Positions 1-53,974 of a stretch of DNA of 53,974 nt are shown one piece after another (position 1 is the first letter of the stretch; every line of letters begins with the position of its first letter). Made by a program: the position numbers and the translations under genes. Under the pieces are notes generated by a model. That model ran no database searches. It saw only the letters and a program-made list of their open reading frames with translations, and was not told the origin of the DNA. Origin of the DNA: Candidatus Gastranaerophilales bacterium (GTDB lineage: Bacteria > Cyanobacteriota > Vampirovibrionia > Gastranaerophilales > Gastranaerophilaceae); contig CALVEM010000016.1 in NCBI GenBank assembly GCA_944326605.1, forward strand, positions 1-53,974, read 5' to 3'.

Positions 1-170
1 AGCCTTCCCAAATGTCATCCTGAGTAGGTTGAGCTTTCAGCCCAACAAGTTTGTAGGTCGGATTTACAATCCGACAAAATTTAATCAGGTATAAACCTGC
101 TTGATTTTTCAATAATGCCATTGCGGATCAGCTTCGCTTGCCTGCAATGGCGATATCATTTATAGTAAAA
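1..170. repeat. Composite of short palindromic repeats at the window edge
   Basis: No gene is seen here. The stretch holds a partial GTCATCCTGA-type repeat, a hairpin of the family TAGGTCGGATTTACAATCCGA (about 54-74) that recurs near 6834, a CAGGT...ACCTG arm pair (about 86-99), and a CCATTGC...GCAATGG hairpin (about 118-152). It lies downstream of apeR, which reads leftward and ends at 171. Confidence 0.6.
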
Positions 171-1397
171 TTATATTTTTTTAAATATTAACGACGTATT
201 TATTCCGCCGAAGGCAAAGTTGTTTGACATTACATAATCAGTTTTTATTTCTCTGCCTTCCCCTGTAATGTAATCCAGTTTTCCGCATTCAGGGTCGATA
301 TCTGTCAAATTCAATGTCGGGTGGAACCAGCCTCTGTTCATCATCTCTATACTCAAAATTGCCTCAATTGCCCCGCAGGCGCCTAAAGTATGACCTGTGT
401 AGCTTTTTGTCGAGCTAACCGGAACAGGGCGTTTGAATACCTGTTCTGTCGCCCATGTTTCAGCTAAATCCCCTTGAACGGTTGCTGTTCCGTGTGCGTT
501 TACGTAACCTATTTTATCAGGCGTCAAATTTGCATCTTTAAGGGCAAGTTCAAGAGCGATTTTCATTGTTTCTCTGTTGGGGTTTGTAATATGTGTTCCA
601 TCTGTGTTTGTTCCAAAACCTATTATTTCTGCGTAAATTTTTGCACCGCGTTTTTTTGCGTGTTCATATTCTTCAAGAATTACTGTCCCTGCACCTTCTC
701 CGAGTACAAGCCCGTCGCGGTTTTTGTCAAAAGGCGAGGGGGTTAATTTTGGTGTATCGTTTTTTAAACTCGTTGCATAAAGTGTATCAAAAATTGCAAT
801 TTCCGTTGCGTGGAGTTCTTCGCCTCCGCCTGCAATCATTACTGTTTCATAACCGTTTTTGATTGTTTCATAAGCGTAGCCTATACCCATTGAGCCGGAT
901 GTGCAGGCAGTTGAGCAAGGGACAAGACGTCCTGTGGTTTTTAAGTAAAGTGAAATATTTACAGGAGCTGTCTGGGGCATCATTTTTACGTAAGAACCTG
1001 AATTAAGCCCTCTGACAACTTTATCAACCTGCATGCCGTAAAAATCTATTATTGCATCTAATGATCCCGATGAAGATCCGTAACTTACGCCTGTTTGACC
1101 GTTTGTTATAATTTCGTCACCGGAAAGCCCCGCATCTTCAAGAGCCTGCTCTGCTGTTCTGACAGCCATAATTGATAAAGGTCCCATTGTACGGGTAACT
1201 TTTCTGTTATAAGACGGCGGAATTTCAAAACCTTTGACATGTGCAGAAAGTCTTGTATTCAGTCTTTGATACTGGTCAAGGTCTTTGTTGTATTCAACAC
1301 AGTTTTCAAGTTTTAACAAACTTTCGATACAAGTATTAATATCACTTCCTAAAGGGCTTGTGAGAGCCATACCGGTTACAACTACACGTTTTGTCAT
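171..1397 (-). CDS. apeR: ApeR-like beta-ketoacyl-ACP synthase (type II PKS ketosynthase)
   Basis: FabF-family ketosynthase of 408 residues, the usual length. It would condense malonyl-ACP with the growing chain in aryl polyene synthesis in the cytoplasm. The Cys-His-His triad is complete: Cys165 in STACTSG, His302 in NAHGTATVQGD and His336 in GHTLGA. It is the last gene of a leftward operon and its ATG overlaps the end of the ketoreductase gene by 4 bp (ATGA). The order KS-DH, KR, KS matches apeO-P-Q-R of known APE clusters, which is why this one is called ApeR and not FabF. A housekeeping FabF is the alternative, but the neighbours argue against it. Confidence 0.88.
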   Translation of the reverse strand: MTKRVVVTGMALTSPLGSDINTCIESLLKLENCVEYNKDLDQYQRLNTRLSAHVKGFEIPPSYNRKVTRTMGPLSIMAVRTAEQALEDAGLSGDEIITNGQTGVSYGSSSGSLDAIIDFYGMQVDKVVRGLNSGSYVKMMPQTAPVNISLYLKTTGRLVPCSTACTSGSMGIGYAYETIKNGYETVMIAGGGEELHATEIAIFDTLYATSLKNDTPKLTPSPFDKNRDGLVLGEGAGTVILEEYEHAKKRGAKIYAEIIGFGTNTDGTHITNPNRETMKIALELALKDANLTPDKIGYVNAHGTATVQGDLAETWATEQVFKRPVPVSSTKSYTGHTLGACGAIEAILSIEMMNRGWFHPTLNLTDIDPECGKLDYITGEGREIKTDYVMSNNFAFGGINTSLIFKKI

Positions 1398-2122
1398 AAA
1401 TAAAGCCCTCCGTTTACGGAAATTACCTGTCCTGTTATATATGAGGCGTCTTCACTCATAAGATAATTTGCAAGGCTTGCAACCTCTTTAGCCTGACCTA
1501 ATCGTTTCATCGGAATTAATTTTTTGACCTCATCCAGCGGAACGCCTTTTATCATATCGGTATCAATTACCCCCGGAGCTATACAGTTTACGGTAATTCC
1601 CCGTTTCGCAAGCTCCAGCGCAAGCGATTTTGTTGCTCCGATAATACCTGCTTTTGAAGCGGAATAATTTACCTGCCCGCGGTTGCCTGAAAGTGCGGCA
1701 ATAGATGACAATGTGATAATTCGTCCCTTAATTCTGTTCGAAATCATCGGCATTACAAGGGGTTTGAGGACATTATAAAATCCTGTAAGATTTGTCGAGA
1801 TAACTTCGTCCCACTCATCGGCTTCCAGAGCCGGAAAAACATTGTCCCTTGCAATTCCGGCATTTAAAACAATTCCGTAGTAAAGCTTATCAGATAAAAC
1901 GGATGCGCATTCTTCCCTGTTTTTAATATCAAATTTTAATATTTCCGCATTCCGTCCCAGAGCTTTTATTTCATCGGCGGTTTCTTTTGCTTTTACCTCG
2001 TTGCCTACGTAATGAACATCAATATCAAATCCGTTTTTTGCAAGGTACAGTGCGATTTCTCTGCCTATACCTCTGCTTGAACCTGTGACTAAAACTTTTT
2101 TCAAATTATTCTCACCCATCAT
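1394..2122 (-). CDS. apeQ: ApeQ-like 3-oxoacyl-ACP reductase (SDR family)
   Basis: Short-chain dehydrogenase/reductase of 242 residues, close to FabG in length. The NAD(P)H loop TGSSRGIG is at residues 13-20, NAG is at about 87-89, and the catalytic Ser140, Tyr153 and Lys157 (YSASK) are all present. The C-terminal GQVISVNGGLYL is typical of FabG. It would reduce the 3-keto group on the ACP-bound chain before dehydration. The gene overlaps both neighbours by 4 bp, so the three leftward genes are translationally coupled. Assignment as ApeQ rests on this context. Confidence 0.9.
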   Translation of the reverse strand: MMGENNLKKVLVTGSSRGIGREIALYLAKNGFDIDVHYVGNEVKAKETADEIKALGRNAEILKFDIKNREECASVLSDKLYYGIVLNAGIARDNVFPALEADEWDEVISTNLTGFYNVLKPLVMPMISNRIKGRIITLSSIAALSGNRGQVNYSASKAGIIGATKSLALELAKRGITVNCIAPGVIDTDMIKGVPLDEVKKLIPMKRLGQAKEVASLANYLMSEDASYITGQVISVNGGLYL

Positions 2123-3702
2123 AATTCCTTTAAATAAGCCTTTGCATCTTCTGGCTGGAATACATTAACTGTTGCCTTTGCCACCTCTTTATTATCATTA
2201 TAGATTAAACATTCAAATGAAACAAGTTCGTTATCGGTATAAATTTCCTGCGCTGTTATAAAGTATGTTTTACCGTTTTCAAATTTTTCAAGAGAGTTTT
2301 CATAAAGTCTTGAGCCTAATAAAAATCCTATTTCAGGAATTTTTTCACCGTTTTTGTAATATGAATAGCATCCGACTGTCTGTGCCATAAACTCAATTCC
2401 GACAAGGGGAGATATTCCGTTGATTTCTTTATTGAAAAATATTTTGTTTTCGTTAATTGTAACGGATGCTTTTACAAACTTTCTATCCATATCGACTTCT
2501 AAAATTTCGTCAATCAAAATCATCGGTTTGTCATGCGGAAGAACATTTTCTAATGATGGAAAAAGTCTACTTCCTTCTCCCCTGCCGCGGGAGAAGGTGG
2601 CGGAGCCGGATGAGGGGGAATGTTTTCCTAGTATCACAACTGCATTTGTTCCGCCAAACCCGAATGAGGTGCACATGCAGGTATTTATATTTTTTTGCGG
2701 TTTATCTTTGTTAACAAGATTTATTTTCGGCAGAGTTTCATCGTATTCTCCGTCATATTTGTGGATTGGCAGACTTCTTTGCCCTTTCAAAATTTCGTAA
2801 CAAATATATGTTTCAACACTTGCCGCAGCTCCGAGGCAATGTCCTGTCAAAGGTTTTGTGGCGCTTGCAGGAACTTTATCTTTAAATATTTTATAAATTG
2901 CATTTGCTTCCATTAAATCGTTTGATATTGTACCTGTTCCGTGGAGGTTTATGTAATCTATATCATCTGCTTTTAATCCTGCATTATCAAGTGCATGTTG
3001 AATTGCAATTGCCGCCTGTATGCCTTCAGGATCAGGGGTTGCGGAATGATAAGCGTCTGATGTTTCTCCGATACCGAGCAGTTGAATATAGCCTGCCCTC
3101 TTGCCCTCCTGTCCTCCTGTCTTTTGTTGTGTCAGCAAAAACAACGCTCCGCCTTCACCAAGACTTATTCCGGAACGGTTTTTGGAAAACGGATTTGTTT
3201 TTTCATGCGAGAGAACCTCTAACGCGTGAAACCCGTAAGACGGCATCGGTGCAATTGTATCAACGCCGCCTGCAATTACGACTTTGCAGACGTTGTTTTC
3301 AAGAAGCTTTACGGCTGTTGAAAAAGCTTTTATCCCTGATGTGCAGGCAGTAGATACTCCTGCCGCGTAATTTGTTGTACCGAGATACCATTTCAAAAAT
3401 TCTGCCGGATTGCCGAGTTCTGCATGGTGTTTGTTATCTGTTGTTTCAAATTCCCCGATACCTGCATTTGTAGTTCCTATAACAATTCCGATTTCATCTT
3501 TTTCAAATCCCGTCAAATCAAGTTTATCAACAAGATATTTTAAAATTCTGTTACAGCGCAGGTCGTATTTGGGTTCATTTATCGGAGGAAAATCTTTTTC
3601 AATTTTTCCGAAGTAAAATCTTTTACCCTTAACTATTGTATCATCAGGTGTTAAATGATCAGTAAAAATTCCGCTTGCATCTGTAATAAAAATTCCGTTC
3701 AT
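2119..3702 (-). CDS. apeO-apeP: ApeO ketosynthase fused to ApeP 3-hydroxyacyl-ACP dehydratase
   Basis: Two enzymes in one chain of 527 residues. Residues 1-360 form a complete ketosynthase with Cys120 (STACTSG), His254 (NLHGTGT) and His288 (GHCLGA). Residues from about 384 form an ApeP-like hotdog dehydratase starting LENVLPHDKPMILIDEI, with a likely active-site His390. Separate apeO and apeP genes are usual, so the fusion is a lineage trait. The linker (about 361-382, HSPSSGSATFSRGRGEGSRL) is encoded by a palindromic repeat also found in noncoding DNA, and TGGQEGKRAG near residues 195-204 comes from a second repeat family. No Shine-Dalgarno precedes the ATG; a TAACAT box ends six bases before it. 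Confidence 0.87.
   Translation of the reverse strand: MNGIFITDASGIFTDHLTPDDTIVKGKRFYFGKIEKDFPPINEPKYDLRCNRILKYLVDKLDLTGFEKDEIGIVIGTTNAGIGEFETTDNKHHAELGNPAEFLKWYLGTTNYAAGVSTACTSGIKAFSTAVKLLENNVCKVVIAGGVDTIAPMPSYGFHALEVLSHEKTNPFSKNRSGISLGEGGALFLLTQQKTGGQEGKRAGYIQLLGIGETSDAYHSATPDPEGIQAAIAIQHALDNAGLKADDIDYINLHGTGTISNDLMEANAIYKIFKDKVPASATKPLTGHCLGAAASVETYICYEILKGQRSLPIHKYDGEYDETLPKINLVNKDKPQKNINTCMCTSFGFGGTNAVVILGKHSPSSGSATFSRGRGEGSRLFPSLENVLPHDKPMILIDEILEVDMDRKFVKASVTINENKIFFNKEINGISPLVGIEFMAQTVGCYSYYKNGEKIPEIGFLLGSRLYENSLEKFENGKTYFITAQEIYTDNELVSFECLIYNDNKEVAKATVNVFQPEDAKAYLKEL
2573..2618. repeat. Palindromic repeat unit inserted in frame in apeO-apeP
   Basis: A hairpin CCTTCTCCCC...GGGAGAAGG is followed by a GGATGAGGGGG box. 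It has the same architecture and nearly the same sequence as the noncoding unit at 29255-29301. Here it lies between the ketosynthase and dehydratase domains and is translated without breaking the frame. Confidence 0.85.
3094..3123. repeat. Purine-rich AGGAGGGCAAG repeat inside apeO
   Basis: On the coding (minus) strand the segment reads ACAGGAGGACAGGAGGGCAA and continues GAGGGCAGGC. It shares the core AGGAGGGCAAG with copies at 7625, 12391 and 17182. It encodes TGGQEGKRAG in a surface-loop part of the ketosynthase domain. Confidence 0.65.
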
Positions 3703-3716
3703 GATAATATGTTACC
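3703..3716. promoter_or_regulatory. Fourteen-base divergent start region between the two ape arms
   Basis: Only 14 bp separate the ATGs of apeO (minus) and apeC (plus). A TAACAT box (minus) and a TAATAT box (plus) each end six bases before their ATG, and no Shine-Dalgarno is present on either side. Divergent leaderless transcripts with overlapping promoters are inferred. Confidence 0.45.
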
Positions 3717-4292
3717 ATGAATAGTCTGGAATTTTACATAAAAAAAATTTCCTGTTCAACTGGTGAAAATATTGACCTGTCGCAAATCCCTATGATGATG
3801 CGCAGAAAATTATCACCTGTTGGTAAAATTGCTTTAAGTACAATTTTGCAATGCTATGACGGGCAAGATGTAAAATTGGTTTATGCTTCCCGCTACGGAG
3901 AATTGGAGCGTGTTATAAAACTTATTAAGCAGGAACATGAAGACAATGAAATATCGCCGACAGGGTTCAGCTTTTCCGTTCACAATTCAACTATCGGGCT
4001 TTTTTCGCTTATAAATAACTTGCATTCATCTTATAATTCAATTGCGGCAGGCGAGGAGAGTTTTTCAGCAGGGCTTTTAGATGCTGTTATGAATAAGGAA
4101 AAAACTCTTTTTTGCTATGCTGAATCTGTTGACAGATTTGAAAGTATTTCAATGTTAATTGATTTTGAACAGGGCGAACATGTGAGGATTGTTCAAAATC
4201 GGGAAAATCTTCCGTCTAACAGTTTTAAAGACTTTTTGAAAGGCGGGCGCTACATCTGCCCGCTTTATATTCTGGAGCGGGTAAATGATTAG
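3717..4292 (+). CDS. apeC: ApeC-like chain length factor (KS N-terminal-domain protein)
   Basis: A 191-residue protein of the short ketosynthase-like family (Pfam beta-ketoacyl synthase, N-terminal, PF13723-type). SPTGFSFSVHNSTIGLFSLI is the recognisable core; SYNSIAAGEESFSAGLLDA follows. There is no catalytic Cys-His-His set, as expected for a chain length factor that pairs with a real ketosynthase to set polyene length. It opens the rightward ape arm and overlaps apeD by 8 bp. It is somewhat shorter than typical ApeC proteins. The function is taken from family and position. Confidence 0.8.
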   Translation: MNSLEFYIKKISCSTGENIDLSQIPMMMRRKLSPVGKIALSTILQCYDGQDVKLVYASRYGELERVIKLIKQEHEDNEISPTGFSFSVHNSTIGLFSLINNLHSSYNSIAAGEESFSAGLLDAVMNKEKTLFCYAESVDRFESISMLIDFEQGEHVRIVQNRENLPSNSFKDFLKGGRYICPLYILERVND

Positions 4293-5016
4293 ATTTGTCC
4301 GCGGATTTCTTGTTATAATGCTGTTTATAATTTTTGGTATCGGTTCTTTAATTTTGAGTTTTATACTTATACCTGCCGGCGGAATTTTTATAAAAGGAGG
4401 CAAGAAAAGGGAGTATTTTTCACATTTTATTCATAAATTGTGGGCATGGTACACAGGTGTTTTAATCTCTGTCGGGCTTATCAAAATTGAAAAGCATAAT
4501 GTTGAACAAATGAAGGGTAAGATTATTGTTGCTACTCATCCTTCTTTTATTGATATCGTTATTCTGATCGGAATATATGACAATTCTTTATGTCTTGCCA
4601 AAAAAGAAATTTTGAATAATATTTTTATGAAAAATATAGTAAAAAATGTTTATATTCCGAATAATGTAGAGCTTGATGAGTTTAAAGACATTTGTAAAGA
4701 AGCGCTGAATGACGGATATAACATAATAATTTTTCCCACAGGTACAAGAACCGTTGAGGGCGAAGATTTAAAAATTCACAAAGGTGCAGCAGCATTACAA
4801 ATTGCCTCAGGAGCTGATATTATTCCTGTAAAAATTGATTGTGACTATCCTTTTTTGCAAAAAGGACGTCCGGTATATGATGCATCAGACAAGGTTATAA
4901 CCTATACAATAACGCAGTGTGAACCGATTAAGCTTTCACAATTTTTTGAACAATCCGAAATTAAGCTGCGAAAAGAAATTTCTGAGAAAATCAAATTTGA
5001 CTTTACACAAAATTAA
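4285..5016 (+). CDS. apeD: ApeD-like lysophospholipid-type acyltransferase
   Basis: A 243-residue membrane-associated acyltransferase of the PlsC superfamily. A hydrophobic N-terminal segment (residues about 5-33) is followed by the HX4D motif in ATHPSFIDI and a FPTGTRTVEG motif that replaces the usual FPEGTR. It probably moves an acyl or polyene chain onto a lipid carrier or glycan during membrane anchoring of the pigment. It overlaps apeC and is the last gene before the interruption of the arm. General phospholipid synthesis is the alternative. Confidence 0.8.
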   Translation: MIRFVRGFLVIMLFIIFGIGSLILSFILIPAGGIFIKGGKKREYFSHFIHKLWAWYTGVLISVGLIKIEKHNVEQMKGKIIVATHPSFIDIVILIGIYDNSLCLAKKEILNNIFMKNIVKNVYIPNNVELDEFKDICKEALNDGYNIIIFPTGTRTVEGEDLKIHKGAAALQIASGADIIPVKIDCDYPFLQKGRPVYDASDKVITYTITQCEPIKLSQFFEQSEIKLRKEISEKIKFDFTQN

Positions 5017-5036
5017 AATATAATATGGAATTTCTT

Positions 5037-5103
5037 GTCATTCAGAATTTATTTCGGAATCTCAAAATTACTTGAGACTCTGAACCAAGTTCAGAGTTAC
5101 GGA
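5037..5103. repeat. GTCATTC...CAGAGTTAC hairpin repeat
   Basis: Two hairpins, CAGAATTTATTTCGGAATCT-like and CTGAACCAAGTTCAGA, stand between apeD and the metallopeptidase gene. This is a diverged copy of the family best seen at 32188-32249. Confidence 0.6.
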
Positions 5104-5200
5104 TATTATAAAAATTTGTTAAAATTGTTTTACTAATTAACTGGCAATTTTTTTTATCTTTGTGTTTTCATAAATATATACAAGGCAGAAAGGAATTTTT

Positions 5201-6490
5201 GTGTCAATACAACCCCTAAGTTTTACAAATGCAAATACTATAAATCAAATAAATTTTGGAAATGAAACCATAAATCCTAATTATACAACACAGCCATATC
5301 CACAAGATAGTGTTGAGATAAACGGAAAGAAAAAAGGTTTGTCCAACGGTCAAAAATGGGGAATTGGTCTTGGTATAGCTGCAGCTTTGACAGCTACTGC
5401 ATTGTTGCTTCGCGGAAAAGTTGGTGCCGCCCAGGAAGAAGTTGTCAAACTTGCTGAGCATATTGACTTTACCCCTGCTAAAACAACAAAGGAAGCAATA
5501 GAATTTGCGAAAACAAAACTTGGGGTAAAAAATTATGATAGCAGTATGCCTTTAGATGTAATGAACTGGGTAAATGAGGGGCTTACAAACATCAATAACG
5601 TACGAAAAGGCAAAGCTAAATTATTTGATACAATAGCTTATGTACCAAGAGATAACAATAGTTTAGCCTGTCTTGTTAATGATATTTCGGATCCAAAATT
5701 TGGTTCAATATTCAATCTCAATAAAAAGACGTTTGAGAATATCGGTCATTATATAGAAAAGGGAATTAAATACTGTTTAGATCAAAAAATTTTATATAAG
5801 GACAAAGACGGAAAACTTTGCCTGTATAATTTTTATAGAAACGGAGATGTTTCTGACAATTTGTTAAAGGGTTTGAATAAATTTAATGAAAATCCTGAAA
5901 GTTTTTCTATAATAGATAAAATACAATTGTATGAAGATTATGCTTCTTTGGGTTATGCTATTGATGGTTTTTATGATGCTCCTTATTCAAAATTAGAACA
6001 GTTGCTGAAAAATGAAGGAATACAAGAAACTCTATTAGCACATTCAAAATTACCTGATTTGAAGCAAATAGAAAAATTATCAACACAGCAGCAGAGAAAT
6101 GTTCTTGTTGATATTGTAAATACCTGTTTGTCTTCCGGTGATAACTTGCATTTAGGGTATCCAAAAGGAGATAAATTCAGAACTATTTATCATGAAAGTG
6201 GACATTTAGAGCACCATTTGGCTGTCGGAGAACAAAAATTTTTTGAAATGGGTACACCCAAACAATGTATAGAAAATTTTGGTAAAGTATCAGATATTAC
6301 AAATGATTTTATAAACAGTAAAGAAAAACAGCAAATTGCAAGCAGGGTCTCAAATTATGCACCTAAATCTCCTCTGGAATTTGTTGCTGAAACATATAGA
6401 AAATTAATTACAAATTCATTAGGGGCTAATGAAAAAATTCCTGATGATATTATGAACCTTTATAGAGAGTACAAAGGCCCTGCTGTTTAG
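5201..6490 (+). CDS. Putative membrane-anchored zinc metallopeptidase, lineage-specific
   Basis: A 429-residue protein of unrecognised family. GTG start with AAAGGAA upstream. The N-terminus (MSIQPLSFTN, then INFGN) has the short SFT-like motif seen on other proteins here, followed by one membrane segment at about residues 52-67. A HESGH zinc-site motif lies at residues 331-335, and a downstream EFVAETY could give a third ligand as in gluzincin peptidases. The substrate is unknown. The gene interrupts the ape arm between apeD and apeE, where the known pathway has no peptidase, so it is probably an insertion rather than a pathway member. Peptidase activity is inferred from motifs only. Confidence 0.6.
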   Translation: MSIQPLSFTNANTINQINFGNETINPNYTTQPYPQDSVEINGKKKGLSNGQKWGIGLGIAAALTATALLLRGKVGAAQEEVVKLAEHIDFTPAKTTKEAIEFAKTKLGVKNYDSSMPLDVMNWVNEGLTNINNVRKGKAKLFDTIAYVPRDNNSLACLVNDISDPKFGSIFNLNKKTFENIGHYIEKGIKYCLDQKILYKDKDGKLCLYNFYRNGDVSDNLLKGLNKFNENPESFSIIDKIQLYEDYASLGYAIDGFYDAPYSKLEQLLKNEGIQETLLAHSKLPDLKQIEKLSTQQQRNVLVDIVNTCLSSGDNLHLGYPKGDKFRTIYHESGHLEHHLAVGEQKFFEMGTPKQCIENFGKVSDITNDFINSKEKQQIASRVSNYAPKSPLEFVAETYRKLITNSLGANEKIPDDIMNLYREYKGPAV

Positions 6491-6549
6491 ATGCTCTAAC
6501 GGTCAGAGGATAGGAGGGTAGACTGGTGCGCTTTGCGCATGAAAAGTTT

Positions 6550-6620
6550 CCTTCCCTGAATAGGGAAGGTTAGGATGGGTTACAATCTATACCCACCCTT
6601 CCCTCCCTAATCAGGGAGGG
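6550..6620. mobile_element. 71-bp MITE-like element with inverted palindromic ends
   Basis: The left end is hairpin CCTTCCCTGAATAGGGAAGG followed by TTAGGATGGGT. The right end is ACCCACCCTTC followed by hairpin CCCTCCCTAATCAGGGAGGG. The two ends are inverted copies around about 10 bp. The same architecture occurs at 37558-37649, at 53638-53810, and around the DUF559 gene at 44745-45182. Confidence 0.7.
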
Positions 6621-6635
6621 TTAAAATAATATAGT

Positions 6636-6928
6636 CCTCTCTCCCCATTGGGGAGAGAGTTAGAGAGAGGGGCTTTAATAATTGCTGCTTAACGAAATAG
6701 TAATAAGACGAGTGCTCTTTGGGCGGTAAAATCAGATCCTGAAATGAGTTCAGAGCCTGCCCCGAATTTATTTCGGGGATGACATTAGGACGTAGGGTGG
6801 GATAAGCGTGAGCGTTCCCACCTAACAGTTTGTAGGTCGGATTTACTAATCCGACAAAATTTAGGTCTGTATGGTAGACCTGATTACTTTTACCCCTCAC
6901 CCTGACCCTCTCCCGCAAGGGGAGAGGG
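6636..6928. mobile_element. 293-bp element with about 36-bp terminal inverted repeats
   Basis: The left terminus carries hairpin CTCTCCCCATTGGGGAGAG and a GAGAGAGGGG box. The right terminus read in reverse complement carries CTCTCCCCTTGCGGGAGAG and a GGTGAGGGG box. The two align over about 36 bp as inverted repeats. Inside are other repeat families, so this is a nested, non-coding mobile-element relic. Confidence 0.65.
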
Positions 6929-7041
6929 AAAAGCAATTCACCCTTCACTCTTCACACTTCACTAAAAAAGACTTATCGTCCTAACGTCTTATCGTCTTAT
7001 CGACTTCATATAACATATCTTATGTTCATATTACATAAAAT

Positions 7042-7070
7042 TTGACTTTACTTATCAATTAGGTTATAAA
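7042..7070 (+). promoter_or_regulatory. Sigma-70-type promoter for the apeE onward operon
   Basis: TTGACT at 7042-7047, a 17-bp spacer, then TATAAA at 7065-7070. An AGGTGA Shine-Dalgarno at 7079-7084 precedes the apeE ATG by six bases. This restores transcription to the second half of the ape arm after the repeat nest. Confidence 0.7.
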
Positions 7071-7090
7071 TATAGTATAGGTGAATTAAG

Positions 7091-7357
7091 ATGTGCTTAG
7101 AAAAAGAAATTAAAAATTTGATTATTGAATCGCTTGAATTAGAAGATATAACAGCCGATGATATAAAAGATGATGAACCGTTATTTATAAGCGGTTTAGG
7201 GCTTGACAGTATTGATGCGCTGGAACTAGGTATGGCGTTAAAGAAAAAATATCATGTTGATTTGAGCGAAGACAAAGAAGAAAATCAAAAACATTTTTAC
7301 TCTGTTAAGACAATAGCTGATTATTTAAGAAGTTGTAATGCTTCTAAAGAAAATTAA
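7091..7357 (+). CDS. apeE: ApeE-like acyl carrier protein
   Basis: An 88-residue ACP with the phosphopantetheine site in GLGLDSIDALELG (Ser in DSID). It would carry the aryl starter or growing polyene chain as a thioester. A second ACP follows 11 bp downstream, the tandem arrangement usual in APE clusters. It has a strong upstream promoter and a good Shine-Dalgarno. Which of the two ACPs is the starter carrier cannot be told from sequence alone. Confidence 0.88.
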   Translation: MCLEKEIKNLIIESLELEDITADDIKDDEPLFISGLGLDSIDALELGMALKKKYHVDLSEDKEENQKHFYSVKTIADYLRSCNASKEN

Positions 7358-7368
7358 GGATTTATATA

Positions 7369-7617
7369 GTGGCAAAATACACCCGTGATGATATTTTTGA
7401 CAAATTAGAGAGTATTCTGGTCGATGATTTTGAAATTGAACCGGAAAAACTTGTGCCGGAAGCTAATCTTTTTGAAGATCTGGAACTTGATAGTATTGAT
7501 GCGGTTGATTTAGCGGTTAAATTGCAGGAATTTACAGGTAAAAAGATACCGCCTGAAAATTTTAAACAGATTAAAACCCTTGATGATGTCGTTACTGCCG
7601 TTGAAAAACTGGTTTAA
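7369..7617 (+). CDS. apeF: ApeF-like acyl carrier protein
   Basis: An 82-residue ACP beginning with a GTG codon. The phosphopantetheine serine lies in ELDSIDAVDLAVKL, and the C-terminal half (KKIPPENFKQIKTLDDVVTAVEKLV split by helices) is typical of ACPs. It is co-transcribed with apeE and serves as the second carrier in the pathway. It differs clearly from apeE, so the pair is not a recent duplication. Confidence 0.88.
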   Translation: MAKYTRDDIFDKLESILVDDFEIEPEKLVPEANLFEDLELDSIDAVDLAVKLQEFTGKKIPPENFKQIKTLDDVVTAVEKLV

Positions 7618-7624
7618 TAGCGAA

Positions 7625-7653
7625 CGGAAGGCAAGATGTCAGGAGGGCAAGCC
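7625..7653. repeat. Purine-rich AGGAGGGCAAG repeat over the apeG start
   Basis: GGAAGGCAAGATGTCAGGAG followed by GGCAAG. It supplies both the ribosome binding site and the first codons (MSGGQA) of apeG. The same core occurs at 3094, 12391 and 17182. Confidence 0.6.
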
Positions 7654-8079
7654 GTTTACATAAAAAAATTTAAACCTTTATTACCGTTTGCGGGAACTTT
7701 ATGTATTGTTTTGCTTTTCCATTTTAGCAAGGTTTATGTTTTGAAATTTTATCCTGTTATTGTAAATTCATTTATCTTTTGCGTATTTTTTGCATCGCTT
7801 TTTTGCAGGGAAACTGTTATTCAAAAAATTGCAAAAAAAATGGAAGGCGGATCTTTGGATGATTTTACAAGGAATTACACGCGAAATCTTACTTATGTCT
7901 GGTGTGTATTTTTGTTTGTAAATCTTTCGATATCAATAGCAACGGTATTTATGTCCGCAAAAGTGTGGGCTTTATACAATGCGTGTATTTCATATATTGC
8001 GCTCGGTATAATGTTCGGGGTAGAATATATTGTAAGAGTAATTTTGAGAGCAAGGTACAAAAAACATGAACAACAGTAA
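7636..8079 (+). CDS. apeG: ApeG-like small integral membrane protein (COG4648 type)
   Basis: A 147-residue protein with about four hydrophobic segments (residues about 15-32, 36-52, 90-110, 115-140). Position and length fit the COG4648-type membrane protein of APE clusters, whose role is unknown but probably concerns export or membrane assembly. Its first residues MSGGQA are encoded by a repeat, so the native N-terminus may have been rewritten. It overlaps apeH-I by 14 bp. Sequence-level homology was not tested, so the family call relies on context. Confidence 0.7.
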   Translation: MSGGQAVYIKKFKPLLPFAGTLCIVLLFHFSKVYVLKFYPVIVNSFIFCVFFASLFCRETVIQKIAKKMEGGSLDDFTRNYTRNLTYVWCVFLFVNLSISIATVFMSAKVWALYNACISYIALGIMFGVEYIVRVILRARYKKHEQQ

Positions 8080-9337
8080 AAAACCGCAGATTTTTTATAC
8101 ATCAGGTACTACAGGAGAACCGAAAGTTGTAAAAAAAACTTATGAAAATCTTGTTGCGGAAGCTCTGGATATGGCAGATTTTTTTAAAGTATCCAAAGAT
8201 ATGGTGATTGTTTCTACTGTCAGTCCCGAACATATGTTCGGTGCAATTTTTACTGTTATGCTTTCACGTGTAACAGGATGCCGTCTGGAACCTAAAAGAG
8301 TATTTTACCCTGAGGATTTGAAAGATTACGGTAAATATATTTTTGTGACAAGTCCTTCGTTTCTGGCAAAGCTTGCCAAGTATGATTTTAAGTTTAAATA
8401 TAAACCGCAGATGATAATTACGGCAGGTGCAAATCTTGATGATGAAGTGTTTGCATATTTTGAAAATATATGCCCGATAACAGATATTTACGGCTGCACT
8501 GAAACAGGAACTGTAGCATACAGACAGTCGCATAAAGAGCATTTAAAAATATTTGATAATGTAAAAATGGAAGTTAAAGACGGCAAAGTTATTGTAAAAT
8601 CGCCGTATTTTTCCGAGCCGGAGTTTATCATGAATGACAATCTGGAATTTTTTCAAGACGGGTTTCTTGTTAAAGGACGCAATGACAGAATTGTAAAAAT
8701 TTATGAAAAACGTATATTACTTGATTCTGTTGAAAAAAATTTGAATTCAAATGAATTAGTTAAAAAATCATATTGTATAAAAAATGATGACAAACTCTGT
8801 GCTGCGGTTGTGCTTAATGAAAAAGGACGTAAACTTCTTTTGGAAAAAGGGAAATTTGCGATAACAAAGATTTTAAATAAACATGCACACACTGATGCGG
8901 CAGGCGTATTGGTGCATTGCAAAAGATGGCGGTTTTTATTTGAACTGCCTTTGACGAATTCGGGCAAAGTAAACGGGGCAAGAATAAAAGAGATTTTTAA
9001 CACAAATGTTACATATCCTGACATAATAGATTTTAATATTTCTTCTTCCTGTGCGGATTTTAGTCTTGTGTTCGGGCATAACAGTAATTTTTTCAAAGGA
9101 CATTTTACAAACTTTCCGATTTTGCCGGGAGTTGTACAGCTCTTTTTTGCAAAAGAATTTATTAAAGATGTATTTAGTCTTGATTTTATTCCGGAAAAAA
9201 TTAAAAAAATTAAATTTTCATCTATAATAAAACCCGATACTCTTGTGCATTTAAGTCTTGTCCGAAAAGAAAATTCCGTTGACTTTAAATTTTTTGAGGG
9301 AGATAAAGTTTTTTCTTCAGGCACTTTTGTTTTATAA
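8066..9337 (+). CDS. apeH-apeI: ApeH acyl/aryl-CoA (ACP) ligase fused to ApeI dehydratase
   Basis: A 423-residue fusion. Residues 1-325 form a compact ANL adenylating enzyme: P-loop YTSGTTGEPK at about 10-19, YGCTETG, DGFLVKGRNDRIVKI, and the C-terminal catalytic-lysine region LTNSGKVNG. It would activate the aryl starter acid and load it on an ACP. Residues from about 330 form a FabZ/ApeI-type hotdog with His346 in FKGHFTNFPILPGV. ApeH and ApeI are normally neighbours, so the fusion fits cluster order. The ligase lacks the usual large N-terminal region of ANL enzymes, as do other ApeH proteins. Confidence 0.85.
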   Translation: MNNSKKPQIFYTSGTTGEPKVVKKTYENLVAEALDMADFFKVSKDMVIVSTVSPEHMFGAIFTVMLSRVTGCRLEPKRVFYPEDLKDYGKYIFVTSPSFLAKLAKYDFKFKYKPQMIITAGANLDDEVFAYFENICPITDIYGCTETGTVAYRQSHKEHLKIFDNVKMEVKDGKVIVKSPYFSEPEFIMNDNLEFFQDGFLVKGRNDRIVKIYEKRILLDSVEKNLNSNELVKKSYCIKNDDKLCAAVVLNEKGRKLLLEKGKFAITKILNKHAHTDAAGVLVHCKRWRFLFELPLTNSGKVNGARIKEIFNTNVTYPDIIDFNISSSCADFSLVFGHNSNFFKGHFTNFPILPGVVQLFFAKEFIKDVFSLDFIPEKIKKIKFSSIIKPDTLVHLSLVRKENSVDFKFFEGDKVFSSGTFVL

Positions 9338-9344
9338 TATTTTT

Positions 9345-9758
9345 ATGAAAAAGATTTCTACAGAAATGTATTTGCAAGTTCCGTTTTACGACCTTGACCC
9401 GATGAATATTGTCTGGCACGGTAATTACGTGAAATATCTGGAAGATTCAAGATGCGATATGTTATCTAAAATCGGCTATACATATACCGATATGATGAAT
9501 GATGGAATTGCATATCCAATTGCAACAATGGATTTGAAGTATATTAAATCCGCCAGATTTGGGCAAGAGTTAAAAATAGTTACAACCCTTATGGAATATG
9601 AGCCGGCTTTGATTATAAAATACGAAATTTTTGATAATAAATCAAATGAACTTATCTTCAGAGCGAAAAGTATGCAGATTTGTGTTGATGCAAAAACAGG
9701 CGAAAGTCTTTACAGAGCGCCTGAAAAATTTGTTGAAAAATTGGAGAAATATGAATAA
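9345..9758 (+). CDS. apeK: ApeK-like 4-hydroxybenzoyl-CoA-type thioesterase
   Basis: A 137-residue single hotdog thioesterase. The catalytic region YDLDPMNIVWHGNYVKYLED is characteristic of the 4HBT family (YbgC-like). It would edit or release chains from ACP during APE assembly. The ATG at 9345 was preferred to an upstream in-frame start at 9258, because homologous proteins begin shortly before this motif and the earlier start would overlap apeH-I heavily. The stop overlaps the apeL start. Confidence 0.85.
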   Translation: MKKISTEMYLQVPFYDLDPMNIVWHGNYVKYLEDSRCDMLSKIGYTYTDMMNDGIAYPIATMDLKYIKSARFGQELKIVTTLMEYEPALIIKYEIFDNKSNELIFRAKSMQICVDAKTGESLYRAPEKFVEKLEKYE

Positions 9759-10278
9759 ATTCTGGTTTTGTCTTTTAATAATTATTTGCAGTGTGAATTT
9801 ATGTTTTGCATCGGTTGATATCTTCAACCGGCCGTCAACAAGTAAAGAAATTTCAAATAATATGCCTGAACTTAAAAATGCTTCATGCAAATTTACGCAG
9901 GAAAAACATCTTGATTCTGCTGTTTTAAAATCCGGCGGAAATTTTAAATTTGTAAAGGATAAAGGGGCAATATTTGAAACACTTTATCCTATTAAATCTA
10001 CTGTTTCTTATACGTCAGCCAAAAATAAACAAATTAACGAAATTATGAAGGCTGTATCTAACAAAAATTTTGCTTATCTAGATAAAAATTTTAACCTTTA
10101 TTTTGCTAAAGAAAATGATTTGTGGACAATCGGTTTGAAACCAAAAAAGGATTCGGCTGTCTCATCACAACTTCATGATATAATTATAAAAGGCAAATCA
10201 GATATAAAATTTATTAAAATATCTACTGTCAAAAACGGAACAACAGAAATCTCTTTTCAACAATGCACAACAAAATAA
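9751..10278 (+). CDS. apeL: ApeL-like LolA-family periplasmic carrier
   Basis: A 175-residue protein with a signal peptide (hydrophobic residues about 4-18 ending in CFAS). The mature part resembles LolA-type outer membrane lipoprotein carriers: ELKNASCKFTQEKHL, GGNFKFVKDKGAIFETLYP. In APE clusters such a protein is thought to move the lipid-like product across the periplasm, with the MMPL exporter encoded next. It overlaps apeK by 8 bp and apeM by 16 bp. Its presence implies an outer membrane. Confidence 0.8.
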   Translation: MNKFWFCLLIIICSVNLCFASVDIFNRPSTSKEISNNMPELKNASCKFTQEKHLDSAVLKSGGNFKFVKDKGAIFETLYPIKSTVSYTSAKNKQINEIMKAVSNKNFAYLDKNFNLYFAKENDLWTIGLKPKKDSAVSSQLHDIIIKGKSDIKFIKISTVKNGTTEISFQQCTTK

Positions 10279-12428
10279 TTAATATTTTAAGAATACTTTT
10301 TATTCTGATACTTATTTTTTTAGGGCTATCAGTAATTTTTAGACCTGCCGGTACTGAAACAAATATTTTAAAAGCATTGTTTTCTCAAAGTGAAAATATA
10401 CTTGTAGATTTGAGCACCAGATTTTCTGCAAGAATTAATGTAATTGTCGAGAGTGATAAGCCTGAAAAATCAGAAGAAATATCCAGAACTTTTTACGGCA
10501 AAGTTGACAAAGAAAAGATGCACACATCAAATACGGATGTTCATGGAATTATTTCGGATTACGAAAAATACCATAACAATCTTTTATCTGCAAAAACTTA
10601 TAATCTGTTAAAAACAAAACAGTACGAAAAAGTTGAAGGAAATTCTCTTGAAGCTTTATACAATCCTATAATGCAGCCGATAGGTTCAATTGAGGATGAT
10701 CCTTTTTTACTTTTAACTGATTTTGTAATGAATTTGTCGGAAAACGGCGGGGTCTCTGATTTTACACCGTTTGAATACAACGGGAAATATTACAGTCTTG
10801 TAATGCTGACAGTTGATAATGATCTGGCGCTTTCTCCTACAATTTTGAATGACGAAATAAAAGTTCTTGTTGATACTCAGGAAGAACTTTCAAATAACGG
10901 AGTAAAAATTTATCTTACAGGCGCGCCTGTTCATTCTTATTATGCAAGCAGCCGTTCAATGTTTGAGATTAACCTGATTTGTATATTGTCTACGTTATTT
11001 GTAATAGGGCTTGTGTTCGGATATTTCAAGTCATTAAAGCCTTTAATTCCGATTGCAATAAGTATAGGAACGGGAATTTTTACGGGATATGCCCTTACCT
11101 CACTAATTTTTAAAGATATTCATATTTTGACATTTGTATTTTCAACCACATTAATCGGTATATGCGTTGATTATTCTCTTCATTATTTTGTGTCCGATGA
11201 GGGAAAGGATACTGTGAAAGAAATTTTTAAAAGCCTTACGGTGAGCCTTTTGACAACAGTCAGCGCATTTGTGGTTTTATTATTTGCAAATTTTATTCTT
11301 CTAAAACAGATTGCAGTATTTACTATAACAGGTCTAACAACTGTTTATGGAATTGTAGTTCTGTTTTACCCGCTGTTCTGTAAAAATTTGACGACAGAGA
11401 AACGCAGTATTAAACATTTGAATATTCCTGACAGATACGGAAAAATTATACTTTGTACAGTTTTTGTTCTCGCTTTAACAGGCATTTTCAGAACAACATT
11501 TGACGATAATATAAAAAACATGTATGTCCCGCCAAAATTTCTGGTTCATGCCGAAAAACTGTTTGGTGAACTTGTAAAATCAAACGGTGACTTGTCTATT
11601 TTTGTTGTAAAAGGTGATAATCTTGAAGATATTTTGCAAAAAGAGGAGACTATTCATGATAAATTAACAGGACAGGGTATAAGTTTTCAGTCATTGAGCA
11701 AATATGTTCCGTCAGAAAAACGCCAGAGGGAAAATCAAACTTTAAGAAGACAATTGTATAAAGATAAACTTGATGAATATGCACAATTTTTACCTGAGGC
11801 ACAAAGATATAAGCTTGTTTCTCAAAATTTCGGAAACGGATTTTTGACTGCGGGGAATGATTTTACATTTATCAAAAACAATTTTTTAATAGACAGAAAT
11901 ACTTCAATTGTTATCGCATATAATTATCAAGGCGGAGAAATAAACGGCATAAAACCGATTAATTTCAAAAAAGATATTTCGGCTCAGATAAGAAAATGCA
12001 GGCTGATTTGTTTAAGTCTTTTGCTTCCTATTTTCGGACTGTTGTATCTTTTACTTTCGAAAATCTATGATTTTAAATCGGCTTTAAAAATAATTTCGCC
12101 TTCAATATGTGCGGTAATTTTTGTATTCGGATTGCTCGGATTGTTCAAATGTCCCGTTAATTTTTTCCACATACTTGCTGTATTTTTGATAATAGGTTTC
12201 GGTTTAGATTATTCCGTGTTCAGGTTTGCCGGAGCTAAAAAGTTTGAGGATGCGGTTTTGATGTCATGTTTGACCAGTGTATTTTCGTTTGCACTTCTGG
12301 CATGTGCTGGATTTAAACTGGTAAGTTCACTTGGCACTGTTCTTGCAATCGGGCTTTTGAGTTCGTATATTTTTAGTGTAATATTAATAGGGAAGACAGG
12401 AGGGCAAGAAGTCCGGAGGTCAAGCTAG
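10263..12428 (+). CDS. apeM: ApeM-like MMPL/RND exporter
   Basis: A 721-residue transporter with the duplicated layout of the MMPL family: one N-terminal membrane helix, a large periplasmic domain, about five helices (residues about 235-380), a second periplasmic domain, and a second helix bundle (about 585-715). GICVDYSLHYF and GFGLDYSVFRF are the matching helix motifs of the two halves. It probably exports the polyene or its lipid precursor from the inner membrane. The C-terminal GGQEVRRSS and stop codon come from an AGGAGGGCAAG repeat, so the native end has been replaced. Confidence 0.87.
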   Translation: MHNKIINILRILFILILIFLGLSVIFRPAGTETNILKALFSQSENILVDLSTRFSARINVIVESDKPEKSEEISRTFYGKVDKEKMHTSNTDVHGIISDYEKYHNNLLSAKTYNLLKTKQYEKVEGNSLEALYNPIMQPIGSIEDDPFLLLTDFVMNLSENGGVSDFTPFEYNGKYYSLVMLTVDNDLALSPTILNDEIKVLVDTQEELSNNGVKIYLTGAPVHSYYASSRSMFEINLICILSTLFVIGLVFGYFKSLKPLIPIAISIGTGIFTGYALTSLIFKDIHILTFVFSTTLIGICVDYSLHYFVSDEGKDTVKEIFKSLTVSLLTTVSAFVVLLFANFILLKQIAVFTITGLTTVYGIVVLFYPLFCKNLTTEKRSIKHLNIPDRYGKIILCTVFVLALTGIFRTTFDDNIKNMYVPPKFLVHAEKLFGELVKSNGDLSIFVVKGDNLEDILQKEETIHDKLTGQGISFQSLSKYVPSEKRQRENQTLRRQLYKDKLDEYAQFLPEAQRYKLVSQNFGNGFLTAGNDFTFIKNNFLIDRNTSIVIAYNYQGGEINGIKPINFKKDISAQIRKCRLICLSLLLPIFGLLYLLLSKIYDFKSALKIISPSICAVIFVFGLLGLFKCPVNFFHILAVFLIIGFGLDYSVFRFAGAKKFEDAVLMSCLTSVFSFALLACAGFKLVSSLGTVLAIGLLSSYIFSVILIGKTGGQEVRRSS

Positions 12429-12494
12429 TATCAGTACCAGCACCAACCAATCTTTAATGAAATAAGCTTGCCTTCCTGCTCTCCTGACTTCTAA
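12391..12494. repeat. Inverted pair of purine-rich repeats between apeM and the methyltransferase
   Basis: ACAGGAGGGCAAG...GAGGTCAAGCT at 12391-12427 faces AGCTTGCCTTCCTGCTCTCC plus TGACTTC at 12467-12494. The two can fold into a long imperfect hairpin. The first copy encodes the end of apeM. Confidence 0.65.
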
Positions 12495-12508
12495 TATGAG
12501 GATAAAAT

Positions 12509-13561
12509 ATGAGATACAGACGAGTAAAAAGACATATATCACCACAGGTTAAAGCGCTGGCGGATGCTCAAAAAATTGCATTTGCACCGATGACTTTTCA
12601 GGCTGTAAATGCAATGTTAAAATTCGGAATTCTGGAGTTTTTGGAAGAAAACCCGTCAACTGTTGATGAAATTATAGAACACTGCAAAATTTCAAAATAT
12701 ACTGCGGAAACTTTGCTGGAGGTTGCCCTTTGTTCCGGTCTGGTGGTAAAAACAGAAGAAAAATTTGTAAATTCTCTTGTTGCATCGGCATTTTTAAATA
12801 GCGAAATGACAAAAGTCAATTTCAATTTTGTCAAAGACGTATGTTATCTCGGGGCGTCGGAGCTTGCAAATTCATTTGAGGCTTCTGAACCTCTCGGATG
12901 TCGAAAATTTATCGGCAATTACGAAACAATTTATAATGCGCTTCATTTTCTGCCTCCGGATATGAAAAAAAGCTGGTTTGAATTTGATCATTTTTACTCT
13001 GACAGGTGTTTTGAAGAGGTTTTGAAAATAATTTTTGAGAATAAACCAAAACAGATTTTTGATATCGGCGGTAATACAGGAAAATTTGAACGCGCCTGCC
13101 TTGAATTTGATAAAGATTGCATTGTCAACATGATTGATCTTCCTGAAAATATTGAGGAAGCAAAAAAACATCTAAAAAATGACAGATTGAAATTCCATGG
13201 TGTTGATGTACTGAAAAATCCTATGCCCGAAATTTCAGGTGCTGTATTTATGAGCCAGTTTTTGGACTGTTTTTCGGAAGAACAGGTTATCCATATTTTA
13301 ACAAATATAAAAAAATCAATGACAGACGATACAAAAATATTTATTCTTGAACCATTTACGGATAAGCAGATTTTTGAAGGCGCGCAATATTCACTTGTGC
13401 ATATTTCTTTATACTTTACCTGTATGGCAAACGGCAAGAGCCGTATGTACACTGAAAAACGTATGATTGAAATGATAGAAAAAGCAGGTTTGAAACTTAA
13501 TAAAAAATATGAAAATATCGGAATACACGACTACACACTGCTGGAAGTGTTGGGTAAGTAA
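12509..13561 (+). CDS. SAM-dependent O-methyltransferase of the ape cluster
   Basis: A 350-residue two-domain methyltransferase. The N-terminal winged-helix dimerisation part (residues about 20-90) and the Rossmann domain with FDIGGNTGKFERA fit the plant-type O-methyltransferase family (PF00891-like). A methyltransferase (ApeB) is common in APE clusters, where it decorates the aryl head group, so the likely substrate is the aromatic ring or its hydroxyl. GAGGA precedes the ATG. Whether it methylates O or C cannot be decided from sequence. Confidence 0.75.
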   Translation: MRYRRVKRHISPQVKALADAQKIAFAPMTFQAVNAMLKFGILEFLEENPSTVDEIIEHCKISKYTAETLLEVALCSGLVVKTEEKFVNSLVASAFLNSEMTKVNFNFVKDVCYLGASELANSFEASEPLGCRKFIGNYETIYNALHFLPPDMKKSWFEFDHFYSDRCFEEVLKIIFENKPKQIFDIGGNTGKFERACLEFDKDCIVNMIDLPENIEEAKKHLKNDRLKFHGVDVLKNPMPEISGAVFMSQFLDCFSEEQVIHILTNIKKSMTDDTKIFILEPFTDKQIFEGAQYSLVHISLYFTCMANGKSRMYTEKRMIEMIEKAGLKLNKKYENIGIHDYTLLEVLGK

Positions 13562-13599
13562 CAGACTGGTTTTGAATAATAATAACGAGATTGTAATCA

Positions 13600-14514
13600 A
13601 TGTTAAAATGGTATGAAGTTAAAGAACAGGCTGCGGGACGCAAAAGATTAATGCTTCTGTGGTATATTTACAAAATAGCGGGTAAAAAGCCGGTTCAATT
13701 TATTGTATTTTTTGTTACTCTTTTTGCATTTTTGGGCTCAGGGCAAATAAAAAAATGTTCTCAAAAATTGCAAAAGATTGCATCGGGAAATGGCAGTATT
13801 ATTCAGGCATTTAAACATTTTTTAAGCTACTCGTATATGCTTGTTGATACTATGGAAATGTATACTGATAATTTCGGGGTTAACAATATATATTTTGCCG
13901 ATGAAAATGAAAAGCGCATTTTATTTAATGACTTTAATGCTAAACACGGTGTTTGTTTATTGTGTTCGCATCTCGGAAATGTTAATACAATGAGAACATT
14001 TTTTAAGTCGGGAACTGAAATTGACTGGATAAAGGTTAATATGTTTTTAGAGGTTAACCAATGTAAGATTTTTAAAAATTTTCTTGCTGCCATAACTTCA
14101 GATGACCCTGTAAATGTTTATCCTGTCGAGAGTATTGATTTGACAACTTCAATGGAAATAAAAGAAAAGCTGGATGACGGTGAAATTATTTTTATTGCAG
14201 GAGACAGGGTTTCGGCGCATAATTCGGACGCTGTTTTTACATCTGATTTTCTCGGATATAAAGCAAATTTCCCAGAAGGTGCTTTCAGGTTTTCGCTAGC
14301 TCTTGATGTTCCTATTTATTTTATTGTTTGTACAAAGGAGAAAGACGGCAGATATGCAATCCGTTTGAAAAAATTTATATGTGACGGTAAACGTCATGAA
14401 AGATTGGTCGAGCTTGAAAAACAATATGTCTCATTTCTTGAAAATTTAACGAAAAAATATCCGCTTCAATTCTATAATTTTTATGATTTTTTCTGTGATA
14501 AAATCGACTTATGA
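13600..14514 (+). CDS. LpxL/HtrB-like acyltransferase of the ape cluster
   Basis: A 304-residue protein of the lipid A late-acyltransferase superfamily. Visible motifs are the catalytic-histidine region CSHLGNVNTM (normally HFGNWE-like) and FIAGDRVSAHN (GDR motif). One membrane segment lies near residues 33-50. APE clusters encode an LpxL-like domain in ApeJ, there fused to a GT2; here only the acyltransferase part is present and it has moved to the end of the arm. It overlaps the next gene by 4 bp. A role in lipidating the polyene is inferred. Confidence 0.72.
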   Translation: MLKWYEVKEQAAGRKRLMLLWYIYKIAGKKPVQFIVFFVTLFAFLGSGQIKKCSQKLQKIASGNGSIIQAFKHFLSYSYMLVDTMEMYTDNFGVNNIYFADENEKRILFNDFNAKHGVCLLCSHLGNVNTMRTFFKSGTEIDWIKVNMFLEVNQCKIFKNFLAAITSDDPVNVYPVESIDLTTSMEIKEKLDDGEIIFIAGDRVSAHNSDAVFTSDFLGYKANFPEGAFRFSLALDVPIYFIVCTKEKDGRYAIRLKKFICDGKRHERLVELEKQYVSFLENLTKKYPLQFYNFYDFFCDKIDL

Positions 14515-15149
14515 TAAAAACGATTATTTTTGATCTTGACGGAACTTTGTTGAATACTTTGGAAGACTTGAAAGAGAGTACAAATTTTGCTCTTTGCAGA
14601 TTTGGTTACCAGAAACGTACACTTGACGAGGTGAGATGCTTTGTAGGTAACGGAGTGCGCAAACTTATTGAACGTGCGGTTCCTGAAAACTGTAAGAATG
14701 TTGATGAATGTCTTGAAGTATTTAAAAAGAACTATTCGGAAAATATGTATAATCATACGCAGCCTTATAATGGTATCTTAGAAATGCTTGAAGAATTACA
14801 CAAAGAAAATCTGAAAATCGGCGTTGTTTCTAACAAATTCGATTCTGCTGTTAAAGATTTATGTAAAAAATATTTTGGAAATTTAGTTGATGCTGCAATA
14901 GGTCAATGCGATGACGTACCTAAAAAACCTGCGCCCGACGGAGTTTTTAAAGCTATGAAATTTTTAGGTTCTGATAAAAGTTCGACCTTATATGCTGGAG
15001 ATTCGGACGTTGATGTGCAGACCGCGCACAATGCCGACTTAAAATGTATCGGTGTAACATGGGGGTTCAGAACCAGAGATTATTTAAACGGAGCTGATTT
15101 TATAGTTGACAGCCCCGAGGAAATACTTAAAATAGTCAGGAGTTTATAA
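14511..15149 (+). CDS. HAD-family phosphatase, phosphoglycolate phosphatase-like
   Basis: A 212-residue HAD hydrolase of the Gph/PGP type. Motif I is FDLDGTLLNT, motif II VVSNK, motif III lysine in KKPAP, and motif IV YAGDSDVDVQTA. The helical cap is of subclass I. It probably removes phosphate from 2-phosphoglycolate or another small metabolite. It overlaps the acyltransferase gene by 4 bp and is followed by the DtxR regulator after 1 bp, so it is co-transcribed with the end of the ape arm, but nothing ties it to polyene chemistry. Confidence 0.82.
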   Translation: MIKTIIFDLDGTLLNTLEDLKESTNFALCRFGYQKRTLDEVRCFVGNGVRKLIERAVPENCKNVDECLEVFKKNYSENMYNHTQPYNGILEMLEELHKENLKIGVVSNKFDSAVKDLCKKYFGNLVDAAIGQCDDVPKKPAPDGVFKAMKFLGSDKSSTLYAGDSDVDVQTAHNADLKCIGVTWGFRTRDYLNGADFIVDSPEEILKIVRSL

Positions 15150-15150
15150 T

Positions 15151-15558
15151 ATGGAAAAGCTTTCTGTAAGCCTTGAAGATTATATTGAAGAGATTTACAA
15201 TCAGATAAAAAATTCAGGAAAGGCAAAAGTTACGGCAATTGCTCAGGCATTGAATGTTAAAAAAGCATCTGTCACCGGAGCTTTGAATGTTCTGGCAGAA
15301 AAGAGACTGATAAATTACGCCCCTTATTCTGAGATTACTCTTACAAAAGAGGGAGAAAAAATAGCAAAAAAAATTCTTGAAAAACACGAAAAACTTGCTG
15401 AATTTTTTGTTGAAGTACTGGGTGCTGATAACTCACAAGCTCTTGAGATTGCTTGTAAAATGGAGCATATAGTGCCGGATAAGATTTTTAAAAATATGGT
15501 TAAATTAACAAAATACGTAAAGTCGGATTTGAAAGATACGATAAAAAATATTTATTAA
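15151..15558 (+). CDS. DtxR/MntR-family metal-dependent repressor
   Basis: A 135-residue regulator. The N-terminal winged helix (residues about 1-70, KVTAIAQALNVKKASVTGAL) and the metal-binding helix EIACKMEHIVPD (Cys, Glu, His as in DtxR) are clear. The SH3-like third domain of DtxR is absent, as in MntR-size members. It probably senses Fe2+ or Mn2+. A close match to the DtxR/IdeR box lies 350 bp downstream at 15908-15923 in the promoter of the next gene. Its position at the end of the ape operon may link the cluster to metal status. Confidence 0.85.
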   Translation: MEKLSVSLEDYIEEIYNQIKNSGKAKVTAIAQALNVKKASVTGALNVLAEKRLINYAPYSEITLTKEGEKIAKKILEKHEKLAEFFVEVLGADNSQALEIACKMEHIVPDKIFKNMVKLTKYVKSDLKDTIKNIY

Positions 15559-15880
15559 TCTGCAGCTCTCTAAAAAAAACAGGATTTATATACGTTTTGC
15601 ACCGTGATGACGCAAATCCGGCGCACTTGTGCGCTTCTTCGGGCTCTACCATCAGAATGACGATTTTGTGGCGTCATCTCTTCCACTCTCCTTGGTATAG
15701 GGTACACCCTCTCCTGCAGTTGTATGCTCACTACGTTTGCACAACTGCTCCCTCTCCCAGAGTGAGAGGGTATTTTCTTTGTTCTCTCTCCCTTTTGGGG
15801 AGAGAGTAAGAGAGAGGGGCTGTTTTTACCTCACCTACAGTGGAGAAAGCTTTGTTATGTCATTCCCCAAATAATCCCTC
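15559..15880. repeat. Repeat-rich intergenic region
   Basis: No gene is supported. It contains CCCTCTCC/GGAGAGGG-type palindromes near 15693-15770, a hairpin CTCTCCCTTTTGGGGAGAG with GAGAGAGGGG box (about 15783-15820), and a GTTGT...ACAACT arm pair. These belong to the same families as at 6636-6928. Confidence 0.6.
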
Positions 15881-15909
15881 TTGACAAAAATATTTTTTTA
15901 GTTTAAAGT
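15881..15909 (+). promoter_or_regulatory. Promoter of the 15944 gene
   Basis: TTGACA at 15881-15886, a 17-bp spacer and TAAAGT at 15904-15909. GGAAAAC just before the ATG at 15944 serves as ribosome binding site. Confidence 0.65.
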
Positions 15910-15923
15910 TAGCCTAGCCTAAC
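15908..15923. promoter_or_regulatory. DtxR/IdeR-like operator
   Basis: GTTAGCCTAGCCTAAC; in reverse complement GTTAGGCTAGGCTAAC, which matches the IdeR consensus TTAGGTTAGGCTAACCTAA at nearly every base of its left 15. It overlaps the end of the -10 box and the expected start of transcription, as a repressor site would. The regulator is encoded at 15151-15558. Confidence 0.65.
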
Positions 15924-15943
15924 AAAATACAAAAAAGGAAAAC

Positions 15944-16966
15944 ATGAAACTTTCAACTATTGGCAAATATATTGACCAACCGATGATATTGAATAAGCTG
16001 GACAAAAACATGCCTGCCTTGCTTGTAGGTATTGGCGGAGGTTTCGGGATTTATGATTCGTTGAAGTCTTCCAGGAAGCCGGAAAATAAAAAACAAAAAT
16101 TTTATAAAAATATGATTGTTATATCTTCTACAATTGCTGCTTCTCTTCTTGGTACCAGAGGATTGATGATAGGAGGTAAAAAAATTTTTAAAGGATTAAT
16201 GGAAAGAGTTCATATAACAGAACTTCAAAAATTACAAACCAACGCTGTCGATAATTTTCTTAAAAAGGTTCAGGTAAAAGACAGGAAAGTTTTGGAGGCT
16301 ATAAACACTGCTAAATTTAAGGAACTATCCGTTAAACAAATAGAATTATTAGATGGCAAACTTCCTTCATCTCCTGAGAAGCAAGAACTTTTCAGCGTAA
16401 TATTACCTGAAAAGAAAAATTTGAATTCGAAGGAGATTTTTTCTGAAATTAAACGGTTATCTCTGCTCGGTTTTATACCTGTTGCAGGCGGTGTAACCGG
16501 CGGGATAATCGCTGACAGGACTACACATACAAATAATAGAAAAGGGACCGCTAACAAGGTCAAAGAGGGCTTGTACCAGTATCTTGCGAACATTTTCCTA
16601 TGCAATGTCGGCGCAGGTGCAGCCCTTTTTCTTTCCGAAAAATTAGAAAAAGTGAGATTAATTAAACCATTAACACCTATGAAAAAACTGGCGGTAATTT
16701 TAAGCGGAATTACTGCAACAGGGATTGTAGGCGGAAGTTACATAGCAAATTATATAAGTAAAAAAATTATAAATCCGCTGTTTGGAGAAAAATCGTCAGG
16801 TAAAGGAATTTACAGCGAACGTAAGCCCGAAGCTATTGATATTGCACTTCACGCGGACGATATTGCAACAGCCGGAATTTTATCGGGGTTTAAATGGATA
16901 GAGCCAGCTCTGCCTTTTATGTATTTTATATCGGGCTACAGGGCAGGCACAGGATACAGGAATTAA
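15944..16966 (+). CDS. Lineage-specific membrane protein, probably metal-regulated
   Basis: A 340-residue protein of no recognised family. Hydrophobic stretches lie at about residues 24-38, 60-80, 170-190, 217-233 and 250-272. Many glycines occur in the hydrophobic parts (VGIGGGFGIYDS, VAGGVTGGIIADR, ILSGITATGIVGGSY). It resembles in style, though not clearly in sequence, the protein at 18798. It stands alone behind a promoter with a DtxR/IdeR-like box, so low-iron or low-manganese expression is inferred. Its function is unknown. Confidence 0.6.
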   Translation: MKLSTIGKYIDQPMILNKLDKNMPALLVGIGGGFGIYDSLKSSRKPENKKQKFYKNMIVISSTIAASLLGTRGLMIGGKKIFKGLMERVHITELQKLQTNAVDNFLKKVQVKDRKVLEAINTAKFKELSVKQIELLDGKLPSSPEKQELFSVILPEKKNLNSKEIFSEIKRLSLLGFIPVAGGVTGGIIADRTTHTNNRKGTANKVKEGLYQYLANIFLCNVGAGAALFLSEKLEKVRLIKPLTPMKKLAVILSGITATGIVGGSYIANYISKKIINPLFGEKSSGKGIYSERKPEAIDIALHADDIATAGILSGFKWIEPALPFMYFISGYRAGTGYRN

Positions 16967-17004
16967 ACAATTAAACATTTCTACACACCTTCTTATACAA
17001 AAAT

Positions 17005-17037
17005 GCTCTCACCTCCGGTGGGAGCTTACATTTTCTT
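17005..17037 (+). terminator. Rho-independent terminator-like hairpin
   Basis: GCTCTCACC-TCC-GGTGGGAGC (9-bp stem with one G-T pair), followed by a T-rich stretch TTACATTTTCTTG. It ends the transcript of the 15944 gene. Confidence 0.65.
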
Positions 17038-17119
17038 GTAATTATATTGAAATGATTAAAAATATATGTTAAAATAACAATGTACACAGGAATTAAAGTT
17101 TACATATAAAGGAGTGGCA

Positions 17120-17176
17120 ATGAAAAGATTATTAGAAATGTTGTGTAGCTTCGGGGGGGGGGCACTCCTCGGCTAA
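17120..17176 (+). CDS. Eighteen-codon open frame with 10-G tract, probably the out-of-frame start of the prepilin gene
   Basis: ATG at 17120 has a strong AAAGGAG ribosome binding site. The frame encodes MKRLLEMLCSFGGGALLG and stops at 17174. It contains a run of ten G (17153-17162). Adding one G or removing two would make this frame continue without a stop into the prepilin frame at 17227. It is therefore either the true start of a phase-variable prepilin or a homopolymer-length sequencing error. It is unlikely to be a free peptide gene. Confidence 0.55.
   Translation: MKRLLEMLCSFGGGALLG
17153..17162. repeat. Homopolymeric G10 tract (candidate phase-variation switch)
   Basis: Ten consecutive G in an AT-rich genome, located inside a frame with a good ribosome binding site and upstream of a prepilin frame that has none. 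Its length sets which frame is translated. Confidence 0.8.
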
Positions 17177-17181
17177 ATAGA

Positions 17182-17262
17182 TGGCAAGAAGCGCGGAGGG
17201 CAAGAAGTCAATCTGGCGTTCAAGAGATGCTGAAACACGGAGGTCAATCCGACGTTCAGCAT
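17182..17262. repeat. Repeat-derived leader of the prepilin gene
   Basis: GGCAAGAAGCGCGGAGGGCA and following bases are an AGGAGGGCAAG-family copy. GGTCAATCCGACGTTCAGCA at 17242-17261 matches the repeat at 25857-25877 (CAATCCGGCGTTCAGCCTGA). Both would be translated in the leader removed by prepilin peptidase. Confidence 0.6.
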
Positions 17263-18069
17263 GACATGTTTAACTTTTTGAAACGAACTTATTCACTTAT
17301 TAACCTATTTACTTATTCACCTCGTAAACGCGCAGCGTTTACACTAGCAGAGGTTCTCATCACCCTCGGAATTATTGGTGTGGTTGCCGCAATGACTATT
17401 CCAACGTTAATTCAGGATCATCGTGAAAAGCAGCGTGTAACCCAGTTGAAAAAGGTATATTCCGTGCTTTCTCAAGCTTTTGTCATGGCTCAGGCTGAAT
17501 ATGGAGATATACAAACCTGGGATTATGCCACTACTAATACAGGAGAAAAAGATGAGAACGGTGAGGCTATTTTAGATGAGAGCGGTTCTGAATTATTTAC
17601 GGATATTTTGAAAAAATATATTAAGCAGTCAGGGAAAACAAGCCACACATTCAGCAGGTATTTATCACTTGACGGAAGGAATTATTCATCAAGCGGGGGA
17701 ACATCAATTAAAGATGATTACAATAAAATATTTACGGCTGATGGGGCTATAATAATGATTGGCTGGGTTAATAAAGATTGTGAACGAACAGCAGCAGGAT
17801 GCGGAGATATTGAAGTATTTCTGCCTGAAAAGACTGCGAAAGTCGGAGTTAGCGCATTCTGGTTTTATATTACTCCAAACGGGATAAAACCTTACGGTCA
17901 TCAAGGTCATAGGTACACTTTTGAAGATTATTGTGATGTTACAAATTCAAAAGGAAAAGCTTCAACAGAGCAGGGCAGAGGTTGTACCGCATGGGTTTTG
18001 TATAACGAAAATATGGATTACTTACATTGCAATGATTTGAGCTGGTCGGGCAAAACTAAATGTAAATAA
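17227..18069 (+). CDS. Type IV pilin-like prepilin (type II secretion/pseudopilin N-terminus)
   Basis: The prepilin signature is KRAAFTLAEVLITLGIIGV VAA: cleavage is expected between Ala and Phe, Glu is at mature position 5, and one hydrophobic helix follows. The mature protein has about 240 residues with four or more cysteines near the C-terminus (CDVTN, GRGCTAW, YLHCNDLS, TKCK), typical of this lineage. The frame has no good ribosome binding site at 17227 or at the inner ATG 17267; the best one is at 17111, in another frame before the G10 tract. The long leader is made of repeat sequences. Role: pilus or secretion pseudopilin, substrate unknown. Confidence 0.85.
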   Translation: MLKHGGQSDVQHDMFNFLKRTYSLINLFTYSPRKRAAFTLAEVLITLGIIGVVAAMTIPTLIQDHREKQRVTQLKKVYSVLSQAFVMAQAEYGDIQTWDYATTNTGEKDENGEAILDESGSELFTDILKKYIKQSGKTSHTFSRYLSLDGRNYSSSGGTSIKDDYNKIFTADGAIIMIGWVNKDCERTAAGCGDIEVFLPEKTAKVGVSAFWFYITPNGIKPYGHQGHRYTFEDYCDVTNSKGKASTEQGRGCTAWVLYNENMDYLHCNDLSWSGKTKCK

Positions 18070-18076
18070 AAAAGTT

Positions 18077-18772
18077 TTATAAATTTTGATTTTGTAATTC
18101 TTTTTTCCACATAATGTAAAAATAAATTGCCAGTATAAAATATACTCCCCACATTAAAACGGTGGAGTAAGCTTTTGCACCGTGGATTACAAGATTGAGC
18201 CACATAATAAATGAAAGTCCGTTTACGATAATCCATACAATCCATTGCTCAATAGCTCTTTTTACTGTCAAATACATTCCGAGTATTGATAGAAATGTTG
18301 TAATCCCGTCGATTACGGGACTTTTGTCATTGAAGTAATTCAAAACGGCAATTGCAATTATACATCCGATAAGCGCTATAATTGAAAGTTTTAGACGTTG
18401 TTTAAAATTTAAATTTATTTTTATTATTTCTCCGGACTCTTTTTTTAGATGTTTTTTCCATCTGAAAATCCCCAGAATTTGCATCGGAATATAGTACATG
18501 AGGTAAAGAAGCATATTACCCCAGAGAGCATTTGCGAATGAAAGATAAATATAACAACCCGAGCCCGTTAATCCGAAGAAATAACATGAAATTTTACCTT
18601 TACCCGCAATAATTGTGTATAAAATACCGCATATTGCGTTAAGAATTGCAGCAGGACTGTCTTTCACCACAAAAGCATTTATCAAAATAATTACAAGCAC
18701 AATTAATAATCCGATGATTTCGGCAGGTGTCCAGCCTTGCAATTCTTTTTTTACAAATTCTGTGATTTTCAT
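18077..18772 (-). CDS. pnuC: PnuC-family nicotinamide riboside/mononucleotide transporter
   Basis: A 231-residue membrane protein with about seven hydrophobic segments. The PnuC features are WTPAEIIGLLIVL at the N-terminus, FANALWGNMLLYLMYYIPMQILGIFRWKKH in the middle, and the C-terminal QWIVWIIVNGLSFIMWL stretch. It imports nicotinamide riboside for NAD synthesis. The ATG at 18772 (MKITEF) is preferred; a longer frame to 19048 overlaps the divergent gene completely. No NAD-related partner gene lies nearby. Confidence 0.85.
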   Translation of the reverse strand: MKITEFVKKELQGWTPAEIIGLLIVLVIILINAFVVKDSPAAILNAICGILYTIIAGKGKISCYFFGLTGSGCYIYLSFANALWGNMLLYLMYYIPMQILGIFRWKKHLKKESGEIIKINLNFKQRLKLSIIALIGCIIAIAVLNYFNDKSPVIDGITTFLSILGMYLTVKRAIEQWIVWIIVNGLSFIMWLNLVIHGAKAYSTVLMWGVYFILAIYFYIMWKKELQNQNL

Positions 18773-18783
18773 TATGAGCATTG

Positions 18784-18789
18784 TATAAT
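18784..18789 (+). promoter_or_regulatory. -10 box immediately before the 18798 start
   Basis: A perfect TATAAT ends eight bases before the ATG, with no Shine-Dalgarno between. A leaderless or nearly leaderless transcript is inferred. Confidence 0.5.
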
Positions 18790-18797
18790 GAATTTGC

Positions 18798-19760
18798 ATG
18801 AAAGTACAGGCGATATATAATAGCAAAATTTTAAAAAGAGGACTGGAATTTGCTGCGGATAACGGTTCTTTGTTTGTTGCAACGGCATCTCTTGCGCTTT
18901 CTACTGTCGCGCGTCCGATTGCTATTATGGCAACTCCTAAAACTGATATTGAAAATAAAAAATATGCCTGTGCAAAGTCGCTTGCTTCAAGTGCAACAGG
19001 ATATTTTTTAATGCTTGCGGCATCATCGCCGGTTGCAAAAGCAGTCAAAAATATTGATAAAAGACCTTATGAATATTTAAAAAAATCTACCGTGGAAAAT
19101 CTTAAATCAGGCGAAAAAAGCCTGAAAGCTTCAAGCCGTTATAAGTTTGCAACACAGTTGTTTAAACTGGGTTTGGGATTTTTAATTGCGGTGCCGAAAT
19201 CAATTATGACATGTTCCTTAATTCCGCCATTTATGGCTTTTTTGTTTAATAAAAAAGTTAATAATGATAAAAAAGACAAAAAAATTTCATTTACAGGCAA
19301 TGGAATGAGAAGTCTTTCTAAATTTATAGGAAAAGCAATGGATACTTTGCCTGTTCAAAAAATGTCAGAAAAATTTCACAATACAAATTTTGAACAGCAT
19401 ATAATTTCCCTGACAGATGCTGCGGCAACAGCCGCGTTTGTAACACAAACAGCGAATAGCAAAAAAATTGAACAAACAAGGAAGAAAGCTCTTATGTATA
19501 ACGCTGCTATTTCAACAGGGTTTTGTATAGCAGGCGGGTATGCGATTAACGGAGCCATTGAAAAACCGGCAGAAAAGTTTATCAGGAATTTTTCAAAAGC
19601 AAATAAAAATTCTCCTAAACTCGAAAAATACGTAGAAGGTATAAAAGTGGTCAGACCAGCATTAATATTGGGCGGACTTTATTATATTGTTATTCCGTTA
19701 ATATCAACATTTCTTGCAGACAGGTTTGACGGACAAAATTCTAAAAAGTCAAACATGTAG
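18798..19760 (+). CDS. Lineage-specific membrane protein with KISFTGNG motif
   Basis: A 320-residue protein of unknown function. Hydrophobic segments lie near residues 22-40, 52-75, 118-150, 232-255 and 285-310. An internal KKISFTGNG (about 161-169) is the SFTG motif that recurs in proteins of this lineage and here separates two half-proteins of similar layout. It starts divergently from pnuC, 25 bp away, without a Shine-Dalgarno. No catalytic motif is visible. Confidence 0.6.
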   Translation: MKVQAIYNSKILKRGLEFAADNGSLFVATASLALSTVARPIAIMATPKTDIENKKYACAKSLASSATGYFLMLAASSPVAKAVKNIDKRPYEYLKKSTVENLKSGEKSLKASSRYKFATQLFKLGLGFLIAVPKSIMTCSLIPPFMAFLFNKKVNNDKKDKKISFTGNGMRSLSKFIGKAMDTLPVQKMSEKFHNTNFEQHIISLTDAAATAAFVTQTANSKKIEQTRKKALMYNAAISTGFCIAGGYAINGAIEKPAEKFIRNFSKANKNSPKLEKYVEGIKVVRPALILGGLYYIVIPLISTFLADRFDGQNSKKSNM

Positions 19761-19765
19761 ACATC

Positions 19766-20443
19766 TTAAAATTTGTCCGGCGTGCGCTTAAGCTGGTTAA
19801 GTTTTTTTTGAACATTCCGTACATATGCCGGATTGTTAATGCTTTTTGGATGTTTTATCAGTGTCCAGAGCTGTCCGCCGTTTAATTTTTTCCCGGTCAA
19901 ACCTTTTTCTTTTATGCGTAACTGCAGATATGCCTCTACATATTTAAGCTGTTTCTCGCGCGGAAGTTTACAGTATTCTCTGTAAGTGCATTTATTATCA
20001 ACTTTAAGGCTGTCAAAACTTACTTTATCCATCTGGATTAAACCTGCGTATTTACCCGTACTGTTTTTTATCTGCGGGTCAAAATGGGATTCTGCGTATA
20101 TAACTGCAGCCAAATCTTCGGGATTACAATTTAATCTTTTTGCAGCTGCTTCCAATTCTTTAAAGAATTTCAGTGAAATATTCGGGTCAGGTTTAAACCT
20201 GTTTTGTTTGACTTTTGCTTCAGCCTTCAGTACGGAGCGCCAATCCTCATGGAGCTTAATCGCCTGGGCTGAAGCGTCTTCCAAGTTATTGTTTGTATTT
20301 TTTTTAGGTTGTTGATCCCACAGACTTTTGTTCATCCAGTCTGTATTGAACGGTTTTCTAAAGTCAAGTTTGAATTTTTCAAGAAAATTTTCCTGCGGAG
20401 CCATCATTGGAGGGCGCCAGTTTATTTTTTTGTCATCACTCAT
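19766..20443 (-). CDS. Lytic transglycosylase-like (SLT domain) protein
   Basis: A 225-residue protein. Residues about 88-165 fit a goose-lysozyme/SLT fold: LAAVIYAESHFDPQIKNS (catalytic Glu in AESHFDP) followed by GKYAGLIQMDKVS. It would cleave peptidoglycan glycan strands. There is no signal peptide or membrane segment, so export would need another route (lysis, or pilus/secretion apparatus); the N-terminal 85 residues are polar and proline-rich. It converges with the 18798 gene. Confidence 0.72.
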   Translation of the reverse strand: MSDDKKINWRPPMMAPQENFLEKFKLDFRKPFNTDWMNKSLWDQQPKKNTNNNLEDASAQAIKLHEDWRSVLKAEAKVKQNRFKPDPNISLKFFKELEAAAKRLNCNPEDLAAVIYAESHFDPQIKNSTGKYAGLIQMDKVSFDSLKVDNKCTYREYCKLPREKQLKYVEAYLQLRIKEKGLTGKKLNGGQLWTLIKHPKSINNPAYVRNVQKKLNQLKRTPDKF

Positions 20444-20523
20444 TTTTAACCTTCTTTCTGAACCAGAATAACGGCATAATGGTTAAAAATATTTAAAAAT
20501 ATTTAGTGATTATGAAATTTTTG

Positions 20524-21435
20524 TTACAATTTTATATTTTTGCCGAGTTGTTGAACTGTTTGAATATCTTCTTCTACCGATTTGCCTGCGGTTGTCAGGT
20601 AATTGCCGACCATTAATCCTTCAACACAGGTCTTTAGTGCAATGCGCTGATTGGCATCCGAAAGCCGCATTCTTCCGCCGCAAAAACGCAGGACGGACAG
20701 AGGATTTGCTATTTTAAATATTGCAAGTGTTCTTAAAATATTTTCTTCGTCAATTTTGTCGTAATAATTTTCAAACGGAGTTTCCGGGATAGGTGTTAAA
20801 ATATTTATCGGTATAGAATCCGGCTGAATTTCGGCAAGTTCAAGAGCCATTTCAATTCTTTGTTCAATGGTTTCTCCCATTCCGAGAATTACTCCGCAGC
20901 ATAATTCCATTCCGTATTTTTTTACAAGTCTGCAAGTATTTATTCTGTCCTCAAAAGTGTGGGTAGTGCAGACTTGAGTGTAGTAAGAACGGCAGGTATT
21001 GATGTTGTGGTGAAACCTTTTCAGACCGCATTCAGCAAGTTTTTTTGCCTGTTCTTCATTTAGAATCCCGATGGAAGCGCAGCTTTTGAGCCCGTCAATT
21101 TTATTTACCTCTTTTATCATTTGGAGAATTTTGTCAAAGTCGCTTTCATCAGGGGTTTTGCCTGATGTGACTATTGCAAATCTTGAAGTTTTGTGGCTTT
21201 TTGCTTCCAACGCAGTTTTTTTTACCTCATCAAGATCAATGAGCGGATATGTATCTATATTTGTTCTGTAATGAGAGCTTTGCGCACAGTATTTGCAGTT
21301 TTGGGAGCATTTCCCGTTTCTTGCGTTTACAAGCGAGCAAAATTCCACATCATTTTTAATATATTTTGAGGAAATGTCTAAAAGTTTATCTAAATCAGAA
21401 TGATATAGTATCAAAAGTTCTTGTTTTGAAATCAT
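20524..21435 (-). CDS. bioB: Biotin synthase
   Basis: A radical-SAM enzyme that inserts sulfur into dethiobiotin. The cluster motif is GKCSQNCKYCAQSS (CxxxCxxC). ASIGILNEEQAKKL, HHNINTCRSYY, GMGET and CGGRMRLSDANQRI are BioB signatures. ATG 21435 (MISKQELL) gives 303 residues, a normal length; a longer frame begins at 21471. No other biotin synthesis gene lies nearby, but a BioY biotin transporter is encoded at 39325-39984. Confidence 0.93.
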   Translation of the reverse strand: MISKQELLILYHSDLDKLLDISSKYIKNDVEFCSLVNARNGKCSQNCKYCAQSSHYRTNIDTYPLIDLDEVKKTALEAKSHKTSRFAIVTSGKTPDESDFDKILQMIKEVNKIDGLKSCASIGILNEEQAKKLAECGLKRFHHNINTCRSYYTQVCTTHTFEDRINTCRLVKKYGMELCCGVILGMGETIEQRIEMALELAEIQPDSIPINILTPIPETPFENYYDKIDEENILRTLAIFKIANPLSVLRFCGGRMRLSDANQRIALKTCVEGLMVGNYLTTAGKSVEEDIQTVQQLGKNIKL

Positions 21436-21457
21436 AAGCTTTATGTTATACCACTGA

Positions 21458-21471
21458 TTGACTAAAGTCAA
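21458..21471. promoter_or_regulatory. Palindrome TTGACTAAAGTCAA upstream of bioB
   Basis: An inverted repeat with arms TTGACT/AGTCAA, placed over the probable -35 of bioB (minus strand TTGACT, then TATAAC 15 bp on). It lies between bioB and the divergent gene at 21509. A regulator site is possible. It does not resemble the BirA or BioR consensus. Confidence 0.4.
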
Positions 21472-21508
21472 ATGATGTGCTAGAATTGGCTGTCACATGG
21501 AGTAAAAA

Positions 21509-22144
21509 ATGTTTTGTCCAAATTGCGGAAAACAAATTAAAGACGGCGATAATTTTTGCAGATACTGCGGGTGTGATCTGCGGGCTGATGTTGTGATTGA
21601 GAAACAGCCTCAGACGTATGCGTCTGAAGAAACAGCTGTTCATAAAATTAATGACAATGAAGAACTTCAGACTGAAAGTCTGCCTGAAGATATGGAAGAA
21701 CTGGTTTTATATGATATTAAAAAACATCCGATGGCACTTTTCTGGCCGATTGTTTTAACTCCGGTGTTTTTTATTTACTTCTGGAATATTTTTTTGAATA
21801 CCCACAGTATTTTTAGCTGGCTGGTAGTGTTCGGTATTCTTGCCGCAATTATTTATCCGATTTTAAGATATATTTACGATAAAATTATTATTACCACTAA
21901 ATTTGCTCATATCAAAATCGGTGTTTTAAATCCGGTTGAAATAGATATTTCACTTAATGATTTAAACAGGCTGGATATTACACAGACTTCTATGGGCAGA
22001 TTAATGGACTACGGTATGCTGTCATTTACAGCAAATTCACAAAGATACGAGTATAGATATATAAAATCTCCTCAGGATTTACTTTATATTATTAACAACC
22101 CTGCAAAATTTGTCAGAGAAGCTTTAAGCGAGGATGAGATTTAA
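21509..22144 (+). CDS. Zinc-ribbon plus PH-like (bPH2) membrane protein
   Basis: A 211-residue protein. The N-terminal zinc ribbon is CPNCGKQIKDGDNFCRYCGC (residues 3-22). Two hydrophobic segments (about 79-96 and 100-118) are followed by a bacterial PH-like domain: IITTKFAHIKIGVLNPVEIDISLNDL with a NRLDITQTSMGRLMDYG motif (PF03703-like, YdbS/YdbT type). Role unknown, probably membrane stress or envelope related. TGGAG precedes the ATG. It is divergent from bioB. Confidence 0.75.
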   Translation: MFCPNCGKQIKDGDNFCRYCGCDLRADVVIEKQPQTYASEETAVHKINDNEELQTESLPEDMEELVLYDIKKHPMALFWPIVLTPVFFIYFWNIFLNTHSIFSWLVVFGILAAIIYPILRYIYDKIIITTKFAHIKIGVLNPVEIDISLNDLNRLDITQTSMGRLMDYGMLSFTANSQRYEYRYIKSPQDLLYIINNPAKFVREALSEDEI

Positions 22145-22165
22145 GTTTAATATTTAAAATTTTGT

Positions 22166-22822
22166 TTATATATTCTCAAATTTTAAATTGTTTGTATAAA
22201 GATTATCAATAAGCTGTGCAATATCTTCTTTGGTTCTGTTGTCCATTACCTTGATATTGTCATAGCTTCTTGTAAACATTGAAGGTTTTGAAGGTGTCGC
22301 CGGCTTAAAATTTGTATTTGTATTATTAACCCAGCTTGTAACTTTTTCTGTTACGGGGTCTATTTTTTTTATTATGCTGACAGTCCTTCCGTCACGTTTG
22401 TAAATTGAAATAGTAACTATTTTCCCTGTTTCCTGATCATATTCCTGTATTGATGAGATTTTATTTTCATCTTTTACATTGAAATTAATTGTACGTAATT
22501 TTTTCCCTGTTTCAGGATCAAATTCGTCAATTGATTTATATAAAACATAGTTGATTGTTTTGAGTTTTTTACCTGTTAAACGGTCATATTCATCAATTGA
22601 ACGGATTTTTTTGTCATTAAAATAGTCATAATGCGTTGTTTTAATTTTTGAATTTGTCTGAATATCAAATTCAATAATTTTATCCACAGATTTTCCGTTT
22701 CTGCGATAAATAACTTCTTCTCTTGTTTCAGGCTGCAGATTTGAATAAAGAAGTTTCAGATGTGCGCTGTCAAAGGCTTTATTTTCAGGTATTGCCTTTT
22801 GAATTGCTGTTAATAATTTCAT
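22166..22822 (-). CDS. Tandem-repeat protein resembling DUF2963
   Basis: A 218-residue protein built of about six degenerate 20-25-residue repeats of the form EYDxxTGKKLxTINY...KIxSI, for example DEYDRLTGKKLKTINY, DEFDPETGKKLRTINF and QEYDQETGKIVTISIY. The pattern resembles DUF2963 repeats, which I know mainly from phytoplasma proteins. There is no signal peptide. ATG 22822 has an AGGAG ribosome binding site. The last 50 residues are non-repetitive. Function unknown; repeats of this kind often mediate binding. Confidence 0.6.
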   Translation of the reverse strand: MKLLTAIQKAIPENKAFDSAHLKLLYSNLQPETREEVIYRRNGKSVDKIIEFDIQTNSKIKTTHYDYFNDKKIRSIDEYDRLTGKKLKTINYVLYKSIDEFDPETGKKLRTINFNVKDENKISSIQEYDQETGKIVTISIYKRDGRTVSIIKKIDPVTEKVTSWVNNTNTNFKPATPSKPSMFTRSYDNIKVMDNRTKEDIAQLIDNLYTNNLKFENI

Positions 22823-22944
22823 CTTAAAATTTCTCCTACATATATAATACATGATAAAATAAATTTTGCTATTTTATGTAAAGTATTATATATAATTTAA
22901 AGCTGAGTAATAAATTCCCCTACAGGGTTAATTATAATAATATA

Positions 22945-23286
22945 CTAACCTCTTTTTTGTAAGAGTTTCAAGAAAAGTTTGTAGTCGGTTCCCCAGCTTG
23001 CCATTGCATTCAAAACGGGAGCAAGGCTGTAGCCGACATCTGTGAGAGTGTATTCGACTCTTGGCGGAACCTCCGGAAAGACTTCTCTTTTTACAAGTCC
23101 GTCATCTTCCATGGCACGCAAGTTAGTTGTTAAAACTTTTTGAGAAATTCCGGAACAGGCTTTTTTAAGTTCGCCAAAACGTTTTGTTCCGTTGAGCAAA
23201 TCTCTGATTATAAGTATTTTCCACTTTTCGCCGATAAGTTTTAAAGTTGTCTCAACAGGACACTTTGGCAGGTCTTTTAACTCCAT
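22945..23286 (-). CDS. HxlR-family transcriptional regulator
   Basis: A 113-residue winged-helix protein of the HxlR family: CPVETTLKLIGEKWKILIIRDL followed by GTKRFGELKKACSGISQKVL and the C-terminal RVEYTLTDVGYSLAPVL. It begins with an AGGTGATTT ribosome binding site and a TACTAT -10. An inverted repeat (23301-23340) over its promoter suggests autoregulation. These regulators sense thiols, aldehydes or quinones; the target is unknown. The divergent alkD-like gene starts 200 bp away. Confidence 0.88.
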   Translation of the reverse strand: MELKDLPKCPVETTLKLIGEKWKILIIRDLLNGTKRFGELKKACSGISQKVLTTNLRAMEDDGLVKREVFPEVPPRVEYTLTDVGYSLAPVLNAMASWGTDYKLFLKLLQKRG

Positions 23287-23300
23287 AAATCACCTATAGT

Positions 23301-23340
23301 ATCTTTTAGTAATTGTATTACAAATATATACTAAAAGGAT
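23301..23340. promoter_or_regulatory. Inverted repeat operator at the HxlR promoter
   Basis: ATCTTTTAGTA (23301-23311) faces TACTAAAAGGAT (23329-23340), with TTGTATTACAA between. It lies on the HxlR promoter and resembles the paired GTA...TAC sites of this family. Confidence 0.55.
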
Positions 23341-23409
23341 TATCAAATTTTGTCAATGTATTGACAGCAAGTTTTCATAGTTACCACTGAAATAAATTCT
23401 ACATTAGGG

Positions 23410-23445
23410 TTTCGTCATCCCGAACTTTGTTTGACTGCTTTAGCA
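23410..23445. repeat. GTCATCCCGAAC-type repeat
   Basis: CGTCATCCCGAACTTTGTTT followed by GACTGCTTT. The reverse complement occurs at about 27784-27810 (AAAGCAGTCAAACAAAGTTC then GGGATGAC). Confidence 0.7.
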
Positions 23446-23477
23446 TAAAATAAAAATTTTTTTTATTTTATGCTAAA
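23439..23477. promoter_or_regulatory. Perfect 18-bp inverted repeat at the alkD-like start
   Basis: TTTAGCATAAAATAAAAA (23439-23456) and its exact complement (23460-23477) with a 3-base loop. The right arm contains a TAAAAT box that ends six bases before the ATG at 23486, so the palindrome covers the promoter of a leaderless gene. It could be an operator or a transcription-blocking hairpin. Confidence 0.6.
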
Positions 23478-23485
23478 ATCCTCTC

Positions 23486-24169
23486 ATGGACATAAAACAA
23501 AGACTAATAAACGAGTCAGAAAAAGATTTTCAAAAGTTTTCCGCATCTTTGATACCGAATATTAACAATGTTCTTGGTGTTCGGCTTCCAAAACTACGTA
23601 AAATAGCAAAAGAGATTTACAAAAGCGGAGAATGGGAAGAATTTCTAAATAGCAGCGATTTTCAATATATGGAAGAAACCATGCTTAAAGGTATGGTTAT
23701 AGGACTTGTCAAACAGCCTCCTGACAAAATACTTGAACTTGTCAAAAATTTTATACCTGAAATAAATAACTGGTCTGTATGTGATTGTTTCTGCAGCGGT
23801 TTAAAGTTTGTAAAAGATAACAGGAAACTTGTCTGGAACTTTATTCAGCCGTATTTTAAATCAAAAAATGAGTATGATATACGCTTCGCCTATGTGATAC
23901 TTCTTTCATATTATATTGATATAGATTTCATTGACAAAGATTTAAACCTGATAGATAAGTTTAAAGACCAGAGATACTACACAAAAATGGCAGTTGCATG
24001 GGCGCTTTCTATATGTTACATAAAATTTCCCGAAAAAACTTTAAAATATTTAAAGACCTCAAAGCTTGATAATTGGACATATAACAAAAGTATTCAAAAA
24101 ATCTGTGAGTCTTTAAGGGTTGATAAAGAAACCAAGTCTTTGCTAAAATGTTTTAAAAGAGGAAAGTAA
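23486..24169 (+). CDS. AlkD-like DNA alkylation repair protein (HEAT-like repeats)
   Basis: A 227-residue all-helical protein of the AlkD superfamily, which excises bulky or cationic alkylated bases. Family features are NVLGVRLPKLRKIAKEI, the NNWSVCDCFCSGLKF segment (WxxxD region), RFAYVILLSYYI and AVAWALSICYIKFPE. The expected Asp and Trp residues of the DNA-facing concave surface are present. There is no Shine-Dalgarno; a TAAAAT ends six bases upstream of the ATG within an 18-bp palindrome. It is followed by a CDF transporter gene after 2 bp. Confidence 0.82.
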   Translation: MDIKQRLINESEKDFQKFSASLIPNINNVLGVRLPKLRKIAKEIYKSGEWEEFLNSSDFQYMEETMLKGMVIGLVKQPPDKILELVKNFIPEINNWSVCDCFCSGLKFVKDNRKLVWNFIQPYFKSKNEYDIRFAYVILLSYYIDIDFIDKDLNLIDKFKDQRYYTKMAVAWALSICYIKFPEKTLKYLKTSKLDNWTYNKSIQKICESLRVDKETKSLLKCFKRGK

Positions 24170-24171
24170 CA

Positions 24172-25068
24172 TTGGACATAACAAAAGAAAAAAAATTTGC
24201 TGCAGGACTATCGATAACCTCAAACGCAGTTATAATTATTCTAAAATTCATAGCCGGAATTATTTCAGGCTCTATAAGTATAATCTCCGAAGCAATTCAC
24301 TCGCTGAGCGACTGTTTAGCCTCTGTTTTAACCTTTTTTGCGGTAATGAAATCCTCCGAACCCGCAGACAGCGATCACCCTTTCGGGCACGGCAAATACG
24401 AAGATATATCAGGCTTTATTGAAGGCGGTCTGATAATCTTTGCCGGACTTTTTATAATTTACGAAGCTGCAAAAAAATTGATTTTTCAAGAAACTGCTGA
24501 AGTTGATACGACTTTAGGTATTGCTGTAATGTTATTTGCAGTCGTAGCAAACTATATTGTCAGCAGCATCCTTTTTAAAGTCGCAAAAAAATCAAATTCA
24601 ATTTCACTTTTTGCGGACGGCGAACATTTGAGAACCGATATTTACTCATCACTCGGCGTTATGGCGGGTCTGGTGTTAATAAAAATCACAGGTATCCATA
24701 TTTTAGACCCGATAATAGCAATTGTTGTTGCCATGCTGATTTTTAAGGCAGGATTTTCTATCTCAAAAGAAACTTTGAACAACCTTCTTGACGGCTCTTT
24801 ACCGAAAAGTGATATTGAATCTGTTGAAAAAATTATAGAAAACTTTAAAGATAAAGGGGTTCACGGTTACAAATCTCTTAAAGGCAGAAATATAGGGCCT
24901 GAAAAACAGCTTGATATGACATTATTGTTCCCGAAGCAGATGACAATACAAGACTGTCACAAAATTTGCGATGAAATAGAAACCGAAATAAACAAAACGC
25001 TCGGAAACTGCATAATCTCTATTCATGCTGAACCCGAAGGCTGTGAAAAATGCAGTTGTAAAAGTTAA
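24172..25068 (+). CDS. Cation diffusion facilitator (CDF) metal efflux transporter
   Basis: A 298-residue FieF/YiiP-like transporter. TTG start with GAGGAAAG ahead. Metal-site motifs are SEAIHSLSDC (helix II) and DGEHLRTDIYSSLG (helix V); a DHPFGHGKYED loop marks the family. The C-terminal cytoplasmic ferredoxin-like domain carries the histidines (CHKICDEIE...ISIHAEPEGCEKC). It expels Zn2+, Fe2+ or Mn2+ with proton exchange; the HSLSD/HxxxD pattern fits iron/zinc members. It is co-transcribed with the alkD-like gene. Confidence 0.9.
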   Translation: MDITKEKKFAAGLSITSNAVIIILKFIAGIISGSISIISEAIHSLSDCLASVLTFFAVMKSSEPADSDHPFGHGKYEDISGFIEGGLIIFAGLFIIYEAAKKLIFQETAEVDTTLGIAVMLFAVVANYIVSSILFKVAKKSNSISLFADGEHLRTDIYSSLGVMAGLVLIKITGIHILDPIIAIVVAMLIFKAGFSISKETLNNLLDGSLPKSDIESVEKIIENFKDKGVHGYKSLKGRNIGPEKQLDMTLLFPKQMTIQDCHKICDEIETEINKTLGNCIISIHAEPEGCEKCSCKS

Positions 25069-25164
25069 TTAAAAATTGTAACGATACCCTTTTCAAACAA
25101 GTGTTTTTCAAGTATGCTTGGCGTGTGTGGATAAAATACCGCACCCTAATTAAGGAGAAAAATT

Positions 25165-25806
25165 ATGCCAAAATTTAATTTGATGTCATACATCATGCCG
25201 CCTGAGGACAAGATGTTCTTTACCTATTTTCAGGACAGTGCGGAAATTTGCCAGAAAACAGCGAGATTGTATGACGAAATTATGCACAATCACCTGACCG
25301 ATGAATATAAAGAAAAAGCTTTGAAATATAAAAAGAAGGGTAAATTATCATATAAAGCATGCCTCAAACAGCTTAACAAAAGCTTTATTACCCCCATTGA
25401 AAGAGAAGATATTCAAACAATTGCCGTTCAATTGAATAAAATAACAAAAAAAATCGTAAAAGCCTGTTTAAATTTGGAAGTGTACAGATTGAACAACTAC
25501 ACTGACGAAATGAAAGAACAGGCTTTAACTTTAGTTCAGGCAACCGAAAAACTCGGCGAAATTACGAAACAGTTCAAAAAAGTTTCCGATCTTGAAGAAA
25601 TAACCGAACTGAATATTGAAATGAAAGAAATAGAATCCCACGGGGACGAAATTCACCGCCGTGCAATGGCAAACCTGTTTTCAGGCAAATATGAAGCTCT
25701 TGATGTTATCAAATTAAGAGATATGTACAAAGAAATTGAAAACGCATTTGATGCATGTTTCTTTGTATCAGATACAATTTTGAATGTTGTTTTAAAACAA
25801 AGTTAG
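25165..25806 (+). CDS. DUF47/PhoU-like phosphate transport accessory protein
   Basis: A 213-residue helical protein of the DUF47 (TIGR00153) family. MPPEDKMFFTYFQDSAE, KEIESHGDEIHRRAM and YKEIENAFDACFFVSDTILNVVLK are family-typical. It usually regulates the PiT transporter encoded next to it. GGAG precedes the ATG. A repeat of about 65 bp separates it from pit. Confidence 0.88.
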   Translation: MPKFNLMSYIMPPEDKMFFTYFQDSAEICQKTARLYDEIMHNHLTDEYKEKALKYKKKGKLSYKACLKQLNKSFITPIEREDIQTIAVQLNKITKKIVKACLNLEVYRLNNYTDEMKEQALTLVQATEKLGEITKQFKKVSDLEEITELNIEMKEIESHGDEIHRRAMANLFSGKYEALDVIKLRDMYKEIENAFDACFFVSDTILNVVLKQS

Positions 25807-25812
25807 AAACAA

Positions 25813-25880
25813 ACTGTCATTCCGAACTTGTTTCGGAATCTTGTAAAAAAAAATATCAATCCGGCGTTCAGCCTGACAAT
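25813..25880. repeat. GTCATTCCGAACTTG hairpin plus CAATCCGGCGTTCAGCCTGA
   Basis: A GTCATTCCGAACTTGTTTCG hairpin is followed by a CGTTCAG-type unit that reappears in the prepilin leader at 17242-17261. It lies between the DUF47 and pit genes. Confidence 0.7.
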
Positions 25881-25901
25881 CTTCACAAAAAAGGAATTTT
25901 C

Positions 25902-26918
25902 ATGTCAATAACAATTTTACTTTTAATAGCTGTAGTGCTTGTAGCTCTGGCATTTGAATTTATAAACGGTTTTCATGACTGCGCAAACGCTATTGCAACA
26001 GTCGTTTCAACAAAAGTTCTGTCCCCAAAACAGGCAGTATTGTTCGGTGCAAGCCTTGAATTTGCCGGTGCATTAACAGGTACACACGTTGCAAAAACAA
26101 TAGGCTCTGGTATTGTGAACGCCGATATGATTACTTTAACCGTAATTTTTTGTGCGCTACTGGCAGCAGTTATCTGGAATTTATTTACATGGTGGCTCGG
26201 GCTTCCGTCAAGCTCTTCGCACGCTCTTATAGGCGGACTTTTAGGCGCCGCAATTGTAAAAGCCGGAGTTGATGTAGTGCATTTCCACACACTGATTGAC
26301 AAAGTTATAATCCCGATGTTTACATCACCTGTTCTGGGATTTTGCGTCGGTTTTACCTTAATGCTTTTGATTGCATGGGTAATTCTTATTTTGCGTGAAA
26401 ACCCGCAGACAGTTAACAAACAGTTCAGAAAACTTCAATTAATATCATCAGGCTTAATGGCATTAAGCCACGGTTCAAACGATGCTCAAAAAACAATGGG
26501 TATAATAACACTTGCACTTTTGGCAGGCGGAGTTTTGCACACAGGTCCGTCGGGCGAGTTTGAAATCCCAATTTATGTAATCATTGCCTGCGCGCTCACT
26601 ATGGCTGCAGGAACAATGAACGGCGGATGGAAAATCATCAAAACCATGGGGCATAAAATTATCAAACTTAAACCTATACACGGATTTGCAGCAGAAACTT
26701 CTGCAGCCGGTTTGATTTTAACTGCGTCGCATTTCGGAATTCCGTTGAGCACAACCCATGTTATTTCAACGGCGATTATGGGTGTCGGATCAACTTTCCA
26801 TGCGCATGCCGTAAAATGGAGAATAGTCGGAAATATTGTTATAGCGTGGGTTTTAACTATACCTGCCTGCATGATAATTTCGTCAATTATCTACTATCTG
26901 ATATATAAAATAATTTAG
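25902..26918 (+). CDS. pit: PiT-family inorganic phosphate transporter
   Basis: A 338-residue membrane protein with about ten helices. The duplicated PiT signatures are GFHDCANAIATVVSTKVLSP in the first half and SHGSNDAQKTMGIITLAL in the second; LPSSSSHALIGGLLGA and IPLSTTHVISTAIMGVG are the matching repeats. It imports phosphate with H+ or Na+. ATG 25902, behind AAAGGAA, was chosen because an upstream frame start at 25755 would translate the intervening repeat. Confidence 0.93.
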   Translation: MSITILLLIAVVLVALAFEFINGFHDCANAIATVVSTKVLSPKQAVLFGASLEFAGALTGTHVAKTIGSGIVNADMITLTVIFCALLAAVIWNLFTWWLGLPSSSSHALIGGLLGAAIVKAGVDVVHFHTLIDKVIIPMFTSPVLGFCVGFTLMLLIAWVILILRENPQTVNKQFRKLQLISSGLMALSHGSNDAQKTMGIITLALLAGGVLHTGPSGEFEIPIYVIIACALTMAAGTMNGGWKIIKTMGHKIIKLKPIHGFAAETSAAGLILTASHFGIPLSTTHVISTAIMGVGSTFHAHAVKWRIVGNIVIAWVLTIPACMIISSIIYYLIYKII

Positions 26919-26934
26919 AGCTAAGTTGTAATTT

Positions 26935-27258
26935 TTATTCCTGAACAAATTTCCAGTGAAAACCGTAAGCAGTTTCTGTTTTGTTGCGGCATACCTCTTT
27001 AATTCGATTGTATGCTGTGTAACTTGAGGCTAATCCCTTTTGTACAAGCATTTCATTTGCATGTTTGGCACTGCTGAATATTTCTCCTGTTTCGATACAT
27101 TTTACTTTTTTTGCTTTTTCTTTGAACGTCTGGTATGGCGTTATTTCTTTTTGAATGGACAGGAACATTTCTTTGCTCACTCTATATGTACCGAGTACTG
27201 TCTCGTTTTTGAGTAATCTGACAATATAAGGTGTGCGTTCAGATCTTTGTTTTGACAT
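26935..27258 (-). CDS. NUMOD-like small DNA-binding protein
   Basis: A 107-residue protein starting at ATG 27258 behind a perfect AAAGGAGGAT. The C-terminal half (KVKCIETGEIFSSAKHANEM to NKTETAYGFHWKFV) matches the NUMOD pattern, a DNA-binding module otherwise carried by homing endonucleases. The N-terminal part (TPYIVRLLKNETVLGTYRVS) is basic. No nuclease domain is present. Together with the divergent XRE gene and repeated operator-like sites it forms a small regulatory module, possibly of mobile-element origin. Confidence 0.6.
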   Translation of the reverse strand: MSKQRSERTPYIVRLLKNETVLGTYRVSKEMFLSIQKEITPYQTFKEKAKKVKCIETGEIFSSAKHANEMLVQKGLASSYTAYNRIKEVCRNKTETAYGFHWKFVQE

Positions 27259-27270
27259 AAATATCCTCCT

Positions 27271-27408
27271 TTTGACTAATCTCATTTGGTAATTTATCAC
27301 TCTTTAAAATCATTGCAATCTAGTTATCTTTGAAATTTTTGACAAATCTGATTTGGTAGAAAATTACAATAAAAAAATCCATAATTTTTATATGGCTAAA
27401 TCTGATTT
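27271..27408. promoter_or_regulatory. Three operator-like sites (AATCTxATTT) between and within the NUMOD and XRE genes
   Basis: TTTGACTAATCTCATTTGGTA (27271-27291) and the 19-of-21 matching copy at 27338-27358 form a direct repeat. The palindromic core AAATCTGATTT occurs at 27344-27354 and again inside the first codons of the XRE gene (27398-27408). These are probable binding sites of the XRE repressor. Confidence 0.65.
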
Positions 27409-27601
27409 AAAAAAGCTTGGTAGAAATATCAAATTTTTGCGAAAATCTAAAAATCTATCGCAAGAAAAATTAGCTGAATTAATAAACAGAAGCCGAAATT
27501 ATGTTGGTATGATTGAACGTGCGGAAGTCAATACTCCTGTAGATACGCTGTTTGACATTGCCAAAGCTTTACATTCTGATATCAAAGAACTATTTGCTTA
27601 A
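27392..27601 (+). CDS. XRE-family helix-turn-helix regulator
   Basis: A 69-residue protein that is almost entirely one Cro/CI-type HTH: LGRNIKFLRKSKNLSQEKLA then INRSRNYVGMIERAEVNTP. ATG 27392 was chosen; an upstream TTG lies inside the operator. It probably represses itself and the divergent NUMOD-like gene through the three AAATCTGATTT-like sites. This size is typical of phage, conjugative element and restriction-control regulators. Confidence 0.82.
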   Translation: MAKSDLKKLGRNIKFLRKSKNLSQEKLAELINRSRNYVGMIERAEVNTPVDTLFDIAKALHSDIKELFA

Positions 27602-27895
27602 TTTTTATTGTTCTAGGTCATACATGACCTATGCGTATATAATATCAGTTATTATAAATTAATGCAATAGTAACTGTTAGGAATTTATACCGCAGTTTAC
27701 TCCAAATAAGTATAAAGGGGCTACTCAGGGATTAGATCCCGCCCGCATTGGGACATTTTGCACGAAATCATAGATTTCGGCAAAAGCAGTCAAACAAAGT
27801 TCGGGATGACAAAACTTTAATCTGGAATTTATTTCAGAGGTGACAACATTTGTGCGGTTGGTGTAACCTGTGATATAAGTTCCAACTGTTATATT
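27602..27895. repeat. Intergenic region with palindrome and repeats
   Basis: A perfect palindrome TAGGTCATACATGACCTA (27614-27631) follows the XRE gene. Then comes a composite of GTCATCCCGAAC-type units (about 27780-27845). No gene is seen. Confidence 0.6.
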
Positions 27896-28372
27896 TTATA
27901 TTTTTTTCAAAAGAACTGCTGCATGAGCTTCTATTGCAAGCTCCTGACCTACGGCGTCCATTTTTTCATTTGTTTTAGCTTTGATAGAAATTCTTTCGGG
28001 TTCAACTTCAAGAATATGGCAGAGAATTTCCTTCATCTTCGGGATATAAGGCATCATTTTAGGCTGCTGGGCAATTATGTTGCTGTCCAGATTTTCTATA
28101 ACATATTTTTTTTCTTTTATGAGATTATAAACATCTCTCAACAAAACAGTGCTGTCAGCGTCTTTATAAAGTTCATCCGTGTCGGGGAAGATTGTTCCGA
28201 TATCTGAAAGTGCCAGTGCTCCGAGCATTGCATCTATTATTGCATGGATTAAAACATCAGCGTCAGAATGCCCCAGAAGCCCTTTTTCATGAGTAATTTT
28301 AACCCCGCCTATAACAAGATTTCTGCCTTCCGTCAATCTGTGAATATCGTAACCGAGTCCTATTCTGTACAT
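27896..28372 (-). CDS. ispF: 2-C-methyl-D-erythritol 2,4-cyclodiphosphate synthase
   Basis: MEP-pathway enzyme of 158 residues, normal length, starting at ATG 28372 (MYRIGLGYDIHRL) behind GGAAAGGG. The zinc-binding DIH and LLGHSDADVLIHAIIDAMLG motifs and the C-terminal SIKAKTNEKMDAVGQ are intact. It works with IspE (43923) in isopentenyl diphosphate synthesis, but the two genes are 16 kb apart. It is adjacent to a HAD hydrolase gene in the same direction. Confidence 0.95.
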   Translation of the reverse strand: MYRIGLGYDIHRLTEGRNLVIGGVKITHEKGLLGHSDADVLIHAIIDAMLGALALSDIGTIFPDTDELYKDADSTVLLRDVYNLIKEKKYVIENLDSNIIAQQPKMMPYIPKMKEILCHILEVEPERISIKAKTNEKMDAVGQELAIEAHAAVLLKKI

Positions 28373-28422
28373 AGTTCTTACCCTTTCCGTTAAGCTTATT
28401 ATCTCACAAAAATTTTTCTGAT

Positions 28423-29220
28423 TTAACGGCAAAATTTGTTAATGGCTTTTACAAAACCGTTATTGTCAACGGTATCCGTTATGAAATCGGCACATTCCTT
28501 TAATTCGGGTGTGCCGTTTCCCATTGCAACTTTTATTCCGCCTGATTTTAAAAGTTCAATGTCGTTATCCTGGTCGCCTATTGCCAAAACTTCATCTTTT
28601 TTTATGTCCCATTTTTTGCATAAGTATTCAACAGCGCAGGATTTTTTTGCGTCTTTGTTTGAAATTTCACAGAAATAAGGTGTGGATTTCACTATATAAA
28701 GGTCAGGGTATTTTTTTTCAAGATAGTTAACCCAGCCGGTTACAGTGTCTGCATCACCGTATTTTATTGCAAGAATTTTATTTACATTTTTGATTTCCAG
28801 ACTGTCAAACGGGCAGACGGTATATTCAATGTATCGGGCATCCGTGTATTTACGTATTGTTTCGTCATCTTTTTCAACGTATAAAACATCGTCCATATAA
28901 AGATTTATGTGGATATTGTTATCTTTTGCCCATTTGATAATTTCTTTTGCGCGTTCGGGATCTAAATCTTTGCGGTAAAAGACATTTCCGTTTTCTCTGT
29001 TTTCTTTAATCATTCCGCCCTGATAAGAAACTATAGGAGTATCCAGACCGAGTTCGTCTGCAAGAAATGTTGTTGCACGGTGCATTCTTCCTGTTACAAG
29101 TACAACTTTAACTCCGCTTGCTGAAAGTTGTTTTATACATTCTTTAACTTCGTGGGTGAACCCGCCTAAATTCCAGTTAAAAATTGTTCCGTCAATATCT
29201 GTTGCAACCATTTTAATCAT
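28423..29220 (-). CDS. HAD-superfamily hydrolase, Cof type
   Basis: A 265-residue class IIB HAD phosphatase. Motif I is VATDIDGTIFNW, motif II VLVTGR, and motif IV AIGDQDNDIELLKSGG with GVAMGNGTPELK-like end (KVAMGNGTPELKECADF). Such enzymes dephosphorylate sugar phosphates or flavin precursors; the substrate cannot be told. GAGG precedes the ATG. ispF lies just downstream. Confidence 0.88.
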   Translation of the reverse strand: MIKMVATDIDGTIFNWNLGGFTHEVKECIKQLSASGVKVVLVTGRMHRATTFLADELGLDTPIVSYQGGMIKENRENGNVFYRKDLDPERAKEIIKWAKDNNIHINLYMDDVLYVEKDDETIRKYTDARYIEYTVCPFDSLEIKNVNKILAIKYGDADTVTGWVNYLEKKYPDLYIVKSTPYFCEISNKDAKKSCAVEYLCKKWDIKKDEVLAIGDQDNDIELLKSGGIKVAMGNGTPELKECADFITDTVDNNGFVKAINKFCR

Positions 29221-29254
29221 TTGTTTTGACCTCGTATTTTTTCTTTATCTATGT

Positions 29255-29301
29255 CCTTCTCCCCTGATTGCGGGAGAAGGTGCTGCAGGCGGATGAGGGG
29301 G
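29255..29301. repeat. Palindromic repeat unit between HAD and NUDIX genes
   Basis: CCTTCTCCCCTGATTGCGGG then AGAAGG, followed by a GGATGAGGGGG box. This is the noncoding counterpart of the unit translated inside apeO-apeP. Confidence 0.8.
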
Positions 29302-29302
29302 A

Positions 29303-29824
29303 TTAAAGTTTTGCTCTCAATATTGCGCAAAGCGTCTTTGCGTCATTAATTTCCCCGTTATCAATCATTTTTAATACTTCATCATATTTGTATTCAAAAG
29401 CTTGAATAATTTCGCCTTCGTCGGGATGGCAATGAGTAAATTCCAAATCTTCGGCTTTGAAAAGATACAATTTTTCATTGCTGTATCCGGGAGATGTATA
29501 AACATAGCCCAGGTTAGTCCACTTGTTTGCACAGTAGCCGGTTTCTTCTTCCAGTTCGCGTTTTGCAGCTTCAAACGGATCTTCGCCTGCTTCAAGTTTG
29601 CCTGCCGGAAGTTCAAACATGACTTCCCTCAAAGGATATCTGAATTGTTTGACAAGGAGAATTTTGTCTTCTCTAACCGCAAGAATTACAACGCCGCCCG
29701 AATGTTTAACGACTTCTCTGAAAGATTTTTGTCCTGTTGAAAGTTCAACACTGTCTTTGAATACTTTAACCACTCTGCCGTCATAAATTATTTGTGAATT
29801 TAAAGTCTTTTCGGTAAATTCCAT
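29303..29824 (-). CDS. NUDIX hydrolase, ADP-ribose pyrophosphatase type
   Basis: A 173-residue NUDIX protein. The NUDIX box runs GKLEAGEDPFEAAKRELEEE TGY, and the N-terminal RVVKVFKDSVELSTGQKSFR with VVKHSGGVVILAV is typical of ADP-ribose pyrophosphatases (NudF-like). It would hydrolyse ADP-ribose to AMP and ribose 5-phosphate. There is no Shine-Dalgarno; TAAAAT ends six bases before the ATG, consistent with a leaderless mRNA. Confidence 0.87.
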   Translation of the reverse strand: MEFTEKTLNSQIIYDGRVVKVFKDSVELSTGQKSFREVVKHSGGVVILAVREDKILLVKQFRYPLREVMFELPAGKLEAGEDPFEAAKRELEEETGYCANKWTNLGYVYTSPGYSNEKLYLFKAEDLEFTHCHPDEGEIIQAFEYKYDEVLKMIDNGEINDAKTLCAILRAKL

Positions 29825-30144
29825 AATATGATTTTATCATGAAAAGTATTGTAGTCTAATTTTTAACAAACGTATGATATTAATTTCTGTTAAAAATAAC
29901 AAAAAATGTATAGAAAAAAGATGATTTAAGAGTTATACTACTAATGTAGTAATATTTGTGTGTTAGAAAAAGGATTTATGATTATATTATTTTATTAAAC
30001 AGCAGCAATGCCGTCTAAATGGCGTATTGTTTTTATAGCGATGTATTATAAAATAGTTTAAGGAATGTAAACTCACATTCCATATCAGGCAAAAATTTTT
30101 TGTCAGGTGTTTTATATAAAAAGTGTGCTAAGCAGGTGTGAATT
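29825..30144 (+). promoter_or_regulatory. Structured leader region before the GGDEF/HD-GYP gene
   Basis: About 320 bp without a long gene. It contains the palindrome TACTAC-TAAT-GTAGTA (about 29938-29953), a tiny frame with AAAAAGG ahead (ATG near 29979, MIILFY), a hairpin CAATGCC...GGCGTATTG followed by TTTTT (about 30006-30035), and the hairpin GGAATGT-AAACTC-ACATTCC (30062-30081). The order leader peptide, terminator-like hairpin, structured leader suggests attenuation or a riboswitch-like control. No known riboswitch class was recognised. Confidence 0.4.
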
Positions 30145-32112
30145 TTGAGCGAAAATAAAGAAAAGATAACTGAACAGGTTAAACCTAAATCGCCGTCAAA
30201 AACTGGCAAGACGGCAACAAATCCGCTTTCTAAAACATTAAATTCACTTAAAAAGCCTGAGTTCAAAAATATACAGCCCGTAGAAACCGAAAAAAAACAA
30301 AAACAGGAAGAAAAAAGAGCTTCAAATCCGATTGCCTCCCAAACATCAAGTATTGTAGCACGCATAAATAACTTTAATACAAACAAAACTTCAAACAGAA
30401 TGTACGCCGGTTATATGAATAATGCGGCAAGTTCGCACCGTGTTGTTGATTATTCGGATCTCGTATATAGTTTGAATACTGCACTTGAAGGCAAGGCAAC
30501 AATTCATGAGCTTTTTGCGGCTGTCCATGAATTATTCACCGAAAAATTAAGGAGTGTATTTACGGCGTTCGGTGTTTTCCATGAGCAGTCAAAATGTATT
30601 AATATAAAACTTTTTAATTCAATGGGAAGTACTTATTCTTCAAAATTGATGCTTTCTGACGATGCAAATCCTATAATTCAATGTTTTAAAAATAACAGTA
30701 TAACTGTTCAGGATAATAATAAATTTTTAAATATTCCTTATTTACCGGCATCAGCAGCTTATATATTCCCTCTTAATTCTATAAACGGCTGTAAAGGTGT
30801 TATGGTAGTTGGAAAAGATTCCCTTGAAAATCATATCGGCTTATTCTCATTTATTGCAAATTACTGCGCACTTTTTATGCAGAATGTGGAGCTTTTGGAG
30901 CAGACTAACAAGTTTGCAAATACTGACACACTTACAGGACTTTATACCCACAGAGGTTTTCAGGAAGTGCTTGCCGCAGAATTGAAAAAGGCGGAAGAAA
31001 ACGAAACAAACCTTTCAATTATAATGCTTGATGTTAATAATATTTCAAAAATTAACAGAGAACTCGGGCATGTCAAAGGTGATGAAGTTATAAAACTTCT
31101 TGCTGAAAAAGTCAAACAAAATATCAGAAGCACGGATAAAGCAGGCAGATACGGCGGTGATGAAATTGCAATAATTTTGCCGGATACAAGTACTGCAGAT
31201 GCTAAATATCTGGCAGAATATATTACATATTGTCTTTCCTGCTGTTTTGTGGATGATGTCGGACCTGTTAAGGTCGCGGTCGGAATTGCAACTTATCCGG
31301 AATGCAGCAAAGATCAGGAAAAACTTTTAATTCTTGCGGAACAGGCAATGTATATTTCGCAGGCAAAAGGTTACAAAGAAGGTATGTCCGCCATAATCAG
31401 TTCTGCGGATTATAACTTCTGGGATGATGAAGCATTGAATTCGTTTGCGGAAGTTGTTGCAAAGCGGCATTCGCAGCTCGGTATTGATTTTGGCGAAGAA
31501 CTTTTGCACAAATTTAACAATGAACAAATTGTTTCGCATAATCACCTTATGGAACTTGCAAATTCTCTTGCGGGTGCAATTGATGCAAAGGATCCGTATA
31601 CAAAAGGTCATTCAACATCTGTTTCCAGATATTCCGAGGCTCTTGCACGTGCTATTAATCTGCCTGAAGATGAAGTAGAGAGGATTAAGCTTGGTGCGCT
31701 TTTGCATGATGTGGGCAAAATAGGTATCCCCGAAAGTGTTTTGAAAAAGCCCGGCAAGCTTGAAGAGGACGAATGGGAAATTATGAAACAGCACCCTGTA
31801 ATCGGAGCCGAAAAAGTGCTTGCTCCGAACGACGCTCTGCGTGATTTAATTCCTATTGTAAAATACCACCATGAACATGTTGACGGAAGCGGCTATCCTG
31901 AACAATTAAAAGGTGAAAAAATTCCGCTTGCTGCACGTATTGTCGCTGTTGCGGATACCTTCCATGCCTTGATCTCCGATAGACCGTATCGTAAAGGTAT
32001 GAGTGTCGAAAAAGCCTGTGAAATTTTAAAAGACGGTGCCGGGAAATTCTGGGATACAGATCTGGTGCGTCAATTTATTGCTATTGCCCCGTCATTGTCA
32101 ACCAGTGTTTAA
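30145..32112 (+). CDS. GGDEF and HD-GYP two-domain cyclic-di-GMP protein
   Basis: A 655-residue cytoplasmic protein. TTG start with AGGTG ahead. Residues about 1-85 are polar and disordered, about 100-265 form a GAF-like domain, about 270-420 a GGDEF domain with GGDEI at 337-341, and about 460-640 an HD-GYP phosphodiesterase with HDVGKIGIPE at 521-530 and HHEHVDGSGYP. Both synthesis and breakdown motifs look intact; in such pairs one domain is often regulatory. A long structured leader precedes it. Confidence 0.9.
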   Translation: MSENKEKITEQVKPKSPSKTGKTATNPLSKTLNSLKKPEFKNIQPVETEKKQKQEEKRASNPIASQTSSIVARINNFNTNKTSNRMYAGYMNNAASSHRVVDYSDLVYSLNTALEGKATIHELFAAVHELFTEKLRSVFTAFGVFHEQSKCINIKLFNSMGSTYSSKLMLSDDANPIIQCFKNNSITVQDNNKFLNIPYLPASAAYIFPLNSINGCKGVMVVGKDSLENHIGLFSFIANYCALFMQNVELLEQTNKFANTDTLTGLYTHRGFQEVLAAELKKAEENETNLSIIMLDVNNISKINRELGHVKGDEVIKLLAEKVKQNIRSTDKAGRYGGDEIAIILPDTSTADAKYLAEYITYCLSCCFVDDVGPVKVAVGIATYPECSKDQEKLLILAEQAMYISQAKGYKEGMSAIISSADYNFWDDEALNSFAEVVAKRHSQLGIDFGEELLHKFNNEQIVSHNHLMELANSLAGAIDAKDPYTKGHSTSVSRYSEALARAINLPEDEVERIKLGALLHDVGKIGIPESVLKKPGKLEEDEWEIMKQHPVIGAEKVLAPNDALRDLIPIVKYHHEHVDGSGYPEQLKGEKIPLAARIVAVADTFHALISDRPYRKGMSVEKACEILKDGAGKFWDTDLVRQFIAIAPSLSTSV

Positions 32113-32395
32113 GTTTTTTTAATCTGACTTCTCAATTTGAAATTTGTATCGCATTTTACCCCAGATATTCTGAAAAACAGTCATAATGTCATTCCGAACT
32201 TGTTTCGGAATCTCATGATTATAAGATCCTGAAACAAGTTCAGGATGACGATTTTAGCCATCTTTGGTGTAAGCTGCGATATAAATCCACTCAATTTTCG
32301 CTTGCATAATTTCAAAAATAGTGTATAATTATATGAATTAAAGGAATTTTGCAAAAGGTTTCTTTACAGTACCAACTTAAATCAGGAGAAGAAAA
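32113..32395. repeat. Intergenic region with the clearest GTCATTCCGAAC repeat
   Basis: GTCATTCCGAACTTGTTTCG and a paired CCTGAAACAAGTTCAGGATG at 32188-32249 form two facing hairpins. This is the best copy of the family in the window. A GTATAATTA box near 32321 may be the -10 of the next gene. Confidence 0.7.
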
Positions 32396-32689
32396 ATGTA
32401 CCAAGATGAAAAACTTGTTTGTGAAGATTGCGGCGCAGAATTCGTCTTCACGGCAGGTGAACAAGAATTTTACGCAGAAAAAGGTTTGGTAAACAAACCG
32501 AAAAGATGTCCGGAATGCAGAAAAGCCCGTAGAAAAAATAACAGAAGACACAGAAAAATGTATGATGCTGTATGTTCCAAATGCGGTGCTCAAACGCAGG
32601 TTCCGTTTAAACCTATTGCCGGAAAAGAAGTCTTTTGCAAAGATTGTTTCGTAAAAGAACAGGAAAACGCTGAACAAACTGCTGAATAG
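32396..32689 (+). CDS. Small zinc-ribbon protein
   Basis: A 97-residue protein with three CxxC pairs: CEDCGAEF, CPECRKARRKNNRRHRKM and CSKCGAQTQVPFKP, then CKDCF. The first part matches the probable zinc-ribbon domain (zf-trcl, PF13451-like) and the second the CxxCxxC-type ribbon found in cyanobacteria, Chloroflexi and Firmicutes. GGAGAAG precedes the ATG. RNA or nucleic-acid binding is likely from the basic middle part; the true role is unknown. Confidence 0.8.
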   Translation: MYQDEKLVCEDCGAEFVFTAGEQEFYAEKGLVNKPKRCPECRKARRKNNRRHRKMYDAVCSKCGAQTQVPFKPIAGKEVFCKDCFVKEQENAEQTAE

Positions 32690-32730
32690 AACAATTTAAC
32701 AGAAAATCGTATAAATAAAAACCATTTTTT

Positions 32731-32786
32731 GTCATTCTGAATTAATTTCAGAATCTCAATCAGAGCCTGAAACAAGTTCAGGATAA
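32731..32786. repeat. GTCATTCTGAATTAATTTCA hairpin repeat
   Basis: Two facing hairpins (TCTGAATTAATTTCAGA and CCTGAAACAAGTTCAGG), a copy of the family seen at 32188. Confidence 0.7.
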
Positions 32787-32823
32787 CATAATATACAAAA
32801 ATATTTTTTTATTTACATTCACA

Positions 32824-32858
32824 AACAGACCGGATAAATTACCGGTCTGTTGTTTCTT
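32824..32858. terminator. Terminator-like hairpin between convergent genes
   Basis: AACAGACCGG-ATAAATTA-CCGGTCTGTT, a perfect 10-bp stem. It ends the zinc-ribbon transcript and overlaps the 3' edge of the convergent small gene. Confidence 0.65.
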
Positions 32859-33165
32859 ATACGCCTATGCAGCTGTTTAAATATTCAATTGTGCTTATTT
32901 TTTCGTCGTACAAATACTTTATGAAATTCAAATATGCCGCGTTGTGTGAAGTTATTACAAGGTTTATTTCAAATCCGTCGGTGCAGAAAGGTTCGTAATC
33001 GTAAACTACGTAGCTGTTATATTTACTTTTCCATTCCTTTCTTTCAATACGGCTGTTATTTTCTTCTATAACATCTTCAAGCCACGCTATAATGTCCTTA
33101 TTCACATTTTTCATTTCCAAGCGACTGTACTTGCTGCAATCATGGCAATCATTTCCCATTAACAT
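32857..33165 (-). CDS. Hypothetical 102-residue protein
   Basis: No family was recognised. The N-terminal part has CHDC and a charged helix; the rest (SKYNSYVVYDYEPFCTDGF, EINLVITSHNAAYLNFIKYL) looks like a small alpha/beta protein. There is no signal peptide or membrane segment. Codon use matches its neighbours. It stands alone, convergent with the zinc-ribbon gene, and no close Shine-Dalgarno is obvious. Confidence 0.5.
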   Translation of the reverse strand: MLMGNDCHDCSKYSRLEMKNVNKDIIAWLEDVIEENNSRIERKEWKSKYNSYVVYDYEPFCTDGFEINLVITSHNAAYLNFIKYLYDEKISTIEYLNSCIGV

Positions 33166-33339
33166 GTTAAATTACTCCACCAAATGTTATAGTTAAATTG
33201 TAAATCTTTTTCCGTCGGAAATAATCCCCTTTAGGTATAAGCATAAAATAGGAAAATATGGCGATTTATTATTTGTTATTTGTAATATTCAATATATAAG
33301 ACATTAAGACCTTAAAACTTTTTATTTCTTTATAATTAA

Positions 33340-33368
33340 TTGAAAAAAATTAAAAACTTTTATACTAT
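33340..33368 (+). promoter_or_regulatory. Promoter of the two-component operon
   Basis: TTGAAA at 33340-33345, a 17-bp spacer, TACTAT at 33363-33368. The first gene starts at 33402 behind an AGGTG site. Confidence 0.65.
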
Positions 33369-33401
33369 AAGAAAAAGGTTTATGGATAAACAGGTGTTCG
33401 T

Positions 33402-34115
33402 ATGCAGGAAAAACGTATTTTAATAGTTGATGATGATGATGAAATAAGAGATTTGCTTGAGTTTGACGTAAGAGCAAGCGGATATTTTGTCGACACTGCG
33501 CGTGACGGTATGGAAGGGCTTAACAAAGCTCTGAACAATACGTATGATCTGATTTTGCTTGACGTGATGATGCCTAAAATGAACGGATTTGATGTTTGCA
33601 AAAATATCAGGCAGGCAAAACTTGCAATCCCTATTTTAATGTTGACTGCAAAAGGAACGATTGATGATAAAACAGAAGGTTTTGACTGCGGGGCGGATGA
33701 TTATCTGGTAAAACCTTTTGATATTCAGGAAGTACTGTTGCGAATACGGGTGCTTTTGAGAAGAAATCAGGTTTTTGACGAAGATAAATCAGCATTGTCA
33801 GATGAAGTTTTGAGCGCGGGTGATATAGAAATATTTCCCGAAACACTTGAAGCTGTTGTTGTTAATAAGAGAGTAAAACTTACTCCGACGGAATTTGAGA
33901 TTTTATATTGCCTTATACAGCATTTTAATCATCCTGTAACACTTGCAACTTTGCTTGATGAGGTGTGGGGTTATGACAGTAACGAAGATGTCAGAATGCT
34001 GAGGGTTCATGTCGGCGGTCTGCGCAACAAAATCGAACCTGATACAAAACATCCAAAGTATCTGCATACGGTTACTAATGTCGGTTATAAACTTACTCCG
34101 TTCGGGGAAGGATAA
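33402..34115 (+). CDS. OmpR-family response regulator (RpaB/PhoB-like)
   Basis: A 237-residue regulator. The receiver domain (residues 1-120) has the acidic pair in VDDDDEIRD, phospho-acceptor Asp54 in LLDVMMPKMNGFD, Thr in MLTAKG and Lys in YLVKPFD. A winged-helix output domain follows (VKLTPTEFEIL, VRMLRVHVGGLRNKIE). It resembles the essential RpaB class of cyanobacteria in length and order. It begins an operon with the kinase 5 bp downstream. Confidence 0.92.
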   Translation: MQEKRILIVDDDDEIRDLLEFDVRASGYFVDTARDGMEGLNKALNNTYDLILLDVMMPKMNGFDVCKNIRQAKLAIPILMLTAKGTIDDKTEGFDCGADDYLVKPFDIQEVLLRIRVLLRRNQVFDEDKSALSDEVLSAGDIEIFPETLEAVVVNKRVKLTPTEFEILYCLIQHFNHPVTLATLLDEVWGYDSNEDVRMLRVHVGGLRNKIEPDTKHPKYLHTVTNVGYKLTPFGEG

Positions 34116-34120
34116 GTTTT

Positions 34121-35797
34121 ATGTTTGGCAAACATTTAAAAATTGTTGAACAAATTATTATAGTTTTTGTATTCGCTGTTATTGTTCCTATGACAATCAG
34201 CGGTTTTATCATAAACAATATTAACCAGCAGTCAATGAGATATCAGCTTAGAGAATCCGCCGTTTTGATTGCGAATATGGTATCCGATGAAATAGATTTT
34301 TTTAATAAGACAACTATCAGTAATCTTGAACAGATTGTATTTTCACTGGATCATTTACCCACTGCAAGGGCGAAAGAACAGTATTTGAAATCGGTTATAA
34401 ATCAGCTTGATGATTGTGAAAATTTGGCAATAACGGATGAAGCCGGACTAGCTGCGGTTCAGGAACTCGATAAAAAGAATAATAATGCTTCTATTCCGTT
34501 AAAAATATCTGACAACCGCTATCTTGTTGCAACTTTCAAACTGGATGCGGTTAAAGACGAACTTTTCAGGTCGCTTGCAGATGATAAAAGACAAATTTAC
34601 GTTCTCACTAAAGATGGGGATTTGATTGCGGAACACAATTATACAGAGGCAGCTTATAAAAAAACAATTTCTCTTCTGCCTGATAAATTGAAAAAAGATA
34701 AACCCGTAATTTTCGGTGATGTTAAAAATCAGCCTCTTGTTTACGTTTCAAAAGTTGACCCTGAAATTACAATTATTGTAAATACAACAGAGAAAGTTAC
34801 TAAAAAAGCGATTACAAATAATAGTTTAAAAATTATTTTATCCTTTCTTGCTGCAACCTTTGCCATTATTTTTGTAGTCGGATTGTATACATATTATCTT
34901 TATATCAATATAAGACAGCTTTTTAAAGGGATTATTGCAATTTCAAAAGGTAATTACGAACGTCAGATAAGGCTTTTGACAACAGCTTTTACCCCGCATG
35001 AAATAATATTTCTTGCATTTGAATTTAACCGTATGGCAACGGAAATCCACAAATCCTATATTCAATTAAAGAAGAATAACGTTGAACTCAAAGAGTTGAA
35101 TGAATTCCGTTCAAACCTTATTGATACCGTAAGTCATGAACTCAGGACACCTTTGACAAGCATTCAGGGCTACACAACAAGACTGATGCGTCAGGATATT
35201 ACAATTGATGAGGAAACAAAACAAAAATCTTTAAGAATAATAAAAGAACAGTCGGAACGTTTGAAAAGGCTTATTGATGATTTGTTAACAATTCCTGATA
35301 TTGAGGGCATGCGTTTGAGGACGAATATTGAACAGGTATGGCTCCCTGAAATTCTTGAAGAAGCAAGGGTTCTTATTAAAAATAAAAGAGATATGGAAAT
35401 TGTTTTTAATCTCGGAGAGGATTTCCCGCTTGTTCTTGGTGATAAAGGCAGACTGCTTCAGGTTTTTGTAAACCTCCTTGAAAATGCCGCTAAATATGCC
35501 TCTGATGGATCGAAAATTATAGTTGATGCGATTGTAAAAGATGATTTTGCAAAAATCTTTGTAAAAAATGACTGCGAAGTTATTCCGCCAAAACAGTTGA
35601 AAAAACTTTTTGAAAAATTTGTCCGTCTTGACGACAATACAACAAGAACAACACGCGGCACAGGTCTCGGGCTGTTTATTGTTAAAGGGCTTGTAGAAGC
35701 AATGAATGGCGAAATTAAATTGCACAGTGATAAAAACTGCGGATTTTGTGTTGAAGTAACTTTACATCTCGCAAACGTTCAAGAGGTTGTAAAATGA
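34121..35797 (+). CDS. Membrane sensor histidine kinase (HAMP-HisKA-HATPase)
   Basis: A 558-residue kinase. Membrane helix 1 is at about residues 10-32, an extracytoplasmic sensor part (about 33-230, PAS/Cache-like) follows, then helix 2 at about 236-262, HAMP, a coiled coil, HisKA with His339 in VSHELRTPLTSIQGY, and HATPase_c with NLLENAAKYA and RGTGLGLFIVKGL. It would phosphorylate the response regulator encoded upstream. The layout resembles NblS/Hik33 without its PAS domain. The stop overlaps the tadA start by 4 bp. Confidence 0.92.
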   Translation: MFGKHLKIVEQIIIVFVFAVIVPMTISGFIINNINQQSMRYQLRESAVLIANMVSDEIDFFNKTTISNLEQIVFSLDHLPTARAKEQYLKSVINQLDDCENLAITDEAGLAAVQELDKKNNNASIPLKISDNRYLVATFKLDAVKDELFRSLADDKRQIYVLTKDGDLIAEHNYTEAAYKKTISLLPDKLKKDKPVIFGDVKNQPLVYVSKVDPEITIIVNTTEKVTKKAITNNSLKIILSFLAATFAIIFVVGLYTYYLYINIRQLFKGIIAISKGNYERQIRLLTTAFTPHEIIFLAFEFNRMATEIHKSYIQLKKNNVELKELNEFRSNLIDTVSHELRTPLTSIQGYTTRLMRQDITIDEETKQKSLRIIKEQSERLKRLIDDLLTIPDIEGMRLRTNIEQVWLPEILEEARVLIKNKRDMEIVFNLGEDFPLVLGDKGRLLQVFVNLLENAAKYASDGSKIIVDAIVKDDFAKIFVKNDCEVIPPKQLKKLFEKFVRLDDNTTRTTRGTGLGLFIVKGLVEAMNGEIKLHSDKNCGFCVEVTLHLANVQEVVK

Positions 35798-36219
35798 AGC
35801 GTGCTGTTGAACTTGCAAGAAAAGCAGATGGCGAAATTCCTGTCGGAGCGTTGATTATAAAAGACGGTGAAGTTATAGCAGAAACATTTAACCAGAAAGA
35901 AACGTTGAATGATGTAACAGCGCACGCAGAAATTCTTGCGATACGGGAAGCAGAACAAAAACTCGGCCGCTGGAGGTTAGACGACTGTGAAATGTATGTT
36001 ACTCTCGAACCCTGTCCTATGTGCGCATGGGCAATAGTTTCCGCGCGAATAAAAACTGTTTATTTCGGATCTTATGACCATAACTATGGCGCTTTAGGCT
36101 CCGTTATTGATGTGAGAAAACTTACTAATTCAAAGATGAAAGTTTATGGCGGAATTATGGAAGATGAGTGTGATAAAATATTAAAGGAATATTTCAAGGA
36201 GCTGAGAAATGATAACTAA
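35794..36219 (+). CDS. tadA: tRNA-specific adenosine deaminase
   Basis: A 141-residue deaminase that makes inosine-34 in tRNA-Arg. The zinc site is HAEILAIREAE plus LEPCPMCAWAIVSARI; GALGSV and the C-terminal helix are typical of TadA. The first residues (KRAVELARKADGEIPVGALII) match the family, so the start is secure. It is translationally coupled to the kinase gene upstream and to the next gene downstream. Confidence 0.93.
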   Translation: MKRAVELARKADGEIPVGALIIKDGEVIAETFNQKETLNDVTAHAEILAIREAEQKLGRWRLDDCEMYVTLEPCPMCAWAIVSARIKTVYFGSYDHNYGALGSVIDVRKLTNSKMKVYGGIMEDECDKILKEYFKELRNDN

Positions 36220-36958
36220 GTCTGAAATTGATAAACTGGCTGAAACATACGAAACTGTTGATTTTATAAAAGACGATCCGGTTCGCGTACCGAATAGATT
36301 TACAGAAAAAAAAGATATCGAAATAGCAGGTTTTATTGCCTCTCTTGTGGCTTATGGCAGACGCGAAGTATTTTTGAAAAAATTAGACACTCTGTTTGAT
36401 ATCGCGCAGAATGAACCTTTAAATTTTATTCTGAATTTTGAGCCTGAAATTCTCGGAGATTTTAATTACCGTTTCGGAAAACCGGAAGATTTCGCTCAGA
36501 TTTTTACTATACTCAGGGATTTATATTCCAAAAGCGGCGGCTTGGAGGAACTTTTTAAATACGGTTACGAAAATCCGATTGAAGGTAATATGTTTATACC
36601 TGTAACGGATTATTTTTATTCGCAGGCTAAAGATAACAATTCTCAAGGGTTCAAATTTATGATACCCGATGCACGTAAGGGCAGTGCAATGAAGAGAATG
36701 TGCATGTATCTTCGCTGGATGGTCAGAAAAGGTCCTGTGGATTTCGGGTTATGGCACTTTATGAAACCGTCTGAACTTTTAATTCCTCTTGATACCCATG
36801 TCGCAAGGCTTTCACGTGAAATGGGGCTTCTAACCCGTAATGCAAATGATTTTAAATCAGTTCTTGAAATAACTGAAAATCTCCGTAAATTTGACCCTGA
36901 AGACCCTGTAAAATACGACTTTGCGATGTTTGGCTACGGAGTAAATCAGAAATCCTAA
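36209..36958 (+). CDS. TIGR02757/DUF2400-family protein
   Basis: A 249-residue conserved protein of unknown function. The family features are DPVRVPNRFTEKKDIEIAGF near the N-terminus, AYGRREVFLKKLDTLF, a RMCMYLRWMVRKGPVDFGLW motif and LIPLDTHVARLSREMGLL, which recalls helix-hairpin-helix base excision enzymes. A DNA-glycosylase-like fold is suggested by that last part only. It overlaps tadA by 11 bp and belongs to the same operon. Confidence 0.85.
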   Translation: MITKSEIDKLAETYETVDFIKDDPVRVPNRFTEKKDIEIAGFIASLVAYGRREVFLKKLDTLFDIAQNEPLNFILNFEPEILGDFNYRFGKPEDFAQIFTILRDLYSKSGGLEELFKYGYENPIEGNMFIPVTDYFYSQAKDNNSQGFKFMIPDARKGSAMKRMCMYLRWMVRKGPVDFGLWHFMKPSELLIPLDTHVARLSREMGLLTRNANDFKSVLEITENLRKFDPEDPVKYDFAMFGYGVNQKS

Positions 36959-36977
36959 AATAAATTCAGGATGACAG
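36955..36977. repeat. Short TTCAGGATGACAGG repeat at a gene junction
   Basis: Half of the GTCATTC-type repeat. Its GGATGACAGG supplies a ribosome-binding-like sequence for the next start codon. Confidence 0.5.
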
Positions 36978-36979
36978 GT

Positions 36980-37462
36980 ATGTTTATGAATAAAAAGAAA
37001 ATTATTGCTGATAATTTATACATTATACTGGTACTTGTTTTGTTTGTTCTGATACTGGTTTTTTATCCTAATAAAGCATATTTTCACTGTGACAGGTCTC
37101 AAAATTTATGTACATTAAAACGTGTATCTTTTGCAGGAAAAAATTATATAAAAACAGCAAAACTGTCATCTCTTTCCGTCCCTATGTATTCATCATATTA
37201 TGCAAGATTTAGAAATGATGATATAATGTACCTGATTGATTTAGGTAGACAACATAATGATAATGTATTTGTACAATTCAGTTTCCGAACATTGTCTGAT
37301 GCAAAAAATACGGGCGTCAAATTTAACAATTACTTAAACTCCGATGATAATGAATTTGAGTATTATGACAAGTCAGCAGGTAAAACCTTCCGGAATATAA
37401 TGCTGTTTTTAGCCTTTTGTTTTCTTTTGAGTCTCGGAAATCTATATTTTAATTTAAAATAA
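36980..37462 (+). CDS. Small membrane protein with two terminal helices
   Basis: A 160-residue protein of unknown function. One membrane helix lies near residues 9-28 (YIILVLVLFVLILVFY) and one near the C-terminus (NIMLFLAFCFLLSLGNLYF). The segment between is polar with two cysteines close together (HCDRSQNLC). ATG 36980 or 36986 is preferred to 36971, because the latter is inside a repeat. It is the last gene of the operon. Confidence 0.65.
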   Translation: MFMNKKKIIADNLYIILVLVLFVLILVFYPNKAYFHCDRSQNLCTLKRVSFAGKNYIKTAKLSSLSVPMYSSYYARFRNDDIMYLIDLGRQHNDNVFVQFSFRTLSDAKNTGVKFNNYLNSDDNEFEYYDKSAGKTFRNIMLFLAFCFLLSLGNLYFNLK

Positions 37463-37801
37463 GTAACTAAATATCATAAAAAGCGGCTTATGCAACACCG
37501 TAAGCTGTTATGGGTGAAGCGGCTACACTCCTTCCCTCTCCTCGGGAGAAAATCAAGCCTTCCCTGATTAGGGAAGATTTGGATGGGTATTTACAAAAAT
37601 CGTCATTTGATTGTTACCCACCCCTACCCCCTCTCTGATAAGGGAGGGGATTGCTGCCACGCTCCTTCTTATATTTTCAGGTTAGTTAGTAGGTTGGGGT
37701 TTCTACCCCAACAAAATCATTTAATGTTGGGCTGAAAGCCCAACCTACTTCTAACGGCTTATGCAATCCCGTAAGCTGTGTCGGGTGAAGCGGCTACGCT
37801 T
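37463..37801. repeat. Composite repeat block flanked by 47-bp direct repeats
   Basis: No gene is seen. CGGCTTATGCAACACCGTAA plus GCTG...GGTGAAGCGGCTAC at 37484-37531 recurs at 37755-37801 with few differences. Between them lie a MITE-like element (37558-37649) and two hairpins of the TAGGTTGGGGTTTCTACCCC and TTGGGCTGAAAGCCCAA kind (about 37685-37747). Confidence 0.75.
37558..37649. mobile_element. 92-bp MITE-like element with inverted palindromic ends
   Basis: The left end is CCTTCCCTGATTAGGGAAG then TTTGGATGGGT; the right end is ACCCACCCCTACCCCCTCTC then TGATAAGGGAGGGG. Same architecture as at 6550-6620 and 53638-53810. Confidence 0.7.
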
Positions 37802-38674
37802 CTATTCGCCGAGGTTTAATTGTGAGAATTGAACAATCTTATTTTTCCCGCGTTTTTTTGCATTATACAGTGCGTGTTCAGCATAACGTATTATTGTATT
37901 TGCATCTTCTTCAGTATTTTCAAGGCACGGATATGTTGAAATTCCGCCTGAAATTGTAATTGGATGTCTTTCTTCTTCGCCTGCAGGAATAAATTCCATT
38001 TTTTCTATGTCGCGTCTAAATCTTTCAGCAAACAAAAATGCGTTTTCTTCGGACGTATTCGGAAGAATAAGCAAAAATTCTTCATCCCCGTAACGTGTTA
38101 AAATATCTTCTTTTCTGATAAGCTGTTTCAATTTGTCGGCAATGGAACGCAAAAGAACATCGCCCCATTCGTACCCGTAAATGTCGTTTACGACTTTGAA
38201 AAAGTCAAGATCGAATAAAAGGCAGGACAATTTTGTACCGTAACGTTTTGCGCGGGAAATTTCCTGTTCAAGACGTTCCTGCATATATTTCCTGTTATGT
38301 AACCCTGTAAGTTCGTCAGTTGTCGAAACAACTTTTAATTTATCTCTTAGTTCTTTGTATTTTAGAAGGGCATTTGCGCGGATTGTTAATTCCATATTGT
38401 CGACCGGAGTTTTTATAAAATCAAAAATAACAGCTCTGACAGTTGTGCCTTTAAATACATCGCCGATAAACAATGCCGGAGCTTTGAATTTTGTTGTCAT
38501 AAGAACATCTTTAATATTCGGAACGCTTTCAATTACAACAAGCCCGGGATTGAGCATTTCGTAATCTTTAAGTTTGTCAGCGCTTTCAATTCTGACATTT
38601 GTGTCATCAATTTGTGCCAGAACATCTGCGAGTTTTGATTCGTTTTTATCCGTATAAACAACAATATTCTTCAT
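37802..38674 (-). CDS. Diguanylate cyclase-like response regulator with altered GGDEF motif
   Basis: A 290-residue protein starting at ATG 38674 (MKNIVVYTDKNES) behind GGAAAGGG. Residues 1-120 look like a receiver-type domain (LNPGLVVIESVPNIKDVLM, ALFIGDVF) in which the phospho-acceptor Asp is not evident. A GGDEF domain follows: DELTGLHNRKYMQERL, DLDFFKVVNDIYGYEWGDVL, and TRYGDEEFLLILP. The signature reads GDEEF, so the second Gly is Asp. Activity is uncertain. Confidence 0.82.
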   Translation of the reverse strand: MKNIVVYTDKNESKLADVLAQIDDTNVRIESADKLKDYEMLNPGLVVIESVPNIKDVLMTTKFKAPALFIGDVFKGTTVRAVIFDFIKTPVDNMELTIRANALLKYKELRDKLKVVSTTDELTGLHNRKYMQERLEQEISRAKRYGTKLSCLLFDLDFFKVVNDIYGYEWGDVLLRSIADKLKQLIRKEDILTRYGDEEFLLILPNTSEENAFLFAERFRRDIEKMEFIPAGEEERHPITISGGISTYPCLENTEEDANTIIRYAEHALYNAKKRGKNKIVQFSQLNLGE

Positions 38675-38794
38675 ATTTTTTTTGCCCTTTCCGTCAATAT
38701 CCGTTGTAATTTTACCATATTGAGCTATTTTTATCAATAGGTAAATAAAATTTAATATTCAGACTTTGAATTTTTTATATGATAGAATAAGTTT

Positions 38795-39328
38795 ATGGAC
38801 ACTGGCATCTTAACTGTTACAATAAAACCTATGCAAAAATCTGACCTTGATGATGTTATTTTAATTGAGGAAAAGGCGTATGGTGAACATCACTGGTCTA
38901 AGGATTCGTTTATGAGCGAACTTTCAAATGAGCTTGCCAAATATTTTAGTGCCTTTAATGAGAAAGGTGAACTTATAGGTTATGCGGGCTGCTGGCAAAT
39001 TCTTGAAGAAGCTCACATTACAACTGTTGCCGTCTCACCTGAATACAAAAGAAAATCTCTGGGGGAAGCACTTTTTGTCACACTCCTTGAACAATGCTAC
39101 AGAGATATGATAAAATATGTTACTCTGGAAGTAAGAGTTAGCAATACTCCTGCTATTTCTCTTTATAAAAAATACGGTTTTAAATCGCTCGGGACAAGAA
39201 AGGGTTATTATCAGGACAATAATGAAGATGCTTTGATAATGTGGACAGAAAATATTTTTTACGATAAATTTAAATCGGGATATGAACAAAATCTTAATGA
39301 GTTAAAGGGGAAAATAAATATCTTATGA
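38795..39328 (+). CDS. rimI: RimI-like GNAT N-acetyltransferase
   Basis: A 177-residue GNAT protein. The acetyl-CoA site is VSPEYKRKSLGEALFVTLLE; ITTVAVSPEY, LEVRVSNTPAISLYKKYGFK and YYQDNNEDALIM are typical of RimI, which acetylates the N-terminal alanine of ribosomal protein S18. A 25-residue C-terminal tail is extra. There is no Shine-Dalgarno; TAGAAT ends six bases before the ATG. It overlaps bioY by 4 bp. Confidence 0.88.
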   Translation: MDTGILTVTIKPMQKSDLDDVILIEEKAYGEHHWSKDSFMSELSNELAKYFSAFNEKGELIGYAGCWQILEEAHITTVAVSPEYKRKSLGEALFVTLLEQCYRDMIKYVTLEVRVSNTPAISLYKKYGFKSLGTRKGYYQDNNEDALIMWTENIFYDKFKSGYEQNLNELKGKINIL

Positions 39329-39984
39329 TAAAGGCTTCCGCACCGAAGATAAGGGTTATAAGAAAACAGGTAGAAGGTATAAGACTTACGTTTGGCAGTC
39401 TGCTTCTTATTTTGTGCTGTGTTTTTTTGCTGATACTTTCCACATTTGTTCAACTGGATGTCACGCATTTTATAATTCCGAATGGTTTGTTTTCGGGAGC
39501 GGATTTGCAATTAAGCGATTTTATACATACATATAAACTTATTCCGCAAATTCCTGTTGTTATGTTCGTTGGTGCATTTCTGGGGAGAAAATACGGTATT
39601 GCAAGCATTCTGCTTTATATTTTATTAGGATTGTTTGTAATTCCTGTTTTTGCTCTCGGCGGCGGACCTAAATATATTTTTGAATACGGTTTTGGGTATA
39701 TTCTCGCTTACATTCCGGCTGTATTTTTTGCCGGTTCAATTCTGAAAAGCGGTTTTACCAACAGGAATATGCTTCATGCGGTTTTAGTCGGAGTATTGAC
39801 TATTCATTTTATTGGAATATTATATATGCTTTTTATCGCAGGATTGAAGCACGAAGGTACTGCATTCATGTGGGGGTGGATTTATGCGCAGAGCGGTGTA
39901 AAAATTATTTATGATTTTATATTTAGTTTTGCTCTCGTTTTTGCTGCTAAATACGCGAAGATTATTTTATGGTTTTTTATGTAA
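39325..39984 (+). CDS. bioY: BioY biotin transporter substrate-binding component
   Basis: A 219-residue membrane protein of the BioY family (S component of ECF transporters). FVGAFLGRKYGIASILLYILLGLFVIPVFALGG is the family core, split in about six membrane helices, and GYILAYIPAVFFAG follows. The N-terminal 40 residues are an extra basic segment plus helix. No EcfA or EcfT gene lies nearby; solitary BioY proteins are known to work or to share a module. It is paired with rimI and distant from bioB. Confidence 0.9.
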   Translation: MIKASAPKIRVIRKQVEGIRLTFGSLLLILCCVFLLILSTFVQLDVTHFIIPNGLFSGADLQLSDFIHTYKLIPQIPVVMFVGAFLGRKYGIASILLYILLGLFVIPVFALGGGPKYIFEYGFGYILAYIPAVFFAGSILKSGFTNRNMLHAVLVGVLTIHFIGILYMLFIAGLKHEGTAFMWGWIYAQSGVKIIYDFIFSFALVFAAKYAKIILWFFM

Positions 39985-39996
39985 AGGAGTTAATCT

Positions 39997-41073
39997 ATGA
40001 AAATTCAATCAGTGAAATTTTACAATCCGTCTTTTACCAGTGACAGACGGAAATTTGATGTACAGGGGCATATCGGGTCTCACTATGACGGTTTATGGAA
40101 AAGGGATGCTCATTATTCGGCACAGAATATTATTGATACTGTTGAAACAAACAATGTAAAAAAAGTTTTAATCAGTTCTATATCAGGTTTAAACCCTCAA
40201 GGGAGTGTTTTTTTTAAGTCTGAGATGAATGCGGCGGATGAGATGATAAATCTTAAAGGGAGCGATAAGGTTACATTTTATCCTTTGCTTTCCTGCCAGC
40301 CGGGAATTTCTCAGAATACGGACACTGTTAAAGAATTGATTGAAAAAAACAAATTTTATGGTTTAAAATTTCATCCGACAATGACAGATATGGCAATCCA
40401 AGATAATTTTGATATTTACTCCGATTATCTTGCTCTTGCGCAAAACAAGGGGCTGCCATGCGTATTTCATTCCATAACCGACGGAAAATCTGACCCGTCG
40501 CAAATTATAAAACTTGCCGAACAGCATCCGAAGCTGCCTGTTGTCTTATACCATGTTGACTTAATGGCAAAGCCTGAACAAATGTCAAAAACTATTGATG
40601 AAATTTCAGAATCTGTTAAAAACGGCAAATCAAATCTGTTTGTAGATATTTCATGGCTTACGGATTTTGACGGCAAGGGTGAAGAAAGTAAAAGCGCTAT
40701 AAAACAATTGCTTGAAAAAGTCGGTGCTGACAGAATTCTTTTTGGCTCAGATGCTCCGATAGGTGAAATGGGGGATAAAGAGAAGTATCGTCAGTTTACG
40801 GATTTTGTTGAAAACACGATTAAAGAATTTTATAAAGATAAACCGGATGAAGCTGAAAAATCACTGAACATGATATTTTACGATAATGCGGAAGATTTGT
40901 TTATAAACAAAAAATGGTATCAGGCAGTTGATAAAGCAAAAAAAATGTCTGTGAAAACAATAGGATTGATAGCTGCTGGAGTTGTTATTGCCGCAGCTGT
41001 TATTGCAAAGATTGTAACCGGTAAAAAAGCAAACGATACGGATAACAGATTATCGAGCGTTAAACACAATTAG
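39997..41073 (+). CDS. Amidohydrolase-2-like protein with C-terminal membrane anchor
   Basis: A 358-residue protein. The N-terminus MKIQSVKFYNPSFTSDRRKF carries the NPSFT motif of this lineage. The body resembles metal-dependent amidohydrolases (PF04909): VQGHIGSH (metal ligands, here HxxxH instead of the usual HxH), YGLKFHPTMTD, VLYHVDLMA and ILFGSDAPIGE (Asp ligand). A glycine/alanine-rich helix at about 325-345 would anchor the protein. Substrate unknown. AAAGGAG precedes the ATG. Confidence 0.7.
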   Translation: MKIQSVKFYNPSFTSDRRKFDVQGHIGSHYDGLWKRDAHYSAQNIIDTVETNNVKKVLISSISGLNPQGSVFFKSEMNAADEMINLKGSDKVTFYPLLSCQPGISQNTDTVKELIEKNKFYGLKFHPTMTDMAIQDNFDIYSDYLALAQNKGLPCVFHSITDGKSDPSQIIKLAEQHPKLPVVLYHVDLMAKPEQMSKTIDEISESVKNGKSNLFVDISWLTDFDGKGEESKSAIKQLLEKVGADRILFGSDAPIGEMGDKEKYRQFTDFVENTIKEFYKDKPDEAEKSLNMIFYDNAEDLFINKKWYQAVDKAKKMSVKTIGLIAAGVVIAAAVIAKIVTGKKANDTDNRLSSVKHN

Positions 41074-42020
41074 TTCCGGAAACACGCGCAATAATGATTA
41101 ATCCCGACGTTATCCAATAGCGGAACTTCATTTATACAGACGTCAATACATTTTTTACATCTGGGATGAAATCTGCATCCCGATATATCCTGTTGTATAG
41201 AAGGCGGCTGTCCTTGAATTGTTTCAAGCATTGCTTCCCTATTTGAAGGCAGAGATCGCAAAAGAGCAACTGAATAAGGATGTTTCGGGTTTGCAAAAAA
41301 TTCTTTGCATGGCGCTGTTTCAACAATTCTTCCGGCGTACATAACGGAAACATAATCGGAATTTTCTCCGACAAGTGCCAGATCATGTGTAATCAAAAGA
41401 ATTGATGTATTTTTGGATACTCTGATTTCGTCAAGCAAGTTCATAATTTGTGCTTGAATTGTGACATCAAGAGCGGTTGTAGGCTCATCAGCAATCAAAA
41501 TTTCCGCATTGCAGGCAAGTGCCATGGCAATTATTGCACGCTGTTTCATTCCCCCTGAAAATTCATGCGGGTATGCCTTCATTCTTTCGGCTGCACAGGG
41601 TATTTGCACCGCATCTAATGCTTCTGTGGCTTTTTTAAAAGCTTCTTTCCCCTTCAATCCCTGATGAATATTGATTATTTCAAGAAGTTGGTCTCCTACA
41701 GTATACAGCGGGTTTAAAGAAGTCATCGGATCTTGCGGAATTAATGCAATTTTAGATCCTCTTATTTTTTGCATATTTTTAGCGGGTAATTCCAGAAGAT
41801 TTTCTTTGTTGTATATAATTTCTCCTGATGTAATTCGAGCGGTTTTAGGCAGAAGCCTTAAAATACTCATTGCGCTTATTGTTTTTCCGCAGCCGGATTC
41901 GCCGACAAGTGCGTGCATTTTCCCTTTTTCAAGAGAGAATGAAACATCAAACAATGCCTGCCTGAAACCGTTTTCAAAGTTAAATCCGATGTTTAAATTT
42001 TTAACTTCTAAAATCGCCAT
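41070..42020 (-). CDS. OppD/DppD-type peptide ABC transporter ATPase
   Basis: A 316-residue ATPase. Walker A is GESGCGKT, signature FSGGMKQRAI, Walker B ILIADEPTTALD, switch His in LITHDLAL. The C-terminal oligopeptide/dipeptide domain has the cysteine-rich GCRFHPRCKKCIDVC. It powers import of peptides or nickel. The partner permeases and OppF are not in this window. ATG 42020 (MAILEVKNL) was chosen; TATTAT ends six bases before it and no Shine-Dalgarno is present. Confidence 0.9.
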   Translation of the reverse strand: MAILEVKNLNIGFNFENGFRQALFDVSFSLEKGKMHALVGESGCGKTISAMSILRLLPKTARITSGEIIYNKENLLELPAKNMQKIRGSKIALIPQDPMTSLNPLYTVGDQLLEIINIHQGLKGKEAFKKATEALDAVQIPCAAERMKAYPHEFSGGMKQRAIIAMALACNAEILIADEPTTALDVTIQAQIMNLLDEIRVSKNTSILLITHDLALVGENSDYVSVMYAGRIVETAPCKEFFANPKHPYSVALLRSLPSNREAMLETIQGQPPSIQQDISGCRFHPRCKKCIDVCINEVPLLDNVGINHYCACFRN

Positions 42021-42083
42021 AACTATATAATATATGATAGTTAAAAATATGTGAATAGTCTTGCAGGCAGGTTTTGTTAACAA

Positions 42084-42253
42084 ATATTAAGAAAGTATTA
42101 TACAGCGAAAACACTTGTTATTAGGGTAATTAAGCGGTATATGCTTCATGAAAACCCATGTAACCATGCAATTTTAAGGGACAAATTTTTTTTATAAAAG
42201 TATAGGGGAAAAAATAATAATCTCATTCACGAGGAAAATGGAAAGGGGAAATT
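42084..42253 (+). promoter_or_regulatory. Upstream region of the 42254 gene with CATG triplet
   Basis: CTTCATGAAAACCCATGTAA followed by CCATGCAA (42146-42173) gives three CATG boxes about 10-11 bases apart, about one helix turn. Similar clustering occurs upstream of the gene at 51967. GAAAGGGGAAATT is the ribosome binding site. Confidence 0.4.
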
Positions 42254-43888
42254 ATGGGGATTAATTCTAATTATTCAATTTACGGTATGAAGGATTATGC
42301 AGCAGAATTTAGAGAAAAAAACAGAGAATCAGTTATCCGCATGGATCAAATGTTAAAAGATGCAGGTATTACCGTGCCTATAGGGAAATCAGATAAAAAA
42401 GATGAAAACAAAGGTATTACACTTGAACATCAAGATAAACAGCAGGAAGAACAAAATATTCAGCAAAAACAGGATTTAGGCAATCTTGCAATCAAAGAAA
42501 ATCGTAAAGCTGCCGAAGAAAAAATAAAAAATGACTTTTTAAAATACGGCGTAAACGGAGAAGCTGTAGAAAGTGAAAAAGAAGCCAAAAAAATGGCTAA
42601 AGAATATGTAAAAAATGAACAACGCAGACAAGAATCCGAAAGAACAACCGTATATATGGATAAAGAGGCTTATAAAGCAGCAGAAAAAGAACGTGATCAA
42701 CAATATGATAAATTATATGATCAATATAGAGATCAGGGTTTGAGCAGACGTAAAGCAAAAGAAAAAGCTAATGCCGAACTCGGAATAAATGAATACGTTA
42801 AAAAGAAAAATACACGTGCTTTCGTAGAAAATCATGAAGATATGTTCTATGATGAAAAAGGGAACTTCTCATCTGATAAATTTAAAGATCAGGCTGTTAA
42901 TTTTGCAAACACCCATACAAGAAGCGATGAAGTTGAAAATCAGTATTTAAGCTTAAAAGAAAGACGCGAAGTAGCAGCAAGATACGGTGTTAATAATAAC
43001 GTAATAGCAGATATCGCTAATAAAGCTAATATAGGTTATGAAAAAGATTATACCGAAGTATATCAAGCCGGAACAGTTGTCGCAGCTACAGCTTTAGGTG
43101 CAGTTGCAGGACACTTCTTGTTAGGAGCATCGGCTTCCGCAAGTGCTGCAGGAGCGTCTGCATCAGCAGGATCCGGAGCCGGTGCAGCTGGCGCAGCCGC
43201 AACAGCAACAGCGGAAGTCTCGGGAACTCTGCCGGGAGCAGCAGTAGGTGCCGGTTTAGGTACAGCTTCAACTCCGTTTATCCGCGATAAAGGTAACAAA
43301 GAACCTAGAATATATCAGCCGGATCAACCGGAACCGCAGCCGCAAGTTCAACCTCAGCCTGAACCTGAGCAAGACAAACCGCCTGTTCAGCCCGAAGAAG
43401 AAGTGATTGTCCCGCCTCCTGCCCAACAGGAAGAGGAACAGCCATGCCCTGTAGAGACTTGGCAGTCAGAATTCTGCGATCATACTGTAAAAAGAGGTGA
43501 TGACTGGACAAAAGTATCTCTTGCAAAAGTTAAAACAATTAACGGTAAGAAACCGGACGGAAAAATCTTAAAAGCATATGTTCATGCAGAAAAACTTAAA
43601 CACGGAGTTACAGATTTCTCTCTGAATACAATGCCGAAAGTCGGTGAAACAATGAGAGTTTACTCTGACTTCTCAGACCTTCTTGCAGATGAAGCACTGG
43701 TTAAAAAACATCCGGAATTGTTACTTCTTAAAGATGCACAAATTGAACTAAACTGCGATGGAGAAACAAACGGCAGAACATCAAATTCAAGACCAAGAGT
43801 AAAATATACACCGTTTGAAGGTATGTTTACGGAAGCTGTAAAATATAAACAGGATTGTAATGATCCGGCACCTGTAATAGTAAAGTAA
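42254..43888 (+). CDS. Large lineage-specific protein with coiled coil, glycine/alanine-rich membrane segment and LysM-like end
   Basis: A 544-residue protein of unknown family. Residues about 10-270 are highly charged and helical (coiled coil). About 278-345 is an alanine/glycine-rich stretch (VVAATALGAVAGHFLLGAS and more) that could span a membrane. About 355-400 is rich in proline, glutamine and glutamate (EPQPQVQPQPEPEQDKP). The last 140 residues start with CDHTVKRGDDWTKVSLAKVK, which resembles a LysM-type wall-binding motif. There is no signal peptide. A surface or envelope-linking role is likely. It ends at a strong terminator. Confidence 0.6.
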   Translation: MGINSNYSIYGMKDYAAEFREKNRESVIRMDQMLKDAGITVPIGKSDKKDENKGITLEHQDKQQEEQNIQQKQDLGNLAIKENRKAAEEKIKNDFLKYGVNGEAVESEKEAKKMAKEYVKNEQRRQESERTTVYMDKEAYKAAEKERDQQYDKLYDQYRDQGLSRRKAKEKANAELGINEYVKKKNTRAFVENHEDMFYDEKGNFSSDKFKDQAVNFANTHTRSDEVENQYLSLKERREVAARYGVNNNVIADIANKANIGYEKDYTEVYQAGTVVAATALGAVAGHFLLGASASASAAGASASAGSGAGAAGAAATATAEVSGTLPGAAVGAGLGTASTPFIRDKGNKEPRIYQPDQPEPQPQVQPQPEPEQDKPPVQPEEEVIVPPPAQQEEEQPCPVETWQSEFCDHTVKRGDDWTKVSLAKVKTINGKKPDGKILKAYVHAEKLKHGVTDFSLNTMPKVGETMRVYSDFSDLLADEALVKKHPELLLLKDAQIELNCDGETNGRTSNSRPRVKYTPFEGMFTEAVKYKQDCNDPAPVIVK

Positions 43889-43911
43889 GGTGAAGTATAT
43901 TATATAAATTC

Positions 43912-43943
43912 AAAAAAGTTCCTCAAGAAAGAGGAACTTTTTT
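43912..43943. terminator. Bidirectional rho-independent terminator
   Basis: AAAAAAGTTCCTC-AAGAAA-GAGGAACTTTTTT: a 7-bp GC-containing stem flanked by A6 and T6, so it works on both strands. The last codons of the minus-strand ispE lie inside it. Confidence 0.9.
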
Positions 43944-45137
43944 GACGCCATCAGAAGTTGTTTGCAGTTCATTTAGAATCCAATAATCATCTAAAGGGGT
44001 AAATCTGTTATCAATCATAAAATATGTTGAGCCTGAACCTGACATTACAGATTCCGGGTATAATTTTTTTATTGTCTTTAATTCATCATAATCATCAATT
44101 AAAGCCCATTCAAGATCATTTGCAAAATCCTCCCTTTTGCCGAATTCTGATTTAAATCCTGCTGACAGTTTTTCAGAAAATTTTGTGTAAGCTTCTTTTG
44201 CGCTGATCCCGAGTTTTTCAGGCTTTATCAAAGAAAGCGTAAATTCTTTAAATTCAAGCGGCTTTAAAATTTCTCCCCTGCCAGATGTCATCTGTCTTCC
44301 GCCTTCAAGGCAGAAGTTTAAATCGGAACCGAGTTTGGCGCAGAGAATATGAAGCTCTTTTCTTGAAAGAGGTCTGCCGCAAATTTCGTTCAATCCGTAT
44401 AAAGTTCCGGCAGCATCGGTGCTTCCGCCGGCAAGTCCGGCTGATACCGGAATATTTTTTTCTATATAAATATCAATTTTATGAGGTGTAAGATTTGTTC
44501 GTTCAATAAAAAGAACAGCAGCCTTATAAACAAGGTTTGTTTCATTGTAAGGGATGCCACTATTGTTTCCCGTAAGATTTATCGCAAATTTTTCTGCCGG
44601 AGTTTTTTTAATCGTTAAATAGTCATAGAGGCTGATAGTCTGCATAACGCTTTCAATATTGTGAAATCCGTCAGGACGTTTGCCTGTAACCTTTAGCGAC
44701 AGGTTAATTTTTGCAGGACACTGAATTTTTATTCCGTTCTCACTACCCTCCCTTGAGGGGAGGGTGGAAATCTTTGATTTCCGGGTGGGTGATTTAGTTT
44801 TATCGTTTAAATATTTCATAACACCTTCAATGTTATTGTATATATCGTTATTCCAAATTCTGATTACACTGTAGCCTTTATCGTTTAAATATTTATCGCG
44901 AATTTTATCGTATTTTTCGTTTTTACTATGCTGCCCTCCGTCAAGCTCTATGATAATTTTTTTAGTACAGCATAAAAAATCAACTATGTACTTTCCGATT
45001 GGTTGCTGGCGTCTAAACTTTAACCCGTTTAATTGTCTTTTTTTGAGATAATTCCATAAAATTGTTTCAGGCAATGTAGAATTATTTCTCATATCTTTTG
45101 CATTTTGTTTTTGTTGTTCAGGATGTTGAAATTTCAT
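43923..45137 (-). CDS. ispE: DUF559 endonuclease-like domain fused to IspE (CDP-ME kinase)
   Basis: A 404-residue chimera. Residues 1-113 are a complete DUF559 (VSR/restriction-endonuclease-like) domain: LKFRRQQPIGKYIVDFLC, IIELDGGQH and GYSVIRIWNND. Residues 114-135 (SPTRKSKISTLPSREGSEN) are translated repeat. From about 136 follows IspE of normal length: AKINLSLKV, the GHMP loop SAGLAGGSTDAAGT and MSGSGSTYFMI. IspE phosphorylates 4-diphosphocytidyl-methylerythritol in the MEP pathway. No start codon remains at the natural IspE N-terminus, but an in-frame ATG about 75 bp upstream, inside the DUF559 part, could give a separate IspE. Confidence 0.88.
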   Translation of the reverse strand: MKFQHPEQQKQNAKDMRNNSTLPETILWNYLKKRQLNGLKFRRQQPIGKYIVDFLCCTKKIIIELDGGQHSKNEKYDKIRDKYLNDKGYSVIRIWNNDIYNNIEGVMKYLNDKTKSPTRKSKISTLPSREGSENGIKIQCPAKINLSLKVTGKRPDGFHNIESVMQTISLYDYLTIKKTPAEKFAINLTGNNSGIPYNETNLVYKAAVLFIERTNLTPHKIDIYIEKNIPVSAGLAGGSTDAAGTLYGLNEICGRPLSRKELHILCAKLGSDLNFCLEGGRQMTSGRGEILKPLEFKEFTLSLIKPEKLGISAKEAYTKFSEKLSAGFKSEFGKREDFANDLEWALIDDYDELKTIKKLYPESVMSGSGSTYFMIDNRFTPLDDYWILNELQTTSDGVKKVPLS

Positions 45138-45182
45138 TTTTCACCCACCCTTTTACTTCCCCTCCCCTCGAGGGAGGGGAAA
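44745..45182. mobile_element. Candidate autonomous element: DUF559 gene between inverted palindromic ends
   Basis: The left end (44745-44791) has hairpin ACCCTCCCTTGAGGGGAGGG, a short spacer, then GGGTGGGTG. The right end, read inward, has hairpin CCCCTCCCTCGAGGGGAGGG, a spacer and GGGTGGGTG (45142-45150). They face each other with only the DUF559 frame between. The ends match those of MITE-like elements at 6550, 37558 and 53638. The right end supplies the ribosome binding site of the DUF559 gene and the C-terminus of rsmA. Confidence 0.65.
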
Positions 45183-46067
45183 AGTTTCATCACTTGAAAG
45201 GAGGGCGGAAATATTTGATTTTGTGATAGATGTTGTACCTTTCAATTCTTCTGACAATTTACCGAACATTTCTATTGAGAGTTTTTCTCCTCTTATGTTT
45301 TCATCCAGCCCGAGTTTTGAAAAAGCATTCAGTATATTTTCTTTTGAAAAACCGGCAGATAAAAGACAGTTTTTCAAAGTTTTCCGTCTTTGAGCAAAAC
45401 CTGCTTTTACTGTTTTTCTGAAATGAGTGTAGTCTGTCAAGTCAAGCAGAGGTTTTTCTCTGACCGTTAATTTTACCAGTGCCGAATTAACTTTCGGCGC
45501 AGGATAAAAAGCTTTTCTTCCGACTAATCTTAAAATTTCAACATCTGCCCAAAATTGCGACAATATTGTCAAAAGTCCGTACTGTTTGGAAGGAGAATTT
45601 TCATCTGCAGTCATTCTTTGTGCAACTTCCTGCTGCACCATAAGGATTATGTCTTTTATTTTGTTTCTGTTTCTGTTGTTTAAATCGTCAATTTCTCCGA
45701 GCAGGTGGGCAATAATCGGACTTGTAATATAGTATGGAATATTTGCAACTATTTTAATTTTCTCATTGCAAAGCTTTGATAAATCAGTTTTTAAAATATC
45801 TTTGTGGATAATTGTAAGATTAGAAGCGTCAATTTTTTCAAGTTCTTTTACGGCTTCCTCATCAAGTTCAATTGCAAAGACATGTTTGGCATGTTTGACA
45901 AGCTGTTCTGTTACAAATCCGACCCCCGGTCCGATTTCCACAACCGTATCATCGGGCTTGATATCTGCATAATCAATGATATCAGAGATTACCTGACCGT
46001 CAATCAGGAAATTTTGTCCCAGTCTTTTTTTTGTTCTGAAATATCTTGCTCTTTCGAAGTAGTTCAT
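45153..46067 (-). CDS. rsmA: 16S rRNA (adenine1518/1519-N6)-dimethyltransferase
   Basis: A 304-residue RsmA/KsgA methyltransferase. KKRLGQNFLIDGQVI, VVEIGPGVGFVTEQL and the catalytic VANIPYYITSPI are all present. ATG 46067 (MNYFERARYF) is chosen over a longer frame to 46097. The natural enzyme ends near FGKLSEELKG; the following tail (SSDETFPLPRGEGK) is encoded by the right end of the DUF559 element. ispE lies just downstream in the same direction, a pairing seen in other bacteria too. Confidence 0.94.
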   Translation of the reverse strand: MNYFERARYFRTKKRLGQNFLIDGQVISDIIDYADIKPDDTVVEIGPGVGFVTEQLVKHAKHVFAIELDEEAVKELEKIDASNLTIIHKDILKTDLSKLCNEKIKIVANIPYYITSPIIAHLLGEIDDLNNRNRNKIKDIILMVQQEVAQRMTADENSPSKQYGLLTILSQFWADVEILRLVGRKAFYPAPKVNSALVKLTVREKPLLDLTDYTHFRKTVKAGFAQRRKTLKNCLLSAGFSKENILNAFSKLGLDENIRGEKLSIEMFGKLSEELKGTTSITKSNISALLSSDETFPLPRGEGK

Positions 46068-46135
46068 CTTACCTATAATAATACCACACACAGGCAAATG
46101 TTTTAATAAAGTTTTTTTGTTAATTTTGTGGATGA

Positions 46136-46151
46136 TATAATAGATAGGGGG
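46136..46151 (+). promoter_or_regulatory. -10 box and ribosome binding site that decide the gshA start
   Basis: TATAAT at 46136-46141 followed by AGGGGG at 46146-46151 and a GTG at 46158. An upstream in-frame GTG at 46128 lies before the -10 and cannot be in the mRNA. Confidence 0.6.
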
Positions 46152-46157
46152 TCACTT

Positions 46158-47477
46158 GTGAACAACGTACAAACCAAATTAGACAAAAAAGAAATTTTAA
46201 AACTTTTTGAGGCAGGATGCAAACTTTCTCAAACACATAAAATCGGGATTGAATACGAAAGGCTCCCTGTGTTTCCTGTTACATCAAAGGCTGTTGATTA
46301 CTCATCGGAATTCGGGATCTGTAATTTTTTAAGAAACTTTGCCCGCGAAGAAAACTGGGATTATATAATGGACGATTACAATATAATCGGTCTGAAACAG
46401 GGGCATGACACAATTACTCTGGAGCCGGGGTGCCAGATTGAGATGAGTTTGGAGCCGCAAAATACAATTGATGAATTGAAGTCAAAAATTACTGATTTAG
46501 ATAAAAAATTAAAACCGGTACTGAATAAGTTTAATATAAAGCTTTTAAACTACGGTGTTTCGCCGTTGTCGACACATAAATCAATAAACCTTATCCCTAA
46601 AAAACGCTATAAAATAATGGCTAAATATCTATGGGGTATTTTATCAGATGTTATGATGAGGGAAACTGCGGGTATTCAGTGCTGTATAGATTTTGAAAGC
46701 GAAGAAGATGCAATGCGCAAGTTCAAAATAGCGAATAAGCTTGTTCCTTTTATGACTGCGATGTTTGCAAATTCACCGATCAGAGGCGGTGTGGAAACAG
46801 GATATAAAAGTTTCAGAGCATTGAGCTGGCTTAATACCGATAATGACCGCTGCGGATTTGTCGGACAGATTGACGAACATTTCTCTTTTGAAGAATATGT
46901 TGACTATGTTCTTGAAGCTCCGATGATATTTATCAATCGTGAATCAGGTGCAATACCCGTTAACGGAAAAATTACGTTTAATCAGTTTATGGAAGAAGGC
47001 TTTGAAGGATTTGAGGCTGATATAGATGATTTCAAACTTCATGCAAATCTTTATTTCCCTGAAGTCCGCCTGCGGAATTTCTTAGAGATAAGAAATCATG
47101 ATTGTGTCGGGAAAGATTTGCAGTATGCAATTCTTGCGATTTATAAAGGAATTTTATACAGCCGCAATGCAATGGAGGAGGTTGAAGAACTTTTCAAACC
47201 TTATGAATACAGGGATTTTTCGGAATTGAGATATAATGTTCCTAAAAGTGCATTGAATGCTAAAATTGCACATCATAACATAAAAGATATTGCAAAAGAG
47301 ATCTTGTATATTGCTGAAAAATCTCTTATTGAAATGGATTTAGATGAAGAAAAATTTATTGAGCCAATAAAAGAATATACACTTAACGGCATAACTCCTG
47401 CCGACATAATTATTCGTAACTGGAACGGTGTCTGGAACAGGGACGTTAAAAAATTGATAAAACATGTGGCAGGATAA
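46158..47477 (+). CDS. gshA: Glutamate-cysteine ligase, plant/cyanobacterial-type
   Basis: A 439-residue enzyme of the GCS2 family, making gamma-glutamylcysteine. Recognisable parts are GIEYERLPVFP, a LEPGCQIEMSLEPQNTI metal-site segment, YGVSPLSTHKSI, MRETAGIQCCIDFESEEDAM and FANSPIRGG. GTG 46158 is chosen as start from the ribosome binding site AGGGGG. No gshB is seen in the window, so whether glutathione is made is open. The gene is divergent from rsmA. Confidence 0.88.
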   Translation: MNNVQTKLDKKEILKLFEAGCKLSQTHKIGIEYERLPVFPVTSKAVDYSSEFGICNFLRNFAREENWDYIMDDYNIIGLKQGHDTITLEPGCQIEMSLEPQNTIDELKSKITDLDKKLKPVLNKFNIKLLNYGVSPLSTHKSINLIPKKRYKIMAKYLWGILSDVMMRETAGIQCCIDFESEEDAMRKFKIANKLVPFMTAMFANSPIRGGVETGYKSFRALSWLNTDNDRCGFVGQIDEHFSFEEYVDYVLEAPMIFINRESGAIPVNGKITFNQFMEEGFEGFEADIDDFKLHANLYFPEVRLRNFLEIRNHDCVGKDLQYAILAIYKGILYSRNAMEEVEELFKPYEYRDFSELRYNVPKSALNAKIAHHNIKDIAKEILYIAEKSLIEMDLDEEKFIEPIKEYTLNGITPADIIIRNWNGVWNRDVKKLIKHVAG

Positions 47478-47482
47478 AAATT

Positions 47483-47520
47483 AAAAAAAATAACACGGAG
47501 AACAATTTTGTTCTCCGTGT
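47483..47520 (-). terminator. Strong rho-independent terminator of the minus-strand ncRNA
   Basis: A perfect 13-bp inverted repeat ACACGGAGAACAA-TT-TTGTTCTCCGTGT at 47493-47520. On the minus strand it is followed by TTATTTTTTTTAATTTTT. On the plus strand no T-run follows, so it is not a terminator for gshA. Confidence 0.85.
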
Positions 47521-47780
47521 CTGTCGATTACCGTCATATCAGGATTTGCGGCGATGCGCCAAGCCTCCCCTTATCCGCGCTGATAAAATATATTCGGAAG
47601 TTTTTTCAGGAAAGGTTTCACCCGTCGGGTAATCGTCCGTATCCCGCCGCTTATGCCCCGGAAATGGTGCAGGTTATCACTATCACCTGCTTCGAATATC
47701 AACACAGATGTACATTACCGTTAAGGCTGTGTCCTCCGGACCGGAAATATCCCGGATGATCCGGCTTTGAGATACGAAGC
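47485..47780 (-). ncRNA. Putative structured noncoding RNA of about 290 nt
   Basis: The segment is far richer in G and C than the surrounding DNA, has no credible reading frame, and ends on the minus strand in a perfect terminator. The RNA shows local hairpins (CCGGAT-C-ATCCGG near its 5' end, ACACAG...CTGTGT, GCAGGT...ACCTGC, GGCG-CAT-CGCC) and a possible long-range GCGGCG/CGCCGC pairing. It was compared by eye with RNase P RNA, tmRNA, SRP RNA, 6S RNA and common riboswitches, and no class signature was found. The 5' end is a guess from the loss of GC content. Confidence 0.6.
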
Positions 47781-47919
47781 TGTTTACATTTTTATTTTAA
47801 AATTTTTTCTATCAGTTTTCATTCAACTTTTTTCTTATTAATTATTCTGAAATTTTGTACTTTTGTGTAATAGAATAAATGCTTATTTAAGTGATAATAC
47901 CGCAAGGAGGGAACTTTAG

Positions 47920-48948
47920 ATGGCAATAAAAATACTGGTTTTTGATTACCGCGAAAGCGAAAGAAATTTTTTCGGCAGTAACAAATTTGAGCAGTTTGAT
48001 ATAACTTTTTATAATGAAAGTCTGAACGATGATTTTATTAAAAACATTCCGCGGGAACAGCTTGAAAATACCTATGCCATAAGTGTATTTATTGATTCGG
48101 ATGTTACAAAAAATGTTATAAATGCTTTTAAAAATTTGAGAATAATTTCGACACGATCTACAGGAGTTGATCATATTGATTTAAAGGCTGCGGCGGCAAA
48201 GAATATTGCGGTTATCAATGTTGAAGGTTACGGCTCAAAAGCGGTTGCACAATTTACGATAGGTTTGATGATATCACTTGTACGGAGGATTGTCCCTGCG
48301 TCTAAGTATATTACACAGAATGAACACGGTTCTTGTTCAAACTTTTTGGGACGCGATATTGCCAATTTAACTTTAGGGGTTGTCGGCACAGGTTCTATAG
48401 GTGCTGCTGTATGTACGCTTGGCTGTGCATTCGGGATGAATGTTATGGCTTATGACCTAACTGAAAAGAAAGAATTAAGTTCGAATTATGATATCAAATA
48501 TGTTGATTTAAATACATTATTGAAGAATTCGGATATTGTTTCTCTGCATATACCTTATACAGGTAATAATTTTCATATGTTTTCCGAGGGACAATTTGAT
48601 ATGATGAAAAATAGTGCATATATAATTAATACTTCACGCGGAGAAATTCTTGATACATTTGCCCTGTATAAAGCTTTAACTGGGCATAAACTTGCAGGGG
48701 CAGCTCTGGATGTTGTTATATGTGAACAGATAAGTTTCAGATGCAGCCAGTTTTCAAAACAGCTTAATAAGGATATTATTTGCCTTGAAGAAGCAAAAAT
48801 TGTCAAAGAACTTGCCGGAATGGACAATGTAATAATAACACCTCATATTGCTTATGAAACACAGGATGCAATAGATTATATTTTAGAAGTTTCGTTTAAA
48901 GGTATTCTTGACTGCATAAAAGGCGGTAATGAATACAGAACATATTGA
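47920..48948 (+). CDS. D-2-hydroxyacid dehydrogenase, D-lactate dehydrogenase-like
   Basis: A 342-residue NAD-dependent enzyme. The substrate domain has RIISTRSTGVDHIDL, the Rossmann domain LGVVGTGSIGAAVC, and the C-terminal catalytic residues INTSRGEILDT (Arg), the Glu in VICEQI and the His in TPHIAYE. The length and the GEILDT region fit D-lactate dehydrogenase best, reducing pyruvate in fermentation. AAGGAGGG precedes the ATG. It stands alone. Confidence 0.85.
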   Translation: MAIKILVFDYRESERNFFGSNKFEQFDITFYNESLNDDFIKNIPREQLENTYAISVFIDSDVTKNVINAFKNLRIISTRSTGVDHIDLKAAAAKNIAVINVEGYGSKAVAQFTIGLMISLVRRIVPASKYITQNEHGSCSNFLGRDIANLTLGVVGTGSIGAAVCTLGCAFGMNVMAYDLTEKKELSSNYDIKYVDLNTLLKNSDIVSLHIPYTGNNFHMFSEGQFDMMKNSAYIINTSRGEILDTFALYKALTGHKLAGAALDVVICEQISFRCSQFSKQLNKDIICLEEAKIVKELAGMDNVIITPHIAYETQDAIDYILEVSFKGILDCIKGGNEYRTY

Positions 48949-48993
48949 CATGACAGGAAGATAAGAGGGGATAAGCTTAATTAAAAAACAAAT

Positions 48994-49662
48994 TTATTTA
49001 ATCATTATCTGCATTGAAATTACGCCGAAAAGAAAATCCTTACGTTTTCTAAGTTTAAATCCTTTGCTTTCAAAATCTTTAATCAAATCTTCAGGCTCAG
49101 GAAAAATTTGTTTTGATTTAATTAAATATGAGTATGCAGAATAATTATCAGTAAATAATCTTGCTAAAATGGGGATTATAAAATCAAATAATTTGCTGAT
49201 AATATTTTTGTTGCCAAAATCCAGATGCATAAAACATCCGCCGGATTTTAAAATACGGTAAACTTCTTCAACGGCTTTTTCTGCGTTTTGAATATTCCTC
49301 AAACCGAAACCCATAACTGCAAAATCAAATGTGTTGTCAGCGAACGGCAAATTAGTCACATCTCCCTGTAAGTATTGAATGTCTTTGCTTTTTCTTCTTG
49401 CAATTTCAAGCATTTTTCCGGAAAAATCAATCCCTGTTACTTTAGCGTCTGGCTCAATTTGTTTTATAATCCTTGCAAGGTCGCCTGTTCCGCAGCAAAG
49501 GTCAATCACTCCGGCATAGGGTTTTATATTCAGGCTTTTTATACTCATATATTTTACATATTTCTGTGTTCCCAAAGACATAACATTGTTTAATAAATCG
49601 TATTTGCCTGAAATAAGATTAAACATTGCCTGTATTTTTTGTGGTGATTTATCGAAAGTCAT
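48994..49662 (-). CDS. ubiE: Demethylmenaquinone/ubiquinone C-methyltransferase family
   Basis: A 222-residue class I methyltransferase. The family signatures are FNLISGKYDLLNNVMSLGTQ, VIDLCCGTGDLARI, GIDFSGKMLEIARRK and FAVMGFGLRNI. It methylates demethylmenaquinone or an equivalent quinone ring. A cyanobacterial relative could use it in phylloquinone or menaquinone synthesis. The start overlaps the promoter region of the divergent DUF4127 gene. Confidence 0.9.
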   Translation of the reverse strand: MTFDKSPQKIQAMFNLISGKYDLLNNVMSLGTQKYVKYMSIKSLNIKPYAGVIDLCCGTGDLARIIKQIEPDAKVTGIDFSGKMLEIARRKSKDIQYLQGDVTNLPFADNTFDFAVMGFGLRNIQNAEKAVEEVYRILKSGGCFMHLDFGNKNIISKLFDFIIPILARLFTDNYSAYSYLIKSKQIFPEPEDLIKDFESKGFKLRKRKDFLFGVISMQIMIK

Positions 49663-49676
49663 AAATTGTTACCTTT

Positions 49677-49704
49677 TTGCTTAAATTTAATCTTAACATA
49701 TAAT
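49677..49704 (+). promoter_or_regulatory. Promoter of a leaderless transcript for the DUF4127 gene
   Basis: TTGCTT at 49677-49682, a 16-bp spacer, TATAAT at 49699-49704, then six bases and the ATG at 49711. Transcription should start at or beside the A of the start codon, leaving no room for a ribosome binding site. Confidence 0.65.
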
Positions 49705-49710
49705 GAAATT

Positions 49711-51090
49711 ATGAACATAGCTTTTATTCCGATAGATAACAGACCTGTGTGTTATACTCTTCCCGAGCAGATTTGCGCTGTAGATGACAGAATAAATCTT
49801 TTTATCCCGCCGAGAGAATGGCTTGGAAATCTGACAAAGTATGCTGATGTTGACAAGATTTTTAACTGGCTTGAAAATTTAAATAATCTTGACGCAGTGA
49901 TTTTAAGTCTTGATACTGTTGCATACGGCGGACTTATTTCATCAAGAAGGTGCCCTGAAAGTTTTGACGAAATAAAACAAAGAGTTTATAAGCTTAAAAA
50001 TATTCTTGGAAACAAACACGCTGAGATTTATGCGTTTTCAAGCATAATGCGGATTTCAAACAATAATATTAATGAAGAGGAAAAAGAATACTGGAATATC
50101 TGGGGGAAAAAGATATTTGAATACTCTTACAACACACACAAATACGGACATTTTGACACTGATATTCCGCCGGATATTTTTAATGACTATCTTAAAACAC
50201 GAAAAAGAAATTTTGAGATAAATAAAATTTATCTGGAGTTTCAAAAACAGGGTTTATTTAATACTCTTGTTTTTTCAAAAGATGATTGCGCGCAATACGG
50301 TCTTAATGTAAAAGAAGCGCGGGAAATTGAAAAATTCGGCGGATTTGTAAAAACAGGAGCTGATGAAATACCTTTGACACTTCTAGCGCGGGCTGTAAAT
50401 GACATTTCACCCTTCACCATTCACCCTTCACTTAAAATAGCTCCGGTATTTCTTGTCCCTGAATACAAAGATCTAATCTCAAATTATGAAGATGTTTCGA
50501 TAGAAAATTCCGTAAAAGGGCAGTTAGAGCTTGCCGGATGCCGAATTTGCGAACCTGAGAATGCTGATATTCTCTTGTACGTTAATAATTTTGAAGACCA
50601 TCAGGGCGAAATAGTTATGAAAGTTCCGACTAAACCTTTTTCAGGTCAATGGCATTCTCCTGAAAAACCTTATATGATTGCTGATGTAAGATTTGCAAAC
50701 GGGTCTGATAACGCTTTTGTTGAAAAATTATTTGAAACTGATTTTGATGAAAATTTTTACGGGTATGCCGCGTGGAACACGTCAGCAAATACGCTCGGCA
50801 GCCTTATCTGCGCAGCAGTCGTGAAATGGAGGTCAGGAGGTCAGCAAGACAGGAAGGCAGGCTTATATAATCAACACGCATTTAAAAAGTTGCAGACCGT
50901 TCGATTTTTAGACGACTGGGCATATCAGGCAAATGTAAGACAAATGCTTGAAAAACCTGATGAAAATTCTATTAAAACTCTTATGAAACCTTATGAAAAA
51001 AGAGTTTTTGAAAAATTTGGCGTAAATTATAATACATCATATAAGTTCCCCTGGAACAGACTGTTTGAGGTGGAAATTGAACTTAATTGA
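49711..51090 (+). CDS. DUF4127-family protein
   Basis: A 459-residue protein of the DUF4127 family, function unknown. The N-terminus IAFIPIDNRPVCYTLPEQI, the PPREWLGNL segment, SLDTVAYGGLISSRR and the C-terminal YGYAAWNTSANTLGSLI are family-typical. Two stretches are translated repeats: SPFTIHPSL (TTCACCCTTCACC tract at about 50408-50432) and RSGGQQDRKAG (AGGAGG-type copy at 50828-50863). Both lie in probable loops. The gene overlaps mntP by 11 bp or more. Confidence 0.85.
   Translation: MNIAFIPIDNRPVCYTLPEQICAVDDRINLFIPPREWLGNLTKYADVDKIFNWLENLNNLDAVILSLDTVAYGGLISSRRCPESFDEIKQRVYKLKNILGNKHAEIYAFSSIMRISNNNINEEEKEYWNIWGKKIFEYSYNTHKYGHFDTDIPPDIFNDYLKTRKRNFEINKIYLEFQKQGLFNTLVFSKDDCAQYGLNVKEAREIEKFGGFVKTGADEIPLTLLARAVNDISPFTIHPSLKIAPVFLVPEYKDLISNYEDVSIENSVKGQLELAGCRICEPENADILLYVNNFEDHQGEIVMKVPTKPFSGQWHSPEKPYMIADVRFANGSDNAFVEKLFETDFDENFYGYAAWNTSANTLGSLICAAVVKWRSGGQQDRKAGLYNQHAFKKLQTVRFLDDWAYQANVRQMLEKPDENSIKTLMKPYEKRVFEKFGVNYNTSYKFPWNRLFEVEIELN
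50408..50432. repeat. TTCACCCTTCACCATTCACC tract inside the DUF4127 gene
   Basis: The same TTCACCCTTCAC motif occurs in noncoding DNA at about 6941-6963. It is translated in frame here. Confidence 0.6.
50828..50863. repeat. Purine-rich GGAGGTCAGGAGGTCAGCAA repeat inside the DUF4127 gene
   Basis: It continues GACAGGAAGGCAGGC, and is related to the AGGAGGGCAAG copies at 3094, 7625, 12391 and 17182. Translated in frame as RSGGQQDRKAG. Confidence 0.6.
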
Positions 51091-51616
51091 AGTAATATTT
51101 CTTGCTGGTGCGCTCGGTGTTGATTGCCTTGTAGTATCGTTTTCCCAAGGGTTGATTTTTACCTCTTCCAGGATTAAAAATTCGATAGCGCTTGCTCTGA
51201 CTATGGGCTTTTTTCAGGCTCTTATGCCCTGTATCGGTTATACTGCGACAGGAATTGTAAGCACGTATATTGAACCGTTTTCCAAATGGATTGTTTTTAT
51301 TATATTTACAGCGCTTGCAATAAAATTTATTTATGAAGCGTTTCAAAAAAAAGAAGAAACTATCTGTTGTATCGGGTTGAAATGCCTTTTAAGTATGGGT
51401 ATTGCAACAAGTATAGATGCATTATGCGCAGGGGTAAATATCCATTTAACACGGACACCTCTTTTATATTCGGCATTGTTGATAGGTCTTGGTTCAGTAT
51501 TAATGTCATTATCAGGTTTCTGGCTCGGGACTTTTTTCAAAAAACTTCCGTCAAAATTTCTGGAAATTACAGGCGGGCTAATTTTGTTTATTTTAGGGTT
51601 AAAATCTTTGTTATAA
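51080..51616 (+). CDS. mntP: MntP-family manganese efflux pump
   Basis: A membrane protein of about 178 residues with six helices and the duplicated MntP motifs GALGVDCLVVSFSQGL and MGIATSIDALCAGVNI, each with the conserved Asp. It expels Mn2+. The native start is probably near LNLIEVIFLAG (a TTG or equivalent), inside the end of the DUF4127 gene; an ATG further upstream is at 51065. The DtxR-like regulator at 15151 could be its controller, but no DtxR box is seen here. Confidence 0.8.
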   Translation, partial: NLIEVIFLAGALGVDCLVVSFSQGLIFTSSRIKNSIALALTMGFFQALMPCIGYTATGIVSTYIEPFSKWIVFIIFTALAIKFIYEAFQKKEETICCIGLKCLLSMGIATSIDALCAGVNIHLTRTPLLYSALLIGLGSVLMSLSGFWLGTFFKKLPSKFLEITGGLILFILGLKSLL

Positions 51617-51966
51617 TTTTTCGGGCATGCCAAAAACAGGCATGGATACTAAAGAATTTACAATTCTTAATACGATTTAAAATCATGGAAAACCATGGCA
51701 TGAGCATGATTGCATGTTTTTAAATCTCCAAACCATGTAAGCGCTTGATTTTTAGCATGATTGACTTTTGAAAATCGGCTGTATTGTACTCATTACGGCA
51801 GTTGTTACAAATGTTCATAATCTCATGTTCTGCCCTTGAAATAATTTACTTATTTTCTATAATAAAGTTAAAGAGGTGAAACACATCTCTAATGGGGATT
51901 TTGACAGTACAAGTGCTGCCATGGTTGCCATACTTGGGTAGGATATTTTAATGGAGATTTGATAAA
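51617..51966 (+). promoter_or_regulatory. CATG-rich region, promoter and long leader before the 51967 gene
   Basis: About ten CATG boxes lie between 51625 and 51765, for example GGGCATGCC, AACCATGGCATGAGCATG and ATTGCATG. A promoter TTGAAA (51836-51841), 16 bp, TATAAT (51858-51863) follows. The leader of about 97 nt contains AGAGGTGAAACACATCTCT and CAAGT...ACTTG arms and a 19-codon frame (ATG at about 51891). No longer gene is seen. Confidence 0.5.
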
Positions 51967-52188
51967 TTGTTTAGAAGTAGGGATATGGGAAGAGCCGTTG
52001 CAGTAAGAAGATGGACGCCGACAGCTCTGGAATGCTATAAAAGAGGATGTAATTGCGAAGGCTGTTTTTACAAAGATTTTTTTAGCGGTTCATCACAAAA
52101 ATGCCAGATGAAAGCTTCAGTACTTGAGCTTGTTCGTGTAATCGGCACTCCGAATGTTGAATTACAGCAATTCATTATTGAAGATTAG
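51967..52188 (+). CDS. Small conserved-looking cysteine protein
   Basis: A 73-residue protein with TTG start and AATGGAG ribosome binding site. The middle part CYKRGCNCEGCFYKDFFSGS then SQKCQM has five cysteines in a pattern fit for a metal or Fe-S site. The C-terminal half (ASVLELVRVIGTPN) looks like a helix-turn-helix. WTPTALECY before the cysteines is also distinctive. Function unknown; a redox- or metal-sensing regulator is a guess from this layout. Confidence 0.65.
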   Translation: MFRSRDMGRAVAVRRWTPTALECYKRGCNCEGCFYKDFFSGSSQKCQMKASVLELVRVIGTPNVELQQFIIED

Positions 52189-52283
52189 TTTTATGTAATT
52201 TTGCAAAAATGTGCTGAAAAGGCTTTAAAAATCAGAAAATATATGTTATAATATACAAGCAGTATGTTATAGGAGGTTCAAGC

Positions 52284-52646
52284 ATGCACATTTACGTTAA
52301 CGGAAGAAACATTGAAATCACAGATGCTATCAAAGCTTATGTGAAAGAAAAATTTGGCAAAGTAGCTGCACACTACGACCAAATTCAGGGGATTGACGTT
52401 GTATTGTCGGTAATTAAAAACCCTGCAGCTTCCGGCAAACACGTTGCAGAAGTCAGCTGTAAGATGAATACAGGTGTTGTCCGCTGTGAAGAAGCAGGAG
52501 AATCGATGTATGAAAGTATTGATCTTCTGGCGGATAAACTGGCAAGACAGGTACAAAAATTTAAAGACAAAAGCATAGGTTCTGACAAGTCTTCTATCAG
52601 AACAGAAGCGAAAGTGGAAGAAACAGCTGAAACTGTTGAAGAATAA
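52284..52646 (+). CDS. raiA: Short ribosome hibernation factor HPF/RaiA
   Basis: A 120-residue protein of the HPF/YfiA (S30AE) family: MHIYVNGRNIEITDAIKAYV, KVAAHYDQIQGIDVVLSV, and the C-terminal half LYESIDLLADKLARQVQKFK-like (ESIDLLADKLARQVQKFK). It binds the 30S subunit and silences ribosomes at rest. It is the short form without the dimerising C-terminal domain. GGAGG precedes the ATG and a strong terminator follows. Confidence 0.93.
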   Translation: MHIYVNGRNIEITDAIKAYVKEKFGKVAAHYDQIQGIDVVLSVIKNPAASGKHVAEVSCKMNTGVVRCEEAGESMYESIDLLADKLARQVQKFKDKSIGSDKSSIRTEAKVEETAETVEE

Positions 52647-52653
52647 AGAACTT

Positions 52654-52681
52654 AAAGAGGTGTGCATACACCTCTTTTTAT
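52654..52681 (+). terminator. Rho-independent terminator after raiA
   Basis: AAAGAGGTGT-GCAT-ACACCTCTTT, a perfect 10-bp stem followed by TTATATTT. Confidence 0.9.
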
Positions 52682-52703
52682 ATTTAAATAATGAAAAATG
52701 AAA

Positions 52704-52733
52704 AATGTCATCCCGAACTTGTTTCGGGCTCTA
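52704..52733. repeat. GTCATCCCGAACTTGTTTCG repeat
   Basis: Single hairpin copy of the GTCATTCCGAAC family, between raiA and the glycosyltransferase gene. Confidence 0.65.
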
Positions 52734-52794
52734 ACCTATAACTTAAGTAAAAAACATGACAAGATAAATTATCTTGTGGAATTTGGAATTTACA

Positions 52795-53580
52795 ATGATT
52801 AATAACAAAAAAGTAGTTATAATAATGCCTGCTTACAATGCGGAAAAAACACTCAAGCAGACTTATGAAGAAATCTATAAGCCGTTTGTTGATGAGGTTA
52901 TTCTGGTTGATGACAATTCACAGGACAATACAAAACTTGTTTCAAAAGAATTAAATATTACAACTATTGTACATAAACAGAACAAAGGTTACGGCGGGAA
53001 CCAGAAATCCTGTTACAAAGCTGCACTAAAAGCCGGCGCTGATATTGTTGTAATGCTGCATCCTGATTATCAATACACGCCTAAACTTATTCCCGCAATA
53101 GTGTGTATGATGGCTTTCGGTCAGTATGATGCAGTTCTTGCGTCCCGCATGCTTGGTAATTCTGCCCTGAAAGGAGGCATGCCGCTTTATAAATTTATCG
53201 CAAACAAATTTTTAACGTGGTTTGAAAACTTGTTTACGGGTGAAAATTTGACCGAATATCACACGGGTTTTAGAGGTTTTACAAAGGAAGTTCTTGAAAC
53301 TCTTCCGCTCGGGGAATGTGATGACGATTTTATTTTTGATAATGAAATGATTGCACTTTTGTTTTACAACAATTTTAAAATAGGTGAAGTTTCCTGCCCG
53401 ACGAAATATTTTAAAGAAGCCTCATCAATAAATTTTGTAAGATCCTGCAAATACGGTCTTGGAGTTCTGGCAGTAAGTTTGAAATATCGTTTTGCCAAAA
53501 TGGGTTTGAAATCAAGAATTTTCCGCTCCGGTGCCAAAAAACTGGATTTGGATACAGAGATTGAATACTATTTTAAGTAG
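52795..53580 (+). CDS. GT2-family glycosyltransferase (polyprenyl-phosphate sugar transferase-like)
   Basis: A 261-residue cytoplasmic glycosyltransferase with GT-A fold. VVIIMPAYNAEKTL, VILVDDNSQDNT and the metal-site region VVMLHPDYQYTP mark the family; TEYHTGFRGFTKEVLE and DDFIFDNEMI are typical of dolichol-phosphate mannose synthase-like enzymes. There are no C-terminal membrane helices. The ATG at 52795 (MINNKKVVI) is preferred to one at 52774. Donor and acceptor are unknown. Confidence 0.85.
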   Translation: MINNKKVVIIMPAYNAEKTLKQTYEEIYKPFVDEVILVDDNSQDNTKLVSKELNITTIVHKQNKGYGGNQKSCYKAALKAGADIVVMLHPDYQYTPKLIPAIVCMMAFGQYDAVLASRMLGNSALKGGMPLYKFIANKFLTWFENLFTGENLTEYHTGFRGFTKEVLETLPLGECDDDFIFDNEMIALLFYNNFKIGEVSCPTKYFKEASSINFVRSCKYGLGVLAVSLKYRFAKMGLKSRIFRSGAKKLDLDTEIEYYFK

Positions 53581-53974
53581 CGCGTTCCCGCAGATAACTT
53601 TGGTATTTCAAATCTGTCCGTAATAACGAAAATAAAGCCTTCCCTCATTAGGGAAGGTTTGGATGGGTGACAATTAGATGCAAAGCTGTTATCAAAAATA
53701 AATTTTGTTACAATTTTACTAAAATAGCTATAAATGAAGCCGTCCTTCTGTCCTACGAACTTCTGTTCATCTAACAGTTACCCACCCCTATCCCCCTCCC
53801 GAATCAGGGATGAAGAAAAATTAAAATCCCCTCTCCTTGGAAGAGGGTTGGGGAGAGGGTGCTGCGCAGGATTAAATATAGAAATTTAATACCTCTTGTG
53901 TAAACTTGTGTTTAATTCCACAGGTTTTATATTGTTTTTCTAAAAACAATATGTTATAATAAAGAATGTTGTTA
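53581..53974. repeat. Repeat-rich right edge of the window
   Basis: No complete gene. After the MITE-like element (53638-53810) comes a CCCCTCTCC...GGAGAGGG hairpin unit (about 53829-53859), then TTTTATATTGTTTTTCTAAA with AACAATATGTTATAATAAAG (53926-53966), which holds an inverted repeat ATATTGTTTTT/AAAAACAATAT and a TATAAT box. This is probably the promoter of the next gene outside the window. Confidence 0.6.
53638..53810. mobile_element. 173-bp MITE-like element with inverted palindromic ends
   Basis: The left end is CCTTCCCTCATTAGGGAAGG then TTTGGATGGGT. The right end is ACCCACCCCTATCCCCCTCC then CGAATCAGGGA. Flanking the inner side, CAATTAG and CTAACAGTT extend the inverted repeat a little. 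The interior has no gene. Confidence 0.7.

Follow-up and report, generated by a model that had tools for sequence, protein, structure and literature searches.

In a bacterium of the Gastranaerophilales, a gene of the DUF559 family and the two inward-facing palindromic ends on either side of it appear to constitute a single compact mobile unit some 450-500 bp long. With a probability of about 0.7, DUF559 mobilises itself and gene-less derivatives of the element by cutting at the palindromic ends, probably through homing-like break repair. The gene and its matched ends occur together across phyla, and in one genome (G040) the unit is found at two sites with hairpins as its borders. Sister sites are empty or contain only a palindrome, and short gene-less elements (MITEs) represent left-right derivatives. 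To our knowledge, DUF559 is a very widespread family without a settled role. The original prediction, which named DUF559 as the mobilising nuclease of these palindromes, is supported by the enrichment of the ends, the empty sites, the duplication in G040, and the MITEs; we infer from these that DUF559 is the enzyme and that it cuts at the palindrome.

The window element and its nuclease

The window analysed here (53,974 nucleotides) is an entire contig of a 2.05-Mb genome, 850 kb of which was read in pieces. The DUF559 frame at 44745-45182 is flanked by two inward-facing ends, each composed of a hairpin and a GGGTGGGTG head, and all parts of this arrangement, as first proposed, were located (Table 1). 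Folding of the ends as single-stranded DNA gave z values of -4.1 and -5.0, and an Rfam scan of the window returned no family at gathering score. The placement of the gene between rsmA and ispE was also correct, but it is not a separate gene: its frame runs through the palindrome into ispE, producing a single 404-aa ORF in which the palindrome between DUF559 and IspE is translated in frame as ..KSPTRKSKISTLPSREG.. On the other side, rsmA runs into the rsmA-side palindrome and its protein acquires the tail ..PLPRGEGK; in two other genomes of the genus (G006 and G044) rsmA terminates right at ispE.

Table 1. Positions of the element, its neighbours and related repeats in the window
Feature	Position	Strand	Remarks
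Gene-less element (MITE)	6550..6622	.	both ends of the same family as those of the DUF559 element on contig C1 (L004)
Solo end	6633..6675	-	type flanking a third DUF559 element of the genome (L005)
Gene-less element (MITE)	37545..37650	.	left and right end of the C1 DUF559 element (L004)
DUF559-IspE fusion ORF, 404 aa	43923..45137	-	DUF559 nuclease at residues 8-109; IspE downstream in frame
Outer hairpin, ispE-side end	44745..44765	.	ACCCTCCCTTGAGGGGAGGGT
Small second hairpin, ispE-side end	44766..44782	.	GGAAATCTTTGATTTCC
G-rich inner head, ispE-side end	44783..44792	+	GGGTGGGTGA
DUF559 domain	44808..45116	-	PD-(D/E)xK/Vsr-like fold
Inner head, rsmA-side end	45140..45150	-	TTCACCCACCC; reverse complement GGGTGGGTGAA
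rsmA	45153..46097	-	C-terminus extended into the element, ..SSDETFPLPRGEGK
Outer hairpin, rsmA-side end	45157..45181	.	TTCCCCTCCCCTCGAGGGAGGGGAA
Gene-less element (MITE)	53630..53810	.	left and right end of the C1 element (L004), longer filler

A profile search of the 404-aa ORF identified PF04480 (DUF559; E = 3.5e-40, 136.7 bits against a gathering cut-off of 20.6) and a GHMP kinase domain (E = 1.4e-16). The predicted structure of the window protein (pLDDT 90) matched 3hrl (Z 14.2), I-Bth0305I (Z 11.4), and Vsr (Z 9.3), and more weakly TnsA (Z 7.1) and Hjc (Z 6.3). The match to I-Bth0305I (PDB 3r3p) covers 85 residues with an rmsd of 2.1 and a Foldseek E of 2e-5, and judging by the model this homing endonuclease would be the closest fold with a known function. 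NGO0050 of Neisseria gonorrhoeae (PDB 3hrl) shares both family (E = 2e-27) and fold with the window DUF559, but the title of its entry speaks only of a putative endonuclease and palindromes are absent from it. Residues E17, D46, E57, D59, and H63 are invariant in an alignment of 18 DUF559 sequences. Against the Vsr mismatch endonuclease family (TIGR00632) the protein scored 26.5 bits, below the cut-off of 97.85, and a PADLOC search yielded weak matches only, the best one of the window protein (E 4e-4) being to part of the 1078-position DpdF model. Proteins of approximately 1040 aa with a weak DUF559-like half-domain (L027, L029, L031-L034) are present family-wide; mobility was not seen for them.

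Matched ends and the owner of the palindromes

To compare the ends, the left 130-bp flank of each gene was aligned locally with the reverse-complemented right one, and a score of at least 15 was considered a match. In the host family, matched inverted ends were present at 33 of the 39 DUF559 genes and at 2 of 351 other ORFs from the same regions (Fisher p about 2e-39). Left and right flanks taken from different loci of this set matched in 11% of pairs, and the two ends of each locus match mutually far better than they match the ends of other loci. The 39 strong copies are distributed among 60 family genomes in a patchy manner, even inside the genus. A multi-phylum set, comprising Nitrospira, several classes of Proteobacteria, Rickettsiales, Aminicenantes, Chloroflexi, Spirochaetes, Patescibacteria, and others, gave 63 matched loci out of 80, compared with 0/331 ORFs and 2/619 random windows. 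This set was ranked by similarity to the query, and a second one was therefore drawn evenly across the phylum; among cyanobacteria outside the host family, 32/40 DUF559 loci had matched ends. The enrichment expected by the original prediction is evident, and massive, across phyla; matched ends are missing at 6/39 family and 17/80 multi-phylum genes. The genus also has small GIY-YIG nuclease genes of comparable size. These were considered as a parallel case and rejected, as they lack matched ends; they served instead as a negative control, in which 2/27 were matched, both A-rich and weak, and none reached a score of 20. The genome from which the window comes encodes five DUF559 genes, all with palindromes on both sides. 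At most of these loci the two sides match closely and the sequences differ among loci, and at one of them (L005) DUF559 is surrounded by a 40-bp perfect inverted repeat.

The number of CCCTCYC..GRGAGGG hairpins per genome tracks DUF559 (Spearman 0.67, p 4e-9, kinship uncorrected), with a median count of 0 or 1 in genomes without DUF559. The end sequence also co-varies with the DUF559 protein (79 loci; Mantel r 0.30, partial 0.27 after GC, 0/1000 permutations). Genome G053 contains just two such hairpins in all, and these are the ends of its single DUF559; genomes G028 and G046 contain many hairpins and no intact DUF559 in the assembly.

DUF559 could instead be a passenger captured between palindromes that are moved by RAYT (Y1/HUH) or another transposase, a reading we find quite improbable. 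RAYTs are known to mobilise REP palindromes (PMC2817692, PMC3116915), and a Y1 transposase was found in 23/60 family genomes. Against this, the relation between hairpins and DUF559 holds in genomes without Y1 transposase (p 2e-4, kinship uncorrected), the presence of Y1 adds nothing to the hairpin number among DUF559 genomes, and G020 carries 168 hairpins and two DUF559 genes with no Y1 match. Matched ends occur at 8/20 RAYT-type genes of the family; most of these are GTAG-REP ends, and the DUF559 type is absent among them, the heads of DUF559 ends being of GGGTGGGTG/GGGTGAGGG type without a GTAG tag. RAYT was accordingly rejected as the mobiliser of DUF559 ends in these genomes, and since the ends differ, the same genomes hold two separate nuclease-palindrome pairs. 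Moreover, if random passengers were involved, one would not expect to find the same gene in 60-80% of cases in different phyla.

Other palindromes were noticed in the window. A GTAG-type pair at 37687-37749 (gtaggttggggtttctaccccaac ... gttgggctgaaagcccaacctac) resembles the palindrome beside a RAYT-type gene (L326) of the same genome and represents a second nuclease-palindrome system. A third, CGTC-type REP-like family (GTCATTCCGAACTTGTTTCGGAATCTCA; GTCATTGCGGGCTTGACCCGCAATCGC) occurs at 6742-6790 and 32180-32250, as well as at locus L246; we know of no enzyme for it.

Mobility, empty sites and in-frame insertions

A duplication of the unit was found in G040, where two DUF559 copies lie 39 kb apart and are 92% identical over the gene. 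The copies are alike from left hairpin to right hairpin, and the similarity is lost at or just outside the hairpins. A short stretch outside the left hairpin is similar too and looks like a separate local repeat. A second local repeat (AGCTAAGTAGTTAAG-like) adjoins both copies (contig C3; L041, L042) and may be a preferred target.

Empty rsmA-ispE sites, the search for which had been proposed together with the original prediction, are present in the same genus, and the DUF559-ispE arrangement is not fixed in all relatives. The gap between the two genes is 70-76 bp in most of the examined genomes of the genus, three genus genomes have DUF559 at the site, and in G076 a solo palindrome joins rsmA and ispE into a single frame. 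At the hom-thrC site, a DUF559 element is present in the window's genome and a short palindrome in G044, with no insertion in G065 and G072. Likewise, priA is occupied by DUF559 in 3/59 genomes. A check of 63 loci for target-site duplication revealed none that was consistent, with a weak excess over cross-locus pairs; the absence of an evident target duplication would be easier to reconcile with homing or with chemistry like that of RAYTs than with a DDE transposase. At the rsmA-ispE junction of another species (G069, L246), an apparent N-terminal GIY-YIG fragment lies between GTCATTGCGGGC-type palindromes, and this junction may be a general insertion hotspot.

The gene-less elements point in the same direction. 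Short elements at 6550, 37558, and 53638 had been described as pairs of DUF559-type ends without the gene, which they are; the accompanying view that their ends are those of the window gene did not hold, the ends being those of the C1 element L004. They are MITEs by definition, i.e., short, gene-less, and bearing the terminal repeats of the C1 DUF559 element, and in two of them the left and right ends keep the orientation of L004. Since they carry L004 ends, the window MITEs would be derivatives of this sister element, located elsewhere in the genome, rather than of the window's own.

The same observations have to be weighed against the view that the palindromes are a target, i.e., that DUF559 is a free-standing homing gene invading pre-existing REPIN-like dimers moved by other means. 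The nearest fold of known function is indeed that of a homing endonuclease, gene-less left-right pairs exist whose gap the gene could have entered, and DUF559 lineages are faithful to their insertion sites. In addition, DUF559 ends come in two polarities, with the head inside or outside (head-outside ends are enriched among in-frame copies), which is not predicted by a strict end-recognition model and is more in keeping with an insertion target than with a fixed end. Nevertheless, G053 lacks further hairpins of this kind that the gene could have entered, the G040 copies share gene and ends as one block, genomes without DUF559 are mostly without such palindromes, and hom-thrC in G065/G072 suggests empty sites without a palindrome. 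Taken together, we regard this explanation as unlikely and prefer the reading in which gene and ends move as one unit.

About a fifth of the DUF559 copies reside within the reading frames of other genes. An open frame of at least 60 aa on both sides was found in 26/117 copies, the in-frame, translated palindromic insertion being a trait shared with Rickettsia palindromic elements (RPE). The hosts, assigned through Pfam matches or motifs, include PriA, Mfd, UvrD-like helicases, IspE, PrmA, and an M14 peptidase, as well as HsdS and restriction enzymes of type IIG and MmeI type; a class I tRNA synthetase is split by a DUF559 insert. The linkers are translated palindromes, e.g., PHPNPLPQGERE.. and ..LAPCGRGQGEG. 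Tails such as SPTRKS and PLPRGEG, which the original prediction had mentioned, proved real: translated-palindrome tails of this kind are present in 33/117 DUF559 frames as compared with 11/674 control ORFs. In priA, the insert occupies a variable linker directly before the ATPase motif. PriA-resident DUF559 copies are mutually close, and host-gene labels cluster on the DUF559 tree (0/200 shuffles as low), with occupied priA genes scattered among empty ones. Recent homing into priA was considered and rejected, as the insert is about as diverged as the host gene at the DNA level. With the two divergences about equal, site-specific gain on several occasions looks the same as an old insertion followed by several precise losses, and the scattered pattern reflects one or the other.

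The insertions scanned contained no Hint splicing domain. An N6_N4 methylase of the cyanobacterium G097 (L409) contains a DUF559-like domain surrounded by Hint-like motifs, and a Vibrio phage (MG592630, L419) has a DUF559-like stretch inside a protein annotated as hedgehog/hint; it is possible that in both cases DUF559 is used as the homing nuclease of an intein. Phages contributed five distant DUF559-like records.

In E. coli K-12, a palindrome of DUF559 type lies beside ycjD, a DUF559 gene (L195 4190-4245), and ycjD-type palindromes occur at further E. coli sites, with a median of 4 places per genome for a query containing the palindrome. Two E. coli cases were rejected as empty sites: the ycjD-less strains examined have an efflux operon in place of ycjD, which is not a simple empty site, and the solo palindrome at tkt-ypfG alternates with REP-like alleles, with no empty allele.

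The DUF559 protein is under strong purifying selection, with dN/dS of 0.04 in the G040 pair and 0.09-0.16 in three other pairs of copies; the coding differences in G040 are nearly all silent, and therefore the protein has been kept functional. This selection would also suit a host-serving nuclease with a Vsr-like role in mismatch repair or a role in defence, situated in repeat-rich recombining regions where the palindromes are terminators or scars. In line with it, most of the ycjD region is present in 3364/5426 E. coli genomes, and Caulobacter VsrA, a DUF559 protein with a proposed mismatch repair role, is responsible for the SOS response in a mutant that lost its cytosine methylase (PMC12907096). 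A host function is, however, hard to reconcile with the patchy presence within the genus, with copies in frame inside essential genes and their ends translated, with the mutual match of left and right ends, and with the lack of such ends at GIY-YIG nuclease genes of the same genomes; we consider it highly improbable.

A model of DUF559 mobility and comparison with known systems

In the model that we favour, mobilisation by DUF559 itself, the encoded protein of about 115 aa, which resembles Vsr and homing endonucleases, most probably recognises the palindromic ends of its own element, consisting of a hairpin and a G-rich head. It would cut at these ends or at a matching target, and the unit would be copied to new places by homing-like break repair rather than by transposase-type strand transfer. 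It would also act in trans on gene-less end pairs and solo ends. The element also survives in frame inside genes or fused to them, as in the case of ispE, because translation can pass through either end without meeting a stop.

If correct, three questions would merge into one testable system: the role of DUF559, the origin of the many bacterial GGGAGAGGG/CCCTCTCC palindromes, and the presence of short palindromes in frame in repair and other essential genes, as noted for REPs (PMC3733652) and RPEs (PMC10969869). A mobile element with a nuclease of about 115 aa as its sole enzyme would be added, and with it a nuclease-palindrome pair that shares its genomes with RAYT/REP. Odd annotations, including PLPRGEG-type tails and gene fusions like DUF559-IspE, would also be explained. 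Such a small DNA-inserting enzyme may possibly be useful. The broadest version of the proposal, for which we see even odds, is that proteins of the DUF559 family (COG2852-type) act as the enzymes of a class of mobile DNA found throughout bacteria, distinct from the DDE, HUH, tyrosine, and serine systems. In this class, a single nuclease of Vsr/EDxHD fold would mobilise palindrome-ended units, seed a large share of the orphan C-rich/G-rich palindromic repeats of bacteria, and, copied in a homing-like way, spread in frame to preferred positions within essential genes.

A full-text search of open-licence papers found no published link between DUF559 and palindromes. Segments carrying a DUF559 gene together with a transposase have been described as recombination hotspots in Legionella (PMC12308824). 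The closest analogy is offered by REPtrons (RAYT/REP), in which a small nuclease gene likewise lies between two inverted palindromes, gene-less solo or paired palindromes occur in the same genome, and palindromes are also found within DNA-repair genes (PMC2817692, PMC3116915, PMC3733652). This is an analogy and not membership: no Y1 (HUH) domain is present between the window palindromes, where the gene is PF04480, and the DUF559 enzyme is a PD-(D/E)xK/Vsr-like nuclease whereas RAYT belongs to Y1/HUH. DUF559 palindromes lack GTAG and have a GGGTGAGGG-type head, and the window's genome contains both systems, each with palindromes of its own. REPs comprise GTAG and CGTC families, of which GTAG is linked to RAYTs and CGTC is reported to lack a dedicated transposase, and REPs are found within repair and tRNA synthetase genes (PMC3733652). 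The CGTC REPs resemble the DUF559 repeats in being abundant short palindromes, some of them in repair genes, but tag and stem differ, and their lookalikes in the window form a family separate from DUF559 ends. RPEs are similarly inserted in frame in unrelated protein genes and translated; in the part of the review consulted (PMC10969869) they are described as short repeats, with no mobiliser named.

With the EDxHD/Vsr-like homing endonuclease I-Bth0305I, the DUF559 element shares the catalytic fold, recurrent positions in conserved genes, and empty sisters, but it has no surrounding intron or intein; instead it carries palindromic ends and is accompanied by MITE derivatives. DUF559 homing into an empty allele would be compatible with the site fidelity and the empty sisters. 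Inteins with a nested homing endonuclease also bring a nuclease in frame into essential proteins such as helicases; the DUF559 insertions scanned differ from them in having no Hint domain and in having linkers that are translated palindromes. The DUF559 element combines REPtron-like working with a homing-endonuclease-like enzyme, is a member of neither family as defined, and there is a real chance that it represents a class of its own.
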